Assembly: GCA_017860345.1 (NCBI GenBank)
Contig: JAFNAV010000015.1
Location: 1 to 64,000 of the forward strand
Reading direction: 5' to 3'
From: Bacteroidota bacterium
GTDB taxonomy: Bacteria; Bacteroidota; Bacteroidia; Bacteroidales; Paludibacteraceae
DNA length: 64,000 bases
The notes beneath the pieces were generated by a model. The model saw only the letters and a list, made by a program, of their open reading frames with translations. It did not search any database and was not told the origin of the DNA. This document shows, one piece after another, positions 1-64,000 of this stretch; within the stretch, counting starts at the first letter, position 1; every line of letters starts with the position of its first letter. The translations under genes and the position numbers were made by a program.

Positions 1-96
1 CGAAAAACTGGCGTTCAGTTGGCTGAAACCGTCCAAACTCGCTCCTGCGTCGCTCAAACAGGACAGTTTCAAACGCCAACTTCACTGGTTTTTCGG
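1..96. repeat. Imperfect long inverted repeat at window edge
   Basis: The first 34 bases (starting CGAAAAAC, ending GAAACCGTCC) reappear inverted and imperfectly at 63-96 (GGACAGTTTC ... GTTTTTCG). The loop is an AAACTCGCTCC...GTCGCTCAAA segment that is itself partly self-complementary. No ORF covers it. It resembles extragenic palindromic repeats of Bacteroidota. It may extend left of the window, so its true boundary is unknown. Confidence 0.45.
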
Positions 97-406
97 CTCG
101 CCGGACGAGGTCGCTCGTTGAAGAGATATTGTCTTTTTTACTGGTCGTTTTACGGATAATCATATTGAATTAAAACCGGTAAGAACAAAAGTACCCGTAT
201 CTTCTGGCAGGTACTACAGCTATACAACTAAAATTATTACAATATTGTTTTAATTACAATAAAAATAATGACAAACTATAACAAACCAAGGCTCTCATGT
301 TTCGATTTTTAAAAAGTTTTTTTAGAGAGAGATTAAACTATGTGAATGCGAAACAGTCATTATATGTACAACAAATTAATGTTATATTTTAAATAATTCA
401 AATGTC

Positions 407-781
407 ATGAAAAAACTATTATTATTCGCTTTCGTACTTATGTTAGCCATTGGTGCTAATGCCCAGAATCCTCAGGGTAATGGTCCTATGGGAATGAGAG
501 GCACCCCCAAAGAAAGGGCTGCCGTATTAGTAAAACAACTTGAGCTCACCCCCGAACAAGCTACTCAGCTTGAAGAATTTTACACCCAACAGGACAAAGC
601 CCGCGCAGAGCTAAGAGCCCAATTTCAGGACAACCGCGAAGGAATGCGCGAAAAATTCATGGAACAACGTAAAGCCGACGACGCTAAACTGGAACAAATT
701 TTAGGCAAAGAAAAATTCCAGAAATACGTAGAACAGCGCGAAGCCAGAATGCGTGAAGGTGGCGGCGGACAAAGACCATAA
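407..781 (+). CDS. Secreted DUF4890-like / Spy-like small protein
   Basis: A 124-residue protein with a signal peptide (MKKLLLFAFVLMLAIGANAQ, cleavage after about residue 20). The mature part is highly charged and helical: LTPEQATQLEEFY at about 47-59, then repeated R/E/K-rich helices and a Gly-rich tail ending GGGGQRP. The LTPEQ motif, the size and the helical mature part match the DUF4890 family of Bacteroidota and resemble the periplasmic chaperones Spy/CpxP. A periplasmic role, perhaps in envelope stress or metal binding, is inference only. The gene stands alone: it is followed by its own terminator and the next gene has its own promoter. Confidence 0.8.
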   Translation: MKKLLLFAFVLMLAIGANAQNPQGNGPMGMRGTPKERAAVLVKQLELTPEQATQLEEFYTQQDKARAELRAQFQDNREGMREKFMEQRKADDAKLEQILGKEKFQKYVEQREARMREGGGGQRP

Positions 782-806
782 GATATTGGATTTTTATTTA
801 TTAGAG

Positions 807-850
807 AAAAAAGACTAAATTCGGTATTACCGGGTTTGGTCTTTTTTTTT
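807..850 (+). terminator. Rho-independent terminator after the DUF4890-like gene
   Basis: An AAAAAGACTAAA arm pairs with TTTGGTCTTTTT around a short loop, followed by a run of T. It begins 26 nt after the stop codon. Confidence 0.8.
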
Positions 851-1012
851 GAAATTCACAACAGGAGTAGCCCCCCGATAGCGCAGCTGCCAGAGCTGGT
901 AATAAACGAAAAAACCGTTTCTTTTTTTTGATTTCATTCGTGATTTTACATTATTTTATATCATATTACAAAAATAATATATCTTTTTTCGATATATCAG
1001 TTAAGTTATTCT

Positions 1013-1020
1013 TATATTTG
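1013..1020 (+). promoter_or_regulatory. -7 promoter box of the S9 peptidase gene
   Basis: TATATTTG matches the Bacteroidota -7 consensus TAnnTTTG and lies 56 nt before the ATG at 1077. No good -33 TTTG is present at 19 nt; TTTC at 987-990 is the nearest. Confidence 0.5.
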
Positions 1021-1076
1021 CATCCGTATTATGTGATAAATTATCAGGAGTAAAAACAATTAATTATTGTAAGCCA

Positions 1077-3350
1077 ATGAAATTCAAATTATTAAACCTT
1101 ATTGCATTGTTTGTTATGACAGCTATTACAGCAAATGCTCAGTCGGTTTCGGGCGATTGGAAAGGCACATTAGATGTGCAGGGTACAAAACTGGAACTGA
1201 TTTTTCACGTTTCAGGTTCGGAAGGTAGTTATGCTACCACATTAGATGTGCCAGCTCAGGGAGCAGCAGGTATTCCGGTAGACAAAACCGAATTTGCCGA
1301 CAATAAAATCTCGTTCAAGGTAACCGCCGCAGGCATTGCCTTCAACGGCGAGTTGAAAGATGGAGCTATTGTGGGTAACTTTTTGCAGGCAGGAATGTCT
1401 TTTCCGCTTACACTTACCAGGTTTGAGAACAAGCTTCCGGGCAATGTTTCGTTGCCTTCGTCGGCTGCCGAACTGGCCAAACTGGCGGCCTATGATCAGG
1501 GTAACTTTAAGTATAAAGTGTCCGACTATTTTGCTCGTCCCAAGGCCTCATCGTTCCAACTGTCGCCTAATGGCAAATACATGTCGTACAAAGAAAAAGA
1601 TGCCAACAACAAAAACCATGTGTATGTAAAAGAAATAGCAACAGGTAAAATCCAACGGGCTATTGAGGAAAAAGAAGAACTTATTAAGGGTTATGGCTGG
1701 ATAAACGACGACCGCCTGTTTTTTATGATGGACAAAGGTGGCAACGAAAACTACCATGTGTATGCAGCAAACATCGATGGGTCGAACACCAAAGACCTCA
1801 CTCCTTTTGATGGCGTAAGGGCCAATATCTCCAAAATTCTGAAAGACCAGAAAGACTACGTAATAGTTGAGATGAATAAAAACAACAAGCAGATTTTTGA
1901 GCCTTACAAACTAAACGTGGTTACCGGTGAACTTACGCAACTTTACGAAAACAAAGATGTAGCCAATCCTATTCAGGGATACGAATTTGACAAGGACGGA
2001 GAGCTGCGTGGTTACTCTAAGCTCGTAAACGGTACTCAGGTGGAGTTTTATTACAAAGATTTAGCTACAGGCGAGTTCCGCTTGCTGAAAAAAACCAATT
2101 GGGATGACTCTTTCGGTATCATCAGCTTCAACTACGCATCGAAAAACAAAGATGAAGCGTACGTGCTTACCAACCTCAATGGCGATAAAGCCGAAATTGT
2201 GCTTTACGACCTGAAAAACGACAAGGAGATTAAGAAAATTTTCTCCAATCCGGATTTTGACGTAAACGGCATATCCCTATCGCGCAAGCGCAACTGGGAA
2301 ACCGATTACTACAGCTACGAAGGCGACAAATACGTTATTGTTCCGGTAAGTAAATTTTACAAGGATATGAATGCCCGTATGCAAAAAGCATTTAAAGGCA
2401 AAGAGTTTTATGTGGTGGACAACGATGATAACGAAACCAAATTCCTGATTGTACTGCAAAGCGACAAGCTGTACGGTACATACTACGAATACAACGCTAT
2501 TACCAAAAAATTCACTTTGCTGTACGACCTGATGCCGCAACTCAAAGAAACTGATATGGCCGAAATGCGCCCTATCTCATTCAAAAGTCGCGACGGGCTT
2601 ACCATTCATGGCTACATAACCTTACCCAAAGCTGCCCTGGAAGGCAAAAAAGTGCCATTGATAGTGAATCCTCACGGAGGCCCGCAAGGCGTACGCGACT
2701 CATGGGGATTCAACCCTGAAACGCAACTATTTGCCAGCCGCGGCTATGCCACACTGCAAGTAAACTTCCGCATCTCGGGCGGTTACGGAAAAAATTTCCT
2801 GCGCGCCGGGTTCAAACAAATAGGTCGTAAACTGATGGACGATGTAGAAGATGGTGTAAACTACGCCATTGTGCAAGGCTGGGTAGATAAAAACAAAGTA
2901 GCCATTTACGGCGGAAGCCACGGTGGATATGCTACACTGATGGGACTGATTAAAACGCCTGAGCTTTACTCTTGCGGCGTCGACTATGTAGGAGTTTCAA
3001 ACATCGAAACCTTCTTCAATTCATTCCCCGAATACTGGAAACCGTACAAAGAAATGGTAAAAGAAATCTGGTACGACCTTGACAATCCTGAAGAAGCCAA
3101 AATAGCCAAAGAAGTGTCGCCAATATATCAGGTAGATAAAATTAAAAAACCACTTTTTGTAGTACAGGGTGCCAACGACCCACGTGTAAACATCAACGAG
3201 TCGGATCAAATTGTAACTGCACTGCGCAACAAAGGTTTTGAAGTACCTTATCTGGTTAAATACAACGAAGGACACGGCTACCACCGCGAAGAAAACCAGC
3301 TTGAACTTTACCAGCAGATGCTTGGGTTCTTTGCCAAATATCTGAAATAA
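1077..3350 (+). CDS. S9 family (prolyl oligopeptidase-type) serine peptidase
   Basis: A 757-residue secreted peptidase with a signal peptide (ends ANAQ, about residue 22). Residues about 25-115 form a small beta-rich domain (SGDWKGTLDVQG ... FNGELKDG) not needed for S9 catalysis. A beta-propeller covers about 150-500 and the alpha/beta-hydrolase domain follows from about 510. The catalytic triad can be read directly: Ser614 in GGSHGG, Asp701 in GANDPRVN and His733 in NEGHGY. The family cleaves short peptides, often after proline or as dipeptidyl peptidases in the periplasm, where Bacteroidales use peptides as carbon sources. The exact specificity is not readable. It is monocistronic, with its own promoter box and terminator. 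Confidence 0.92.
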   Translation: MKFKLLNLIALFVMTAITANAQSVSGDWKGTLDVQGTKLELIFHVSGSEGSYATTLDVPAQGAAGIPVDKTEFADNKISFKVTAAGIAFNGELKDGAIVGNFLQAGMSFPLTLTRFENKLPGNVSLPSSAAELAKLAAYDQGNFKYKVSDYFARPKASSFQLSPNGKYMSYKEKDANNKNHVYVKEIATGKIQRAIEEKEELIKGYGWINDDRLFFMMDKGGNENYHVYAANIDGSNTKDLTPFDGVRANISKILKDQKDYVIVEMNKNNKQIFEPYKLNVVTGELTQLYENKDVANPIQGYEFDKDGELRGYSKLVNGTQVEFYYKDLATGEFRLLKKTNWDDSFGIISFNYASKNKDEAYVLTNLNGDKAEIVLYDLKNDKEIKKIFSNPDFDVNGISLSRKRNWETDYYSYEGDKYVIVPVSKFYKDMNARMQKAFKGKEFYVVDNDDNETKFLIVLQSDKLYGTYYEYNAITKKFTLLYDLMPQLKETDMAEMRPISFKSRDGLTIHGYITLPKAALEGKKVPLIVNPHGGPQGVRDSWGFNPETQLFASRGYATLQVNFRISGGYGKNFLRAGFKQIGRKLMDDVEDGVNYAIVQGWVDKNKVAIYGGSHGGYATLMGLIKTPELYSCGVDYVGVSNIETFFNSFPEYWKPYKEMVKEIWYDLDNPEEAKIAKEVSPIYQVDKIKKPLFVVQGANDPRVNINESDQIVTALRNKGFEVPYLVKYNEGHGYHREENQLELYQQMLGFFAKYLK

Positions 3351-3374
3351 AAATCAGCGTTAGCTATTAACTAT

Positions 3375-3417
3375 TAAACGGTTTGAGAGTTTCAAAAACA
3401 CTCAAACCGTTTTTTTA
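3375..3417 (+). terminator. Terminator of the S9 peptidase gene
   Basis: AAACGGTTTGAG pairs with CTCAAACCGTTT across a short loop and is followed by seven or more T. Confidence 0.85.
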
Positions 3418-3491
3418 TTCAGATTTATACGGAATAGCATGTTATATGCCTAAAACAGGATATTACAAATACAAACAGGACGTTCAGACTT
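3418..3491 (+). repeat. Dispersed intergenic repeat, copy 1 (about 75 bp)
   Basis: This noncoding stretch shares TTCAGA-TTTATAC, GTTAT-TGCCTAAAA, CAGGATATT and AAATAC-AACAG, in the same order and spacing, with 28545-28621. Both copies are intergenic and in the same orientation. The rest of the 3351-3783 gap holds only terminators. Confidence 0.55.
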
Positions 3492-3572
3492 GTAGGTATG
3501 AGCAAACAATAAACCTCAGCATCTTATGGATTGATGCCTGAAACTGGCAGCCTTATTTCCGCAAGACTGACG

Positions 3573-3615
3573 AAAAAAAAACAGCCGGAACAAACTTTTT
3601 AAAGCTGGCTCCGGC
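3573..3615 (-). terminator. Terminator of the DUF3244 gene
   Basis: Read on the minus strand, GCCGGA pairs with TCCGGC across about 20 nt and is followed by TG and nine T. It lies about 170 nt after the stop codon at 3784, which is rather far. Confidence 0.55.
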
Positions 3616-3783
3616 GTTTGTAACAAAACAAAAGGTTGTCTCAATGTTGAGTTTAACGTTAACTATCACTATATATTCACAATATCGAAAATTAACAAAT
3701 TCACGTGTTAATATCGATTTCAAAAAAGCGGCTTAGGTTGTTTCACCTTATTTTCAAAAAATATTTACTTGTATCTGTATTAT

Positions 3784-4143
3784 TTACAGACTAAAATTTC
3801 CATGTAAAATCATCGAGCCATAACTAATCACCAGCAAATAATTGCCCGGAGCCAAATTGTCCACCATGGTACTCATCTCCAGTTCAGATGACGTGTCGGT
3901 GGTAACGCTGTAAACGGTATTGCCGTCGGCATCTTCTATAGCAATCACTGCTGTTCCTACAGAGTATTCAAAAATCACCAACAACTCATCTTCTTCGAGA
4001 AACGCTCTGACCGGAATATATACCGGCGAACGGGGCGGTATTGTTACATTTACGTCTTTAGTTGGTTTCAAACTAATTTCCGAGGCCGGCAACTGCATGC
4101 TTATCCCCACCAATAAAATTAAGAACACAAAAACTCTTTTCAT
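3784..4143 (-). CDS. Secreted DUF3244-like protein
   Basis: The ORF can start at 4155, but the internal Met at 4143 (MKRVFVFLILLVGISMQLPAS) gives a standard signal peptide and is preferred. The mature protein is about 100 residues and predicted all-beta: a VTIPPRSPVYIPV strand region, then VIFEYSVGTAVIAIEDADGNTVYS and LAPGNYLLVISYG. This matches DUF3244, a Bacteroidota-restricted family of small secreted beta-sandwich proteins resembling T9SS sorting domains in fold. The function is unknown. It is convergent with the S9 peptidase and divergent from the TPR regulator. Confidence 0.75.
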   Translation of the reverse strand: MKRVFVFLILLVGISMQLPASEISLKPTKDVNVTIPPRSPVYIPVRAFLEEDELLVIFEYSVGTAVIAIEDADGNTVYSVTTDTSSELEMSTMVDNLAPGNYLLVISYGSMILHGNFSL

Positions 4144-4336
4144 TATAAATATCAAAGAACTAAAGCCCGATAGCAGCTTTATATATATTAATTTTTTATA
4201 TTTGCACCTGCAAGTTAACTGTTTTTAATTTTACATGCAAAAAAAAATACGGTACACATCGTTTTTTACAAAAAATACAAATGCCTGTTTTTTAAAACAT
4301 TAAATAATTCCAAAAAAGTTTTTACGGTACAGACGA

Positions 4337-4364
4337 CCTGTTACTTCTACAAAACAGGTTTTTT
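4337..4364 (+). terminator. Terminator-like hairpin in the leader of the TPR regulator gene
   Basis: CCTGTT pairs with AACAGG over a 10-nt loop and is followed directly by TTTTTT. It lies upstream of the + gene at 4492 with no + gene before it, so it is either an attenuator in a long leader or a barrier to read-through. A TATATTTG -7-like box at 4198-4205 lies upstream of it. Confidence 0.45.
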
Positions 4365-4390
4365 AACCAACGTTTTTAAAATTTCTTTAG

Positions 4391-4470
4391 GAAACAAACA
4401 TGAGCATGGAGGTTGGCCGATGCCTGTTTCCCGAAAGTTATCGGGATTGCGAGTTTCATGCTACAACTAA
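4391..4470 (+). promoter_or_regulatory. Structured leader element, copy A
   Basis: This copy contains the CCCGAAAGTTATCGGG hairpin and ends TGCGAGTTTCATG plus CTACAACTAA, 31 nt before the ATG at 4492. The 5' side (AAACATGAGCA) can pair with TGC-GA-GTTT. Copies B, C and D precede three unrelated genes (see findings). Confidence 0.55.
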
Positions 4471-4491
4471 TTAAAAAATAAAAATGAACGT

Positions 4492-6156
4492 ATGAAAAAA
4501 AATAATTTTTTAATTCTGTGGACTCTTACCCTTCTGTTAAGCTCGTGCGGCGCAAGATACACTAACAATAGCGTTATACTGCAGGCAGAAGCTCTGATGA
4601 ACAACTACCCCGACAGCGCTTATAAGCTACTAACGTCGATCCCTAACCCCGAAAAACTCTCCCGGGCCGACTATGCAGCCTGGTGCCTGCAATATACTCA
4701 TGCACAGTACAAATCATACAAAGATATTACTTCGGACAGTATCATATCCATAGCCGTAAACTATTACGACAACTCAAAACTTTATAAATACAGCGGTACA
4801 GCATACTATCTTTCAGGCGCAATTGCCTATCTGGCCCAAGAATACAAAAAAGGAGTTAGCGATATGAAGAAAGCAATAGACCTGCTTGAACATACGGATG
4901 AATATGATTTAATCGGACTGGCTTCAATCAACCTCAGTTACCAGTATCAAAGAGAAGGATACATTCAAAATGCCCGCAAGTATATTTTTCAGTCGCTCAA
5001 AAATTTTACAGCTTCAGGCAATAAAAAATATCTGGTATACTCCTATCAAAAAATTGGCGACTTCTATTCAATTGCCGGTTACCCGCCTGATAGCAGTTGT
5101 TTGTATTTTCAGAAAGCGGTAGATTTAGCCAAAGAAGTAGGAGACAGCTCATCGTACTATATCAACATAGGCAATATTGGCTTTGAAATATACGCGAAGG
5201 ACCCCCGCGATGCAACCAACAAAATACTGACAGCCTACAAACACAGCAGTACATTCAAGAGCTCGTATACAGCATTTTTGGCTTACACCTACACCGTACT
5301 CAATAAACCTGATTCGGCAGAATATTTTTTGAAAGAGGCCGAAAAATTACAAACCAACACCTCGGAGCAACACCTGCTCAAAATAAGCAAAGCTCGCATA
5401 CATAGCCAGAAAAAACAATACGACCTGGCTTACAACGAAATAACCGACGCTTATTTATTGAACGAAAAAATACTGACCGACAGAATAAAAAGTCAGATAT
5501 ACAGCATCGACAAGCAATATGACTTCACTGAAAAAGAAAAGGAAAATGCCACGCTGAAAATAGCTAACAAAAACAAATTACTCCTTATAGGCGGCCTCAC
5601 TATGATGGTAATTTCGGCACTTATATTCCTGCTGTACATCAGAGGCATACACCGAAAAAAGCAAGCCGAACTGGAACTCCGCAATAAGAAAACAGAGTAT
5701 GAACTGAAAATTAAAGCTCAGGAAGCAAAAAACAAGTACGATCTTCTGAAACAAAAACTGCAACAGAGAATAGAAATATCGCTTCAGTTCCGCAAAATAC
5801 AAAACAACCCGACTTTAAATCAGAAGAAAGAAGAAATACTCGACGATATTATTAGAAAAGTAATTCTCCAAAAAGATGAATGGGACTACTATGAGAATGA
5901 GGTTAACAGCTTGTTGAACAACAAACTAAACGAGCTGAGAGAACACTATAAAAACCTAACTAAGGCCGACATGATAGTAATAGCACTGATATACATGGAT
6001 GTAAGCACTACCGACACCTGCACACTGATGAATATGAACAAGGAAACCCTGTATACCCGCCGCAAGAGAATAAAAAAACACCTGAACATAAGCGAAGATA
6101 CCGAAATAGAGGCCTGGCTTCATGCCTATGCCAATGCCCCAAGTTCAATGAGTTAA
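4492..6156 (+). CDS. Membrane-anchored TPR regulator with C-terminal HTH-like domain
   Basis: A 554-residue protein. It opens with a lipoprotein-type signal (LLLSSCGAR, lipobox Cys at 19). A periplasmic region of about 25-350 is built of helical TPR-like repeats (for example GTAYYLSGAIAYLAQEYKKG). A single transmembrane helix spans about 362-384 (LLLIGGLTMMVISALIFLLYI). A cytoplasmic coiled coil follows (390-440), then a C-terminal domain (480-545) with NMNKETLYTRRKRIKKHLNI, which looks like the recognition part of a LuxR-type HTH. This architecture is common in Bacteroidota and is thought to act as a membrane-bound transcription regulator; ligand and targets are unknown. A lipobox together with an internal helix is odd, and the N-terminal segment might instead be a first membrane span. 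It is monocistronic with a long leader carrying copy A. Confidence 0.75.
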   Translation: MKKNNFLILWTLTLLLSSCGARYTNNSVILQAEALMNNYPDSAYKLLTSIPNPEKLSRADYAAWCLQYTHAQYKSYKDITSDSIISIAVNYYDNSKLYKYSGTAYYLSGAIAYLAQEYKKGVSDMKKAIDLLEHTDEYDLIGLASINLSYQYQREGYIQNARKYIFQSLKNFTASGNKKYLVYSYQKIGDFYSIAGYPPDSSCLYFQKAVDLAKEVGDSSSYYINIGNIGFEIYAKDPRDATNKILTAYKHSSTFKSSYTAFLAYTYTVLNKPDSAEYFLKEAEKLQTNTSEQHLLKISKARIHSQKKQYDLAYNEITDAYLLNEKILTDRIKSQIYSIDKQYDFTEKEKENATLKIANKNKLLLIGGLTMMVISALIFLLYIRGIHRKKQAELELRNKKTEYELKIKAQEAKNKYDLLKQKLQQRIEISLQFRKIQNNPTLNQKKEEILDDIIRKVILQKDEWDYYENEVNSLLNNKLNELREHYKNLTKADMIVIALIYMDVSTTDTCTLMNMNKETLYTRRKRIKKHLNISEDTEIEAWLHAYANAPSSMS

Positions 6157-6203
6157 GGTAAAACTACTACGCTGGCCTGATATAAAAAATCAGACGGTGT
6201 TAT

Positions 6204-6234
6204 TTTGCTTGTTGGCAGATATTGATTATTTTTG
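6204..6234 (+). promoter_or_regulatory. Consensus Bacteroidota promoter of the YhhQ gene
   Basis: TTTG at 6204-6207, a 19-nt spacer and TATTTTTG at 6227-6234 match the TTTG-N19-TAnnTTTG consensus exactly. Transcription should begin near 6241, giving a leader of about 60 nt. This is the best promoter match in the window. Confidence 0.8.
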
Positions 6235-6299
6235 CAGTCGATTTTTGCGCCTCGGCAGCAAAAGCGTGTGCTTGAATACCACGTAAAAAACAAGAAAGA

Positions 6300-6980
6300 A
6301 TGAAAAAACAAGTGTCAGTCACCTTTATGGTGCTGGGGATGCTGTTTACGGTATGCCTCATCGTTTCTAACATTGTGGAGCAAAAGCTGATTCATATCGG
6401 CCCTTTCGAAGCTACTGCCGGATTGCTCCTTTTTCCTGTTACTTATATAGTAAACGACCTGATAGCCGAAGTATGGGGCTATCGCAAAGTGCGGTTAATT
6501 ATCTGGAACGGTTTCCTGATGAATTTTTTGGCAGTTTTTATTTTCAGGCTGAGCATTTGGGCTCCCGGCTCCGAAAATTTTACGCATCAGGAGGCCTTTG
6601 AACTTGTACTGAGCAATACAGCCCGTATCACAGTGGCCAGTTTTATCGCATTTCTGTTTGGGTCGTTCCTGAATGCCTATGTAATGAGCAAGATGAAAAT
6701 TTTGCAACACGGACGGGGTTTTTCGGTGCGAGCCATTGTTTCCACCATTGTAGGCGAAGGGGTCGACTCCATCGTGTTTTTCAGCATTGCATTCAGCGGC
6801 ATTCTGTCTGTTCACGACCTGATAATGCTAATACTTACACAAACAGCCATGAAAACCGGCTATGAAGTTTTGGCCTTACCCATAACCAATATATTGGTAA
6901 AATGGGTAAAAAAACGGGAAGACACTGACATTTACGACGACAACGTATCGTACAACCCACTGAAAATAAAAGAACTATAA
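6300..6980 (+). CDS. yhhQ: Queuosine precursor transporter (YhhQ/DUF165 family)
   Basis: A 226-residue integral membrane protein with about six hydrophobic helices. The family signature is visible: TVCLIVSNIVEQKL in helix 1, ATAGLLLFPVTYIVNDLIAEVWGY in helix 2, and VGEGVDSIVFFSIAF in a later helix. YhhQ/QPTR proteins import queuine or preQ0/preQ1 bases for queuosine modification of tRNA. The substrate is inferred from the family. The gene is monocistronic, with a consensus promoter and its own terminator. I looked for a preQ1 riboswitch in the 60-nt leader and did not find a convincing one. Confidence 0.9.
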   Translation: MKKQVSVTFMVLGMLFTVCLIVSNIVEQKLIHIGPFEATAGLLLFPVTYIVNDLIAEVWGYRKVRLIIWNGFLMNFLAVFIFRLSIWAPGSENFTHQEAFELVLSNTARITVASFIAFLFGSFLNAYVMSKMKILQHGRGFSVRAIVSTIVGEGVDSIVFFSIAFSGILSVHDLIMLILTQTAMKTGYEVLALPITNILVKWVKKREDTDIYDDNVSYNPLKIKEL

Positions 6981-7013
6981 AAAAAACATATTTTTTTCAT
7001 TCAAGTCACACAT

Positions 7014-7069
7014 AAAAAAAAAGACAGGTTAACCTTTGCAAAAGCGCGCAGGCAACCTGTCTTTTTTTT
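7014..7069. terminator. Bidirectional terminator between yhhQ and the T9SS cargo gene
   Basis: AAAGACAGGTT pairs with AACCTGTCTTT. There are A/T runs on both sides, so it can serve yhhQ (+) and the minus-strand gene ending at 7275. Confidence 0.85.
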
Positions 7070-7183
7070 ATATCAGATTCTTTAAAAATGTTTTATTCAT
7101 ACTCTTGAGAATGGACATCCAAAAGCCGCACTAATTTGGCTATTGACGGTTACAAATTTTTGACTTCTGGGTTGTTAGTTTAT

Positions 7184-7214
7184 CCCCTCCAAACCACCCC
7201 GAAGGGAGGCTTTC
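7184..7214. repeat. CCCCTCC palindromic repeat, copy 1
   Basis: CCCCTCC ... GGGAGGC with a 15-nt loop is similar in sequence and layout to 8658-8692 and 61112-61144. Confidence 0.5.
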
Positions 7215-7231
7215 AGAGTTGCGTTGTTTTA

Positions 7232-7262
7232 GTGGAGACGCGATCTGAAGTCGCACTCCCAC
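7232..7262. repeat. GAGACGCGAT-type palindrome
   Basis: GTGGAGACGCGAT pairs imperfectly with AGTCGCACTCCCAC across CTGA. No ORF uses it. It resembles short extragenic palindromes seen in many Bacteroidota genomes (recalled, not searched). Confidence 0.4.
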
Positions 7263-7274
7263 ATGAAAAACAGC

Positions 7275-8645
7275 TTATTTTATCATTTTTACAAATGCTT
7301 GTTTGCCGGCAGCATCTGTGTATCTGGCAATATAAGTACCTTTGGCTAAGACTGACACATCTACTGTTTCAGCAGTGCTATTTGTGGCGATTATTTTTGC
7401 AACTACTGTTTTGCCACTTAAATCCGAGATAACGATGCTTGCTCCACTACCTGCTGAAGTGAAAATGAAGCGGGCTTCGTTAACTACAGGATTGGGTTGC
7501 AGGTGGAGAGCAAAATCACTTTCGGCAGCAGGAGCGTTGTTAGCGGTAGAAATTGTTACATTTATTTCAAACTCCACGCTTTGGGCTCCATCTGCTGAGG
7601 CAACGGTAATGATAGCTGAACCAACTGTGAGTGCGGCTATATTGCCAGTATTGTCAACCGTGACAACAGCGGTATTGTCGCTGCTCCATGTTACGTTGGT
7701 GTTAGTGGCATTGGTGGGCGATACGGTGGCAGTGAGTTTTGCCGTGCTGCCTTGCTCCAGTGAAAGCCCGAGACGGATAGCACTCACCTTTAACTCCTCT
7801 ACCGTAAGCGTAGCAGTTACAGGGGTGGCTGCATTGTAAGTGTCGTTACCGGCTTGTGAGGCGGTGATGGTGGTAGTGCCTGCACCAACGATATGCACCG
7901 TGTTGCCACTGATGGTGGCAACTGCTGTGTTGGAACTACTGTACGTTACGGCCAGACCACTGGTAGCGGTGGCTGAAAGTGAGAAGTCGGCATCGCCTAC
8001 GGTTTTTTCCAAATTGCTCAGGCCGCTTATGGTTTGATCCTGCTTGCTAACGGCTCCGACTTCCGTGACGGAAGCATTGTCGAAATAAGCGGTTATTTGA
8101 TTCGGTCTAAGCAAAATTCCTATATAAGCTGCTGTCGATGGAACTACCTCGTTGGTAGTTAACGTTAGCTGCCCCCATGTTTGCAATGTGACTGTGTTAG
8201 CTTTTATCACTGTTGTTGATCCGACAACACTTCCTGAAGTAATAGCACCACCTGCAATTTGCCCTCCATTATTCAAATTATTTCCATCCGCATCTATATA
8301 TGTGTATGCAAGGGAAACTCCACTGCGGGAGCCTGTATAAGATTGTATATTGTACCATACCGACAAGTTGTATGTTTTCCCCGGAGTTACCGGAACATAA
8401 TTTATTACAAAATCAAAACCATAAGTACTAATTACTTTCAAGCTTTTACTGCCCGCATACACAACATCGGTTGCAGCTTGGATAGTCAGGGTACTTGGAC
8501 TTAAATTTGTCCAATTATCGGGTACACCATCCATTACGGTTTCAAAACCGGGGTTGGGTACCAGATTGGTTTGCGCTTGTAGCGTTGTGAGGCTACACAA
8601 TGTCGTCAGAGTGATGACGGCGAAAAAGAGTCGAATTGTTTTCAT
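7275..8645 (-). CDS. T9SS-secreted protein with CBM-like and two Big_2 domains
   Basis: A 456-residue secreted protein. It has a signal peptide (ends LQAQ, about 25), then a jelly-roll-like domain at about 28-195 opening NLVPNPGFETVMDGVPDNWT, typical of CenC/CBM4-type carbohydrate-binding modules. Two bacterial Ig-like (Big_2) domains follow at about 203-285 and 286-370 (VTYSSSNTAVATIS; VTWSSDNTAVVTV). The last 70 residues (LQPNPVVNEARFIF ... LAKGTYIARY ... KMIK) form a type A T9SS sorting domain, so the protein should cross the outer membrane and be attached or released at the surface. It is the last gene of the FecR/TonB receptor/lipoprotein operon and is probably its exported glycan-binding component. 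No catalytic domain is visible. Confidence 0.8.
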   Translation of the reverse strand: MKTIRLFFAVITLTTLCSLTTLQAQTNLVPNPGFETVMDGVPDNWTNLSPSTLTIQAATDVVYAGSKSLKVISTYGFDFVINYVPVTPGKTYNLSVWYNIQSYTGSRSGVSLAYTYIDADGNNLNNGGQIAGGAITSGSVVGSTTVIKANTVTLQTWGQLTLTTNEVVPSTAAYIGILLRPNQITAYFDNASVTEVGAVSKQDQTISGLSNLEKTVGDADFSLSATATSGLAVTYSSSNTAVATISGNTVHIVGAGTTTITASQAGNDTYNAATPVTATLTVEELKVSAIRLGLSLEQGSTAKLTATVSPTNATNTNVTWSSDNTAVVTVDNTGNIAALTVGSAIITVASADGAQSVEFEINVTISTANNAPAAESDFALHLQPNPVVNEARFIFTSAGSGASIVISDLSGKTVVAKIIATNSTAETVDVSVLAKGTYIARYTDAAGKQAFVKMIK

Positions 8646-8657
8646 TTTTTTGTTGTT

Positions 8658-8692
8658 AAAGCCCCCCTAAATCCCCCCTTGAGGGGGACTTT
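8658..8692. repeat. CCCCTCC palindromic repeat, copy 2
   Basis: AAAGCCCCCC ... GGGGGACTTT hairpin, just before the start codon of the T9SS cargo gene on the minus strand. It belongs to the same family as 7184-7214 and 61112-61144. Confidence 0.5.
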
Positions 8693-8733
8693 AAGAAGCG
8701 TTGATTATTAATTGATTGTTTATAATTTTTAAT

Positions 8734-9471
8734 TTATTTCCATGTTGTCCCGAAGAGGAAAGAGAATTCCGAAGTCAATATCCTGAAGGTGGCAAACTTA
8801 TAGGTTGCCCCGGTTATGGTGGTGTTGGTCATGGTGGTTTTGGTAGTACCACTCCATGCCGTGCCGTTCCAGGTCTGGCGCATGTAATAAAAATAGGTGC
8901 TGCTGCCTGCCGCCCTGTACTTGTCGGTATCAAACTCCACGTAGGCACTTAACTTGTTTTTATAGGCCACTATGGTGTCGAAGCTCTGCGACATGGCTCC
9001 TGGCAGGGTCAGACTGGCTTTGGTGCTGCTGAGCCAGATAAATCGAAGCGAGTCGGCGGCGTGGTAGTCCGCCTTGTAAATAAAGCGAGCCTTGTTGCAG
9101 GTGCTGTCGGTGGGCGCAGGTTCGCTTTCGGCAGCATTGGCATCGTAGAACTTGATCTTTTCGCCGGGCAGCTGGATAAGCGACATTGTGCTCCACGGAG
9201 TAAAGTGTATCGTGCTGTCTAATTCCAATTTATCTCCCCGGTAGGCACGCAGGGTCCCGATGGTATCCTTGCTCAGGACATATTCTCCGATGGAGTCGTA
9301 GGCCACGCCGTTGTAGGTGAAGGTGTAGGTGGAGTCGGCATACACCAAGTTGATATTAAATATCCTGGCGTAAGAATACGTCTCTTCCTTTACCCCGTCA
9401 AGCTCGCAAGCCGTGAATAGCAGCAGTCCGGACAATATTGCCAGCGCGTATTTCAAAAAATGTGGTGTCAT
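8734..9471 (-). CDS. Hypothetical lipoprotein of the FecR/TonB operon
   Basis: A 245-residue protein with a lipoprotein signal (LLLFTACELDG, lipobox Cys about 22). The mature part is rich in Thr, Tyr and aromatic residues with alternating strands (YFYYMRQTWNGTAWSGTTKTTM) and no recognised catalytic motif. It sits 18 nt after the TonB receptor gene and before the T9SS cargo gene. That position is where SusD- or HmuY-like surface lipoproteins partner a TonB receptor, so a surface ligand-binding role is reasonable inference. I do not recognise the family. Confidence 0.7.
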   Translation of the reverse strand: MTPHFLKYALAILSGLLLFTACELDGVKEETYSYARIFNINLVYADSTYTFTYNGVAYDSIGEYVLSKDTIGTLRAYRGDKLELDSTIHFTPWSTMSLIQLPGEKIKFYDANAAESEPAPTDSTCNKARFIYKADYHAADSLRFIWLSSTKASLTLPGAMSQSFDTIVAYKNKLSAYVEFDTDKYRAAGSSTYFYYMRQTWNGTAWSGTTKTTMTNTTITGATYKFATFRILTSEFSFLFGTTWK

Positions 9472-9489
9472 ATCTTGATTGTTTACTTT

Positions 9490-12400
9490 TTAGAATTTAT
9501 AACTTACTGATGCGGAAAAATTAATGCCTTTGTTGATGCGGCTCATGACCCAGTCGCCGGGATTGTAATCCATGCCCAAACCGGTGCGGTTGATGTAACC
9601 CGGATCGCCTTCTATTACCTCCTCTGAATTCGTGTAGCCACAATTCCGATATATAATTACATCTTCGTTGAGTATATCGCTCGCGTTGAGCTTCACTTCC
9701 AGCCGTTTTTTCAGAAACAGAGCCGATAATTGCACATCCAGCACATTGCGGGGATTTTCGTACTGGTCCAGCTTCGCGTAATCGCCCCCGATTACTAATT
9801 TGCGGCCGTTGCGCCCGTAGTTGACCGACATGCCGATGCTGCTTCCCTGATAGGTAATCCCTGCGTTGACAACATAGGGGGATAAACCCTGTAGCGGCCT
9901 TTCGCGTCCTCCGATTCCTTCGATGGGGTTCATCATGGCATCGTAGTTATAGGTTATGTTACCTTTCAGGACCGTAAAGTTGCCGTTCAGGTAGATGTCA
10001 TTCAAAAAAGTGCGGGGGGCGATGAAGCCTAAGGATTTACGCATGTTGAACTCCAGCCCCTTCAATTCGGCATCTTTCAGGTTCATCGAATAGAGGTATA
10101 TTTCCTGTGCGCTTGCCTGTAGCTGGGCTATCATTTCTACCGGATTGGTGAACTTCTTGTAAAATGCGGACAGGGAAATCACCTCGCCGGCACCGGGATA
10201 GAATTCGAGGCGCAGGTCGTAGTTTTTAACATCGGTTTGTTTGAGGGGATTCAGGTTATACACCCACAAGCGGTCGTTGACATTGTAGTAAGCGCAATAA
10301 GACAATTCGCGAAAATCGGGGCGGATAAGGGTTTTGCTGTAGGCGAACCGGACGTTTGCTTTGTCGGTGAGGTTATATATCAGCGACAGTGCTGGCAGCC
10401 AGTTGGTTTTAACCAAAGTTGCGGTGTCTTCTACCAACACATATTTGTTGAGGCTTGTGTCGTAGCGTCCCCAGGTGGTAACCACCCGGTTGTTCCCTTT
10501 TTCCATGCGGAAACCTCCGGTGATGTGCCACTTGCTGAAAAAGGAGAAATCGCCCATAAGATATCCTGCACTTACCCCCAAACGCCCGTCATAATAGTCG
10601 GCTCCCCCCGATGCCCCTCCCCGTGTATAATAGAGTAAAGGGGAGTCTCCTTCAAAGTTTTCGGGATCGAAAAAATCGTTTATATCGGCACCGTTCAGGA
10701 AGGAACTGGTGCTTTTGTTTAGCTTGAGGTATTGCTGGCGGTATTTGGCGGTACGCAAAACTCCCCAGTATCCGGCTTTGACTCGTTGCGGGTTGTTGAG
10801 TATGATGAAAGGTATCTCCACATCGGCACTCAGGTTTTTTTTCAATTCATGCAGTTTACTATACATCAAGTGCCCATTGTTAATACCGACCGTACTGCTG
10901 CCGACCGATCGTGTCCAGTCGACCCGTCCACCTTCGAAGTAAGACACAGCATCTGTAATTTTTCCGACGGTAGCCGACGAATATGCATCGCCGGGGTTGG
11001 TCCGCTCCATATCGTTGATGGAAGCATTCCACGAGAAAAGCAGTTTGTTGTGCAAGAAGTGATGCTTCCCATCGAGCTGCGACTGCATGACTCTACTGTT
11101 TAAAACAACACTGTATATATCCATAAAAGGGTATCCTTCGTAGGTTTTCCATATATATCGCTTTTGATTAGAATGTGAAAACCGGTTGTTGAAAAGATTG
11201 CGCCAGGTAATGGCGTGTCCTTTGGTTTCCCAGCCGATATTGGCTATCGCCCCGACGGAAGTGGTCATGGTGTATCGTTCTCCCTGTTTCAAAAGGCTAT
11301 CTTTGGTGAAGGTGATCATTTCCTTAAGTTCCTCTTTGGTTTGCTCATTGCGGTAAGTCAACGCTGCTACAATCCCAATTTTATGATGTTCCCCAATTTT
11401 GAAGGGCCATCCTCCGGCAATGCTGTAACTTTGCATGGGTTGCGCCGTGAATTTGTAGAGGGGATAGCGGTTCCACGAGGCCGCATTGGTGGCATTAACA
11501 GTTAATGCCTCCTGTGAGAGTCCCGTGTACCATTGGCGTTCTTCCGTTCCACCGAGGAAATAATCGGCTGCAAAACGCTTGGTACTCAAAAATTCCTTCC
11601 CGGTGGCGTTTGTGTTTAATCCCGATCCAAGGCTGATGTTCAAAAACGGTTCATCGGGAACAGAGAGGGTTTGTATTTCCACCAACCCCCCGGTGAACTC
11701 CCCCGGCATGTCGGGCATAAACGTTTTGGCAATGGTCACATTGCTGACCAACGCGCTGGGGATAATGTCGAACGAGAAGTTGCGGCGATTAGGTTCGGTG
11801 CTGGGCAGCGAAGATCCATTGAGCTGCACATTGTTGTAGCGCTCCCCCATACCACGAACCGTAACGAACTTACCATCGTTAATGGTAACGCCCGCCACGC
11901 GCTTCAAGACCTGTGCCACATTATTATCGGAAGTTTTCTTAATCAAGTCGGCAGAGATACCGTCGGTCATGGAAATGGCTGATTTTTGCTGGAGGAGCAT
12001 GCCTGCTGCCGAAGCACGCTGCACCTGTGCGGTAACCACTACTTCGGAGAGTTGCTTGTTGTCCTCGCTGAGGGTAATGTCCAACTTAGTGGTTTTGTCG
12101 GGGCGGATTTCCACACCCGTTATTTTCTTTTTTTGATACGAAATGAAACTGACTTCGATAGTGGTTTCGCCTGCCGGAGCTTGCAGCGTGTAGTTGCCGT
12201 TTACATCGGTAACGGTTCCCTTACCCGTGCCGGGAATAACAACGGAGGCTCCGATAATGGGTTCGCCCTTGTCGTCGGTCACCAGACCGGAGAGGCGACC
12301 GGGGGCGGAGGAACGTTGAGGAGATGCTTCTTTACGAACTATAACGTAAGAAGTCGCGGATATTTTTTTTAATGTAAGAATGGTTCTGGACAGACTTTTT

Positions 12401-12651
12401 TCCAAGACCTGTTCCAGCGTGGCATCAGCTATTTGTAAAGCAGGTAAAGCGGTGTTTCCAATTTCTTTTGAATCGAATGTAATGTTCTTTTTACTGATTT
12501 TAATCAACTCTTTCACTCTGTTTTCGAGCGTTTGCTGCGGGAAGTTGTGGGTTATGTTTTGTGCCGATAGAGTCGTAACTGCACTTAACAGCAGTGCGAC
12601 CATCAGCAACACATACTTTTTGTTGCATTTCATTTGTTTGTCGTATATCAT
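9490..12651 (-). CDS. FecA-like TonB-dependent outer-membrane receptor with STN domain
   Basis: A 1053-residue receptor. A signal peptide (ends LSAQ, about 31) is followed by an STN signalling domain (about 35-108, LENRVKELIKISKKNITF), a carboxypeptidase-D-like regulatory domain (about 118-205, GLVTDDKGEPIIGASVVIPGTGKGTVTD), a plug (about 215-330, ending near RGMGERYNNVQLNGSSLP) and a beta-barrel ending in an aromatic residue (SVSYKF). The STN domain, with the FecR gene just upstream and an ECF sigma gene divergent, indicates cell-surface signalling: ligand binding relays through FecR to free the sigma factor. The start ATG overlaps the fecR stop codon by 4 nt (ATGA), which supports this start and translational coupling. 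The ligand is unknown; neighbours suggest a glycan. Confidence 0.9.
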   Translation of the reverse strand: MIYDKQMKCNKKYVLLMVALLLSAVTTLSAQNITHNFPQQTLENRVKELIKISKKNITFDSKEIGNTALPALQIADATLEQVLEKSLSRTILTLKKISATSYVIVRKEASPQRSSAPGRLSGLVTDDKGEPIIGASVVIPGTGKGTVTDVNGNYTLQAPAGETTIEVSFISYQKKKITGVEIRPDKTTKLDITLSEDNKQLSEVVVTAQVQRASAAGMLLQQKSAISMTDGISADLIKKTSDNNVAQVLKRVAGVTINDGKFVTVRGMGERYNNVQLNGSSLPSTEPNRRNFSFDIIPSALVSNVTIAKTFMPDMPGEFTGGLVEIQTLSVPDEPFLNISLGSGLNTNATGKEFLSTKRFAADYFLGGTEERQWYTGLSQEALTVNATNAASWNRYPLYKFTAQPMQSYSIAGGWPFKIGEHHKIGIVAALTYRNEQTKEELKEMITFTKDSLLKQGERYTMTTSVGAIANIGWETKGHAITWRNLFNNRFSHSNQKRYIWKTYEGYPFMDIYSVVLNSRVMQSQLDGKHHFLHNKLLFSWNASINDMERTNPGDAYSSATVGKITDAVSYFEGGRVDWTRSVGSSTVGINNGHLMYSKLHELKKNLSADVEIPFIILNNPQRVKAGYWGVLRTAKYRQQYLKLNKSTSSFLNGADINDFFDPENFEGDSPLLYYTRGGASGGADYYDGRLGVSAGYLMGDFSFFSKWHITGGFRMEKGNNRVVTTWGRYDTSLNKYVLVEDTATLVKTNWLPALSLIYNLTDKANVRFAYSKTLIRPDFRELSYCAYYNVNDRLWVYNLNPLKQTDVKNYDLRLEFYPGAGEVISLSAFYKKFTNPVEMIAQLQASAQEIYLYSMNLKDAELKGLEFNMRKSLGFIAPRTFLNDIYLNGNFTVLKGNITYNYDAMMNPIEGIGGRERPLQGLSPYVVNAGITYQGSSIGMSVNYGRNGRKLVIGGDYAKLDQYENPRNVLDVQLSALFLKKRLEVKLNASDILNEDVIIYRNCGYTNSEEVIEGDPGYINRTGLGMDYNPGDWVMSRINKGINFSASVSYKF

Positions 12652-13685
12652 TGTTTATCAATTATTATCTGGTTGCTTTGCGAAGTACATCTGACATCAT
12701 ACAGGGCTTCAATAGTTCCTAACACATCGTTAAGTGTTGTACTTTCTACAAAAGTTGATTTGATTTTAATATTATCTAATGCGTTATTTCTGAACTGTAT
12801 ATCGGCATTATAGTGTTGTTTTATACGGAGTTTCAGTTCGTCTTTGTCGGCATAATTCAGTATTAAGCCTCCGCTTTGCCAACCGGTAACTTCGTCGGCA
12901 TCAATATCCATTAATTGACTTGCATTTGTCTTTTTATTGTATTCCAACTGTTTGTCAGGGGTTAGCATTGCCAACACTTTATCTTTTGTCTTTACTTCTA
13001 CTTTACCTGTAAGTACGGTCACCACGTTAGCACTTAATTGCGGATAAGCTTTTACATTAAAGGAAGTACCTTTCACTGTTGTGATCATATCGCCGGTGTG
13101 AATGATAAAAGGTTTTTCAGGATTCTTGGCTACTTCGAAAAAGGCTTCACCCGATAGCCAAACCTCGCGTTGACGGCGATTGAAAGCGTTGGAAGCATAA
13201 CTGATTTTTGTTCCGCGGTTCAGGTGAATGCGGGAGCCGTCGGGAAGCGTAACTTGCTTTGTCTGTGCATCGGTGGTTTGGAAAAAAGTGTTGGCATCGG
13301 CCATTGCGCCATATTCGGATCGGTTGAAACTATTGTGTTGAGTGAGAAACAGAATGCCTCCGCCCAAAAGAATGAACAGGACGGCGGCTGCGGCGTAACG
13401 ATGGAAAAGTTGACCTGGTCTTATGGTTTTGTGTTTTTTCTCAAAATGCAATTGCGAACTGATATTGTTCCATACTTCGTCGCAAGCTGCATCCATTTTA
13501 CGGTTATTCACTTTTATCCTGTGTTTTTCCCAAGCCGATTGAGCATCCCAAGCATCTATAATTTGTTTTTCTTTGGGTGTTGCTTGTCCATTGTAGTAAC
13601 GCTGGAGTAGTCCTGCCAAAAGCCGAAAACGGTCTAATTTGCTCTCTACGTCGTTTCCATTCATCTTTTTGTTTTTTTCTTCCAT
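12648..13685 (-). CDS. FecR family anti-sigma factor
   Basis: A 345-residue protein. The N-terminal cytoplasmic part (1-90) has the sigma-binding YYNGQATPKEKQIIDAW motif. A transmembrane helix lies at about 98-117 (AAAAVLFILLGGGILFL). The periplasmic FecR domain follows (about 130-235, VTLPDGSRIHLNRGTKISY; VWLSGEAFFEVAKN) and then a DUF4974 C-terminal domain (about 270-345) ending IIIDKQ. It should hold the divergent ECF sigma factor inactive and respond to the STN domain of the TonB receptor. Its stop overlaps the receptor start. It opens the four-gene minus-strand operon. Confidence 0.92.
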   Translation of the reverse strand: MEEKNKKMNGNDVESKLDRFRLLAGLLQRYYNGQATPKEKQIIDAWDAQSAWEKHRIKVNNRKMDAACDEVWNNISSQLHFEKKHKTIRPGQLFHRYAAAAVLFILLGGGILFLTQHNSFNRSEYGAMADANTFFQTTDAQTKQVTLPDGSRIHLNRGTKISYASNAFNRRQREVWLSGEAFFEVAKNPEKPFIIHTGDMITTVKGTSFNVKAYPQLSANVVTVLTGKVEVKTKDKVLAMLTPDKQLEYNKKTNASQLMDIDADEVTGWQSGGLILNYADKDELKLRIKQHYNADIQFRNNALDNIKIKSTFVESTTLNDVLGTIEALYDVRCTSQSNQIIIDKQ

Positions 13686-13765
13686 TTTTCTCTATTGCTA
13701 TTTGAATTGATTTTGCACTTATTAAGTAATGGGATAAATATAATGTCGTATTTTGAACGCTTAGT

Positions 13766-13829
13766 CGCAACGACGCAAAGACAGAAAGTTTAAATACACA
13801 TAGCGTTTTAGCTACTTTGTGCCGTTGCG
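13766..13829. repeat. GACGCAAAG inverted repeat between fecR and the ECF sigma gene
   Basis: CGCAACGACGCAAAG at 13766-13780 is matched with two mismatches by the inverted CTTTGTGCCGTTGCG at 13815-13829. It lies in the divergent intergenic region, so it could be a shared operator or a mobile-type repeat. A GACGCAA arm recurs in the hairpin at 22405-22466. Confidence 0.45.
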
Positions 13830-14009
13830 TTCAAAAAATAAGTTAAATAGATTTATACGACATTTAATTATTTCAAGTACTAATATGCCCTCATATATAA
13901 AAAGAGTTGAATGGAATGGATGTTATATATGAAACTATTAAGAAAGCATGTCATTTATGTTACCAGATGTATTTGGAGCAGATGTAATATGCCTGTAATA
14001 TGCTTGTCC

Positions 14010-14017
14010 TATTTTTG
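14010..14017 (+). promoter_or_regulatory. -7 box of the ECF sigma gene
   Basis: TATTTTTG lies 19 nt before the ATG at 14037 and inside the longer ORF called at 13911. This supports the downstream start. No TTTG is present at the -33 position. Confidence 0.5.
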
Positions 14018-14036
14018 CGTTGAAATACTCATCTGC

Positions 14037-14648
14037 ATGGAGGCATCTGACAAACAACTACTGACATTAATAACTCAACGTGATCAGACTGCTTATAATC
14101 AATTGTATAAGCGTTATCGACGCATATTCTATGATTTATCCTATTCGTACACGCGGGATAAGGATGTTTCGGATGAAATTAATCAGATCTTTTGGATAGC
14201 TCTCTGGCTTAATCCTGCGGTGATAAAAACAGATGTGAACGATTCGGCGAAAAGTTTTTTGTATAAACATTTCTCGTTTTGTGTGTTCGATTATTTTAAA
14301 TCAGCTGCTGGACGGCAAACAGGAGGTACTGAAGATTTGCTTCTTCAACAAGCTCAGGAACTTAGTTACTCGCATGTGTTGGAGGAAATGGAAATGAAGG
14401 AGGTATTGGACCTACTTGATAAAACAGTAGCGGATATGCCGGAACTGACACGGGAGATTTTTATTCGCCGCTGGAAAGAAGGACATTCGACTGCCGAAAC
14501 AGCCAAACAACTTGGTATAAGTGAACAAACTGTTCGTGCTCGGTATAACTGGGCTTTAGAGTCAGTAAAAAAACAGATTCAGCCGCTTTATCCGTCACAT
14601 GTTTATTCGGCTATTGTGTTGGCTATGTATATTTCAATGTTGAAATAA
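14037..14648 (+). CDS. ECF RNA polymerase sigma-70 factor
   Basis: The track starts at 13911, but residues 1-42 of that ORF look non-coding (Cys- and Trp-rich) and contain a -7 promoter box. Met at 14037 (MEASDKQLLTLIT) is the better start and gives 203 residues. Region 2 is YNQLYKRYRRIFYDLSYSYTRDKDVSDEINQIFW and region 4 is MPELTREIFIRRWKEGHSTAETAKQLGISEQTVRARYNWAL. A short hydrophobic tail (IVLAMYISMLK) is typical of the Bacteroidota FecI-like group. It most probably drives the divergent FecR/TonB receptor operon. Sigma and anti-sigma genes usually sit in one operon; here they are divergent. Confidence 0.88.
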   Translation: MEASDKQLLTLITQRDQTAYNQLYKRYRRIFYDLSYSYTRDKDVSDEINQIFWIALWLNPAVIKTDVNDSAKSFLYKHFSFCVFDYFKSAAGRQTGGTEDLLLQQAQELSYSHVLEEMEMKEVLDLLDKTVADMPELTREIFIRRWKEGHSTAETAKQLGISEQTVRARYNWALESVKKQIQPLYPSHVYSAIVLAMYISMLK

Positions 14649-14663
14649 GTGACATATTCGAAA

Positions 14664-14697
14664 AAAAAGAGAAAGCGTTAAAACTTTCTCTTTTTAT
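14664..14697. terminator. Bidirectional terminator after the ECF sigma gene
   Basis: AAAAAGAGAAAG pairs with CTTTCTCTTTTT over a short loop, with A/T runs on both sides. It can also serve the convergent gene ending at 14760. Confidence 0.85.
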
Positions 14698-14759
14698 ATT
14701 CTGATTAATTGTTGGTGTGAATTTTATGCAGTCTTTTTCAACATGACCGCCAACAATCT

Positions 14760-15212
14760 CTATATCGGGAAATAAGCACCTATGGAGTATAACAACATAA
14801 CCGGAGTTTGTTCTCTGCCCGAGGGAAAAGCCGGTCCCTGGCCTAATGCAAACCCTAAACCTATCTGAGCGGTAAACCATCTTCTTCCCCTAAAAACATA
14901 AGTTGGACCCAGCATGCTTTGCGTGTACGATGACCCTACTCCCTGATGCCAATACTGTAGCGATAGAAAAGAACTACGGATAGAAGGCCTAAAATGATAG
15001 TTGAGTCCGGCGCCATAGCCCAGTAAACCGGCGCCAATCTGAACCCCAAACTTATTCGTCAGCAATGTTTCAAAATCGGCTCCTACAAGAGAGCCTCCTC
15101 CCTGTAAAAACCCAACCGTGATGCTACTCCGGCTCTCGGAGTAAATATTAACCTGCGAAAACAGGTGAACTGTAAATACAAGCAAAAACGTAGTAATAAA
15201 AATTTTTTTCAT
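14760..15212 (-). CDS. Outer-membrane beta-barrel-like hypothetical protein
   Basis: A 150-residue protein with a signal peptide (MKKIFITTFLLVFTVHLFSQ). The mature sequence alternates hydrophobic and Gly/aromatic residues (GVQIGAGLLGYGAGLNYHF; WFTAQIGLGFALGQG; MLLYSIGAYF), as expected for a small outer-membrane barrel. I do not recognise the family and no active-site motif is visible. It is single, convergent with the sigma gene. A -7 box TATTTTTG on the minus strand (15264-15271) lies about 50 nt upstream. Confidence 0.65.
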   Translation of the reverse strand: MKKIFITTFLLVFTVHLFSQVNIYSESRSSITVGFLQGGGSLVGADFETLLTNKFGVQIGAGLLGYGAGLNYHFRPSIRSSFLSLQYWHQGVGSSYTQSMLGPTYVFRGRRWFTAQIGLGFALGQGPAFPSGREQTPVMLLYSIGAYFPI

Positions 15213-15472
15213 AATTCTAAAAATGATGTTTAAAAATATTTTAAATGAAGGCTGTTTGTTTCACAAAAATAAATAAATATTTCTCATGTTGCTAATTTTT
15301 AAACTATTTGCACGAACATTTTTTTAGAAATCAAAACCAACCAAGTTTCCAGCATTAGTCATTGCATCATAAACAGATAATCATCTGAGAAAAACACGCC
15401 AAATGCTAAGTAAAGTTCAATAAAAACGCCATTTTCACTACAAACAGGTATCGTTTCTTCAACAAATCCAAT

Positions 15473-15480
15473 TACTTTTG
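15473..15480 (+). promoter_or_regulatory. -7 box of zupT
   Basis: TACTTTTG lies 43 nt before the zupT ATG. The rest of the 311-nt gap 15213-15523 is AT-rich and holds only the minus-strand -7 box at 15264-15271. Confidence 0.4.
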
Positions 15481-15523
15481 TGTTTTATGGAGTTAAAGTC
15501 AACCCCCAAAAACTACATTAATC

Positions 15524-16315
15524 ATGGATTCAAATATACTATTTGCCTTAGGACTAACACTTTTTGCCGGGTTAAGCACCGGTATCGGGAGTGCTCTGGC
15601 ATTTTTTACCAACAAAACAAACAATAAGTTTCTGTCAACGGCGCTCGGTTTTTCAGCAGGTGTGATGGTATACGTTTCGTTTGTAGAGATATTTCCGCAA
15701 GCGCATGATTTGCTGACGCAAAGTGGCACCCGCGCCCCCGAGGCCTTAACCGTTTTGGCTTTTTTTGCGGGAATAGCCATAATTTATATCATCGATATGA
15801 TTATACCTAATGCCGAAAATCCACACGAAATGCGTTCGGTAGAGGACATTGGCAATGCCAGAGAAAAACAACTGAAACGCATGGGGGTGATGATGGCATT
15901 AGCCATCGGGATACACAATTTTCCAGAAGGAATGGCCACATTTACCTCTGCCATGGTATCGCCGGATATTGCCATCCCTATTGCCATAGCGATAGCCATT
16001 CACAATATACCCGAGGGAATTGCGGTGTCGGTACCTATTTACTATGCCACCGGCAAGCGCCGCAAGGCATTCTGGCTTTCGTTTGCATCAGGTATGGCTG
16101 AACCAATCGGAGGGCTAATCGGTTATTTTATACTGTTGCCTTTTATGTCGGAGTTTACACTCGGCCTGCTTATGGCATCGGTAGCAGGAATCATGGTATT
16201 TATTTCGGTGGATGAGCTACTCCCCGGAGCACAAAAGTATGGCGAGCACCATTTTTCCATAGCCGGATTTGTAGGCGGTATGGGCGTAATGGCTATAAGT
16301 TTGCTCTTACTTTAA
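15524..16315 (+). CDS. zupT: ZIP family zinc transporter ZupT
   Basis: A 263-residue membrane protein with about eight helices. The two metal-coordinating signatures are intact: [10 protein letters not shown] (about residue 131) and HNIPEGIAV (about residue 160) in consecutive helices, with a further EIFPQAHD motif near 51. ZupT imports zinc and other divalent cations (iron, manganese) from the periplasm. It is followed 80 nt later by the MetH-activation-domain gene without a clear terminator, so the two may share a transcript; a functional link is not evident. Confidence 0.93.
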
Positions 16316-16395
16316 TGATATTTTCTGCTGAAATTCATCCAGCGCGTTCTTTTTTATTATTTTTATTGACAATAATTTTCTGAATATTACAAACA

Positions 16396-17322
16396 ATGAA
16401 GCCTTTACAACCCGGAATTAAGCAATTTTACGATATCAACTTACGGGAGATAGTCCCATTTATTCACTGGACATTCTTTTTTATGGCCTGGCGACTGAAC
16501 GGAAAGTATGACGATATACAGACCGTATGCGACTGCACATCGTGCCGCGTGGGATGGCTGCAAAAATTCCCGGAATCGGAGCAAGAAAAAGCCGAAGAAG
16601 CCCTGAAACTGTATAAAGATGCCCAGGAAATGCTGCGCCGTTTTTTAGACGAGAAATGTATTACCATCAATGCCATGGTTGGTATTTTCCCGGCCCGCTC
16701 CAACAACGAGGATATTGTGATTGATTTTGAAAATGAAAAGATTGTAGTACCCATGCTCAGGCAACAAATTCCGGCTACCGACGGCTTTTGTTATTCGCTG
16801 GCCGACTTTTTGAAAACCGCAGATGATTATGTGGGCGTATTTGCCAACACCGTAATTGGAGCCGAAGCACTGGCCGAAACCTATGAGCGTGACGACGACA
16901 TGTATCACTCCATCCTGATTAAAACACTGGCCGACCGCCTGGCCGAAGCCACGGCTGAATGGTTGCACTATAAAGTACGGAAAGAAATATGGGGTTATGC
17001 CCCGGATGAAAAACTGAACCTGAGCGAATTTTTCAAAACACACTATCAGGGCATCAGGCCGGCAGTTGGTTATCCGTCGCTACCCGATCAATCAGTTATT
17101 TTTACGCTGGATAAACTGATACGCTTTCAAGAGTTGGGCATAACGCTGACCGAAAACGGAGCCATGTTTCCGAATGCCTCAGTTTGCGGGATGATATTTG
17201 ACCATCCCAAATCGAAATATTTCAATATCGGGAGAATTGACGAAAATCAGTTTCAGGATTATGCCCGTCGCTCGGGTAAATCGCCCGAAGTGTTACGGAA
17301 ATGGCTGGCATCAAATTTATAA
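16396..17322 (+). CDS. Stand-alone MetH activation-domain protein
   Basis: A 308-residue protein. The C-terminal two thirds match the cobalamin-dependent methionine synthase activation domain: YHSILIKTLADRLAEATAEWLH, then RPAVGYPSLPDQS (an RxxxGY motif beginning at R221) and SVCGMIFDHPKSKYFNIGRID, which in MetH bind SAM for reductive reactivation of oxidised cob(II)alamin. The homocysteine, folate and B12 domains of full MetH (about 1200 residues) are absent. The remaining N-terminal part has a CDCTSC Cys cluster at about 46-51. It is presumably the reactivation subunit of a split methionine synthase encoded elsewhere. No cobalamin or SAM riboswitch is seen in the 80-nt upstream gap. Confidence 0.85.
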   Translation: MKPLQPGIKQFYDINLREIVPFIHWTFFFMAWRLNGKYDDIQTVCDCTSCRVGWLQKFPESEQEKAEEALKLYKDAQEMLRRFLDEKCITINAMVGIFPARSNNEDIVIDFENEKIVVPMLRQQIPATDGFCYSLADFLKTADDYVGVFANTVIGAEALAETYERDDDMYHSILIKTLADRLAEATAEWLHYKVRKEIWGYAPDEKLNLSEFFKTHYQGIRPAVGYPSLPDQSVIFTLDKLIRFQELGITLTENGAMFPNASVCGMIFDHPKSKYFNIGRIDENQFQDYARRSGKSPEVLRKWLASNL

Positions 17323-17465
17323 ACTGATACAATTGGTTTTTTTGCAATGCATGGTAAGCCATCCGTGCTGTTGAAACTTCGGGATTCAGAGGTACAAATC
17401 GTCATCAAGCAGAAGTTTACGCATCGGTGCCCGCTGTTTCGTTGGCACGGTATCACATTTTTTCG

Positions 17466-17473
17466 TATTTTTG
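17466..17473 (+). promoter_or_regulatory. -7 box of trmD
   Basis: TATTTTTG lies 23 nt before the trmD ATG, with GTTG 21 nt upstream as a weak -33 match. Confidence 0.5.
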
Positions 17474-17496
17474 TAGTCTTATAATTTTTCAATAAG

Positions 17497-18174
17497 ATGC
17501 GAATTGATATCATCTCTGCCGTCCCCGAACTTTTGGATAGTCCTCTCAGTCACTCTATTGTGAAGCGTGCGCGCGACAAAGGGCTGGTTGAAGTAGTAGT
17601 GCACAACCTGCGCGACTACACCACCGACAAACATCGCAGGGTAGATGATTATGCCTTCGGGTTTAGTGCAGGCATGGTTATTCAGATAGAGCCGGTCGAC
17701 CGCATCATCAGTTATCTGAAAAACGAGCGTCGTTACGACGAGGTAATATACACATCGCCCGACGGAGAACGCTTTAACCAGAAAATGGCCAACCGCATGT
17801 CGATGTACGAAAATCTGATCATCCTCTGCGGCCATTACAAGGGTATCGACCACCGCATACGCGAGCATCTTATTACTAAAGAAATAACCATTGGCGATTA
17901 TGTGCTTACCGGAGGAGAGCTTCCGGCAGCCATCATGACCGACGCCATTGTGCGCCTTATTCCCGGAGCCATTGGCGATGAGCAGTCGGCGCTATCCGAT
18001 TCATTTCAGGACAACCTGCTGGCGCCACCCGTGTATACACGGCCTTCAGAATACAAGGGATGGAAAGTGCCGGATATTTTGCTATCAGGGCATCAGGCTA
18101 AGGTAGACGAGTGGAACCACCAGCAATCGGTAGAGCGTACCAGATTACTACGCCCCGATTTGCTTCAGGAATAA
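17497..18174 (+). CDS. trmD: tRNA (guanine-37-N1)-methyltransferase TrmD
   Basis: A 225-residue SPOUT methyltransferase that uses SAM to form m1G37 next to the anticodon, preventing +1 frameshifting. The knotted SAM site is clear: [16 protein letters not shown] and [14 protein letters not shown], and the tail [11 protein letters not shown] binds tRNA. Length is normal (225-245). It lacks the usual neighbours rpsP/rimM/rplS, as is frequent in Bacteroidota. It is followed 35 nt later by the DUF1294 gene. Confidence 0.96.
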
Positions 18175-18209
18175 TAAGGGCATTTACCGGAACAGAGATA
18201 GACGCATAA

Positions 18210-18497
18210 ATGATTGACAACGAAATAGTGCTGTATTATCTGGCGTTTATCAACATCCTGAGCGGGTTGTTGTTTGCGCTGGACAAAAGCGCAGCCCGAA
18301 ACGGGCGTAAACGAATTTCAGAACGCACCCTGCACTTGCTTGAACTGGCTGGAGGAGTGTTTTTGAACCTGATTTTGATGTATATCCTGCGGCATAAAAA
18401 CAAAAAATTCATCTATTGGATTTGGACATGGATAATTATGGCTGGCTGGGTTAGCATAATCATTATTTTCAGGCATTTAATAAACTATTCTTTATAA
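18210..18497 (+). CDS. DUF1294 small membrane protein
   Basis: A 95-residue membrane protein. DKSAARNGRKRISERTLHLLELAGGVFLN followed by the RHKNKKF motif is the DUF1294 signature. It has a hydrophobic helix at the start, one at about 45-60 and one at 72-90. The function is unknown. It is likely co-transcribed with trmD. Confidence 0.85.
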   Translation: MIDNEIVLYYLAFINILSGLLFALDKSAARNGRKRISERTLHLLELAGGVFLNLILMYILRHKNKKFIYWIWTWIIMAGWVSIIIIFRHLINYSL

Positions 18498-18523
18498 ACG
18501 CTAATATCCAAAAGAAATATATC

Positions 18524-18608
18524 AATATGAAACAAGCATGAACGCAAAGCTTCAACAAAGCAAGAGCTCCGATAACTATCGGTACTGTCGTGCAAGTTCC
18601 ATACGACC
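18524..18608 (+). promoter_or_regulatory. Structured leader element, copy C (argC)
   Basis: The 5' arm TATGAAACAAGCA (18526-18538) pairs with TGCAAGTTCCATA (18591-18603), with an A/C mismatch and an AA/AA internal loop. Inside sits CCGATAACTATCGG. The 3' arm ends 26 nt before the argC ATG. Confidence 0.6.
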
Positions 18609-18629
18609 ATAAAAAACAAATATTATTGT

Positions 18630-19604
18630 ATGAAAAAAATCAAAACCGGCCTTATTGGCGGAGCAGGATACACCGCCGGCGAATTGTTACGCATTTTGGT
18701 GAATCACCCGAATGTAGAAATAGTGTTTGTAAACAGCAGCAGCAATGCAGGCAATGCGGTAACCGATGTACATAGTGGTTTGGTGGGCGAAACCAGTCTT
18801 ATCTTCACCTCTGAACTGCCGTTGGAACATGTCGACCTGATATTTTTATGTTCGGCTCACGGCGACAGCAAGAAGTTTATGGAGGAGAATAACGTACCTG
18901 CACACCTGAAAATAGTGGATCTATCCACCGATTATCGTCAGAAACGCACCGACCACAGCTTCGTATATGGTTTGCCCGAGCTCAACCGCGACGAAATAGT
19001 AGGAGCCAAACAAATTGCCAATCCCGGATGCTTCGCCACAGCTATTCAGCTGGCGCTGCTTCCACTTGCTGCGGCTGGCCTGCTTACCGACGAGGTGCAC
19101 GTGAACGCCATTACGGGTTCTACCGGCGCAGGTGTTAAGCCCTCGGCTACCTCCCACTTCAGTTGGCGCAACAACAATATATCTATCTACAAAGCCTTTG
19201 AGCACCAGCATCTGAATGAAATCGGGCAATCGCTCAGGCAGCTACAACCGGAGTTCGATAAGGCGGTGAACTTTATTCCCGTACGAGGTAATTTTGCCCG
19301 GGGTATTTATGCCACAAGCTACATCAACTGCCCACTGACCATTGAGCAGGCCAAAGAACTTTATAAAAACTATTATAAAGATGCAGCCTTCACATTTGTA
19401 GTAGATAAAAATCCGGATATGAAGCAGGTTGTAAACACAAACAAAGCAATTATTTATCTTGAAAAACATGGAGATAAACTGCTGATTGTATCTATGATTG
19501 ATAATTTATTAAAAGGAGCATCGGGGCAGGCTGTTCAGAATATGAATTTGCTTTTTGGTCTCGATGAAAAAACCGGGCTGGCATTAAAATCTATCGGATT
19601 TTGA
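18630..19604 (+). CDS. argC: N-acetyl-gamma-glutamyl-phosphate reductase
   Basis: A 324-residue enzyme that reduces N-acetylglutamyl phosphate to the semialdehyde with NADPH (third step of arginine synthesis). Bacteroidota often use N-succinyl intermediates instead. The Rossmann start is GLIGGAGYTAGELLRIL and the catalytic Cys lies in IANPGCFATA. The substrate motif ITGSTGAGVKPSATSHF and the C-terminal NLLKGASGQAVQNMN are intact. Length is typical for the short ArgC type. No other arg genes are near, which is unusual for Bacteroidota, where argC is often in an argGCDB cluster. Its leader carries copy C. Confidence 0.95.
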   Translation: MKKIKTGLIGGAGYTAGELLRILVNHPNVEIVFVNSSSNAGNAVTDVHSGLVGETSLIFTSELPLEHVDLIFLCSAHGDSKKFMEENNVPAHLKIVDLSTDYRQKRTDHSFVYGLPELNRDEIVGAKQIANPGCFATAIQLALLPLAAAGLLTDEVHVNAITGSTGAGVKPSATSHFSWRNNNISIYKAFEHQHLNEIGQSLRQLQPEFDKAVNFIPVRGNFARGIYATSYINCPLTIEQAKELYKNYYKDAAFTFVVDKNPDMKQVVNTNKAIIYLEKHGDKLLIVSMIDNLLKGASGQAVQNMNLLFGLDEKTGLALKSIGF

Positions 19605-19803
19605 AAAACAAATGGCACGAACGGATATTAAAACGCATCACAGTGGTTAGTTGTACTCGCCGAAACTGTGAAAATACTTAAATTTTAAGGAACTTATGCC
19701 ACAATATTCTGAAAAAAAACGCCAAAATCCTAAAATAATGTTATAAAACATCTTTTTTGATGAATATTTTATCAAAACTATTGCATATACAAAAAATGCG
19801 CCT

Positions 19804-19811
19804 TATCTTTG
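19804..19811 (+). promoter_or_regulatory. -7 box of the candidate small RNA
   Basis: TATCTTTG, with ATTG about 20 nt upstream as -33. No ORF follows on this strand before the terminator at 19931. Confidence 0.6.
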
Positions 19812-19816
19812 TATCG

Positions 19817-19970
19817 TGATTTTTTCATAGTATTAGATTTAAGGTTAACAAAAAAGATTGGTAGTCGGCCGTGAGGTTCACTACCTTTCGCATTTTATAG
19901 GGTTATAGTAAAAGAAATTTGAACCAATATAAAAAGCCACTTGCAAAACACAGATGCAAGTGGCTTTCAA
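19817..19970 (+). ncRNA. Candidate small RNA or orphan structured leader
   Basis: A transcription unit of about 150 nt is bounded by a TATCTTTG promoter and the terminator hairpin at 19931-19967, with no ORF inside. It begins with an AT-rich single-stranded stretch (TCATAGTATTAGATTTAAGG), then a hairpin GGTAGT ... ACTACC at 19860-19885. The opening looks like a leader sequence I recall as recurrent in Bacteroidales, possibly before cold-shock or RNA-binding protein genes; I could not verify this. Here no such gene follows, because the next + strand CDS starts at 21975. No name is assigned. Confidence 0.45.
19931..19967. terminator. Terminator between the small RNA and the SGNH gene
   Basis: AAAGCCACTTGCA pairs perfectly with TGCAAGTGGCTTT over a 9-nt loop. 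The T-run is better on the minus strand (serving the gene ending at 19992), but the hairpin also closes the + unit. Confidence 0.8.
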
Positions 19971-19991
19971 TTTATATAAGTGCATAATAAG

Positions 19992-20570
19992 CTATTTGTT
20001 CTTCAGGGCACGAGCAATAATCTCAGCCATCTTTGCCGCCGCCTTTTCGTTTGGGTGAATATCGTCGGGGAAATCAGCACCGTCGTTTTTCAGTCCGCCA
20101 TACAGATCAACCACCTGCAAATTATTTCTGACAGCAAGGCGTTCTACAGCCGGAATCACACCATTAACTACCGTAGAGTCGTTAATGCCCCATTTGGTTT
20201 TGAATGCCGGAACCGGCTTACACAGCAGAATGCGGGGTTTGGATTTCAGGGTCGAAAAAGTATCGATGAGTGCCTGATAATCTTTTTCAAAATCAGCCAG
20301 CTTCCAGTTATAAGGCTTGGTGTCGTTGGTTCCAAGTTTGATAACAATAATATCGGGCTTAAACGCAAACACATTGCTAAACTCATTGCAGTTCCAATAC
20401 ACCGCATACCGTTTGCCCAACAATTGGTTTAGCACTACAGGGTAGCCATCGCGGCTTTGGCGCGAAATGCCTGCACCCTCGGTAATACTATCGCCTACGC
20501 AGGCCACTTTTACAGCACAGCTGCTTACCAAAAAAATAAGCAACAGAGGAATAATTGTGATTCTTTTCAT
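19992..20570 (-). CDS. SGNH/GDSL hydrolase lipoprotein
   Basis: A 192-residue esterase-type protein. The lipoprotein signal FLVSSCAV places the lipobox Cys at 18. SGNH blocks are complete: GDSITEG with nucleophile Ser28, an LGTND block and the C-terminal DDIHPNE with catalytic Asp/His. Such envelope lipoproteins remove acetyl or acyl groups from sugars or lipids; the substrate is not readable. The gene is monocistronic, with a minus-strand promoter at 20680-20687, leader element copy D and its own terminator. Confidence 0.88.
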   Translation of the reverse strand: MKRITIIPLLLIFLVSSCAVKVACVGDSITEGAGISRQSRDGYPVVLNQLLGKRYAVYWNCNEFSNVFAFKPDIIVIKLGTNDTKPYNWKLADFEKDYQALIDTFSTLKSKPRILLCKPVPAFKTKWGINDSTVVNGVIPAVERLAVRNNLQVVDLYGGLKNDGADFPDDIHPNEKAAAKMAEIIARALKNK

Positions 20571-20587
20571 CTATAAATAATTATTTT

Positions 20588-20670
20588 TTAGTGATCGGAT
20601 GAAACTCACAAAACAAAATTTATCCCCTTAGCTATCGGGATGATTTAATTTTGCCATGTTCATTTCAAAA
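20588..20670 (-). promoter_or_regulatory. Structured leader element, copy D (SGNH gene)
   Basis: On the minus strand, ATGAAC ... GCA pairs with TGT-GA-GTTTCAT. Inside, CAAAATT/AATTTTG and TCCC/GGGGA form a second stem around GATAGCTAA. The GTTTCAT arm ends 28 nt before the ATG. The element begins within about 5 nt of the predicted transcription start. Confidence 0.55.
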
Positions 20671-20679
20671 TTGTTTTTG

Positions 20680-20687
20680 CAAAAATA
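20680..20687 (-). promoter_or_regulatory. -7 box of the SGNH hydrolase gene
   Basis: TATTTTTG on the minus strand predicts a transcript starting near 20674 with a leader of about 104 nt consisting almost entirely of copy D. Confidence 0.5.
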
Positions 20688-20688
20688 A

Positions 20689-21060
20689 TCATTCTGCATC
20701 TTGTTTCAAACGTTTTTCGCGTAAACTTCTGAAATATCCATCCATAAACAGCAGGAAAAGAACAATAACTGCGATATAAATACTAAAGCCCAGCGCCGAA
20801 GAAGAAACCTGCACAGCAAACATGCTTTTAACGCTTTTCAAAAAAGTAAGCAATATACCATCCTTAAGTAAGAATCCGGCCAAACCTACCAAAAGCAAAG
20901 AAACACCCCCAACAAGCAGATAGCTCAGCACGGTTTGCCGTCTTTTGCGTACCGCCACATCCTTATTTATTTGTTCCATAAGCCTGCTGTTGAAGCCCGC
21001 AGGTAGCTCATCAGGCCACTGCTGTTTCAGCGCATCGCCTATTATTTTATCACTACTCAT
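20689..21060 (-). CDS. Small membrane protein, putative anti-sigma partner
   Basis: A 123-residue protein. The N-terminal soluble part of about 40 residues (ALKQQWPDELPAGFNSRLMEQINKD) is followed by two transmembrane helices (about 44-66 and 88-106) and a charged tail. It lies 67 nt after the ECF sigma gene on the same strand. Short membrane proteins in this position usually act as anti-sigma factors or accessory regulators. I see no zinc-finger or FecR motif, so the assignment rests on context. No terminator follows before the copy D promoter region. Confidence 0.65.
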   Translation of the reverse strand: MSSDKIIGDALKQQWPDELPAGFNSRLMEQINKDVAVRKRRQTVLSYLLVGGVSLLLVGLAGFLLKDGILLTFLKSVKSMFAVQVSSSALGFSIYIAVIVLFLLFMDGYFRSLREKRLKQDAE

Positions 21061-21127
21061 GGTTTTCTGTTTTTATATATCATTTTAAATCAATATCTTA
21101 TAACACCAAACTACCACCCAAGCCCCA

Positions 21128-21691
21128 TCAGGCATCGGCTTTGGTAAGTTCGCGTATCATTACGTAAAGTTTTTTTCGGGTTCTGTGAAGCTTCACTTTT
21201 ACATTATCGGGCGTAATACCAAATACCTGAGCCAGCTCCTGTACCGGATTATTTTCGAGATAATAGAGCGTAATCAATGCTTTTTCGTCGGGATTAAGCT
21301 TCTCTATGGCTTTTTCCATATGAATCAGCAGTTCCTCACTATCGTTACCGGCCAGCAATCTGTCTACATCCTCGTCGGCCACAGTATCAATCACATATTC
21401 ATCAATAGCCGGAAACACAATTTTCTTTTTGCGTACCGCCGATATGGCTGTGTTGTAACCAATTCTGAAAAGCCAGGTAGAAAAACTACAATCGCCCCGA
21501 TAAGTATCCAGCTTTCTGAAAGCTTTCAGAAAAGTATCCTGCGTCAGTTCCTCTGCATCTTCTTTAGACTGCACCACACGCACGATAAGCGTAAATACCG
21601 AATGGCTATAACTGTTCAGGAAATACGAAAACAAGTTTGTATCTCCATCCAGTATCTTTTTTATGTAGTTTATCTCGGTCTGATGATCCAT
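21128..21691 (-). CDS. ECF RNA polymerase sigma factor
   Basis: A 187-residue sigma factor, starting at MDHQTEINYIKKIL; an alternative Met lies two codons upstream at 21697. Region 2 is SKEDAEELTQDTFLKAFRKLDTYRGDCSFSTWLFRIGYNTAISAVRKK and region 4 is LNPDEKALITLYYLENNPVQELAQVFGITPDNVKVKLHRTRKKL. It belongs to the general SigW/RpoE-like group rather than the FecI-like group at 14037. The downstream membrane protein is its likely regulator and the divergent DUF6249 gene a possible target or partner. The promoter with ATG-proximal TATTTTTG is listed separately. Confidence 0.92.
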   Translation of the reverse strand: MDHQTEINYIKKILDGDTNLFSYFLNSYSHSVFTLIVRVVQSKEDAEELTQDTFLKAFRKLDTYRGDCSFSTWLFRIGYNTAISAVRKKKIVFPAIDEYVIDTVADEDVDRLLAGNDSEELLIHMEKAIEKLNPDEKALITLYYLENNPVQELAQVFGITPDNVKVKLHRTRKKLYVMIRELTKADA

Positions 21692-21726
21692 ATACATTTA
21701 ATGACGCAGCCCGGAAGATTAGGTTA

Positions 21727-21757
21727 CAAAAATAAGTCATAATTTATAATATGCAAT
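21727..21757 (-). promoter_or_regulatory. Promoter of the second ECF sigma gene
   Basis: On the minus strand, ATTG (21754-21757), a 19-nt spacer and TATTTTTG (21727-21734) closely match the Bacteroidota vegetative consensus. Confidence 0.65.
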
Positions 21758-21974
21758 CCATATTGTTTTAGCTAAAAGCATTTACTTAAAACAACGTAGT
21801 GAGCTATCTGATTCAAAATCATCTTAAAAAAACACTAAACAAGTACGATGCACTATTTTTCAGAATTAATGGCCATATCGTACAAAAAAACCAGCTTACT
21901 TGTAACCATATTCAATCAGCGGCGTCAAACATACAAAGCTAAAAAATTATTTACATTTAAAAAGAATAAAAATT

Positions 21975-22385
21975 ATGATGGATTTCATTTCAATCCCTTT
22001 GGTGATAGGGATTATTACCTTAGGCGTGTACAAACTTTTTGAACTATTTGTACGAAAAAAAGAACGGTTGTCGATTATTGAAAAAATCGGGGATAAGTTT
22101 GACCCTTCTATGATTGAAAACAAGTTTTCGTTTCCCGACAAACAAACAGGAGGCAGCACATTTGGCACACTTAAAATTGCCAGCCTGCTATTAGGTGTAG
22201 GATTTGGGCTGCTGATTGGCTTCTTTATCAGCTACTATTACTATGGTGGAATTAATTTTGAAAACGATTATTACTACAAAGTTCGCGAGATGGCTGGTGT
22301 AATCTATGGAGCATCGGTACTTTTGTTTGGCGGTTTGGGTTTAATGATATCTTTTATTGTTGAAATAAAATATCTGAAAAAATAA
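21975..22385 (+). CDS. DUF6249-like membrane protein
   Basis: A 136-residue protein with an N-terminal transmembrane helix (IPLVIGIITLGVYKLFELFV), a charged cytoplasmic stretch (KKERLSIIEKIGDKFDP) and two further helices at about 67-88 and 107-129. The layout and KLFELFVRKKERL opening fit the DUF6249 family, which in Bacteroidota commonly sits next to an ECF sigma gene, as here (divergent, 283 nt away). The function is unknown. Its start may be the second Met. A strong terminator follows. Confidence 0.75.
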   Translation: MMDFISIPLVIGIITLGVYKLFELFVRKKERLSIIEKIGDKFDPSMIENKFSFPDKQTGGSTFGTLKIASLLLGVGFGLLIGFFISYYYYGGINFENDYYYKVREMAGVIYGASVLLFGGLGLMISFIVEIKYLKK

Positions 22386-22404
22386 CCCTTAAGAACGTGT
22401 AAAA

Positions 22405-22466
22405 CGAAGACGCAAAGCGCAATGAGATAATACTCTTTGCATGCATTGCGTCTTTGTTTTTTTTGT
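22405..22466 (+). terminator. Double-stem terminator made from a GACGCAAAG palindrome
   Basis: The outer stem AGACGCAA/TTGCGTCT encloses GCAA-GAG/CTC-TTGC around ATAATA and is followed by TTTGTTTTTTTTG. It terminates the DUF6249 gene. The arm sequence is related to the inverted repeat at 13766-13829. Confidence 0.75.
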
Positions 22467-22508
22467 GGCTCAGCTCACACAGAGCCGACCAAATGCTGAC
22501 ATCCCTGC

Positions 22509-24713
22509 CTAAGGCATCACCTGAATCTTAACAGCGCTTTTAACGTCGCCGGCCGAGGCCGCATTACTCAACACAAAATCGCCGGGTTCTACTGTCCACT
22601 GATGCGTTTTATCGTTGAAGTAAGCAAGGTCGCTCACCTTAATATCGAGATTTACGGTTTGTGTTTCGCCAGCTTTCAGAAAAATCTTCTTAAATGCTTT
22701 GAGTTCCTTAGCCGGACGAATAACTGATGCTTTCGGCTGCGAAGCATATATTTGTACAGCTTCAGCACCATCCATCGTACCGGTATTCTTCAAAGTAAAA
22801 GAAACTTTCACCACATCAGTAGCTGCATAAACCTTTTTATCGGCAGATATTTTACCATACTCAAAAGTAGTATACGAAAGGCCGTACCCAAACGGGAAAA
22901 GCGGCTTTACCTTTTTAGTATCGAACCAACGGTAACCCACCAGAATATCTTCTTTGTAATACTGGTTAATGCTATCGCCCGGATAAGATAATTTATCGAA
23001 CGCATGTGCGCCATAATCAGTAAGTTTCTGTCCGAAAGTAAACGGCAACTTTCCACTGGGATTAACTGTACCCGATATAACTCCGGCCAAAGCATTGCCA
23101 CTTTCAGAGCCCAGATACCAGGCCTGCATTACAGCCGGAACTTCTTTCAGCCAGGGCATGGCCACCGCGTTGCCACTTACCAATACTACAACCAGGTTTT
23201 TATTCACTTTCAATATCTCTCTGATCAGGTCATCCTGTCCGAATGGGAGATTATAAGATGTACGATCCCCAGCTTCGCAGTCTTGCTCGTGGTTTTTGTT
23301 CAACCCTCCAACAAAGAATACTATTTCGGCCTCACGGGCTGTTTTCACAGCCTCGTCGAACAGTTTTTGCTGATTTTCTTTCGGTGCAATAACCCGTCCG
23401 TACACCGAAGGACCTGTAGAATATCCTTTGCTGTAAACCACATTGGCAGCGCCATACACCTGCTGCAAACCTTCGAGTGGCGAAACCTCATATTTTACTT
23501 TCAACGTCGACGAGCCACCTCCTTCGGTCATACTGCGGGTAGCATTCTCGCCAATGACTGCTATTTTTTTGTATTTTCCGGCTTGTACAGGTAAGAATTG
23601 TTTATCGTTTTTAAGCAGTACAATACCTTCTTCGGCCACCCGGCGTGCAGCAAGGCTGTGAGTTTCATTCACAAAACTGCCGTAGGGGCGCTCACCCATC
23701 ATAGAGGTACGGAACGTCATACGTAAAATTCGCCTTACTTTATCATCGAGTACCGAAACCGGAACCTCACCACTTTTGAGCAATTTCAGAAATGGTTTTG
23801 CCAGATAATAATCTTCGTAAGTAAAAACCGACATAGAGCTTAATCCGTTGGTATAGCTACCCATCTCAATATCCAGGCCATTCAGCGCCGCCTCTTGGGT
23901 ATTGTGTGCCCCACCCCAGTCGGTCACCACTACACCATCAAAATTCCACTCGCCTTTCAGTATTTTATTCAGCAACAAATCGTTATGACAGCAATGCTGA
24001 CCTCTGAATTTGTTGTACGAACCCATAATAGACCAAACACCACCCTCTTCTACCGCAGCTTTAAAAGCGGGAAGATATATTTCGTACAAAGCGCGGTCGC
24101 TCAGTTCTACATTGATATGCCCGCGCCACATCTCCTGATTATTCAGGGCAAAATGCTTAACGCAAGCAGCTACACCACTTTGCTGAACCCCTTTGATATA
24201 CGGAACCGACAAGCGTGCTGCCAAATAGGGATCTTCGCCCATATACTCAAAATTACGTCCGTTGAGCGGCGTGCGATAGATGTTTACACCCGGGCCAAGC
24301 AAAATATCCTTGCGCCTATAGCGAGCTTCCTCGCCTATGGCCACACCGTAAGCATGAGCCAAATCGGGATTGAATGTAGCAGCCAGACAGGTAAGAGCAG
24401 GAAAAGCAGTACATGAATCGTTGGTCCATTTAGCTGCGCCCCAGGAGTCCCACTCAATTTCTTCACGCACCCCATGCGGGCCGTCACTCATCCATATTTC
24501 AGGTATACCCAAACGAGGCACCCCATGCGACGAAAATTTAGATTGAGCATGGCACATAGCCACTTTCTCTTCGAGCGTCATGCGCGACAAAGCATCTTCA
24601 ACCCGTTTTTCCACAGGTTGTGAGTTATCAAGATAGATTGGTTTCATGGGTGATTGAGCCTGTAGGCTGGTTACAGCCCAAAGCAGGATAAGAAGTTTTC
24701 GGATTTTAATCAT
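22509..24713 (-). CDS. GH3 family beta-glucosidase-type glycosidase
   Basis: A 734-residue secreted enzyme with a signal peptide (ends LQAQ, residue 20). The GH3 N-terminal barrel has the substrate motif KHFALNNQE and the nucleophile Asp265 in GVVVTDWGGAH. The second GH3 domain follows (about 355-575, with GLNKNHEQDCEAGDRTSYNLP), then a fibronectin III-like C-terminal domain (about 640-720). The family hydrolyses non-reducing-end beta-glucosides or beta-xylosides in the periplasm. It is monocistronic with a -7 box TATTTTTG at 24754-24761 (minus). It lies 8 kb from the PUL, yet could finish breakdown of the cello-oligosaccharides left after xylose removal; that is inference. Confidence 0.92.
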   Translation of the reverse strand: MIKIRKLLILLWAVTSLQAQSPMKPIYLDNSQPVEKRVEDALSRMTLEEKVAMCHAQSKFSSHGVPRLGIPEIWMSDGPHGVREEIEWDSWGAAKWTNDSCTAFPALTCLAATFNPDLAHAYGVAIGEEARYRRKDILLGPGVNIYRTPLNGRNFEYMGEDPYLAARLSVPYIKGVQQSGVAACVKHFALNNQEMWRGHINVELSDRALYEIYLPAFKAAVEEGGVWSIMGSYNKFRGQHCCHNDLLLNKILKGEWNFDGVVVTDWGGAHNTQEAALNGLDIEMGSYTNGLSSMSVFTYEDYYLAKPFLKLLKSGEVPVSVLDDKVRRILRMTFRTSMMGERPYGSFVNETHSLAARRVAEEGIVLLKNDKQFLPVQAGKYKKIAVIGENATRSMTEGGGSSTLKVKYEVSPLEGLQQVYGAANVVYSKGYSTGPSVYGRVIAPKENQQKLFDEAVKTAREAEIVFFVGGLNKNHEQDCEAGDRTSYNLPFGQDDLIREILKVNKNLVVVLVSGNAVAMPWLKEVPAVMQAWYLGSESGNALAGVISGTVNPSGKLPFTFGQKLTDYGAHAFDKLSYPGDSINQYYKEDILVGYRWFDTKKVKPLFPFGYGLSYTTFEYGKISADKKVYAATDVVKVSFTLKNTGTMDGAEAVQIYASQPKASVIRPAKELKAFKKIFLKAGETQTVNLDIKVSDLAYFNDKTHQWTVEPGDFVLSNAASAGDVKSAVKIQVMP

Positions 24714-24848
24714 GGAATTATCAGATATGGTTTTAATAAAATTATTTCATTTACAAAAATAAAAGAAAACATTGGATTAGCACTCTTGCTCAGCGTTTGT
24801 TTTTAAGGCTGATATTATTCAAAAAACGGGGCATTTTGTTTCTATCAT

Positions 24849-24887
24849 AAAAAAACGGGCACTTTCTCACGCAGAGAAGTACCCGTG
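24849..24887 (-). terminator. Terminator of the outer-membrane barrel gene
   Basis: On the minus strand, ACGGGTACTT pairs with AAGTGCCCGT and is followed by seven T. A palindromic AAAAAAGATCTTTTTT also sits just before the stop codon. Confidence 0.75.
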
Positions 24888-24910
24888 TTTATCAGAAAAA
24901 AGATCTTTTT

Positions 24911-25498
24911 TTAAAGTTCGTACGAAAGAGAAATACCCATGGTATTTGTTTTATACGAGATGTTGTCAGATTTATACTGGTCCATAACGCCCCAGTCATA
25001 AGAAAACCGAAGAGTGGCGTTCCGGTATTTAAGACCCGCACCAACCCCAAGTTGAACATTAAATCTGGAGAAATCTTCATCCTCATAAACGCTTACCGGA
25101 TCAGCATCATTTATTTGTGAAGTACCCGATAATACATACGAAAAATCAGGACCGGCAAAACCAATCAGTTTCAAATCGCCTGCCAGTGGCAACGAAGCTT
25201 CGATGCGCAAGGGAACATCCAACTGATGACCTTTATACTTTGCATCAAACAACGAAAGAATTTTAGTATCGGACTGATAATAAGAATAATGCAAACCATA
25301 CTGCAACGACAAAGGCCCTGCAATGCCCTGATATGAATTAATCCCTACCCTGATACCATTTACGGGATCTGACTTTTCACCACCCACAACACCGGTGGAC
25401 TGAACATACCCAATTTGGAAATCCTGAGCTTTAGCGGTATACGAAACAGCCAAAGCTGCAACTACAACAAATAAAATCTTAACTTTTTTGTTCATCAT
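24911..25498 (-). CDS. Outer-membrane beta-barrel (porin-like) protein
   Basis: A 195-residue protein with a signal peptide (ends YTAKAQ, about 25). The mature part shows the eight-strand barrel pattern: QIGYVQSTGVVGG, IRVGINSYQGI, LSLQYGLHYSYYQ, VPLRIEASLPL, KLIGFAGPDFSYVLSG, NVQLGVGAGLKYRNATLRFSYDWGVMD and a C-terminal TMGISLSYEL. It matches the outer-membrane beta-barrel family PF13568. The exact role is unknown. It is a single gene with its own terminator. Confidence 0.82.
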   Translation of the reverse strand: MMNKKVKILFVVVAALAVSYTAKAQDFQIGYVQSTGVVGGEKSDPVNGIRVGINSYQGIAGPLSLQYGLHYSYYQSDTKILSLFDAKYKGHQLDVPLRIEASLPLAGDLKLIGFAGPDFSYVLSGTSQINDADPVSVYEDEDFSRFNVQLGVGAGLKYRNATLRFSYDWGVMDQYKSDNISYKTNTMGISLSYEL

Positions 25499-25746
25499 GT
25501 TTTTTAGTTTAATAAATAATATACATAGAGTATAAAATCAACTACTATGCCAAAAAATATTATTTACTGAACATATAAAACATTTAAGCCGGCATATGCC
25601 TCGTTATCAAAAAGATATATTTTTAATTTATTTACACGAACAATCAGACTGCCACTCATCCGTTCTGAATGGATAAGCCGGAATTCCACAACTATTTGTC
25701 AGGTTGCAATCCGGATTTGCAAATAAACCCTTTATCCACAGAGATT

Positions 25747-27996
25747 TTATTCCTGAATACGATGTACCGAGTTCACTTCTTTAATTTTGTTGATGTTTTT
25801 ACAGAGAATATCAATATCTTCGGTATCGTGTACATAAATATAAAACCGCCCCACAAAAATTCCGGCATTGGTTTCAATATTCATACGGCTGATATTACCA
25901 CCGTATTTTTCAGAAATTACTTTAAGTATCTCTATCAATACGCCTTTTTTGTCAATACCTCTGATTTCGAGCACTTCTATGAAAGATAATGCTTTGTGAG
26001 TTTCCCATGCTGCCGACACTAATCGCTGGCCGAAATTAGTTTTCAGCTTAGTGGCAGTAGGACACTGGCGTTTATGTACAATAACCATTTCGGAGTCTTC
26101 GACATATCCCAGTACGTCGTCGCCGGGAATGGGGTGGCAACATTCGGCAAATTTATAATTCACCCCCAAATTTTCTTCGGTAAGGATAAACTTCTTGTTT
26201 CTATCTACCTTAAATGCCGGTACAGTGTCAGTCCCAACGGGTTTACTTTGTTTGGAGTCTGAATTACCCACAAACGGGATTTTCAGATACCGTGCAAAAA
26301 CGTTTTGCGATTTTTGCTTGAAAATAACCTTGCTGATATCGTCAAGATTGAGCAGGCCTTTACCGGCTTGCAGATAAAGCGCATTTCGCTGATTGTAATT
26401 ATAATGATTCAGTATGCGGACGATATTTTCGTTTTCGGGCTTCAGGTTGATGGCCGCGAGGGCATCTTCAATTTTTTTCTGTCCATCAATTATCGTCGAC
26501 TTTTCAACGCGCTTAAAGTAAGCCTTCAGTTTGGTTTTGGCGCGGGCAGTGGTAACATATTCTTCCCACTCCGGTTGAGGGGTTTGCTTGCGCGAAGTAA
26601 GAATTTCGACTTGATCGCCCGAATTGAGTCTGTAGCTAAGCGGTACAAGTTTATGATTTACCTTGGCGCCAATGCAGTGCATACCGAGGTCGGAGTGCAG
26701 GTCGAAAGCAAAGTCGAGTGCTGTGGAGCCCATGGCCAGTGTTTTAATTTCGCCTTTGGGCGTAAACACAAATATCTCGGAAGCAAAAAGATTCAGCTTA
26801 AAAGTATCCATGAAGTCGATAGCATTCGGCTCCGGATTGTCGAGCAATTCCTTGATGGTTTTCATCCACTTGTCTAATTCCGATTCTTCGGATTCGCCCG
26901 ACTTATATTTCCAGTGAGCAGCCAAACCTTTTTCGGCAATATCGTTCATGCGCTCGCTGCGAATCTGAATTTCCACCCATCGGCCCATCGGCCCCATCAC
27001 CGTCACATGCAATGCTTCGTATCCATTGGCTTTGGGCGTACTTACCCAGTCGCGGATACGCTCAGGATGAGGCTTGTAAATTTCAGTCATAGCCGAGTAA
27101 AGCATCCAGCACTGGTCTTTTTCGCTCAAGCCCGGTTTTGGTTTAAACACAATACGCAAGGCCAGTATGTCATACACTTCCTCAAAAGGGATATTGCGTG
27201 CCGACATCTTGTTCCAGATAGAATAGATAGATTTTATGCGCTCTTTCAAAAAGAACTCATAACCCATCTTCGCCATTTTCAGCTTGATAGGTTTCGAAAA
27301 TTCCTGAAAAAACAGGGCGCGCGCTTCTTCATCGACAGCTAATTTTTCTTCTATCTGACGATAAGTTTCGGGATGTTCGTATTTAAAACTGAGATTTTCG
27401 AGTTCGTTTTTTATGCGGAAAAGTCCGAGGCGGTGTGCAAGAGGAGCATATATATAGGTAGTTTCGCCGGCTATTTTGTATTGCTTGGCCGGCGGCATGG
27501 AGCCCAGCGTTCGCATATTGTGCAGTCTGTCGGCCATTTTCACCAGAACCACCCTGATATCTTCGGACATGGTAAGAAGGAGTTTACGGAAATTCTCGGC
27601 CTGCGCCGAAGCTTTTTCAGCAAAAACGCCCCCCGATATTTTGGTTAGCCCATCTACAATTTGAGCTATTTTGGGCCCAAACAGATTTTCGATATCCTCT
27701 ACCGTATAGTCGGTATCCTCTACCACATCGTGCAGCAGCGCCGAACAGATAGAGGTAGAACCAAGGCCAATTTCGCGCACAACAATGCGCGCCACCGCCA
27801 ATGGATGCAATATATAAGGCTCACCCGAGCGGCGCTTAATACCTTTGTGAGCAGTATTGGCAAAATTAAACGCTTTGGTAATCAGCTCAATTTTTTGCCG
27901 GTGATTGGTATTCCGGTAATCATCGAGCAAAGCCTCAAACTCTTGCTTGATCTGTTCTTCTTCGTTCGTTAGGGTGTGTTCTTCTACCTGCAACAT
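25747..27996 (-). CDS. RelA/SpoT homologue, bifunctional (p)ppGpp synthetase/hydrolase
   Basis: A 749-residue stringent-response enzyme. The HD hydrolase domain (about 45-200) is intact, with [11 protein letters not shown] and [13 protein letters not shown]. The synthetase domain (about 240-360) has DILALRIVF and [11 protein letters not shown] and [30 protein letters not shown] domain follows (about 408-470, [24 protein letters not shown]) and then a C-terminal ACT domain (about 675-749). Because both catalytic centres keep their key motifs it should both make and degrade (p)ppGpp. Bacteroidales often have two such genes, so I leave out a specific symbol. A -7 box TAATTTTG lies at 28018-28025 (minus). 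Confidence 0.94.
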
Positions 27997-28130
27997 ATAT
28001 CCGTTTTATCTCTTTGGCAAAATTACAAATTTATTTCATACTTAATGGTTTATTTCCGGGGTACAAAATAATTTTTATGCAGAAAAAAGCTTTTCGATGT
28101 AACAATTTCGCACACTCGCCACCCAAAATC

Positions 28131-28508
28131 TTACTGATTGAGCGAATAGCCTGCCTGTTGCCATTCAATTATTCCTCCGCTCAGTTCATATACTTTCAGA
28201 TTCATATTTTTGATTATGCCCATAGCAGCCTTACTGCGTCGTCCGCTACGGCAGTACAAAGCAACGGTTTTGTTTTTGACGGTTAGCTGTTTCACTTTGG
28301 CCTCAAATTGCGGATCAGATAAATCAATGTTGATAGCTTTAGCAATATGCCCCTGAGCAAACTCTGCCGGAGTACGCACATCTATCAGTATTACCCGCCC
28401 CGATTCGGCTACCTTTTTGAACTCGCCAGCACTCACACTTTGTTGCTGACCGAAAGCTGATAGTACAGCGAAGAGAACCAAAAGCATTAAAACATGAAAT
28501 CGTTTCAT
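28131..28508 (-). CDS. Periplasmic rhodanese-like sulfurtransferase
   Basis: A 125-residue protein with a signal peptide (ends SAFGQ, about 21) and a single rhodanese domain. The motif ILIDVRTPAEFAQGHIAKAINI is followed by the active-site loop VALYCRSGRRSKAA with the catalytic Cys, and by LSGGIIEWQ. It should carry persulfide sulfur in the periplasm; the acceptor is unknown. It lies between rsh and the divergent xerD and is probably transcribed alone. Confidence 0.9.
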   Translation of the reverse strand: MKRFHVLMLLVLFAVLSAFGQQQSVSAGEFKKVAESGRVILIDVRTPAEFAQGHIAKAINIDLSDPQFEAKVKQLTVKNKTVALYCRSGRRSKAAMGIIKNMNLKVYELSGGIIEWQQAGYSLNQ

Positions 28509-28544
28509 AAAAGCACTATTATTTTATATTTTAACAAAAAGTAT

Positions 28545-28621
28545 TTCAGAGTTTATACCAAGCAGTTTGTTATCTGCCTAAAAACAGGATATTTATAAAT
28601 ACGAACAGAATATATTGACTT
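28545..28621 (+). repeat. Dispersed intergenic repeat, copy 2
   Basis: Matches 3418-3491 in order and spacing of its blocks (TGCCTAAAA, CAGGATATT, AAATAC). It lies between the divergent rhodanese and xerD genes. Confidence 0.55.
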
Positions 28622-28781
28622 AACAGTAGACATAACTTTTTTCGTAACTTGGTGTTTAAAAAAACGCTTAAATGATGGTTTTGTTTTTAAAAGCCATTAT
28701 TTAACAACCAAATATTTGGAGCTTATGATGTACAACTGATTGGTAAACGCGGTAGTTGTAGGCTTTGAATTTACTTTTTTA

Positions 28782-28789
28782 TATCTTTG
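28782..28789 (+). promoter_or_regulatory. -7 box of xerD
   Basis: TATCTTTG lies 22 nt before the ATG at 28812 and inside the longer ORF starting at 28740. This favours the later start. Confidence 0.55.
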
Positions 28790-28811
28790 CACGTTAAAAG
28801 CAGAAAAAGCC

Positions 28812-29711
28812 ATGCTTTCGCTCACCGACGAATATAAGTATTATCTTCAGCTCGAAAAATCTTTGTCGGGGAATACCGTCATGGCTTACCTGCGCGATTT
28901 GGAGAAACTTATGGTTTATCTGGAGCAAGCACACATCAAGCCTGAAGAAGCGACCATGGAAATTTTGCGCGATTTCATTATTGAGATAGCTGAGAAAGGC
29001 GTGCATCCGCGGTCGCAAGCCAGAATATTATCAGGCATAAAATCGTTTTACAGTTTTCTGATTTACAAAAATAAAATAGAGCAAGACCCAACAGAATTGC
29101 TCGAAAGTCCGAAAATAGGAATACATCTGCCCGATGTTCTTTCGATAGCAGAAATAGATGCCATTGTTTTAGCCATCGACCTGTCGAAACCGGAAGGCCA
29201 GCGCAACAAGGCCATTATTGAAACATTATACGGCTCGGGGCTGCGGGTATCCGAACTGATTGGTCTGAAAATTTCGAATATGTATACCAACGAGGGATAT
29301 ATGCTTGTAGAAGGAAAAGGGAGTAAACAACGGCTGGTACCGCTCTCGCCACAATCGATAAAACAGATAGCGCTCTGGCGCACCGACCGTGAGCAGCTGA
29401 CCGTAAAAAAAGGAAGTGAAGATATTGTTTTTCTGAACAGGCGCGGAGCCCGGCTCACACGAGCCATGATTTTTGAAATTGTAAAAGATCTGGCTCTTAA
29501 AGCAGGTATTCGTAAGCGCGTAAGTCCGCATACTTTCAGGCATTCGTTTGCAACTCATTTGCTCGAAAACGGAGCTAATCTGCGAGCTATTCAGCAATTG
29601 CTGGGACATGAGTCTATCACCACAACCGAACTTTATACGCATATTGATGTAAATTATCTGCGACAGACAATTCTTGAGTTTCACCCTATGAACAAAAAAG
29701 GACAGCATTGA
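28812..29711 (+). CDS. xerD: Tyrosine recombinase XerD
   Basis: The track ORF begins at 28740, but MLSLTDEYKYYLQLEK at 28812 gives 299 residues, the usual XerD length, and follows a promoter box. The N-terminal SAM-like domain (about 1-85) has LSGNTVMAYLRDLEKL. The catalytic domain carries the Arg in YGSGLRVSELIGL, Lys in VEGKGSKQRLVPL, His-Arg in PHTFRHSFATHLL, His in LLGHESI and the nucleophile Tyr in TTELYTHID. It acts with XerC at dif to resolve chromosome dimers. No phage genes or att repeats flank it, so a chromosomal XerD rather than an integrase is favoured. The stop codon overlaps the next gene. Confidence 0.93.
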   Translation: MLSLTDEYKYYLQLEKSLSGNTVMAYLRDLEKLMVYLEQAHIKPEEATMEILRDFIIEIAEKGVHPRSQARILSGIKSFYSFLIYKNKIEQDPTELLESPKIGIHLPDVLSIAEIDAIVLAIDLSKPEGQRNKAIIETLYGSGLRVSELIGLKISNMYTNEGYMLVEGKGSKQRLVPLSPQSIKQIALWRTDREQLTVKKGSEDIVFLNRRGARLTRAMIFEIVKDLALKAGIRKRVSPHTFRHSFATHLLENGANLRAIQQLLGHESITTTELYTHIDVNYLRQTILEFHPMNKKGQH

Positions 29712-32104
29712 ACAGAAAAACACCACTTATAAAAACGATATTTCTGCTGATATTACTTATATTGGCAAGTAAGCTTACAGCTCAGGAAACCATTGTGGTG
29801 GGTCAGGTTTACAATTCGACCGACAGAACCCCAGTGCCGGATGTGAATATATTTTTTAAAAACACCACCGGAGGCACTAAAACCAACGACGAAGGATTTT
29901 TTATGCTCCGGTATCACGGTCAGGAGAGTGTGTTGGTGTTTTCGTGCGTGGGCTACCGCCGCAAAGAAATTAAAATAAAACCCGGAATGGCTGCCGGAGT
30001 GGAAGTGCTGCTCCGCGAAGAAAACACCCTGTTGCAAGAAGTTTTTGTGGTACCCGGAGTAAATCCGGCCATTGAGCTGATGAGGCGCATACGCCTTATG
30101 CGTTCCGAAAACGACGTAACCCGCAACGACTGGTATCAAACTACAGCACGCTCATCGCAACTTGCATTACTTAACAAAGTCAATAAACATTCCGTAAACC
30201 GGAAAATTTACGAACAATTGCTCCGTGGCAACACAAGCAACAATGACTCGGCATTGGCCATACCCGTTTTTATGTCGGAAAGCGATGTGCTTATTCGGAA
30301 AAACGAACGAAAGTACATGAATGAAAACATATTCTCTTCTGAAAAACAAAACGAAGAAATAGTCAGGCAGATGCTTGATGATAGCGATTTCAGGATTAAC
30401 TTTTACAACAATGCTGTAAGTCTTTACGGAAAAAGTTTTATCAGTCCCTTATCGGCTGCAGGTAGCTTGTACTACAATTTTTACCTGACCGACAGCCTTT
30501 GGCACGACGAACGCAAACAATACACCATTCGCTTCCACACAAAAAACCCAAAAAATCTGGCCTTCGTAGGCGATATGACTATAGATTCGGCCAGTTTGGC
30601 TCTGACCAGTATAACGGCCTACCTGCCCAACGAAGCCAATATAAACTTTGTTCGCAACTTAGGAATCAGCCAGAAATTCACCTTAAAAAACAAACGCTGG
30701 CTGCCCGATTATGAGAACACGACCATCAGCATGACTTATAATCTGCCGGGCGATAGTGTATACACACAACCAGAGCTGTTTGTTAAGCGTAGCCTTACCT
30801 ACAATACCGACAGCTTGCTGAATATTCCGGACATGAACTTTGCCGGCTCGGGAGTGAGCTCAGCCACTTTGGACGAAAAATTATCGGCCGTAAACAATAC
30901 GCCAGTCATGAAATTTGCACACTGGCTGGCCGACATTATATTAACCGGATATATCCCTGCCGGAAAATTTGATATAGGAAAAATTCAACAATTAGGACGA
31001 CTTACCGATGCAGAAGGGCTGCGACTGAACATACCGCTACGCACCAACGAACATCTATGGCCTAATGTCTGCATAGGTGGGTATGCCGGCTACGCATTCA
31101 GACCCCAAGAACTAAAATACTCGGTGTATGCGCAATATCGCCTACCGGTGAAGCAAAAAAGTGTTTTCAGCCTTGGTTATACAGATGATTACCGACGTAT
31201 AGATTATGATTACAACGATTTTCTGACCCTTGAAAACCCGCTGGAAACGGCCGATGTAGATATTGCAGGCACATTGCTCTCGTTTAAGGAAGCAAGCCAT
31301 ATGAATGGCCGTAAAGAGTTTTCAGCATCGTTTTCGACCGATTTGAACAATGATATTGAAGCTGCCTTGTATTTCAGATCCAACAAAATATATCAGGGTG
31401 CGCAGTTGCCCTTTCAGGTAAACGGAACCACTTACGAATATATCAATAATCGTTCAATAACTCTAAAAACGCGTTTCTCATTTGGCCAACGCACCTACGA
31501 AGATCATTTACAACGCATTTATGCCAACAACTACAAGCCAGTAATTTATGCCCTTGCCGAAGCCGGAACTTACGCTCTGGGAAACACAAAGGGCAACTAC
31601 GCCCGCCTGAGCGGAACCCTAAGTCAGCGGGTTTTGTTTGATTATGGCCGGTGGGACTATATGATTGAAGGTGCTTATCTGCTCGGAAGTGTTCCTTATC
31701 CGCTGTTGAATATTGCTACAGGTAGCGAGAGTTCCGGATTTAAACGCTATAACCTCAGCATGATAAAATTCATGGAATTTGCCACAGACCGCTATATGGC
31801 AATGCACAATGAATTGACTTTCGATGGAATACTGTTTAATCAAATACCACTGATTAAGCATCTGAGCATGCGCGAAATGTTTAGTTTCAAAGTGATGTAC
31901 GGAGGATTAAGCAACAAGCATCGCTCATTGCTCGATTTTCCCGAAACCACATCGGCTCTTAACAAACCTTATGCCGAAGTAGGTGTAGGTGTAACCAATC
32001 TGCTGCATTTCCTAACCATACAGTCGGTATGGAGGCTCACCAGCCATGACCACACGCAAGCTGAAAAATGGCGCATACTTACCGTGATACGAATTACGCT
32101 TTAG
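29708..32104 (+). CDS. DUF5686/carboxypeptidase-regulatory-like outer-membrane protein
   Basis: A 798-residue protein starting with TTG (overlapping the xerD stop as TTGA), needed to include the signal peptide NRKTPLIKTIFLLILLILASKLTAQ; the first internal ATG is about 63 codons later. An AAGGA Shine-Dalgarno-like sequence lies just upstream. A carboxypeptidase-D regulatory-like domain covers about 27-112 (VGQVYNSTDRTPVPDVNIFFKNTTGGTKTNDEGFF). The rest matches the DUF5686 family, with LMRRIRLMRSEND after it and a C-terminal beta-barrel ending VIRITL. The function is unknown; it is presumed to be an outer-membrane protein. It is translationally coupled to xerD. Confidence 0.85.
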   Translation: MNRKTPLIKTIFLLILLILASKLTAQETIVVGQVYNSTDRTPVPDVNIFFKNTTGGTKTNDEGFFMLRYHGQESVLVFSCVGYRRKEIKIKPGMAAGVEVLLREENTLLQEVFVVPGVNPAIELMRRIRLMRSENDVTRNDWYQTTARSSQLALLNKVNKHSVNRKIYEQLLRGNTSNNDSALAIPVFMSESDVLIRKNERKYMNENIFSSEKQNEEIVRQMLDDSDFRINFYNNAVSLYGKSFISPLSAAGSLYYNFYLTDSLWHDERKQYTIRFHTKNPKNLAFVGDMTIDSASLALTSITAYLPNEANINFVRNLGISQKFTLKNKRWLPDYENTTISMTYNLPGDSVYTQPELFVKRSLTYNTDSLLNIPDMNFAGSGVSSATLDEKLSAVNNTPVMKFAHWLADIILTGYIPAGKFDIGKIQQLGRLTDAEGLRLNIPLRTNEHLWPNVCIGGYAGYAFRPQELKYSVYAQYRLPVKQKSVFSLGYTDDYRRIDYDYNDFLTLENPLETADVDIAGTLLSFKEASHMNGRKEFSASFSTDLNNDIEAALYFRSNKIYQGAQLPFQVNGTTYEYINNRSITLKTRFSFGQRTYEDHLQRIYANNYKPVIYALAEAGTYALGNTKGNYARLSGTLSQRVLFDYGRWDYMIEGAYLLGSVPYPLLNIATGSESSGFKRYNLSMIKFMEFATDRYMAMHNELTFDGILFNQIPLIKHLSMREMFSFKVMYGGLSNKHRSLLDFPETTSALNKPYAEVGVGVTNLLHFLTIQSVWRLTSHDHTQAEKWRILTVIRITL

Positions 32105-32131
32105 TGCCTGAAAAACACAGGAAACACGTTT

Positions 32132-35100
32132 TTATTTTTCAAACTTCTTTTTATATTCGTTAGGGCTATAACCAAACTCTTCTTTAAAATACTTGCGGAA
32201 ATACTTCGGGTCGTTGAAACCTACCTGAAAAGCCACTTCGTTGACATATAACTGACTTCGCTCCAGCAAATCGGCAGCACGTTTCAGACGGATAAAGCGG
32301 ATAAATTCCGAAGGCGTTTTGTTGGTGAGCGACAATATTTTTTTATAAAAATAAACCCTGCTCATGGCCATCTCGCGACATAAATCTTCTACCAGAAAAT
32401 CGGCATTATCAATATTTAACTCCACCAGAGCCACAGCTTTTTTTACAAACTTTTCGTCCATGGATGTAATTTCAATCTCAGAGGGGTTGATATCAATCCT
32501 CTTTTTGAAATGTTCCTGTATCTTTCGCTGACGTTCAATAATACGAGTTACTTTTAACGACAGCATTTCCATATTGAAAGGCTTTGAAATATAATCCTCG
32601 GCACCCGACTCCAAGCCAATATACTTGTTTTCATCGCCGGTTTTGGCCGTTAGCATTATCACCGGAATATGCGACACCCGTATATCCTGCTTTAGTTTAC
32701 GACAAAATTCAAATCCGTCCATAACCGGCATCATTACGTCCGACAAGATTAAGTCCGGCATTTTATCAAGCACTATTTTATAGGCTTTTTCGCCATTCTC
32801 GGCAGTTATCACTCTGTATTGAGATATAAATAATGTGGTAATAAAGTTTCTGAAATCAGCATTATCATCCACAATCAGCATCAGTGGCAATTTGTTTTTC
32901 TTTTCGTCGGCACCGTGCAGTTCGTTTTCAGCGTCCAGTATCTTTTCTGTCGTATCCGGCAGCATATTTTCATTGTTGTTGGTCAGCATTATTTCCTGAA
33001 CCATATATTGTTTGGCCGGAATGAGCACCGTAAAGACAGAGCCTTTCCCTTCGGTGCTTTCAACACTTATCTGGCCTCCGTGGAGCTTTACATATTCGCT
33101 TGCGATATGCAAGCCTACTCCGGTGCCTGTTTGATGCCCGGTTCCGGGATTTTCAACTCTGTAAAAGCGCTCAAATATTTTCTCAATATCTTTAGCCGGA
33201 ATACCTAAACCCGTATCGGCAATGGTAATTTTTAAAAACTGATTTTCAAAATCTATTTGCTGAACCATGTTTACGCTTACCTCTATCCTGCCACTATTGT
33301 TGGTAAACTTAAAAGCATTGGAAAGCAGGTTATAAACCACTTTACGCATTTTTTCCGGGTCAAACTCAATTCGGAGTTCGGAAATTGACGTTGAAAACGA
33401 GAAATTAATTGATTTCCTGTTGGCCAGATCAGTAAAAGAGTAGCAAATATCCTTGATAAAAGACACGGCATCGCCCACCGATAGATTCAATGTATCTTTC
33501 TTCACATCCAGCTTGCGGAAGTCGAGCAACTGATTTACCAAATCGAGTAATCCGTTGGCATTTCGCTGAATAATATCCAACAAGTTTCTCTCCTCGTCGG
33601 TTCTGTTCATTTGCATCAACTTCTCTACCGGGCTTACAATCAGCGTAAGCGGAGTTCTGAACTCATGGCTGATATTTGTAAAAAAGCGGAATTTCATCTC
33701 GTCCATTTCATGAACTTGTCGAGCTTCGCGCATTTGCCGCTCAGTTTCAAACTGACGCTTTTGCTTTCGCAAATTATAGTACACAATCAGCCATACAGCA
33801 AAAAGAGCCATAAGCACATAAAATGTTATAGCCCACCATGCCAGCCAAAATGGCGGTTTAATAACAATCCGCAGCACAAGAGGCTCCTTGCTCCATACAT
33901 TATCGTTGTTGCTGGCATACACTACCAGTTCGTAAACCCCGTGTGCAAGGCTGGAATAACTCACAGAACCTATACCGGCACGGGGTTCAATCCAATCATT
34001 ATCCAAACCTTTAAGCATATACCTGTACCTGTTCTTTTCGGGGTGTATATAACTCAATGCGGAGAATTTGACTGTGAAGTTGTTTTCGTTATAGTTCAGC
34101 ACAATCTCATCCAAATCTGCCATCGATTTATATACTATCTGGCGGCCATGAAATTTTTTCCCGGGGATTATCTCCTCTGTGCCTATGTACAACGACGTAA
34201 AGCGAGGCACCGGAACGATGGTATTGAACCGGATGTTATCAGGGTTAAACTTAACATAGCCTTTGGTACCTCCAAAGTACAATTCTCCTTTTGAGTTTTT
34301 AAAAACCGCATTTTGATTAAAGGAAGTATTGACTAAACCATCGTTTTCATCGAATGAAAAAACAGAAAAGCGATATGTTCCATTCTTGTTTTTCCGACAG
34401 GTAACAGAAGCCAGTCCATTGCGGGTGCCTACCCATATATCACCTTTATTATCTTCCAGAAACGACACTACCTGCTCACTTGGCAATCCGTTGGAGGCAT
34501 TAATATACGCTATTGAATTGTTCGCCGCATTATATATGTTTATACCATTATCAGTAGCAATCCAAAGAAGGCGGCGCGAATCGTAAAAGGTGTTGTATAC
34601 CACCAAATCCGTCAATTTGCTTTCCAGCTCACGATCCTTAAAAACCGGCTCAATGGTACCGTTAGAAGTATTCAGCACCCCTACTCCCTGCGAAGTACTT
34701 ATAAAAATAGAAGACCCGCTATTGTGAAGCGAAAGTACAAAATTGGCCTGCGATGTAGAACCCACATGATGCTTTTCGAATATTGTTCTGGTCTTATCAA
34801 GTCTGTCCACCCCTCCTCCTAAAGTACCAATCCAAAGATTTTCATTCGCATCTTCGGCCAGACCAAATACGCTCATGTTTGAAAGTGAGTTCGGGTTACT
34901 AACATCCGAAGCAAACCTTTTAAACTTGTCGCCCTGCATCAGGTTAAGCCCGCCCAAAAAAGTTCCAAACCACATATTCCCCTGCTTATCTTCTATCGAC
35001 GAAATCACGATGTCCGACGAAATGCTGGAAGGGTCATTCTTATCATTCCGGTAAATTTTAAAATCGCCACGTTTACCATCATATTTAAGCAAGCCGTTAC

Positions 35101-36265
35101 CGTTGGTACCAATCCATAAATTGCCACGGGTATCTTCGTAAAGACTGTTGCAATCTTTATTCTCCAATCCGGCATGCTGATAAAAAAACAAAGGTGATTT
35201 TTCGAACTTAAACATTCCGGGATGATAATACGACACGCCGTTTTTAAACGTACCCACCCATACAATTCCATCGTTGTCGCAAAAAAGACTGATGGTGGAA
35301 TTCTGACTGATGGTGTTCGGGTTCATTGGGTTATTCAGCAAAACTGCGATGGATTCGGATTTTTTATCGTATATATTGATGCCACCATGATCGGTAGCTA
35401 TCCATATTTTACCTGTTTTATCCTGTACAACATCCCGTACAATATCCGACGATATGTTTCTGATAGCAAAAGCACTGAATGGCGTTTTGCTCCTTCCGAA
35501 GTAAACCCATTCCGATTTTTCAAAATCATAATGACTCACACCGGCATCGCCAATTCCGGGAAAGATCCATGGACAACCCTCATTATCAACAAACAAATTT
35601 TTGGGAATAAAAGAACCGATTGATTTTTCGGACACAAAAGAGCTTCTGAAATCTACTGAGTTAGTTTGCTCGTTAAAGCGCTCTACGAGTCCGTTCTGGA
35701 AAAGTACCCAAAAGCAACCCTTGTACACGCGCAATCCTGCAATTGTACCGGCACTCAGCGAATTAGGATTCTTGTTTTGCAGGAAGCTAAAGAGTTTTTT
35801 TTGTTTGATATCATATTTAAAAATGCCTACATTGGTTTGATAAAAATAGAAATTCTTGTTTGCATCAATTTCGACTAAAGCCGGATTGAAATTGATACCA
35901 TAAGGCTTAAGAATTTCGGACAAATTCCTGCTGAATTTTTCGGTACTGAAACTATAAACCACATAGTCGGGTGCCCCTTTAATCCATAATCGGCCAAATG
36001 CATCTTCTTCTATCTCAGGGATAGAATTATACTTCAGGCTGGCACTGTCGGCTTTTTCCGATTTATATACTTTCACCTCGTATCCATCGTATCTGTTCAG
36101 GCCAAAGTTGGTACCAAACCACATAAAACCACGACTGTCTTTAAAAATTGACTCAATCTGATTGTTTGACAAGCCATCAGTATTGTCCAAACGGGCAAAG
36201 TTATAAACCTGAGCTTGCAGGCAAAAAGTAAAAAACAAAAAAAGGAAGAAAATGATTTTTCTCAT
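32132..36265 (-). CDS. Hybrid two-component system regulator (HTCS) of the PUL
   Basis: The track starts at 36319; Met at 36265 (MRKIIFFLFLFFTFCLQAQ) begins a clean signal peptide and is preferred, giving 1377 residues. The periplasmic sensor is a two-bladed-propeller array of Reg_prop repeats (for example GNLWIGTNGNGLLKYD) at about 20-730, then a Y_Y_Y domain. A transmembrane helix lies at about 812-834. The histidine kinase has NISHEFRTPL (phospho-His about 868) and an ATPase domain (GVGLHIAS). A receiver domain has the Asp in LILSDVMMPVMDG, and an AraC-type DNA-binding domain ends the protein (about 1275-1375). HTCS proteins bind an oligosaccharide in the periplasm and switch on the neighbouring PUL, here the divergent GH31-SusCD-GH5 operon. 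Confidence 0.95.
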   Translation of the reverse strand: MRKIIFFLFLFFTFCLQAQVYNFARLDNTDGLSNNQIESIFKDSRGFMWFGTNFGLNRYDGYEVKVYKSEKADSASLKYNSIPEIEEDAFGRLWIKGAPDYVVYSFSTEKFSRNLSEILKPYGINFNPALVEIDANKNFYFYQTNVGIFKYDIKQKKLFSFLQNKNPNSLSAGTIAGLRVYKGCFWVLFQNGLVERFNEQTNSVDFRSSFVSEKSIGSFIPKNLFVDNEGCPWIFPGIGDAGVSHYDFEKSEWVYFGRSKTPFSAFAIRNISSDIVRDVVQDKTGKIWIATDHGGINIYDKKSESIAVLLNNPMNPNTISQNSTISLFCDNDGIVWVGTFKNGVSYYHPGMFKFEKSPLFFYQHAGLENKDCNSLYEDTRGNLWIGTNGNGLLKYDGKRGDFKIYRNDKNDPSSISSDIVISSIEDKQGNMWFGTFLGGLNLMQGDKFKRFASDVSNPNSLSNMSVFGLAEDANENLWIGTLGGGVDRLDKTRTIFEKHHVGSTSQANFVLSLHNSGSSIFISTSQGVGVLNTSNGTIEPVFKDRELESKLTDLVVYNTFYDSRRLLWIATDNGINIYNAANNSIAYINASNGLPSEQVVSFLEDNKGDIWVGTRNGLASVTCRKNKNGTYRFSVFSFDENDGLVNTSFNQNAVFKNSKGELYFGGTKGYVKFNPDNIRFNTIVPVPRFTSLYIGTEEIIPGKKFHGRQIVYKSMADLDEIVLNYNENNFTVKFSALSYIHPEKNRYRYMLKGLDNDWIEPRAGIGSVSYSSLAHGVYELVVYASNNDNVWSKEPLVLRIVIKPPFWLAWWAITFYVLMALFAVWLIVYYNLRKQKRQFETERQMREARQVHEMDEMKFRFFTNISHEFRTPLTLIVSPVEKLMQMNRTDEERNLLDIIQRNANGLLDLVNQLLDFRKLDVKKDTLNLSVGDAVSFIKDICYSFTDLANRKSINFSFSTSISELRIEFDPEKMRKVVYNLLSNAFKFTNNSGRIEVSVNMVQQIDFENQFLKITIADTGLGIPAKDIEKIFERFYRVENPGTGHQTGTGVGLHIASEYVKLHGGQISVESTEGKGSVFTVLIPAKQYMVQEIMLTNNNENMLPDTTEKILDAENELHGADEKKNKLPLMLIVDDNADFRNFITTLFISQYRVITAENGEKAYKIVLDKMPDLILSDVMMPVMDGFEFCRKLKQDIRVSHIPVIMLTAKTGDENKYIGLESGAEDYISKPFNMEMLSLKVTRIIERQRKIQEHFKKRIDINPSEIEITSMDEKFVKKAVALVELNIDNADFLVEDLCREMAMSRVYFYKKILSLTNKTPSEFIRFIRLKRAADLLERSQLYVNEVAFQVGFNDPKYFRKYFKEEFGYSPNEYKKKFEK

Positions 36266-36438
36266 GATATGAATCAGGGTATATTTAAAACATTCTGAAA
36301 AACTTAAAAATCCGGACATAAACTATTGGCCAGATTGTTACCTCACAGGAGCTTTCACTGCAAAAGTAAAAAATTACAGGGTTAAATCACACAATTCAGG
36401 CACAAGTTATCAATAAGGGCCTTTAAAGATTACATTTG

Positions 36439-36463
36439 ACCCCTATAGGTTAACATATACCCC
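36439..36463 (+). promoter_or_regulatory. Possible HTCS operator: ACCCC direct repeat
   Basis: GACCCCTATA at 36438-36447 and TACCCCACAC at 36458-36467 repeat ACCCC exactly 20 nt apart (two helical turns), 45-70 nt upstream of the -7 box. Position and layout suit an AraC-type dimer. Inference only. Confidence 0.35.
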
Positions 36464-36507
36464 ACACATCAAGAACATTTTCACTTAACATTACGGTAAA
36501 GTGTTTC

Positions 36508-36515
36508 TATTTTTG
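36508..36515 (+). promoter_or_regulatory. -7 box of the PUL operon
   Basis: TATTTTTG lies 55 nt before the GH31 ATG. The -33 position reads TTAA rather than TTTG, which fits a promoter that needs an activator such as the HTCS. Confidence 0.55.
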
Positions 36516-36570
36516 TAAGCCTTAAAATGTTGACTACATCAATTCAAAATAATACTACCAGAAAAAAATT

Positions 36571-39423
36571 ATGTATAGGTTAAGAATCATTGTGTTGTTT
36601 TTTTTCATTGCATCGCTGATAGGATGCAAAAGTTCTCCGTTTAGTAAAAATAAGGATGGAATTACCGTAACGCTACAATCCGGCGCACCTAATGCCGGGC
36701 AAACCATCCGCCTTCAGGTAATTACAAACGATATTATCAGGGTAAGCGCCGTTCCGGCAAAGGATATTCCTGAGTTCAAAAGCCTGATAACTTCGTACAC
36801 AGCAACCAGCACCGAAGGCTGGAATGTTACACAAAAAGGAGATTCCATCATTTTATCTACCGCCACTACATGTGCCAAACTGCTGCTGAGCACAGGCGAA
36901 GTTTTATTTACCGATGCCAAAGGAAATATCCTTTTGCGCGAACAACATGGAGGTGGAAAAACCTTTGAACCCATTCAGGTAGAGGGCAAAGGTGGTTATT
37001 CATTCCGTCAGGTATTTGAGTCGCCTGCCGACGAAGCTTTCTATGGACTTGGGCAGCATCAGTCCGACGAGTTCAACTGGAAAGGCCGAAACGAAGAGCT
37101 TTTCCAATACAACACTAAAGTTACCATCCCCTTCCTTCTTTCCAACAAAAACTATGGCATTCTTTGGGACAATTATTCTTTGTCGCGCTTTGGCGACCCG
37201 CGACCTTATGCCAACCTCAATGACTTATTTCTTATATCCGATAAAAACGGAGAAAATGGCGGCTTGACAGCAACTTATATGGTAAACAAAGACCCCAAAA
37301 ACATCTTTGTAGAACGTCAGGAATCCAATCTCGATTACGAAGACATTAAAACCATCAAAAATTTTCCACGCGATTTCCCGTTTCAAAATGCTGCCATCAG
37401 GTGGGAAGGGTACATTCAACCCAAAGAAAGCGGATTGTTCCGGTTTAATCTGTATTATGCCGGATACACCAAAGTGTATGTCGACGACGAACTGGTGGTG
37501 AAGGAACGCTGGCGTACAGCCTGGAATCCGAATAGTTATAAATTTGCGCTGAACTTAGATAAAAACAAACGCCACAAACTCCGTGTTGAATGGATCCCCG
37601 ATGGAGGTGTATCCTATATCGGATTAAAAGCCCTTTCGCCGGTAGCCGATAGCGAACAGCAAAAGCTATCGCTCTGGTCTGAAATGGGACAAATGCTTGA
37701 TTACTATTTTATTCGTGGTAACAACGCCGATCAGGTAATAAGCGGTTACCGAACCATCACAGGTAAAGCCTCCATTATGCCCAAGTGGGCTTTGGGGTTC
37801 TGGCAAAGCCGTGAGCGCTACAAAACCCAGGACGAAATTGTGGGAACATTAAAAGAATTCCGCAAACGCCGGATACCTATAGATAACATTGTACTGGACT
37901 GGAACTACTGGCCGGAAGATGCCTGGGGTAGTCATGAGTTCGACAAAAAACGTTTCCCCAATCCCAAAGGGATGGTTGACTCCATACATAAAATGGATGC
38001 ACGCATCATGATTTCGGTATGGCCAAAATTTTACGCTTCCACCGGGCATTTCAAAGAATTTGAGAAAAACGGATGGATGTATATGCAGGCCATCAAAGAT
38101 AGTATTAAAGACTGGGTAGGCCCGGGATATATCGGATCTTTTTACGATGCCTATTCGGCCGATGCCCGTAAGCTTTTCTGGAAGCAAATGAGTGAGCATT
38201 TATACTCAATCGGTATAGATGCATGGTGGATGGACGCCAGCGAACCTAATGTACGCGACTGTACCGATATGCCTTACCGCAAAGCCTTGTGTGGACCTAC
38301 TGCGCTGGGGCCTTCTACCGAATACTTCAACGCATACGCCTTGGAAAATGCCAAAGCCATATACGACGGACAACGCGGGGAAAACAATAATACTCGTGTA
38401 TTTCTGCTTACCCGCTCAGGGTTTGCCGGACTGCAACGGTACTCAACAGCCACCTGGAGCGGCGACATTGCTACCCGCTGGGAAGATATGAAAGCGCAAA
38501 TACCTGCAGGGATTAATTTCTCGATGAGTGGTATTCCATACTGGACGATGGATAACGGTGGCTTTTGCGTAGAAAAACGCTACGAAAATGCTCCCGAAGG
38601 TTCGGCCAACCGCGATGAGTGGCGTGAGCTGAATGCCCGCTGGCATCAGTTTGGCACTTTTGTGCCCCTGTTCCGGACTCACGGACAGTTTCCTTTCCGC
38701 GAAATGTGGAATATAGCTCCCGACACACATCCGGCCTACAAAACCATGCTTTATTATAACCAGCTCCGTTATAAGCTGATGCCATACATTTACTCACTGG
38801 CCGGAAAAACCTATTTGGAGGATTACACCATCATGCGCGGACTGGCTATGGATTATGGTCGGGATAAAAACGTGCTGAATATTGGCGACCAGTATATGTT
38901 TGGAAACGCCATGCTTATAGCTCCTGTATACGAATACAAAGCCCGCACACGCGAAGTGTATTTTCCATCGGGAACCAACTGGTATAGCCTGTACGACGGC
39001 AAACTCACCACCGGAGGTCAAAAACTCAATGTAAGCGCACCTTATGACCGCATGCCGGTGTACGTAGCTGCCGGAAGCATTATCCCAACAGGGCAACTAA
39101 TACAAAACACCACGCAACCCCAAACCGACCTTACACTTTATGTTTATGCCGGTAAAAACGGGAAATTCACCATCTACGAAGATGAAAACGTGAATTACAA
39201 TTACGAAAAAGGAAAATACAGCACCATCGACATCATATACAATGATAAAAACAAAACCATAACCATTGACAAGCGCAAGGGAACCTTCGATGGAATGGTA
39301 AAAACCCGTCAGATAAAAGTGGTATACATTACACCGAAAAAACCTGCCGGATTTGACACAGAAACAGAAGACCTTAAAACAATGAATTATACAGGCTCAA
39401 AAATAACGCTTAGTCTTGATTAA
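36571..39423 (+). CDS. GH31 alpha-xylosidase with PA14 insert (lipoprotein)
   Basis: A 950-residue enzyme with a lipoprotein signal (IASLIGCKSS, Cys about 19). An N-terminal beta-domain precedes a PA14 domain inserted at about 265-360 (IRWEGYIQPKESGLFRFNLYYAGYTKVYVDDELV). The GH31 barrel carries the nucleophile Asp555 in WWMDASEPN and the acid/base Asp632 in TWSGDIATRW. C-terminal beta-domains follow. The PA14-inserted GH31 group includes the xyloglucan alpha-xylosidases of Cellvibrio (CjXyl31A) and Bacteroides ovatus (BoGH31A), so release of xylose from xyloglucan oligosaccharides is the best prediction; alpha-glucosidase activity cannot be excluded. It is the first gene of the PUL operon, 46 nt before susC. 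Confidence 0.92.
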   Translation: MYRLRIIVLFFFIASLIGCKSSPFSKNKDGITVTLQSGAPNAGQTIRLQVITNDIIRVSAVPAKDIPEFKSLITSYTATSTEGWNVTQKGDSIILSTATTCAKLLLSTGEVLFTDAKGNILLREQHGGGKTFEPIQVEGKGGYSFRQVFESPADEAFYGLGQHQSDEFNWKGRNEELFQYNTKVTIPFLLSNKNYGILWDNYSLSRFGDPRPYANLNDLFLISDKNGENGGLTATYMVNKDPKNIFVERQESNLDYEDIKTIKNFPRDFPFQNAAIRWEGYIQPKESGLFRFNLYYAGYTKVYVDDELVVKERWRTAWNPNSYKFALNLDKNKRHKLRVEWIPDGGVSYIGLKALSPVADSEQQKLSLWSEMGQMLDYYFIRGNNADQVISGYRTITGKASIMPKWALGFWQSRERYKTQDEIVGTLKEFRKRRIPIDNIVLDWNYWPEDAWGSHEFDKKRFPNPKGMVDSIHKMDARIMISVWPKFYASTGHFKEFEKNGWMYMQAIKDSIKDWVGPGYIGSFYDAYSADARKLFWKQMSEHLYSIGIDAWWMDASEPNVRDCTDMPYRKALCGPTALGPSTEYFNAYALENAKAIYDGQRGENNNTRVFLLTRSGFAGLQRYSTATWSGDIATRWEDMKAQIPAGINFSMSGIPYWTMDNGGFCVEKRYENAPEGSANRDEWRELNARWHQFGTFVPLFRTHGQFPFREMWNIAPDTHPAYKTMLYYNQLRYKLMPYIYSLAGKTYLEDYTIMRGLAMDYGRDKNVLNIGDQYMFGNAMLIAPVYEYKARTREVYFPSGTNWYSLYDGKLTTGGQKLNVSAPYDRMPVYVAAGSIIPTGQLIQNTTQPQTDLTLYVYAGKNGKFTIYEDENVNYNYEKGKYSTIDIIYNDKNKTITIDKRKGTFDGMVKTRQIKVVYITPKKPAGFDTETEDLKTMNYTGSKITLSLD

Positions 39424-39469
39424 AATAAATCTAATAGAAATAATTACTAACTTTAAATTATTATGAAGT

Positions 39470-42400
39470 ATGAAAGAAAATCACGTGATTGAACATGTTT
39501 GGCGGATTGATTTAAAACAACTGCTAAACAAGTGTATTATTCTTGCGATTGTACTATGTTCTTTCGGACTGGTATCAGCACAAAGCCCCTCCGGGAAAGC
39601 TTCGGGTGTGGTTTTGTCAAAAGCAAACGGCGAACCATTGATTGGTGTAAGCATCGTTATCGAAGGCACCACTCAGGGAACAGTAACAAATCTGGATGGC
39701 CAATTTGAAATTGAAGCCAAAGCCGGACAAACACTTAAAATTTCGTATATTGGTTACGAAACTCAATTTGTAAAAGTAACTAATTCCAAACTGGTTGTAA
39801 ATCTTAACGAAGAAACAACATCGCTCGACGAGGTAATCGTTATGGGTTACGGAGTTCAGAAGAAAAAATTAGTAACCGGAGCAACCGTTCAGGTCAAAGG
39901 TGAAGATTTGCAGAAAAGAAACTCAACCAACGCATTACAAGCTATGCAGGGACAAACAGCCGGGGTTAACATCACTTCGCAATCGGGTCAACCTGGTGGA
40001 GGTATTAAAGTGAACATTCGTGGTGTGGGAACTGTAGGTAACTCCAATCCTACCTATGTAGTTGACGGTGTAATAACCGGTGACATTACCTATCTGAACA
40101 ACTCCGACATCGAGTCAATAGATGTGCTTAAAGATGCTGCATCCTGCGCCATTTATGGTATCAACGGTGCTAATGGAGTAGTTTTAATTACCACCAAAGG
40201 AGGATCATCATCAGCAAAACCCAAAGGTCAATTGTCGTTCGACGCTTATTATGGAATACAAAACGCAGCCCGAAAAGCCGATTTGTTAAACTCCAAAGAG
40301 TATGCAATCATGCAAAACGAAGCTGCTATCAACTCCGGGAAAACCGTTTACTTTAATCAGGCCGCTATTGACGCGATGGGGACAGGCACCAACTGGCTGA
40401 ATGAAATGCTTGCCAGCAACGTACCCACTCAAAACTATAGTTTAAATGCCATTGGCGGTGGATCAACATCAAACTACTCGCTGGGGTTGTCATATACCGA
40501 ACAGGGAGGTATCGTAGGTGGTCAGGATTTGTCGAACTACGAAAGGTATAATGCCAGAGTTAATACCGAACATAAAGTTCTTGGCGATTACGTTAAAGTA
40601 GGTCAGCACTTCACTTTTTCGTTTATCAACCAGAAAGGAATCAAAGATGGCGACCAGTACAATAACTCTCTGCGTTCGGCATTCAACACAAGTCCGTTTC
40701 TTGAAATGTACGACAACGATGGGAACTTCCTCAATAGTAACAACTCAACTTTCTACAACGGCAGCCCATGGACAAACTCCGAAAGCAACCCGTACGCTAT
40801 AATGCTATATACCAACCAGAACAACACTAAATATCAGAAATTAGTGGGAGATATGTATGCAGAATTCCAGCCGGCTAAAAATCTTAAAATAAAAACTTCG
40901 CTCGGACTTGATTATGTAAACAAAACTGCACATAGTTACAGTCCGCAATACGAACTATCGCTTTATGCAAAAGATGATGAAACCATTACCCAAAGCACAA
41001 GCACCGGATATTCGTGGAACTGGGATAATACAATTAATTATGTTTTTGATAAAGACAATCACAACCTCGATGTACTGGTAGGCTCATCAATCCGTCAATA
41101 CAATGGTTCATGGACTTACGGCTCCAACAAAGGAGCAACCCTGTTTGGTGATCTCGAAAACGCATATCTTTCGAACTCAACCAATTCAACGGAAGCTACC
41201 CTTATGTCGTTGACCGGCAACAGAGACCAAAAAGTTGCCCATGCATCATTTTTCGGAAGATTGAATTACAACTACAACGAAACCTACATGGCATCTGTAA
41301 TTTTCAGAGCCGATGGTTCCACTATGTTTGCCAAAGGCCATCAATGGGGTTATTTTCCATCGATATCAGCCGGATGGGTTATCAGCAACGAGAATTTTAT
41401 GGAATCAACCAAAGGCTGGCTCGATTTCCTTAAGATTCGTGCAAGCTGGGGAACCAACGGTAATGACAATATCAAACCCAACCAGTATTTATCATTAATG
41501 TCATTGGTAAATGCACAATATAATTTTGGTTCAACAGAGAGTACACTAACTACAGGTGCTTATCCATCTACCAACGCCACCAAAGGTCTGAAATGGGAAA
41601 CTTCGGAACAGGCCAACTTCGGGTTCGATGCCAGAATGCTTAACGGACATTTAAATCTGAATTTTGATCTTTACAATAAAAAGACCAAAGACTGGCTCGT
41701 AATAGCCAGTGTACCAGCCACAGCAGGTGTTGCAACAGACCCTTACATCAACGGAGGTAACGTAACCAACAAAGGTGTGGAGTTACAACTGAGCTACAAC
41801 AACAGTATTGGAAAAGATTTCAAATACACTTTGTCGGCCTCATACTCCTACAATAAAAATACTGTTAACGACATTCCTACAGTAGACGGAATAATTCATG
41901 GAGGTACTAATATCTTGTTCGACAACGCACCTGAGTTCTATCGGGCATCAGATGGTGAACCTGTAGGATATTTCTGGGGATACAAAACAGCAGGTATTTT
42001 TCAGAACGAAGAAGAGGTAAGCTCTTATACCAACAAAGGTAAAGTATTGCAGCCAACGGCAGAGCCCGGTGATGTAAAATATGTAGATATAAATGATGAC
42101 GGGGTAATAGACGAAGACGACAGAACCAACATTGGCGACCCTAACCCACATCATTTCTTTGGATTTAGCGTAGCCTTAAACTACAAATCCTTTGACTTTT
42201 CAGTCACAGCTTCGGGTGTGGGTGGCAATAAGTTGGTACAATCGTACCGCAATCAGGCTTCGAGATATTCAAACTGGACAAGCTCCATTCTGGGTCGCTG
42301 GCACGGCGAAGGCACATCCAACACCATGCCAAGAGTAACTGAAGACAATGCCAACTGGGCTAAATTCTCAGATTTATATGTAAAAGATGGTGATTATCTT

Positions 42401-42649
42401 CGCATATCCAATATCACGTTAGGTTATGATTTTTCTAAGCTTATCCACAAAAAATTCATTACCAAATTACGTTTATACGGCGCTGTAGAGAATGCATTCA
42501 CATTTACAAAATACGATGGAATGGATCCGGAGGTAGGATTTAGCGCTGCCGGTCAGAGTGATACAAAGTACAATTTCGGTCAGGGTGTTGATATAGGATA
42601 TTATCCCCGTCCACGTACTTATTTAGTTGGTGTAAACATTCAATTTTAA
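39470..42649 (+). CDS. SusC/RagA-type TonB-linked outer-membrane transporter
   Basis: A 1059-residue transporter. The N-terminal extension and signal peptide end at LVSAQ (about 38). A carboxypeptidase-D regulatory domain covers about 45-125 (ASGVVLSKANGEPLIGVSIVIEGTTQGTVTNLDG), followed by the TonB-box-like DEVIVMGYG and the plug (about 140-245, with the SusC signature INGANGVVLITTKGG). The barrel ends YLVGVNIQF. It imports oligosaccharides made at the surface, energised by TonB. It is 14 nt upstream of susD. It lacks an STN domain, consistent with HTCS rather than sigma control. Confidence 0.96.
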   Translation: MKENHVIEHVWRIDLKQLLNKCIILAIVLCSFGLVSAQSPSGKASGVVLSKANGEPLIGVSIVIEGTTQGTVTNLDGQFEIEAKAGQTLKISYIGYETQFVKVTNSKLVVNLNEETTSLDEVIVMGYGVQKKKLVTGATVQVKGEDLQKRNSTNALQAMQGQTAGVNITSQSGQPGGGIKVNIRGVGTVGNSNPTYVVDGVITGDITYLNNSDIESIDVLKDAASCAIYGINGANGVVLITTKGGSSSAKPKGQLSFDAYYGIQNAARKADLLNSKEYAIMQNEAAINSGKTVYFNQAAIDAMGTGTNWLNEMLASNVPTQNYSLNAIGGGSTSNYSLGLSYTEQGGIVGGQDLSNYERYNARVNTEHKVLGDYVKVGQHFTFSFINQKGIKDGDQYNNSLRSAFNTSPFLEMYDNDGNFLNSNNSTFYNGSPWTNSESNPYAIMLYTNQNNTKYQKLVGDMYAEFQPAKNLKIKTSLGLDYVNKTAHSYSPQYELSLYAKDDETITQSTSTGYSWNWDNTINYVFDKDNHNLDVLVGSSIRQYNGSWTYGSNKGATLFGDLENAYLSNSTNSTEATLMSLTGNRDQKVAHASFFGRLNYNYNETYMASVIFRADGSTMFAKGHQWGYFPSISAGWVISNENFMESTKGWLDFLKIRASWGTNGNDNIKPNQYLSLMSLVNAQYNFGSTESTLTTGAYPSTNATKGLKWETSEQANFGFDARMLNGHLNLNFDLYNKKTKDWLVIASVPATAGVATDPYINGGNVTNKGVELQLSYNNSIGKDFKYTLSASYSYNKNTVNDIPTVDGIIHGGTNILFDNAPEFYRASDGEPVGYFWGYKTAGIFQNEEEVSSYTNKGKVLQPTAEPGDVKYVDINDDGVIDEDDRTNIGDPNPHHFFGFSVALNYKSFDFSVTASGVGGNKLVQSYRNQASRYSNWTSSILGRWHGEGTSNTMPRVTEDNANWAKFSDLYVKDGDYLRISNITLGYDFSKLIHKKFITKLRLYGAVENAFTFTKYDGMDPEVGFSAAGQSDTKYNFGQGVDIGYYPRPRTYLVGVNIQF

Positions 42650-42663
42650 ATTTTAAGGCATTA

Positions 42664-44277
42664 ATGAACATGAAAACATATAAATATTTAGCTGTTGCAT
42701 TTACTGCACTGTTATCATTTAGCTCATGCGATAGTTTTCTGACCACTGAGTTGGTGGATTCTACTCCAACGGACAACTATTACAAAACACCGGAGCAAGC
42801 CTATGCCGCATTAACAGGTTGCTACAATGGCCTGAATCTGATATGGGCTGATGGTGTATCTTTCCCCCTTGCATCTGAAGTTATGTCGGACAATTGCTTA
42901 GGCGGTGGTGGCACTTCAGACGAACTCGGTTATCAAATGCTTAATCAGTTTGATAAATCTATAGCCCCTACAAAGTATTCGCAGTTTAACGCCAACTGGT
43001 CAGCCTATTATCAGGCTATTTATCGTTGTAATGTATTGCTGCAAAATATCGAAAAAGTAAATTGGGGTACCGAAACGGCTCTCAAAACACAGTACGAAGC
43101 CGAAGCCCGTTTCCTGCGCGCTTACTTCTACTTTGACTTGGTACGCTTGTTCGAAAAAGTTCCTTTGGTAACAGAACCAACTTCGGAACGAATACCTCAG
43201 GCAGAACCAGCAGAAACATATGCACAGATTATGAGCGACCTTCGGTTTGCCTCAGATAATTTGCCCGCTACGACCTACTCAGCCACACCAAACGGCCGCG
43301 TAACCAAATGGGCAGCCGAATCATTATTGGCTCGCGCATATCTTTTTTATAGCGGGTATTACGGTGTTGCCGAAATTGGAGGCGAAACTAAAACAACTGC
43401 TCTGGCTGCTGTAGAAGATGTTATCACAAACAGCGGACATGGTTTGGTTGGAGATTACACTACACTTTGGCCAGCGGCATCTACAGCTCAGAGTAAAACC
43501 TATGCAGGCGAAGATAACAAAGAAGTGATTTTTTCCATCAAATATACGCTAACCGGTGATTACAATGGAAATATTTGCGGAAATCGCTGGTTGATTATGA
43601 CCGGATTACGCGAACAAAGTGTTTACCCATATGGCTTAGGTTGGGGATTTTGCACTATCGATCCTAAATTGTACAACGCTTTTAGCGCAACAGATACCCG
43701 GAAATTTGGTTCGGCAATAGCCATCGATGACGAAGATCTTGAGTTTTCCAAACAAAGCAACACCCGTGAGTACACCGGCTATTTCATGAAAAAATATAGT
43801 CCGGAAGTCGACGAGGATGGTGTAAGCCTTGCTCAGAAAAACGGAGGCGCTGCAGGAACTAACTCATTTATGGTAAGTCAGTATCAGGATTACTTCGTTA
43901 TCCGTTATGCCGATGTATTGCTTATGGCCGCCGAACTTGGCAGCGCCAATGCACAAACATATTTCGATGAAGTTCGTGGTCGTGCGGGACTAACCTCCTT
44001 AGCTCCAACCAAAGAGAACATTTTGGCCGAACGTCGCCTCGAATTCTCGGGTGAAGGCCTACGTTACTGGGATTTGTTGCGATATTACGGACAGAGCAAC
44101 CTCGATGGGTTTGCGGCTGCTTTAATTGCAAACACGTCTACCAATTTGCTTGACAGTTCGCACCCAACATTAAGTGCCGACAAAATAAAAGCAACCCGTG
44201 GATTTACGCAAATACCACAGGATGAAATCACTTTAATTGGCAATTCAGCCATACTTACACAAAATGCCGGTTGGTAA
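42664..44277 (+). CDS. SusD/RagB-type surface glycan-binding lipoprotein
   Basis: A 537-residue lipoprotein (LLSFSSCDSFL, lipobox Cys about 23; start at Met1 or Met3). The SusD signature is present: YYKTPEQAYAALTGCYNGL near the N-terminus, TPR-like helices around EAEARFLRAYFYFDLVRLFEKVPLV, the VIRYADVLLMAAEL block and the C-terminal GEGLRYWDLLRYYG. It forms the lid over the SusC barrel and binds the glycan. Position and 14-nt spacing make it the obligate partner of the SusC before it. Confidence 0.96.
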   Translation: MNMKTYKYLAVAFTALLSFSSCDSFLTTELVDSTPTDNYYKTPEQAYAALTGCYNGLNLIWADGVSFPLASEVMSDNCLGGGGTSDELGYQMLNQFDKSIAPTKYSQFNANWSAYYQAIYRCNVLLQNIEKVNWGTETALKTQYEAEARFLRAYFYFDLVRLFEKVPLVTEPTSERIPQAEPAETYAQIMSDLRFASDNLPATTYSATPNGRVTKWAAESLLARAYLFYSGYYGVAEIGGETKTTALAAVEDVITNSGHGLVGDYTTLWPAASTAQSKTYAGEDNKEVIFSIKYTLTGDYNGNICGNRWLIMTGLREQSVYPYGLGWGFCTIDPKLYNAFSATDTRKFGSAIAIDDEDLEFSKQSNTREYTGYFMKKYSPEVDEDGVSLAQKNGGAAGTNSFMVSQYQDYFVIRYADVLLMAAELGSANAQTYFDEVRGRAGLTSLAPTKENILAERRLEFSGEGLRYWDLLRYYGQSNLDGFAAALIANTSTNLLDSSHPTLSADKIKATRGFTQIPQDEITLIGNSAILTQNAGW

Positions 44278-44303
44278 TACTAATCTCTTAATATCTAAAA
44301 TGT

Positions 44304-46235
44304 ATGAAAATCAAATTTAAATTACTATATGCATTCATAGGGTTGGCAATGCTCTTTTCGGCATGTACACCCCAGGAATTTGAACTTGGCTCTGTGTTAG
44401 ATAAGAGCGAACTGAAATTCTCCATCGTCCCCGATGCTACAGATCCTAATATGATTGTGCTTACCAGCCTTACTCCAAACGCTACACCTCAGTGGATTAC
44501 CCCTTACGGAAAATCCATCAGAGTAAGAGACACTGTAAAAATAGCATTCCCCGGTGAATACGATTTTGTATACGGTGTGCAATGTGCAGGAGGTTTGGTT
44601 CAGGCCGATACTGTTACAGTGAATATTACCACTACCAATCTATCATATGTGAACGATCCGTTATGGACAAACCTGTGTGGTGGTGTAGATCAATCCAAAA
44701 CATGGTTGCCCGACAATGGCAAGTATGGCTTTGCAGCCGGAATTATGTCTTATGCCGATCCGAGTGTAAGCCAAGAGTATGAGAACTTTGTTGTAAACTG
44801 GGATCCGGGTAACGGAACCTTAGGAGTTACCGAAACCGATTTATCAAGCACGATGACCTTCGACTTGATTGGCGGCCCACACCTGACTGTTTCAAAACCG
44901 AATGAACCGGGTGCACCTACCTCAGGTACTTATTATTTAGACGCAAGCGGGCATACTCTTACCACCAACGATGTAACAGTGCCAAGAATTGCTGCCAGAA
45001 TAGCAGAAGTAACCAATTGGAGTTCAAATATTAAGGTACTAAAGCTCACGAAAGATCAATTACGTTTGGCATTTATGCGCACAGATCCGGAACAGGGAGC
45101 CTGGTGGGAAATATACAACTACGTATCGAAAGAATATGCTGACAACTATACCCCATCAGAACCGGAGCCAACCTTGCCTGATAACTGGCAAACTGATGTT
45201 TCGAAAAATGTAACCACATCCATTAAGTGGGTACTATCGCCTGAAACACCATTCAACTGGGCTAACCTTGATGGTTCGCTGATGAATACGGCATGGACAT
45301 CGGCCGACAAATATGATGGTTGGACCGGCTATAGCGCAAGTGCTGCCAGTAACTTCGAAAAATTCTCATTAACACTGAATTCAGAAGATAACACAGCTAC
45401 TTATGTAGATCCAAACGGAACATCTACAACTGGCAGTTACACTCTCGACGAAAAAGGAGTTTTCACATTCAATGGATTCAAACCCAACTTTGTGATATGT
45501 GGCGGCTGGGTAACGCTATCAACTACCGACGATAACCAATGGCGTATTACTAAAATCGAAAAAAATGCCAGCGGTGCTGTTAGTGGTATGTGGGTTGGTA
45601 AACGCGACCCGAACAAAGCCGAATATATGGTTTATCACCTTATTCCTGAAGCAGGCGATAGTTCCGATCCTTTAGCAGCATGGAAAAAAGCCTTTGTAGG
45701 AAAGACATTTAAGCCTGACGTTAACTGGTTTATCGACTGGGTTAATTTTGACTTTAGCGGCGGCTGGACGAGCGCTACTACATTCGGAAGCGATTATACC
45801 TCCAACAGCTGGGTATGGACAGAAAAAACAAGAGCCATTGCTGAAAGCGCAACGCTCAAGTTCGAAATGGTAGGTACTCAGATAAGAGCAACGCTTACTC
45901 AGGACTTATACAATGCAGATGGCACGCTGGCAACTGCCGGTTATACGGTTTCGGGAAAGGTTACTTTCAACACCGATTTATCAGCCATTGTATTCTCTAT
46001 ACCACTGGTAGATTACACCGGAAGTCCGGCATCATGGTTAAATACTACCAACGAGAAAGGCAAATACTGGACGGAAGAACTCAGAAGCAAAGAATGGCTT
46101 TTGACTTCACACGGCGATTCTAATTTAGGAAATATAGATGAAAAAGGCTTTTGGCTCGGAGCTGTAACCAACTCGATAAGCGGTGGCGACAGTAAAGATG
46201 AAATACTTACATTCCACTATATTTTAGCTCAATAA
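44304..46235 (+). CDS. Surface glycan-binding protein (SGBP) of the PUL
   Basis: A 643-residue lipoprotein (LAMLFSACTPQE, Cys about 21) directly after susD, the usual SGBP-B/SusE-like position. A PKD-like N-terminal region spans about 35-110 (FPGEYDFVYGVQCAGG). It is followed by repeated Trp-rich beta-domains: three segments open similarly (PLWTNLCGGVDQSKTW near 115, NWQTDVSKNVTTSIKW near 293 and WKKAFVGKTFKPDVNW near 453), suggesting a tripled module. Exposed Trp residues such as WWEIYNYV are typical of glycan platforms. Binding specificity cannot be read; context suggests xyloglucan. No catalytic motif is seen. Confidence 0.82.
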   Translation: MKIKFKLLYAFIGLAMLFSACTPQEFELGSVLDKSELKFSIVPDATDPNMIVLTSLTPNATPQWITPYGKSIRVRDTVKIAFPGEYDFVYGVQCAGGLVQADTVTVNITTTNLSYVNDPLWTNLCGGVDQSKTWLPDNGKYGFAAGIMSYADPSVSQEYENFVVNWDPGNGTLGVTETDLSSTMTFDLIGGPHLTVSKPNEPGAPTSGTYYLDASGHTLTTNDVTVPRIAARIAEVTNWSSNIKVLKLTKDQLRLAFMRTDPEQGAWWEIYNYVSKEYADNYTPSEPEPTLPDNWQTDVSKNVTTSIKWVLSPETPFNWANLDGSLMNTAWTSADKYDGWTGYSASAASNFEKFSLTLNSEDNTATYVDPNGTSTTGSYTLDEKGVFTFNGFKPNFVICGGWVTLSTTDDNQWRITKIEKNASGAVSGMWVGKRDPNKAEYMVYHLIPEAGDSSDPLAAWKKAFVGKTFKPDVNWFIDWVNFDFSGGWTSATTFGSDYTSNSWVWTEKTRAIAESATLKFEMVGTQIRATLTQDLYNADGTLATAGYTVSGKVTFNTDLSAIVFSIPLVDYTGSPASWLNTTNEKGKYWTEELRSKEWLLTSHGDSNLGNIDEKGFWLGAVTNSISGGDSKDEILTFHYILAQ

Positions 46236-46302
46236 TAACTTTTTAACAGAGATTGCCTATAGGAAACTATATGGTAATCTCTGTTTAATTTTCTTCTTTG
46301 TT

Positions 46303-46785
46303 ATGCAACAAGTGATTTACAAACAAAATCTTAATATTTTTCTGCTGGGCATTTTTTGTGTTTTTGCTTTCAGCCAATGTGGAAAAAACAAAACAAATGC
46401 TTCGGGAATTAAGGAAATTGAAGATGTGTCTGAAAAAGCTGAAGAACTAAGTACTAAAGCTGTGAGCGATACAACATACCTGAACTCTGACGAATATCTT
46501 ACCGAGATGCAGCAATTCGATATCGCGCTGTCGAAAAAAACATCAGGACTGGAAAACAATGAACGACTTCTCATATTTTTTGAAAGCTCGCTCAGAATGC
46601 TCAAACAGTACTCTATAAAAGTTAAAGAAAATCCCTCGCTGATCAATAACAAAAGATATATGCAGGTCACAGAGCAATGGGGCTCAAAAGTGCGGGATTA
46701 TTACCAGATATTACAAAAAACCAACCTCAGCCTCCATCAAAAAGAAAAATTCGAATATCTCAACAAGAACTTTGATAAGTTGTAA
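46303..46785 (+). CDS. Small helical lipoprotein inside the PUL operon
   Basis: A 160-residue protein with a lipoprotein-type signal (FCVFAFSQCGKNK, Cys about 26). The mature part is charged and almost entirely helical (ISLIEDVSEKAEELSTKAV-type heptads; LIFFESSLRMLKQYSIKV), unlike the beta-sheet SGBPs. It lies between the SGBP and GH5 genes with 67-nt and 61-nt gaps and no terminator, so it is co-transcribed. I do not recognise a family, and such a gene is not a standard member of xyloglucan loci as I know them. Confidence 0.7.
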   Translation: MQQVIYKQNLNIFLLGIFCVFAFSQCGKNKTNASGIKEIEDVSEKAEELSTKAVSDTTYLNSDEYLTEMQQFDIALSKKTSGLENNERLLIFFESSLRMLKQYSIKVKENPSLINNKRYMQVTEQWGSKVRDYYQILQKTNLSLHQKEKFEYLNKNFDKL

Positions 46786-46846
46786 AAAAACTTTGATTGT
46801 CGACTAAAAACCTGATTTATTTTCTTCTCATTTTTTTAATAAAAAT

Positions 46847-48562
46847 ATGCTTCGAACAAAAAAATACATGACTCTTTTAGCTTCCTTAATAGCTATCTCA
46901 TTATCATTCTGCAATTGCACTGATCCTGCTGATGTATCTCCTGAAATTGATTTATCGTTTCAGGAAATAACTTTCAATGGTGGCGCCAATAACAATGTTC
47001 TGATTATCGAAACAAATATTGAATGGGAAGCCACCGTATCCGAAACATGGTGTACTTTGGGCGTAACTACAGGCTCAAAAGGTGTCACACAGATAAAACT
47101 ATCCGTTACTCCCAACCCTACAGTATCTACACGGAAAGCCACCATAACTTTTAAGGCCGGGACACTCACCAAAGAGGTAATTATCAATCAAAAGGCATCT
47201 GATCTGATTACATTCAGTCAGGATAAATTTTCAGTTGCAGCAGCTGGTGCCGAAATAAGCCTCACCACACAATCGTCCGCAAGCAGTTATACATATACCA
47301 AACCGGAATGGATAACGATAAAATCCGAATCGGCCGAAAACAACGCTCGTGTCAGTATTTTTTCAGTTGTCGAAAACAACTCCATATTAGCGCGAACTGG
47401 CCTCATTATATTCACAGCAGGCTCTTTTAAAGATACTGTAACGGTAGAACAAACTGGCAAAGATTTATATATTGCACCCAATGCCACAGGCATGGGAAGC
47501 ACAGCCCTGACATTGGCAAAAAAAATGTATACCGGATGGAATATAGGAAATACACTTGAAGTTCCCGGAGGAGAAACCGGCTGGGGAAATCCGCAGGTAA
47601 CCCAAACGCTGATAGACTCGATAAAGGCAGCAGGCTTCAACGCCGTACGCATACCGTGCGCCTGGGATAGCCATATAGACGACGTGAATACTTACAAAAT
47701 AAATGATGCCTGGCTGGCTCGCGTAAAAGAAGTTGTCAATTATTGTTACAATAACAACATGTATGTAATTATCAACATACATTGGGATGGCGGTTGGCTC
47801 GAAAACAACCCCACTTACGCTAAACAAGCTGCTATCAACAAAAAACAAAAAGCACTTTGGGAACAAATTGCAGCTTATTTCAGGGACTTCGACGAACATC
47901 TGCTCTTTGCAGGCACCAACGAGGTACATGCCGACTACAACACACCTACAACCGAGAATATTACCGTACAACAATCTTTTAATCAAACATTTGTTGATGC
48001 TGTTCGCTCTACCGGAGGTCGGAATCATTACCGCAACCTGATTGTTCAGTCGTACAACACAAATATTGACTATGCAGTAACCTATCTCAAATTACCAACC
48101 GATGTGGTTTCGGATCGTATGATGGTAGAAATTCACTATTACGACCCATGGGATTTCTGTGGCGACGATACAAGTTCTGCCAAATACTTCTGGGGACAGC
48201 CATACAGCGCTCTTGGTGTGTCGTCGTGGGGACAGGAAGCTCATGTGGATCAACAATTTGGTAAAATGAAAACCAATTTCGTCAACAATGGTTATCCGGT
48301 AATTCTGGGCGAATACGCTCCTACCCGCCGTTCGGCGCTCACCGGTAGTACGCTTACCAACCATTTGGCTTCGCGTGCATACTATCTCCAGTATGTTACC
48401 AAACAAGCTAAAAATTACGGATTAGTACCGTTTTACTGGGACAATGGAGGTACAGGCAATAACGCTTCCGGCATTTTCGATCGCCCCACTAATACTACCT
48501 TCGACCGACAGGCCTTAAAAGGCATTATGACCGGAGCTGCATCCGGTAATTATCCTTATTAA
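46847..48562 (+). CDS. Double-BACON GH5 endoglucanase, probable xyloglucanase
   Basis: A 571-residue lipoprotein (SFCNCTDP, lipobox Cys about 26). Two tandem BACON domains come first (about 32-120 and 121-207), each ending in a QKA/EQTG strand. The GH5 domain (about 215-560) is of the subfamily-4 type: MYTGWNIGNTLEVPGGETGWGNPQV, acid/base Glu359 in AGTNEVH and nucleophile Glu489 in VILGEYAP. The B. ovatus enzyme BoGH5A has the same BACON-GH5_4 layout with one BACON and cuts xyloglucan at the cell surface. This enzyme is probably the surface endo-enzyme that feeds SusC/SusD. It is the last gene of the PUL operon, followed by a terminator. Confidence 0.93.
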   Translation: MLRTKKYMTLLASLIAISLSFCNCTDPADVSPEIDLSFQEITFNGGANNNVLIIETNIEWEATVSETWCTLGVTTGSKGVTQIKLSVTPNPTVSTRKATITFKAGTLTKEVIINQKASDLITFSQDKFSVAAAGAEISLTTQSSASSYTYTKPEWITIKSESAENNARVSIFSVVENNSILARTGLIIFTAGSFKDTVTVEQTGKDLYIAPNATGMGSTALTLAKKMYTGWNIGNTLEVPGGETGWGNPQVTQTLIDSIKAAGFNAVRIPCAWDSHIDDVNTYKINDAWLARVKEVVNYCYNNNMYVIINIHWDGGWLENNPTYAKQAAINKKQKALWEQIAAYFRDFDEHLLFAGTNEVHADYNTPTTENITVQQSFNQTFVDAVRSTGGRNHYRNLIVQSYNTNIDYAVTYLKLPTDVVSDRMMVEIHYYDPWDFCGDDTSSAKYFWGQPYSALGVSSWGQEAHVDQQFGKMKTNFVNNGYPVILGEYAPTRRSALTGSTLTNHLASRAYYLQYVTKQAKNYGLVPFYWDNGGTGNNASGIFDRPTNTTFDRQALKGIMTGAASGNYPY

Positions 48563-48620
48563 TTATACAAGATTTTTCATAGTTTTTTCAAAATTAAGTT
48601 AGGTTTAAATCAAAAAGTGA

Positions 48621-48658
48621 AAAAAATCCCGCCAGGTTGTGAAACCAGACGGGATTTG
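48621..48658. terminator. Bidirectional terminator closing the PUL operon
   Basis: AAATCCCG-CCAGG pairs with CCAG-CGGGATTT. The A/T runs let it also serve the minus-strand AraC gene ending at 48705. Confidence 0.85.
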
Positions 48659-48704
48659 TGTTTTTAAAGATAAGCTGCTGACTGTATGCGGGGTTTAATA
48701 TCAA

Positions 48705-49589
48705 TCAGATCAGCACCCTCATTTTAGCATAGTTTTCGCGAAACTCTTTGGGCGTGCTCCCTTTTCGTTTTTTGAAAATCCTGTTAAAATTCGACAAGTT
48801 GTTAAAACCACATTCGTAGCTTATTTCCGCTATGGTTTTGGTAGTATCAATCAGACATCGCGAAGCAATACCCAATCTCAAATCGTTGAGATATTCTATA
48901 TAGTTTTTACCGGTACGCTTTTTCATAAACCTGCTGAACGACACTTCAGACATATTCACATAGTTAGCCACATCCGTAAGCCTTATTTCTTTTTGGTAAT
49001 TCAAATGCAGATAATTAATTACCTTCTGTATTCTTCGGCTATCCGATGATTCGTCCTGATTGGCAAACGTACTTGTGCACAATATCCTCGACCCTTCGTC
49101 AACCGAAAGTTCGTAAAGAATATACAGCAATTTCATTACCGAATGAAAACCATTCTGATTATTGCTTAGCGAGTTGAGCCTGCCTTTGACTCTTTCGATA
49201 ACCGGTCGGGAAAACACCACACCCTTTTTGGCATTTTCGAGCATAATAGCCACGGAATGAAACTGACGCTTATTAAGCAAACTCTCGAAGAACAAATCCT
49301 TATGAAACTGAATTGTAATTTCGTGTATTTCATTCGACGAGCAGCGATGATTCATCCAGGCGTGCTCCAAACTTTCATTTCCGATAAGGCAAAGTTCCAG
49401 ATCATCAATTTCTTCCATCGAATCGCCCACGATGCGTTGAGCGCCACGGGCATTCTCTATAAAGTTTAGTTCATATTCAGGATGAACGTGTACCGGGTAA
49501 GCAAATTCTGACTTTATCCGATTTATAATCACAAAGCAGTCTTCGGACGATAATGGAGTTATTTCCCTGAAAATATTTGATACGTGCAT
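48705..49589 (-). CDS. AraC family transcriptional regulator
   Basis: The track ORF starts at 49649; Met at 49589 (MHVSNIFREITPLSSED) gives 294 residues and avoids a Phe/Ile-rich leader unlike the family. The N-terminal cupin-like sensor (about 20-110) holds YPVHVHPEYELNFIENARG, a typical sugar-binding beta-barrel start. The C-terminal double HTH (about 195-290) has VANYVNMSEVSFSRFMKKRTGKNYIEYLNDLR and IAEISYECGFNNLSNFNRIFKKRKGSTPKEFRE. It is probably a sugar-responsive activator. Its targets could be the neighbouring glycan genes, but nothing in the sequence proves this. Confidence 0.9.
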   Translation of the reverse strand: MHVSNIFREITPLSSEDCFVIINRIKSEFAYPVHVHPEYELNFIENARGAQRIVGDSMEEIDDLELCLIGNESLEHAWMNHRCSSNEIHEITIQFHKDLFFESLLNKRQFHSVAIMLENAKKGVVFSRPVIERVKGRLNSLSNNQNGFHSVMKLLYILYELSVDEGSRILCTSTFANQDESSDSRRIQKVINYLHLNYQKEIRLTDVANYVNMSEVSFSRFMKKRTGKNYIEYLNDLRLGIASRCLIDTTKTIAEISYECGFNNLSNFNRIFKKRKGSTPKEFRENYAKMRVLI

Positions 49590-49709
49590 ACACCTAAAGA
49601 ATTGAATTTGAAACACAATATTACGAAAAAAACATCTTATTTCATACAAAGTTCATGTTAAATACCGGGAATATATAAAACTTTCCGGTAAATATCCAAA
49701 CAAAATAAA

Positions 49710-49747
49710 TATCTTTGCTGATAACCTGACTTTTAGCAGGTTTTTTA
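49710..49747 (+). promoter_or_regulatory. -7 box and adjacent terminator-like hairpin before the endonuclease gene
   Basis: TATCTTTG (49710-49717) is followed at once by AACCTG ... CAGGTT plus a T-run (49722-49747), 28 nt before the ATG. The start of transcription would fall in or next to the hairpin. Confidence 0.4.
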
Positions 49748-49775
49748 TACAATTTTATTCAATATTCTGTTTTTC

Positions 49776-52595
49776 ATGTTAAGAAGGTTCTTCCTGCTGT
49801 TCCTTCTCGTTGGTTGGTGTGCATATGTATGGACAGCTATACCTGCGGGATATTATTATTTTGCGGCTAATAAGAAAAAAGCTGAGCTGAAAACGGCTCT
49901 GAAAACCTATGGTTCGCCGGTATATGTTCTTGAATACGGTAGCGGTAAAGGCTACACGTGGCAAGGTTTTTATGCTACCGATAATCACAACGATACCGTT
50001 CGGGATATGTATTCCGATGTCGTACGGACTTTCGATGGATTTAATTCGGTAAGCGGGATGCACATTGAACACTCTTTGCCCAAAAGCTGGTGGGGAGGCG
50101 CTACCAATAAAGCTTACAAGGATTTGTTTCATCTTTATCCGGCCGATGGCACTACCAACACCACCAAAAGCAATCTGCCATTGGGTGAGGTTGCGGGAAA
50201 TTTATTGCTGGACAATGGAGTTAGCAAAATTGGCCGTAACGGTTTTGAAAGCGATTATACCGGCAATTGCTTTGAACCTGCCGACGAGTATAAAGGTGAT
50301 TTTGCCCGCTCGTATCTTTACATGTCTACTATTTACGAAGATTTTGCTTCTTTGTGGCAATCGCCCATGATGGACAATAACACCTGGCCTGTATGGAAAC
50401 CCTGGGCAATCAGTCTTTTGCTCAAGTGGCATCATCAGGATCCTGTAAGTGATAAAGAGCGCGACAGGCTCGAAGCGGTTTATAACATTCAGGGTAATCG
50501 CAATCCTTTTATCGATTATCCTGAGCTGGCCGATTATATCTGGGGAACCGACACTACAGCCGTTTTTCCTTTTCCTGCCGAAACGCAACCTTTTATCATT
50601 ACACCACACAAAGGAATAAAACTTGATTTTGGCTATATGATGAATAACAGCACTCGAAGCCAAACGCTCCACATTCAGTCTGCCAATCTGTTGCAAAGTA
50701 TCCAGCTCACAAACAAAAAAAGCGTATTCACATTATCCACCAATACCTTATCGGCTACGCAAAGCACATCGGGAACTGATATTACCATTTCTTTTTCTCC
50801 TATTGCTACCGGCGAGTATACCGACACCTTATATATTTCGGGAAACGAACTGGCCGAAATTACAAAAATACCACTTGTAGGTAATGCCATCGAAGAATTA
50901 CTTGTGTTGCCCGCAACCGACCTTACTCCCGTGGGAGCTACTCTGCACTGGATTGCCGACCCGCTGGCCACCGGATACACTCTGACCCTTAATGAAAACA
51001 CTCAGCAAGCCGGCGATCTTATTATTTCGGCATACGCCGAAGGGAGTAGCTGGAACAAAGCCATCGAACTTTACAATGGCTCCACCCGCTCCATCGATCT
51101 GAGTAAATACGCTCTGCAAAAGCAATCCAACGGTACAGGAAAATTTGGAAACACACTCCAGTTGAGCGGAACGTTATCCCCAAACAGCACTTATGTTATT
51201 GTACACAAAAGTGCTTCGCAAAGCTTGCTTAGCAAAGCTACGCTTGTTGCCGACTCGGTTTTACAATTCAACGGAAATGATGCCATAAGACTAATTCACA
51301 GTGGATTAGTTATCGATATGGTAGGTATTGCCGACGATGAGTTAGGTACAATATGGGGGCAGGATGTCACGCTGCAACGGATACCAGATGTAAATTTCCC
51401 GTCAGCTACTTACAATACTGCTGAATGGAAGCATCTTCCCAATGATTCTATCGCATTTCTGGGTTTGCATCAGATGACTTTTTCACCCATTTCCGGAACC
51501 GAACGTAAAATAAATGTAGGGAACACAAATTCTTATCCGGTTGAAAATCTTAGTCCAAACTCGAAGCTGACATATACGGTTGAGTCCACCAGACCCGACG
51601 GAACATTGAAAGCAGCTAACACAATGCAAATCATAACATCGCAGCTGGATACCCCCGAACCGGTGCCGGCTACGCAGGTTTCGTCCACCGGATTTATGGC
51701 CAACTGGGAAACCACTCCTTACGCAAGCCATTACCTATTAGACGTTTACACCTTAACCGGAAGTGGACAGGTTACCGAAACGGAAGGGTTTCCTCTCGTA
51801 GGTACAGGAGGAACACCTCTACCCGATGGATGGACAGGAAACGCCTCGGGCAACTATACAAGTACCGCAAGCTCTGGAAATGCCACACCCTCTGTAGCAC
51901 TCAAAAACGAAGGCGAATGGCTACAAACCAAAACCTATCCTCATACTGTAAGTAGCCTGTCGTTCATGTATCGCTTTGCATCAACAGCCACAGCGTCGTC
52001 ATTAGCCGTGTATGGATTAAACAATGGGATTCGAAGCCGTATCGACAGTATTGTTTATGTAAACTCAACCAAGACTACGGCTACTTATCATCTTACACCG
52101 GAGCAAAATTTCACCGCATTTCGGTTTATATATCACAAGTTAGCTTCGAGCAATTTGGCTATCGACGATGTTGCTGCCACCTACGGCACGTCCGATACAT
52201 TGTTTATTGAAAAGAACAAAACCATATATGCCAATAGTTTTGAAATAAGCGGTTTAACACCCGCCACCTCTTACTTTTACCGGGTTCGGGCGGCATCAGG
52301 CAGCTCGGCATCGGCCTATTCTGTGCCTGAGTTGGTCACTACATCCGTGCAAACCGGCACGCATCAGGGCACAAACTCCACAATCAGCTATCGGATTGAT
52401 AACCAAACGCTTTATCTTACAGGACTATCTGGCAGCGAGCGTATAAGCCTGTATACCCTGACAGGCATGTGTATCAACAGGATTACGAATATTGGTGGGG
52501 CGGTTGAACTTCCGTTGATGGGAAAAGGTATTTACATTTTACATATCAGCAAAAAAGGAATGCCTCAGGTTTTTAAAATAGTTAGCAAAAATTAA
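49776..52595 (+). CDS. T9SS-exported endonuclease I with lamin-tail domain
   Basis: A 939-residue exported protein. A signal segment precedes an EndA/NucM-type endonuclease I domain (about 22-255) with the His-metal motif HIEHSLPKSWWGG, then DLFHLYPADGTTNTTKSNLPLG. A choice-of-anchor-like region covers about 270-370. A lamin-tail (LTD) domain follows (about 408-565, IISAYAEGSSWNKAIELYNGS; NGNDAIRLIHSGLVIDMVG), then fibronectin III-like pieces and a final T9SS type A domain (SLYTLTGMCINRITN ... KGIYILHISKKG). It probably degrades extracellular DNA for nutrients or biofilm turnover. It is monocistronic and convergent with the PAP2 gene (15-nt gap). Confidence 0.88.
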   Translation: MLRRFFLLFLLVGWCAYVWTAIPAGYYYFAANKKKAELKTALKTYGSPVYVLEYGSGKGYTWQGFYATDNHNDTVRDMYSDVVRTFDGFNSVSGMHIEHSLPKSWWGGATNKAYKDLFHLYPADGTTNTTKSNLPLGEVAGNLLLDNGVSKIGRNGFESDYTGNCFEPADEYKGDFARSYLYMSTIYEDFASLWQSPMMDNNTWPVWKPWAISLLLKWHHQDPVSDKERDRLEAVYNIQGNRNPFIDYPELADYIWGTDTTAVFPFPAETQPFIITPHKGIKLDFGYMMNNSTRSQTLHIQSANLLQSIQLTNKKSVFTLSTNTLSATQSTSGTDITISFSPIATGEYTDTLYISGNELAEITKIPLVGNAIEELLVLPATDLTPVGATLHWIADPLATGYTLTLNENTQQAGDLIISAYAEGSSWNKAIELYNGSTRSIDLSKYALQKQSNGTGKFGNTLQLSGTLSPNSTYVIVHKSASQSLLSKATLVADSVLQFNGNDAIRLIHSGLVIDMVGIADDELGTIWGQDVTLQRIPDVNFPSATYNTAEWKHLPNDSIAFLGLHQMTFSPISGTERKINVGNTNSYPVENLSPNSKLTYTVESTRPDGTLKAANTMQIITSQLDTPEPVPATQVSSTGFMANWETTPYASHYLLDVYTLTGSGQVTETEGFPLVGTGGTPLPDGWTGNASGNYTSTASSGNATPSVALKNEGEWLQTKTYPHTVSSLSFMYRFASTATASSLAVYGLNNGIRSRIDSIVYVNSTKTTATYHLTPEQNFTAFRFIYHKLASSNLAIDDVAATYGTSDTLFIEKNKTIYANSFEISGLTPATSYFYRVRAASGSSASAYSVPELVTTSVQTGTHQGTNSTISYRIDNQTLYLTGLSGSERISLYTLTGMCINRITNIGGAVELPLMGKGIYILHISKKGMPQVFKIVSKN

Positions 52596-52610
52596 GTCTA
52601 AAAGAAAGAG

Positions 52611-53561
52611 TTAAACCTGAACCACCGTTTGTCTGCAAAATAGCGGATAAACAGCCAAACCGACAAACAAAAGGATAACCGAAGATACAATTCCGGCCAA
52701 CACATCAACCAGAAAGTGGGCCTGGATATAAACCGTAGCCATTACCAAAAAAATATAGAAGGGAATAATAACGGCAGCTAAAACATAATTTTTGTTTTTT
52801 AAAACAAGCAAGAGGATTAAGGTAGAAATACCTACGTGCGAACTGGGAAAAGCAGCAGTAGGCCGCTCACCCAGTTTTTGAGTAAGCTCTACCAAACGAT
52901 GAAAGACTCCTGCATCAGGCTCCGTTTTAGCTACAAAAGGATGCGTATTAAAATAGGTTCCTATCTGAGGAAACACTCCCATGTTGACGTGAAGTTTACC
53001 GATTACAGCATAATAAAATTGAGGTCCCGACGCAGGAAAAAGAATATAGAAAAGATAATAAACAAAAAACGCAAACATCAACACAAAGAAGTATTGCATA
53101 AAATATTTTTTTTGTCTGAAAAAATAAAAGGCAAGAGTCCCTGCAATAATCACAAAATAAGACGAATACCCCAGATTCATCAGTTCCGCAATCCAGCGTC
53201 CGGGAAAACGCTGTGCAAAAACCATAGCCGGCTGAAAGCCAAACATCACCTGATCGAGCCAGGCCAGCCAATGATCGTAATTGCCTACATAACGGTTGAT
53301 TTCAAAAGTTTCGGGATACCAGTACGACAATAATGCCAAGACAAAAACAGCCCTTAGCAAATACAAAATTTTGTATTCTAATTTATTATCAAGAAATACA
53401 AGCAAGAGCATCACAACCAGAAAACCTACCCTTAAAAACAACAAGTCCAGCATTTTGTTGGCTGGCATACCTACCAACAACATCAGGATAAAAGAGAGTA
53501 ACATATAAAGAATAGTGATTTTCTCAGCTGGGGTAAAATGTAGCTTTGCGGACAAATTCAT
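52611..53561 (-). CDS. PAP2-superfamily membrane phosphatase or phosphotransferase
   Basis: A 316-residue polytopic membrane protein (about eight helices). The PAP2 active-site blocks are present: AAFPSSHVGIST (phosphatase motif 2) and YIQAHFLVDVLAG (motif 3 with the catalytic His and Asp). The first block is less obvious. An N-terminal extension with LNLGYSSYFV resembles the eukaryotic-type AUR1/IPC-synthase branch, which moves head groups onto sphingolipids, lipids that Bacteroidales make. Simple undecaprenyl-pyrophosphate or lipid phosphatase activity is equally possible. Confidence 0.82.
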   Translation of the reverse strand: MNLSAKLHFTPAEKITILYMLLSFILMLLVGMPANKMLDLLFLRVGFLVVMLLLVFLDNKLEYKILYLLRAVFVLALLSYWYPETFEINRYVGNYDHWLAWLDQVMFGFQPAMVFAQRFPGRWIAELMNLGYSSYFVIIAGTLAFYFFRQKKYFMQYFFVLMFAFFVYYLFYILFPASGPQFYYAVIGKLHVNMGVFPQIGTYFNTHPFVAKTEPDAGVFHRLVELTQKLGERPTAAFPSSHVGISTLILLLVLKNKNYVLAAVIIPFYIFLVMATVYIQAHFLVDVLAGIVSSVILLFVGLAVYPLFCRQTVVQV

Positions 53562-53877
53562 GTAGTAAAATTTTTTATTGTAAACGTAAATAATTCATTC
53601 AAAGTTAAACGTTTGCCAACTACAAGGCAAATACATGTTTTTCGGAACAAATGTCATTAAAAAGAATCATGTTTTCAATGCAAAAGTATCAAAATGAAGT
53701 GAGAGTAAAATAAAACCATCAACACATTTAACCATAATTATCATTACAATCAAATTAAAAACAGCTGAAGATGCTGATAAAACACTTTATCGCCAAGCAG
53801 ATTTTTTCTTGATAAAATAAGTATCTAATCGGTCAAAATATGAAGTTTTTACGTTCAGGAAGCATTTCTTTTTTTAC

Positions 53878-53885
53878 TATGTTTG
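53878..53885 (+). promoter_or_regulatory. -7 box of fucI
   Basis: TATGTTTG lies about 100 nt before the fucI ATG. The rest of the 423-nt gap 53562-53984 is AT-rich, with no ORF or hairpin I would support. Confidence 0.45.
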
Positions 53886-53984
53886 TAGCTTAAGAAAAAC
53901 ATGAGCCGTACAGAAAAAAACTCCTCAAAAAAAATTGAAATAAAAACATCTCAAAAAAAACATCACGAAAAAACCTAAAAGACA

Positions 53985-55829
53985 ATGAATGCAGGAAAAA
54001 CAACATCAGCAGTTCCTTCGTTGGGAACACAAACCCGCAAGGAAAAAACAGGTCGTTTGCAAGGAGAAAATCCTAAAGTAGGTATCCGTCCGGTCATCGA
54101 TGGCCGTCAGGGAGGCGTACGCGAATCTCTTGAAAACCAAACCATGAATATGGCTATAGGGCTGGCCAATTTCTTATCTGCTAACCTCACTTACACCGAC
54201 GGAAGCCCGGTACAATGCGTTATTGCCGACACCACCATCGGGCGGGTTGACGAAGCTGCGGCCTGTGCCGAAAAATTTAGTCGCCAAGGTGTGGGAGTAT
54301 CCATCACCGTAACTCCATGCTGGTGCTACGGCAGCGAAACCATTGATTACGACGCTCAGATACCTAAAGCCATTTGGGGATTCAACGGCACCGAACGCCC
54401 GGGAGCTGTATATCTGGCTGCAGCATTGGCCGGACATACGCAAAAAGGACTGCCTGCGTTCGGCATATACGGACACGATGTACAGGATAATGGCGATACA
54501 TCCATACCTGCCGATGTACAGGAAAAACTGCTTCGGTTTACGCGTGCCGGCATAGCTGTTGCCGCCCTGAAAGGAAAGTCCTACCTCTCGATAGGTTCGG
54601 TATCCATGGGTATTGCAGGCTCTATTGTCGACGCCGACTTTTTCCAGACCTATCTGGGCATGCGCAACGAATATGTGGATATGAGCGAAATTATCCGCCG
54701 CGTACAACTCAATATTTTTGATCCGGTTGAGTTTGAGAAGGCGATGGCCTGGACTAAAAAATATTGCAAACCACGCGAAGGTGCTAACTATAACGACGAA
54801 GACAAACAAAAATCGCGTGAAAAATTAGACGAAGAATGGGAATTTGTAGTAAAAATGACCATTATTATGCGCGACCTGATGATAGGAAACCCCCGCTTGC
54901 GCGAACTTGGTTTTGCGGAAGAAGCTCTTGGACACAATGCCATAGCCGGAGGATTTCAGGGACAGCGCCAGTGGACTGACTTTATGCCGAATGGCGATTT
55001 CTCCGAAGCTATACTCAACTCATCGTTCGACTGGAACGGTATCCGCGAAGCCTTTGTAATGGCTACCGAAAATGATTCGCTCAACGGTGTGGCCATGCTT
55101 TTTGGTAAGCTACTCACCAATACAGCGCAGGTTTTTGCCGATGTACGTACTTATTGGAGTCCCGAGGCTGTTAAGCGCGTTACCGGCTATCAGCTCGAAG
55201 GAGCTGCCGCCAACGGCCTTATTCACCTGATTAACTCGGGTTCGGCTGCGCTCGACGGTAGCGGAAGCCAAACCGACAACGGCAAACCGGTTATGAAACC
55301 ATTTACAAAAATCACCGAAGCCGAAGTTGAAAAATGCCTCGAAGCAACCACCTGGTATCCGGCCAATTGCGGTTATTTCCGTGGCGGTGGCTTTTCGTCC
55401 AACTTCCTCACCAAAGGAGGAATGCCCGTTACCATGATTCGTGTCAATTTGGTTAAAGGCCTTGGCCCCGTACTACAACTTGCCGAAGGATGGACAGTAG
55501 ATATCCCTGCCGAAGTACATAAAAAATTAGACGATCGTACCGACAAAACATGGCCTACCACCTGGTTTGCACCCCGCCTTACCGGCTCGGGCAATTTTAC
55601 CGATGTATATTCGGTGATGAACAACTGGGGCGCCAACCACGGTTCGTTCGCTTACGGACATGTTGGGGCAGACATCATCACGCTGGCTTCAATGCTTAGA
55701 ATACCGGTATGTATGCACAACGTTGACGACCAGAAAATTTTCCGTCCGAGTGCCTGGGCTTCTTTTGGTATGGACAAAGAAGGGGCCGACTACAGAGCAT
55801 GCCAAACCTATGGACCGCTTTATAAATAG
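53985..55829 (+). CDS. fucI: L-fucose isomerase
   Basis: A 614-residue enzyme converting L-fucose to L-fuculose (also D-arabinose to D-ribulose), Mn-dependent, cytoplasmic. The family start [20 protein letters not shown] lies about 26 residues in. [18 protein letters not shown] carries conserved active-site residues and [34 protein letters not shown] ends the catalytic domain. About 25 extra N-terminal residues precede the usual start; the second in-frame Met is far inside, so the extension seems real. The fuculokinase, aldolase and permease genes that usually accompany it are not in this window. A terminator follows. Confidence 0.95.
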
Positions 55830-55856
55830 CCATTTATAAAAAACCGGTTAAATACA

Positions 55857-55900
55857 CAACCCACACTTCATCGCAACTAAGAAGTGTGGGTTGTTTTTTT
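55857..55900 (+). terminator. Terminator of fucI
   Basis: CAACCCACACTTC pairs perfectly with GAAGTGTGGGTTG and is followed by seven T. Confidence 0.9.
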
Positions 55901-55962
55901 GTTTTACTATCAAGGCTTTTAATTATCCGCTAACCAATTGATTGTTTTTTCATTTGATTTTT

Positions 55963-55970
55963 TACTTTTG
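55963..55970 (+). promoter_or_regulatory. -7 box of the GH53 gene
   Basis: TACTTTTG, with ATTG 18 nt upstream. Predicted start near 55977, 76 nt before the ATG. Confidence 0.5.
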
Positions 55971-56052
55971 TATCCGATAATGTTCTTGTGATAGAATTTC
56001 ATTATTGTTAATTGATATATCATCAAGGACACCCACTTAACATCTAATACAA

Positions 56053-57108
56053 ATGAAAAAAATATTTTACACCATCCTCCTGACAACGGGATTTTTCTGC
56101 TTTGCAATAACTCCTGTTTCGTGCGGCGACGACAATCCCAATCCGAAGGATACAACCAGAACTGAAACAAGCGTCTTTGCCAAAGGCGCCGACATCAGCT
56201 GGCTTACTGAAATGGAAACATCGAACAAGAAGTTTTATAACTCCTCTGGGACAGCCACTGAATGCATATCACTCCTCAAAAGTTTGGGCATGAATTCCAT
56301 CAGACTCAGAGTATGGGTAAACCCTGCAAACGGCTGGAACAACACTGATGACGTACTGGCTAAGGCGCGTCGCGCCAATAATCTGGGGATGCGTATTATG
56401 ATCGATTTTCATTACAGCGACACCTGGGCCGATCCGGGCCATCAGACGAAACCTGCGGCATGGGTCAATATGAATGTTACCAACCTGAAAACAGCCGTAG
56501 CCAACCACACCTCTGCTGTACTCACTACACTCAAGAACAACGAAATAACGCCTGAATGGGTACAGGTAGGAAACGAAACCAATGATGGAATGCTTTGGGA
56601 AGATGGTAGAGCATCGGTAAGTATGGCCAATTATGCCGCACTTACATTAGCCGGATATAATGCGGTGAAATCGGTGTTTCCAAGCACTAAAGTTATCGTT
56701 CATCTGAGTGATGGGTATAACAACAGCATGTACAGATGGATTTTTGACGGGTTGAAAAATAACGGTGCAAAATGGGATGTGATAGGCATGTCGGTATACC
56801 CTTACTGGTACACTACCCAAAATGACTGGGCCGCCTGCAACGCAAAAGTGCTGACCAATATGAATGATATGGTAAGCCGTTACGGATCGGAAGTGATGGT
56901 GGTGGAATGCGGTATGAGCTGGGATAGTCCGTTGGTATGCAAAAACTTCCTGACAGACCTGATTGCTAAAGTGAAATTAGTAAACAACAATAAAGGTATC
57001 GGTGTAATGTATTGGGAACCACAATGCTATGGTGGCTGGAAAAATTATACACTCGGAGCGTTTGACAATAGCGGAAAACCCACCGCAGCGCTGGATGCGT
57101 TTAAATAA
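56053..57108 (+). CDS. GH53 endo-beta-1,4-galactanase (lipoprotein)
   Basis: A 351-residue enzyme with a lipoprotein-type signal (TPVSCGDDN, Cys about 24). The single GH53 domain starts FAKGADISWLTEMET and shows SIRLRVWVNP and MIDFHYSDTWADPGHQ. The acid/base is Glu175 in VQVGNETNDG and the nucleophile Glu285 in VMVVECGMSW. It cuts beta-1,4-galactan or arabinogalactan I side chains of pectin, probably at the outer surface. It stands alone with its own promoter and no SusC/SusD next to it. The released galactose could feed the galM/galK pair 3-5 kb downstream. Confidence 0.94.
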   Translation: MKKIFYTILLTTGFFCFAITPVSCGDDNPNPKDTTRTETSVFAKGADISWLTEMETSNKKFYNSSGTATECISLLKSLGMNSIRLRVWVNPANGWNNTDDVLAKARRANNLGMRIMIDFHYSDTWADPGHQTKPAAWVNMNVTNLKTAVANHTSAVLTTLKNNEITPEWVQVGNETNDGMLWEDGRASVSMANYAALTLAGYNAVKSVFPSTKVIVHLSDGYNNSMYRWIFDGLKNNGAKWDVIGMSVYPYWYTTQNDWAACNAKVLTNMNDMVSRYGSEVMVVECGMSWDSPLVCKNFLTDLIAKVKLVNNNKGIGVMYWEPQCYGGWKNYTLGAFDNSGKPTAALDAFK

Positions 57109-57322
57109 AAAATGCCGAATATAGCCCGGGAATTAGCTGAATTCTAAGTATCTTATCAGCAGATTAACTTTTCATTATTTTGATTTTTTATGACAAACAA
57201 TCCGGGAAATCAATTCCCTATTGAACTTTCGTATTAGTTTTACCCCTCTTTTGTAAACATATAGCATTGAATATATTTCTGAAAAGAGACTATTTTTACA
57301 TGTTTCCTTAAAACACAGTATA

Positions 57323-57408
57323 TATCATGAAACGAGCACCCCGATAGCTATCGGGACTGGTAAAACCCAAGGACCATGTCTATTTGCGAGTTCCATGCGA
57401 CAACTAAC
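57323..57408 (+). promoter_or_regulatory. Structured leader element, copy B (GH31 gene)
   Basis: The 5' arm CATGAAACGAGCA (57326-57338) pairs with TGCGAGTTCCATG (57385-57397), with one mismatch and a tandem GA/AG internal loop. Inside are the hairpin CCCGATAGCTATCGGG and a second stem GAC-GGT/ACC-GTC. The 3' arm ends 30 nt before the ATG at 57428. The rest of the 319-nt gap 57109-57427 shows nothing else firm. Confidence 0.6.
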
Positions 57409-57427
57409 AAAAATTTAATAAGAACGC

Positions 57428-59788
57428 ATGAAAAAACAACTCTTTTCTATTTGTATGCTCTCGCTACTGGGGGCTTTTGCTCAGGCTCAGCACACCAACC
57501 GTATGCTTGGCGAACCCGTTGATGTAAGTAGCGATTTTCGCGATTTTCAGAACACTTTCTTCTTTGCAGATAAGTTAGCCTCTTTTAATGCTGCCGATGC
57601 AAAGGGAACTATCAGCTGGAAACGCTCCTCTGTTTATACCCGTCAGGCCTTTAACGTAAACACAATTCTGCCTCAGGATTTGAAAATGCTCGATTTCCCG
57701 GGCCCGGCTTACGAGCAAAATCCGGAGTTAGCTTTTCGGGTAGATTTTGTTTCGCCCCGCACAGTACGTATTCGTATGCTAACATCGCCGGTGGAACCGA
57801 AAACTTTTGACAGCCCTATGCTGGTTGGCGAGCCCGGCAAAGACAATTCGTGGAAATACACACGCCTTGCCAATGGTCATCTTTATACAAGTAAATACGC
57901 CAAACTGCTGATAGAAGAAAGTCCTTTCCGCATTACCCTGATGGACGAAAGTGGCAAACGACTTACCGACACCTGGCGATGGGCTGACAATGACTCGTCA
58001 CAGGTAAAAGTACTGCCGTTCAATTTCATTAAAAAAGGAGTAGATAACAGCCGGGAAATTAACCCCGTATTCTCTCTATCGCCCAACGAAAAGATATTTG
58101 GGTGCGGTGAGTCGTTCACTAAATTAGACAAACGCGGGCAAAAAGTAAATCTATTTGTAACCGACCCTCAGGGACCTGAAACAGATGGTATGTATAAGCC
58201 CGTTCCGTTTTTTATGAGTAGTCGCGGTTATGGTATGTTTATGCACACATCAGCACCTGTCACCTGCGACTTTGGTAATACTTACGTAGGGGCCAACAAA
58301 CTATTTATGGGCGATGAAATCATGGATTTATTCGTGTTTATAGGCCAGCCCAAAGATGTGCTGAACGAATACACCAACATAACAGGCAAAGCTGCTATGC
58401 CTCCGCTTTGGTCGTTTGGTACCTGGATGAGCCGTATCACCTATTTTGAACAAAAAGAAGGCTATGAGGTAGCTGCCAAACTACGCGAAAACAAAATTCC
58501 AGCGGACGTTATTCACTTTGATACCGGTTGGTTTGAAACCGACTGGCAATGCGACTATAAGTTTTCGCCCTCGCGCTTTAGTAATCCTCAGAAAATGATA
58601 GACGACCTGAAGCAACAGGGTTTCCATATATCGCTTTGGCAATTGACCTATTTTACACCCAAAAACAAATATTTCTCCGAAATCATCGATAAAAACCTGC
58701 ATGTGAAAAATCTGAAAGGTGAGATGCCTTACGAAGATGCAGTGCTTGATTTCTCGAACACTGAAACCATCAGGTGGTATCAGGATAAATTAGGCGGATT
58801 ATTAAAAATGGGTGTAGGCGCCATAAAAGCAGATTTTGGAGAGGCAGCTCCGCTCGAAGGTATTTACGCATCGGGACGCAGTGGTTGGTACGAGCACAAT
58901 CTTTATCCACTACGATACAATAAGGCGGTGGCCGAAATAACTAAGCAGACCACTGGCGACAACATCATTTGGGCACGAAGCGCCTGGGCTGGCAGTCAGC
59001 GTTATCCGCTTCACTGGGGTGGCGACGCGGCCAATACCGACATAGGCATGGAAGCAGAACTACGCGGCGGATTATCATTCGGGCTAAGCGGGTTCTCGTT
59101 CTGGAGCCATGATATTGGCGGATTTGTACAACCCTCGCCCGAGAATCTTTACCGGCGCTGGTTGCCTTTTGGCTTTTTGACTTCGCACAGCCGGGCACAC
59201 GGAGCGCCACCCAAAGAACCATGGCTGTATAATGCCGGCTTTGTAAAAGCTTTCAGGCAGTCGGCCGAACTGAAATATAAGCTGATGCCTTACGTTTATG
59301 CGCAGGCTAAAAACTGCACCGAAACCGGACTGCCCATGGTGCGTGCGTTGTTCGTAGAATTTCCGGACGATCCCGGAGCCTGGGATGTGGAAGATGCTTA
59401 CCTGTTTGGAGCAGATATTTATGTAGCTCCACTGATGGAAAACACGGGTAGCAGAACTGTATACTTGCCCGGAAAGACAAACTGGATAGATTATCAGAGC
59501 GGGAAAAGTTATGTGCCGGGATGGAATACCATAGCATGTGGCGATATACCGTGTATAATTCTGGTACGTGAAGGAGCCGTAATTCCTCACGCTGCACTGG
59601 CACAAAGTACCGATAAAATCGACTGGAAAAACATTACGTTGAAAGTATATGGCCATGCCCCGGCAGCTAAAGGCCTGCTGTGTATACCGTCGGACAATAA
59701 GCTGATTAATTTGGAGCTTACAAAGAAAGGAAATGCTTATCAGTACAGCGGGAAACCTGTTACCGGAGTGAATTTTAATATTCAATAA
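57428..59788 (+). CDS. GH31 alpha-xylosidase (YicI-like)
   Basis: A 786-residue secreted enzyme with a signal peptide (ends FAQAQ, about 20). The N-terminal galactose-mutarotase-like domain covers about 60-260. The GH31 barrel has FDTGWFETDWQCDY, the nucleophile Asp469 in IKADFGEAAP and the acid/base Asp533 in HWGGDAANTD. KADFGE matches the YicI alpha-xylosidase branch (KTDFGE) rather than alpha-glucosidases, which mostly have DMNE. It differs from the PA14-bearing GH31 of the PUL and may act on smaller oligosaccharides in the periplasm. Its leader carries copy B. Confidence 0.92.
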   Translation: MKKQLFSICMLSLLGAFAQAQHTNRMLGEPVDVSSDFRDFQNTFFFADKLASFNAADAKGTISWKRSSVYTRQAFNVNTILPQDLKMLDFPGPAYEQNPELAFRVDFVSPRTVRIRMLTSPVEPKTFDSPMLVGEPGKDNSWKYTRLANGHLYTSKYAKLLIEESPFRITLMDESGKRLTDTWRWADNDSSQVKVLPFNFIKKGVDNSREINPVFSLSPNEKIFGCGESFTKLDKRGQKVNLFVTDPQGPETDGMYKPVPFFMSSRGYGMFMHTSAPVTCDFGNTYVGANKLFMGDEIMDLFVFIGQPKDVLNEYTNITGKAAMPPLWSFGTWMSRITYFEQKEGYEVAAKLRENKIPADVIHFDTGWFETDWQCDYKFSPSRFSNPQKMIDDLKQQGFHISLWQLTYFTPKNKYFSEIIDKNLHVKNLKGEMPYEDAVLDFSNTETIRWYQDKLGGLLKMGVGAIKADFGEAAPLEGIYASGRSGWYEHNLYPLRYNKAVAEITKQTTGDNIIWARSAWAGSQRYPLHWGGDAANTDIGMEAELRGGLSFGLSGFSFWSHDIGGFVQPSPENLYRRWLPFGFLTSHSRAHGAPPKEPWLYNAGFVKAFRQSAELKYKLMPYVYAQAKNCTETGLPMVRALFVEFPDDPGAWDVEDAYLFGADIYVAPLMENTGSRTVYLPGKTNWIDYQSGKSYVPGWNTIACGDIPCIILVREGAVIPHAALAQSTDKIDWKNITLKVYGHAPAAKGLLCIPSDNKLINLELTKKGNAYQYSGKPVTGVNFNIQ

Positions 59789-59857
59789 ATAGTATTGGTT
59801 GAAAAAATAATTCCGAAGCAAGAAGTTACTCGGAAATGAACCAATCCTTCGCGACCG

Positions 59858-59985
59858 TGGGTGAGGGATAGTAGTGGAAAGGACACAGGCGAAGGTGCAG
59901 GGCTATGGCGAAGCCGATGCCCTGCACTGAGCCGGTGGACTTGGAGCGGATAGCCCGACCCGACGCAGGAGGGGCACCCCCAAAA
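59858..59985. repeat. GC-rich repeat-like block with strong palindrome
   Basis: A GC-rich island in AT-rich intergenic DNA containing GTGCAGGGC ... GCCCTGCAC (59895-59927), a perfect 9-bp stem, and the block GGATAGCCCGACCCG. ORFs that cross it (for example minus 59782-60186) look artefactual. It resembles a widespread Bacteroidota intergenic repeat I recall but cannot check here. Confidence 0.45.
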
Positions 59986-59993
59986 AAAAACAT

Positions 59994-60050
59994 AAAAAAA
60001 ATCAGCCACTGATTGAAGCGTTAAGTTTGGCTTCGGTGGCTGATTTTTTT
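59994..60050. terminator. Bidirectional terminator between GH31 and galM
   Basis: AAAATCAGCCAC pairs with GTGGCTGATTTT, with an inner GAAGC/GCTTC stem and A/T runs on both sides. Confidence 0.85.
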
Positions 60051-60068
60051 CGATGAAGTGGGGAGTTT

Positions 60069-61103
60069 TTACTCTACTGAGAATTTGTAAATGCACCATT
60101 CGTCGTACTTCTGACCCGGGCGCAGGAGCGGACTCGGGAAGAATGAAATGTTTGGTGAATTGGGGAATCCTTGCGTTTCGAGACATATGGCGTCCTGACG
60201 GTCGTAAGTTTTACCTTCTTTTCCGGTTTGCTTTTCAATCCAGTTGCCGGTGTATACCTGCAATCCCGGTTGTGTGGTAAATACTTCCATTTTTCGTCCG
60301 CATACCGGTTCGTAAACGTAGCCGGCCAATACACAATCGCCCTGCTGTTCCTTGCGCAGGCACCAGTTGTTGTCGATACCCCAACCGGGGACGTATACCT
60401 GATGGTCGATTCGCTCACCAACGATTGCCGGCTGGCGAAAATCGAAAGCCGTGCCATGAACAGGACTGATTTCGCCAGAGGGGGCGAAAGATTCGTCGAG
60501 TATGGTTACAAAATCGGCATTGATTTGCAGGATGTGGTCTTTTATGGTACCATTACCCGCCCCTTTGAGGTTGAAATAGGAGTGCTGCGTAAGCCCAACG
60601 ATTGTAGGTTTGTCGGTAGTGGCCTCGTAATGAATGCTTAGCGCGTTGTCGGCAGTAAGCTCGTAAGTGAGGGTTACTTTGAGTGTTCCGGGGTAACCTT
60701 CGTCGCCATCGGGCGATACGAGCGCCAACACGATTTTGGTTTCTGCGGTTTCAACTACATCCCACACGGCGGTATTAAATCCGTCGATTCCACCGTGCAA
60801 AGCATTGGTGCCATTGTTGATAGCCAGCGTGTATTGCTTGCCGTCGATGGTAAATTTACCGTCTTTGATGCGGTTGGCAAACCGTCCGCACACGGCGCCA
60901 TAATACTCTTCTTTTTCCATCACTTCGGCCAGGGTATCGAAACCGAGTACCAGGTCGTCGAATTGATTGTTACGGTCTGGGGCATAAAGGCGAATGATTT
61001 TTGCCCCGAAGTTGGTGATGTCGCAGGACATGCCGTTAGCATTTACAATGGTGTAAAGCGATACCGGCTTGCCCTGAACAAGTATACTGTCAGTTGTTTT
61101 CAT
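60069..61103 (-). CDS. galM: Aldose 1-epimerase (galactose mutarotase)
   Basis: A 344-residue cytoplasmic-type enzyme that interconverts alpha and beta anomers of galactose/glucose. Family marks are present: NFGAKIIRLYAPDRN, GRFANRIKDGKF, the catalytic His in LTQHSYFNLKG and the catalytic Glu in AICLETQGFPNSPN. No signal peptide is visible. It lies downstream of galK on the same strand with a 220-nt gap holding a palindromic repeat (61112-61144), so it may have its own promoter. Confidence 0.94.
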   Translation of the reverse strand: MKTTDSILVQGKPVSLYTIVNANGMSCDITNFGAKIIRLYAPDRNNQFDDLVLGFDTLAEVMEKEEYYGAVCGRFANRIKDGKFTIDGKQYTLAINNGTNALHGGIDGFNTAVWDVVETAETKIVLALVSPDGDEGYPGTLKVTLTYELTADNALSIHYEATTDKPTIVGLTQHSYFNLKGAGNGTIKDHILQINADFVTILDESFAPSGEISPVHGTAFDFRQPAIVGERIDHQVYVPGWGIDNNWCLRKEQQGDCVLAGYVYEPVCGRKMEVFTTQPGLQVYTGNWIEKQTGKEGKTYDRQDAICLETQGFPNSPNISFFPSPLLRPGQKYDEWCIYKFSVE

Positions 61104-61111
61104 ACAATTAG

Positions 61112-61144
61112 AAGCCCCTCCAACCTCCCTGATGGGGAGGTTTT
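61112..61144. repeat. CCCCTCC palindromic repeat, copy 3
   Basis: CCCCTCC-AACCTCCC pairs with GGGGAGG. It lies 9 nt before the galM start on the minus strand. It belongs to the same family as 7184-7214 and 8658-8692, and like 8658-8692 it abuts a minus-strand start codon. Confidence 0.5.
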
Positions 61145-61323
61145 CCGACTGATTGAGGGGATATCGGATTTATTAATCATTCCCTTGAGCGATTAAATTT
61201 ACTCATGAGGGTTTAATTCAATTAAAAAAGTTGATTGGTTGATGTGTCGATGCGTTTAAGGTAACTTTATATGTTTTTAAGGATAATGAGAACAATAAAC
61301 TCACCGACACGAAAACTCAGAAT

Positions 61324-62484
61324 TTATTCCACGCGAGTTGCACCATTGCCAATTTCGGCGATATAAAACTCAGGTTTAATGCCAATTTTAGCTTCGTAAG
61401 CAGCACCTACTTCTTTGATAAAAGTATCGATAGCTTCGTCTTTTACGAGTGAAACTGTGCAGCCTCCAAAACCTCCGCCTGTCATGCGCGAGCCAATAAC
61501 CCCGTCGATTTTCCAGGCCTCTTCAGCCATCGTATCCAATTCGGGGCCGGTAACTTCGTAATCGTCGCGCAGCGAAGCATGCGAGGCATTCATAAGTTGT
61601 CCGAAAAGCTGGATATCTCCCGCTTTCAACGCCTTAACAGCATCGGATGTGCGTTGTACTTCGCCTACTACGTGGCGAGCACGCTTGAATGCTACAGGAT
61701 CAGTAATGGCCGATGAAATCTGATTAAATTCAGCTTCGGTAAGTTCGGCCAGATATTTCAGAGGACGCACCTTGTTGAGCTGTTCTACAGCCAGTTTACA
61801 TTCGGCCACGCGTTGGTTGTAAGCTCCCGAGTCCAGTTTGTGAGGGCTGTGGGTATTTGAGATCAGGATTTTGACTCCCTGAAGTTTTACGGGTACAAGT
61901 TCAAACTCAAGCGTATCGCAGTTGAGGTGTATGGCGTGGTCTTTAGCTCCGTTGGCCGACGCAAACTGATCCATGATACCGCAGTTAACAAGCGCAAATT
62001 CGTGTTCGGATTTTTGCCCGATTTGCGCAAGCACGGTGCGATTGAATTCAGTACCCAGTTGGTCGTTAAAAGCAAAAGCCGTAACCACTTCCAACGCAGC
62101 CGAGGATGAAAGTCCGGCTCCGTTAGGTACATTACCCCAAATCAGAATATCGTATCCCTGCGAAATAGCCACTCCACGTTTTACAAACTGAGCAATCACT
62201 CCCAGAGGATAGTTGACCCAGGATTTTTGCAGTGGAGTAGTAAGCTGGTCAAAACCAAGAGAAATAATTTCGGGTTGGTTGAGCGATTTAAAATTCATGG
62301 ATTTTTTATCATTCCTGGCCAACAGCAAGTAAGTACCAAAACTTAACGCGCAGGGAAACACCGCTCCCCCGTTGTAGTCGGTATGCTCGCCAATAAGGTT
62401 TACCCTTCCCGGCGAAAAATAAACAGCTTCGGCTTTTTTACCGTAAGCTTCTTCAAACGCTTTTTTTAATTCAAGAACTGTCAT
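61324..62484 (-). CDS. galK: Galactokinase
   Basis: A 386-residue GHMP kinase that phosphorylates galactose with ATP to galactose-1-phosphate. Signatures: GRVNLIGEHTDYNGG (galactokinase motif), VPNGAGLSSSAALE (ATP-binding GHMP motif) and SRMTGGGFGGCTVSL. Length is normal. No galactose permease lies between galK and galM, unlike the common Bacteroidota galM-permease-galK order. The region 62485-63169 upstream has no gene I can support: it is AT-rich, with only short hairpins and a near -7 box TATTTTTTG at 62584-62592 (minus). Confidence 0.95.
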   Translation of the reverse strand: MTVLELKKAFEEAYGKKAEAVYFSPGRVNLIGEHTDYNGGAVFPCALSFGTYLLLARNDKKSMNFKSLNQPEIISLGFDQLTTPLQKSWVNYPLGVIAQFVKRGVAISQGYDILIWGNVPNGAGLSSSAALEVVTAFAFNDQLGTEFNRTVLAQIGQKSEHEFALVNCGIMDQFASANGAKDHAIHLNCDTLEFELVPVKLQGVKILISNTHSPHKLDSGAYNQRVAECKLAVEQLNKVRPLKYLAELTEAEFNQISSAITDPVAFKRARHVVGEVQRTSDAVKALKAGDIQLFGQLMNASHASLRDDYEVTGPELDTMAEEAWKIDGVIGSRMTGGGFGGCTVSLVKDEAIDTFIKEVGAAYEAKIGIKPEFYIAEIGNGATRVE

Positions 62485-63016
62485 AACTATAGTTTAAAAA
62501 TTGGTTTTATGAGTCCACTCCGAAAAGTGTTTTTTTAAGTATAAATAGCACGTTCCGACGTGTCGGTAGAATCCATTAGCATTCAAAAAATAAAGAATCG
62601 ACTTAGCGGAGCAATCTTTATTTTGCAGAGTTCAGTATGTAAGAACCGTAATAGCATATAACTAGGTTTTTTTGCACAAAAAGTGAGATAAATTACGGTC
62701 ATATTTTTCAAGCACAAAGTTATTAAAAATGGGGATAACGCTACGTATAAAAACTCTGTTTTAAAGCAGGATAATCTTTTGTGTGTGTTTTAAGAACAGC
62801 TTATTTGGTAAAAATCTGACAAAACACACCAGATTCACTTTATTGTAGTTAATATTTAAATACTGCGTATAAAATTTGGAACTTAAATACGGATTTTTAT
62901 ACAATGTACTCCATAAACACCTTTCTTCATGCAAACAAACTGTTATTTTATCTATACAACATCTTATCAAAGGCTTTTTTTTCTTATTAAAAACTATCTA
63001 TTTCATAATTTTAGAT

Positions 63017-63046
63017 TATGTTTGTGATGTTTTTTTACTATTTTTG
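63017..63046 (+). promoter_or_regulatory. Two -7 boxes before the response-regulator gene
   Basis: TATGTTTG (63017-63024) and TATTTTTG (63039-63046) lie 146 and 124 nt before the ATG at 63170. Neither has a good -33. Confidence 0.4.
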
Positions 63047-63169
63047 TTTTCAAAGCATTTTAACAGGGAGGAACTTATCCCAAGAAAATATTCAATATCA
63101 TACCTATAGACTGTTAATGTATCTATCTTAGATATTTGTATAAAAATTGAATTTTTTTAAAAAACCATT

Positions 63170-64000
63170 ATGGAAGATATCAGTAAAACGAAAATTCTCA
63201 TTGTTGACGATGATGTGTTTACCATCAGACTTCTTACGGAGATATTGGTAAGTAATCCTGACTATGAGATACTTACTGCCTCAACAGGTTCATCGGCTAT
63301 CGACGTAGTTTTACGTGAGATGCCAAGTTTAATCATTATGGATTGGCAAATGCCCGAAATTAGTGGGATTGAAGCCACAATATTGTTAAAACAGAATTTA
63401 CAAACCAAAGATATCCCAATTATCCTGATTTCGGGAGTTACGTCAAGTTCCGAAGATGCAGGCAAAGCTATTTTCACAGGAGCTATAGACTTTATGCGTA
63501 AACCCGTGGAGAAAGCAGAGCTATTGGCCAGAGTAAGCAGCATATTGCAGCTATCCAAGGCATACATTCGCATCAAAGAGCAAAATTTTTTATTGCAAGA
63601 GCAGCTAACCACAAAGATGCTTGATATACAACAGTTTGAATCTATGCGCGACAATATTCTGAAGGGTTTAAACTCTATCAAGGAAAGTGATGCTCAGGAG
63701 GATACCAAACAAATGATTAATATCATTGAAAGTTACATATCGGGGCGTAATACAAAAATAAACTGGGATGGTTTTAAAACACAGGTTGACACCTTGTTCC
63801 CGGACTTCTTTAAAAAACTAAGCAAAAAACAGCTTACCAATTATGAGCTACAGTTATGTGCTTATATCAGACTGAATATGAACAGCAAGCAAATTTCGAA
63901 CCTGATGTATACATCGCTGAACACCATCAATATAGCCCGCAAGAGGCTCAAGAAAAAACTGGGGCTTGGCGCTGGTGAAAGTTTGCAGATATTCCTGCAG
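63170..64000 (+). CDS. Response regulator with C-terminal HTH-like domain (partial)
   Basis: An open frame of 277 codons runs off the window end with no stop, so the ORF track missed it. The N-terminal receiver domain (about 8-125) has the acidic pocket ILIVDDD, the phospho-acceptor Asp58 in IIMDWQMP and the Lys in MRKPVEK. A coiled linker follows (about 130-210). The C-terminal part (about 225-277) has LSKKQLTNYELQLCAYIRLNMNSKQISNLMYTSLNTINIARKRLKKKLGL, similar in layout to the C-terminus of the TPR regulator at 4492. That similarity suggests a DNA-binding HTH. Sensor kinase and targets are not in view. Confidence 0.88.
   Translation, partial: MEDISKTKILIVDDDVFTIRLLTEILVSNPDYEILTASTGSSAIDVVLREMPSLIIMDWQMPEISGIEATILLKQNLQTKDIPIILISGVTSSSEDAGKAIFTGAIDFMRKPVEKAELLARVSSILQLSKAYIRIKEQNFLLQEQLTTKMLDIQQFESMRDNILKGLNSIKESDAQEDTKQMINIIESYISGRNTKINWDGFKTQVDTLFPDFFKKLSKKQLTNYELQLCAYIRLNMNSKQISNLMYTSLNTINIARKRLKKKLGLGAGESLQIFLQ

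Follow-up and report, generated by a model that had tools for sequence, protein, structure and literature searches.

A probable FopS-family small RNA gene downstream of argC in a Paludibacter-like member of the Bacteroidales

Introduction

In Bacteroides thetaiotaomicron, FopS denotes 14 paralogous small RNAs (sRNAs) that combine a terminator hairpin with a single-stranded seed (R1′) at the 5′ end. FopS in Bacteroides gut bacteria switches off sugar importers (PMC11697453). For FopS-10 of B. thetaiotaomicron, binding by the protein RbpB and the countering of the sRNA by this protein have been shown experimentally, and the published range of FopS, obtained with a 28-base-word BLAST, is the Bacteroidaceae (PMC11697453).

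Here we describe a short transcription unit in the first 64,000 nucleotides (hereafter the window) of contig JAFNAV010000015.1 from a Paludibacteraceae genome. A first-pass annotation had read it as a small independent unit without a gene to lead. That reading agrees with our results, as promoter, RNA and position after argC are all conserved. Judged by its matches to described RNA families, the unit is an already known kind of sRNA and not an unknown orphan.

Results

Anatomy of the transcription unit

The unit occupies positions 19780-19966. Its features and neighbouring genes are as follows.

18630..19604, plus strand: argC, the syntenic upstream neighbour, with Pfam semialdehyde dehydrogenase domains
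19780..19783, plus strand: -33 promoter box ATTG; TTG present in nearly all copies, intervening sequence unconserved
19804..19811, plus strand: -7 promoter box TATCTTTG (TAnnTTTG), read directly; pattern in 58/60 copies
19816..19849, plus strand: R1′-type seed GTGATTTTTTCATAGTATTAGATTTAAGGTTAAC and predicted 5′ end; start of the RF04319 and RF04180 matches
19860..19885, plus strand: first hairpin GGTAGTCGGCCGTGAGGTTCACTACC, GGTAGT-CGGCC-GTGA-GGTTC-ACTACC; aligned by Rfam with the FopS hairpin, with compensatory changes
19886..19899, plus strand: imperfect U-rich tail TTTCGCATTTTATA, a possible weak first terminator; end of the RF04319 match
19934..19966, both strands: strong bidirectional terminator hairpin with a 12-bp stem, common to the convergent SGNH gene
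19992..20570, minus strand: SGNH/GDSL hydrolase gene (PF13472), the convergent neighbour; stop at 19992

The feature previously placed at 19804-19970 is real; the start given for it is that of the -7 box, whereas the RNA is predicted to begin at about 19816. The -7 box had been recognized correctly, and to it we add the unlisted ATTG box 20 nt upstream. The arrangement ATTG-N20-TATCTTTG corresponds to a canonical sigma-ABfr promoter (-33 TTTG, -7 TAnnTTTG). A sigma-70 scan over the unit was uninformative. The argC stop codon at 19604 lies 200 nt before the -7 box, in line with the distance of about 200 nt given earlier.

The AT-rich leader described as unstructured corresponds to a 34-nt stretch from about 19816, and RNA folding leaves nearly all of the seed (19816-19849) unpaired. 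An A-run lies between this seed and the first hairpin, whose GGTAGT and ACTACC arms are found as annotated. A linker then separates the U-rich tail from the 12-bp terminator hairpin. This strong terminator had also been noticed, and here we amend the description: it is bidirectional, with a better U-run on the minus strand (GGCTTTTTATATT) than on the plus strand (GGCTTTCAATTT). The better minus-strand U-run suggests that the terminator acts for the convergent SGNH gene as well, and perhaps chiefly so. A consensus terminator scan called none at 19934-19966, in keeping with the 8-nt loop limit of the scan versus the 9-nt loop found here. The fold of the unit is more stable than that of 200 out of 200 shuffled sequences (z = -4.2), and no reading frame is open through 19780-19966, as had been stated. 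Depending on the terminator used, the RNA is predicted to be around 84 or 150 nt long.

Family identity and copies in the genome

An Rfam scan, proposed in the first-pass annotation, matched no family at gathering thresholds (56 bits for FopS RF04319, 115 for GibS RF04182 and 80.4 for BTnc231 RF04180). Run in E-value mode, it matched FopS with 54.2 bits (E = 2.1e-7; positions 1-71 of the 71-position model), 1.8 bits below the FopS gathering score, and GibS with 62.2 bits (E = 2.6e-8; whole model covered). BTnc231 scored 25.8 bits. We rejected the identification of the unit as GibS itself because 62.2 bits is far under 115; the promoter motif 2 of GibS is also lacking.

The same genome holds two further copies (63.3 and 62.8 bits), both above the FopS cut-off, with a 5′ leader identical to that of the window copy letter for letter. 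The genome, which is 86% complete, thereby contains three strong copies, consistent with the multicopy nature of FopS. Downstream of the copy on contig 71, a susC-like gene begins after about 450 nt. Two other marks of FopS are recognizable: a single-stranded 5′ R1′ seed is found by Rfam alignment, fold and invariance in 21 copies, and the sequence offers 3′ hairpins of the Rho-independent type, one covarying (19860-19885) and one strong (19934-19966). Taken as a whole, the unit is very probably a FopS-family small RNA gene.

The opening had been likened to a leader in other Bacteroidales, possibly of cold-shock-type genes. The resemblance was right in substance, the opening being the R1′ seed of FopS and GibS; the cold-shock link is not supported. 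One gene for a cold-shock domain (CSD) protein was detected in the genome, on another contig, and the next gene at the present locus is the convergent SGNH hydrolase. The roughly 100 nt upstream of that sole detected CSD gene (to the contig end) contain no FopS-like leader.

We also observed a tandem pair of divergent FopS-like units, AAATTTTTCATAGTTAAGGTTTAGGTTAAAATGTGCAATGGGTGGC...GTTACCCATTG (locus L016 1220-1640; G000:C50 about 17650-18000, minus strand), with promoter-like boxes and 28-31 bits to RF04319; L045 and L048 are similar. Units of this type are possibly a separate Bacteroidales sRNA family.

Conservation among relatives

All 23 same-genus genomes found in a search of relatives contain FopS matches, between 1 and 6 each. 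Many of these copies are orthologs, and the copy counts given here are therefore not counts of independent events. Of 60 copies, 58 carry TAnnTTTG and 59 have a TTG at exactly 20 nt before the -7 box, with variable bases in between. In an alignment of 21 representative copies, only the first of the initial 34 nt varies.

The first hairpin varies in sequence and keeps its pairing. Across 15 distinct hairpins of the window type, the four loop-proximal pairs are paired in all, with the alternatives C-G/T-A, G-C/A-T/G-T and T-A/A-T/C-G/G-T. Six hairpins of a shorter type show the alternatives A-T/G-C/T-A and A-T/C-G. Of 58 copies, 27 have another strong terminator in the 130 nt after the first hairpin, compared to 9 of 290 shuffled sequences, and these second hairpins are mostly dissimilar in sequence between copies. 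This additional terminator and the interruption in the U-tail after the first hairpin suggest a two-hairpin RNA of about 150 nt, like GibS, and not the short form of FopS.

The invariant 5′ leader, the compensatory hairpin changes and the exact promoter spacing make this, as a pattern of sequence conservation, that of a functional trans-acting RNA, and a decayed leader is thereby excluded.

Genomic neighbourhood and alternative origins

The nearest named relative of the upstream ArgC is from a Paludibacter metagenome-assembled genome (81% identity). A FopS copy lies downstream of argC in the same direction in 12 out of 24 genomes, that of the window included. Two congeners (L139 and L142) have three tandem FopS copies downstream of argC, spaced by about 380-410 nt.

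An RNA on the same strand as argC, 200 nt after it and with no strong terminator between, could be processed from the 3′ UTR of the argC mRNA, and FopS-14 of B. thetaiotaomicron is indeed 3′-UTR-derived (PMC11697453). The -33 and -7 boxes are nevertheless kept upstream of nearly every copy, at unrelated loci too, which makes this origin very improbable. We give equally little credence to the unit being a copy of a leader or attenuator, that is, a prematurely terminated 5′ leader standing here without its gene. A leader-like arrangement exists in the FopS family, as one subgroup (L020-L038) precedes a Gate-domain gene by 76-93 nt in several congeners. At the present locus the next gene is convergent, and the unit keeps its position after argC across genomes with no gene there to lead. 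Moreover, the invariant seed and the hairpin maintained by compensatory changes contradict the decayed copy of a gene leader that the first-pass annotation had allowed for. Finally, a chance resemblance with no gene behind it would fit the score of the window copy below the Rfam gathering threshold, yet its probability is negligible in view of the E-value of 2e-7, the paralogs, the congeners, the synteny and the covariation. The reading as a FopS-family gene with its own promoter is the one we retain.

The subgroup just mentioned (L020-L038, with L129 and L132; congeners and one other family) has the seed CATGGTATTAG, mostly preceded by the palindrome ATGTTGTACAACAT. In several genomes, what follows is the gene for the nucleoside-recognition (Gate) membrane protein after 76-93 nt, or a TetR gene at a greater distance. 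It was not found in the genome studied here. Members are possibly TetR-controlled FopS RNAs doubling as leaders.

Predicted pairing of the seed with susC start regions

The proposed mechanism is that of a trans-acting sRNA made from its own housekeeping-type Bacteroidota promoter. On mRNAs for susC-like glycan importers of the outer membrane, its 5′ R1′ seed would base-pair over the start codon, and this pairing would block ribosome entry and shut off polysaccharide utilisation operons. By analogy with B. thetaiotaomicron, an RbpB-like RRM protein may bind the FopS RNA and counter its action. The genome encodes two candidates for this role, small RRM_1 proteins of 81 and 103 aa.

The genome has around 29 susC-like genes. 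Pairing was computed from -50 to +30 around the start codon, with 150 dinucleotide shuffles as control seeds; the statistics cover 25 susC genes against 172-173 background genes, from genome stretches. In the own genome with hand-chosen starts, the seed pairs with susC genes at a mean of -14.0 kcal/mol compared to -11.1 kcal/mol for 173 others (p = 1e-4). With a mechanical start rule, the susC excess has p = 0.02 in each of two FopS-bearing genomes, the own one and that of a congener. None of the 150 shuffled seeds matched the susC difference in either of these two genomes. In a FopS-free genome of the order, the susC signal is weaker (8 genes; matched by 7 of 150 shuffles), and results from CTAAC-type motifs shared by the susC leaders there. 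Compared to stretches of susC coding sequence, the susC start regions have no significant advantage in pairing (p = 0.19 and 0.10).

The susC gene with the strongest predicted pairing in the genome lies in the window:

39470..42649, plus strand: susC-like transporter gene, predicted target (TIGR04056, 895 bits)

Here seed nucleotides 1-33 are predicted to pair with positions -23 to +15 at -22.0 kcal/mol. The GH53 gene at 56053 reaches -22.1 kcal/mol; we rejected it as a specific target, the pairing being unconserved in most orthologs. Given this result and the susC coding control, single targets are candidates only. Positions 36571-61103 of the window make up a polysaccharide utilisation region. 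It contains two GH31 genes as well as susC-like, GH53 galactanase and aldose epimerase genes, and it holds the two best predicted pairing sites among the stretches scanned.

An RNA with the same seed might instead act mainly on mRNAs other than susC. The seed complement includes AUG-AAA-AA, compatible with many start codons. When up to 2 mismatches are allowed, it is found 97 times on the forward strand compared to 52 for the reversed control. We tried this pattern count as a way to name targets and found it too unspecific. Some susC signal in the FopS-free genome points in the same direction. Two observations speak against a different regulon: in both FopS-bearing genomes, the susC genes surpass the background genes and every shuffled seed, and susC-like mRNAs are the proven targets in B. 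thetaiotaomicron (PMC11697453). We consider a different regulon rather unlikely, and repression of susC to be probably the main action of this FopS RNA, as predicted from the pairing.

Range of the family

Of 295 Bacteroidales genomes sampled, 57 gave FopS matches, distributed over 21 numbered families; genomes sampled from the phylum outside Bacteroidales gave none. The presence of FopS in the Paludibacter-like host studied here shows the family to be spread much wider than published.

The FopS seed is also present on mobile DNA: 33 IMG/VR contigs (L364-L396), three phage records (H1-H3), among them Bacteroides phage BX-TP2, and 17 plasmid records (H4-H20), with plasmids from Bacteroides, Phocaeicola, Parabacteroides and Prevotella.

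Discussion

What is new here is the wide Bacteroidales range and the two-hairpin form; the FopS kind itself was already known, and the added information is modest. We tentatively propose, as a possibility that falls a little short of probable, that glycan-importer control by FopS is an old post-transcriptional circuit of the whole order rather than a gut adaptation of the Bacteroidaceae, and that its form in Paludibacter-like bacteria is two-hairpin and GibS-like, often located after argC, with a seed that fits the susC leaders collectively. The matches across 21 Bacteroidales families make the FopS-RbpB circuit a candidate general control layer over polysaccharide utilisation loci. In practice, likely members such as the window copy escape detection at the Rfam gathering score for FopS.

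Comparison with known small RNAs

Three described sRNAs resemble the unit. BTnc231 (RF04180) has a similar opening, UUUUUUCAUAG...UUAGAUUUAAGGUUA, but its hairpins differ and the score falls far from its gathering value (25.8 versus 80.4 bits). GibS (RF04182) has the R1 start in common with the unit and the same two-hairpin layout of about 150 nt, matched over the full model at 62.2 bits; its promoter, however, is motif 2 (PMC7366714), whereas the unit has the TTG and TAnnTTTG boxes.

FopS (RF04319) of B. thetaiotaomicron is likewise intergenic and multicopy, with a 5′ single-stranded seed, a hairpin and a sigma-ABfr-type promoter, and its model covers the unit end to end. The window copy differs from it in that its hairpin is extended and ends in a GNRA-type loop, its U-tail is interrupted and a second strong terminator follows. 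It is also one of 3 copies, compared to 12-15, in a host outside the Bacteroidaceae.
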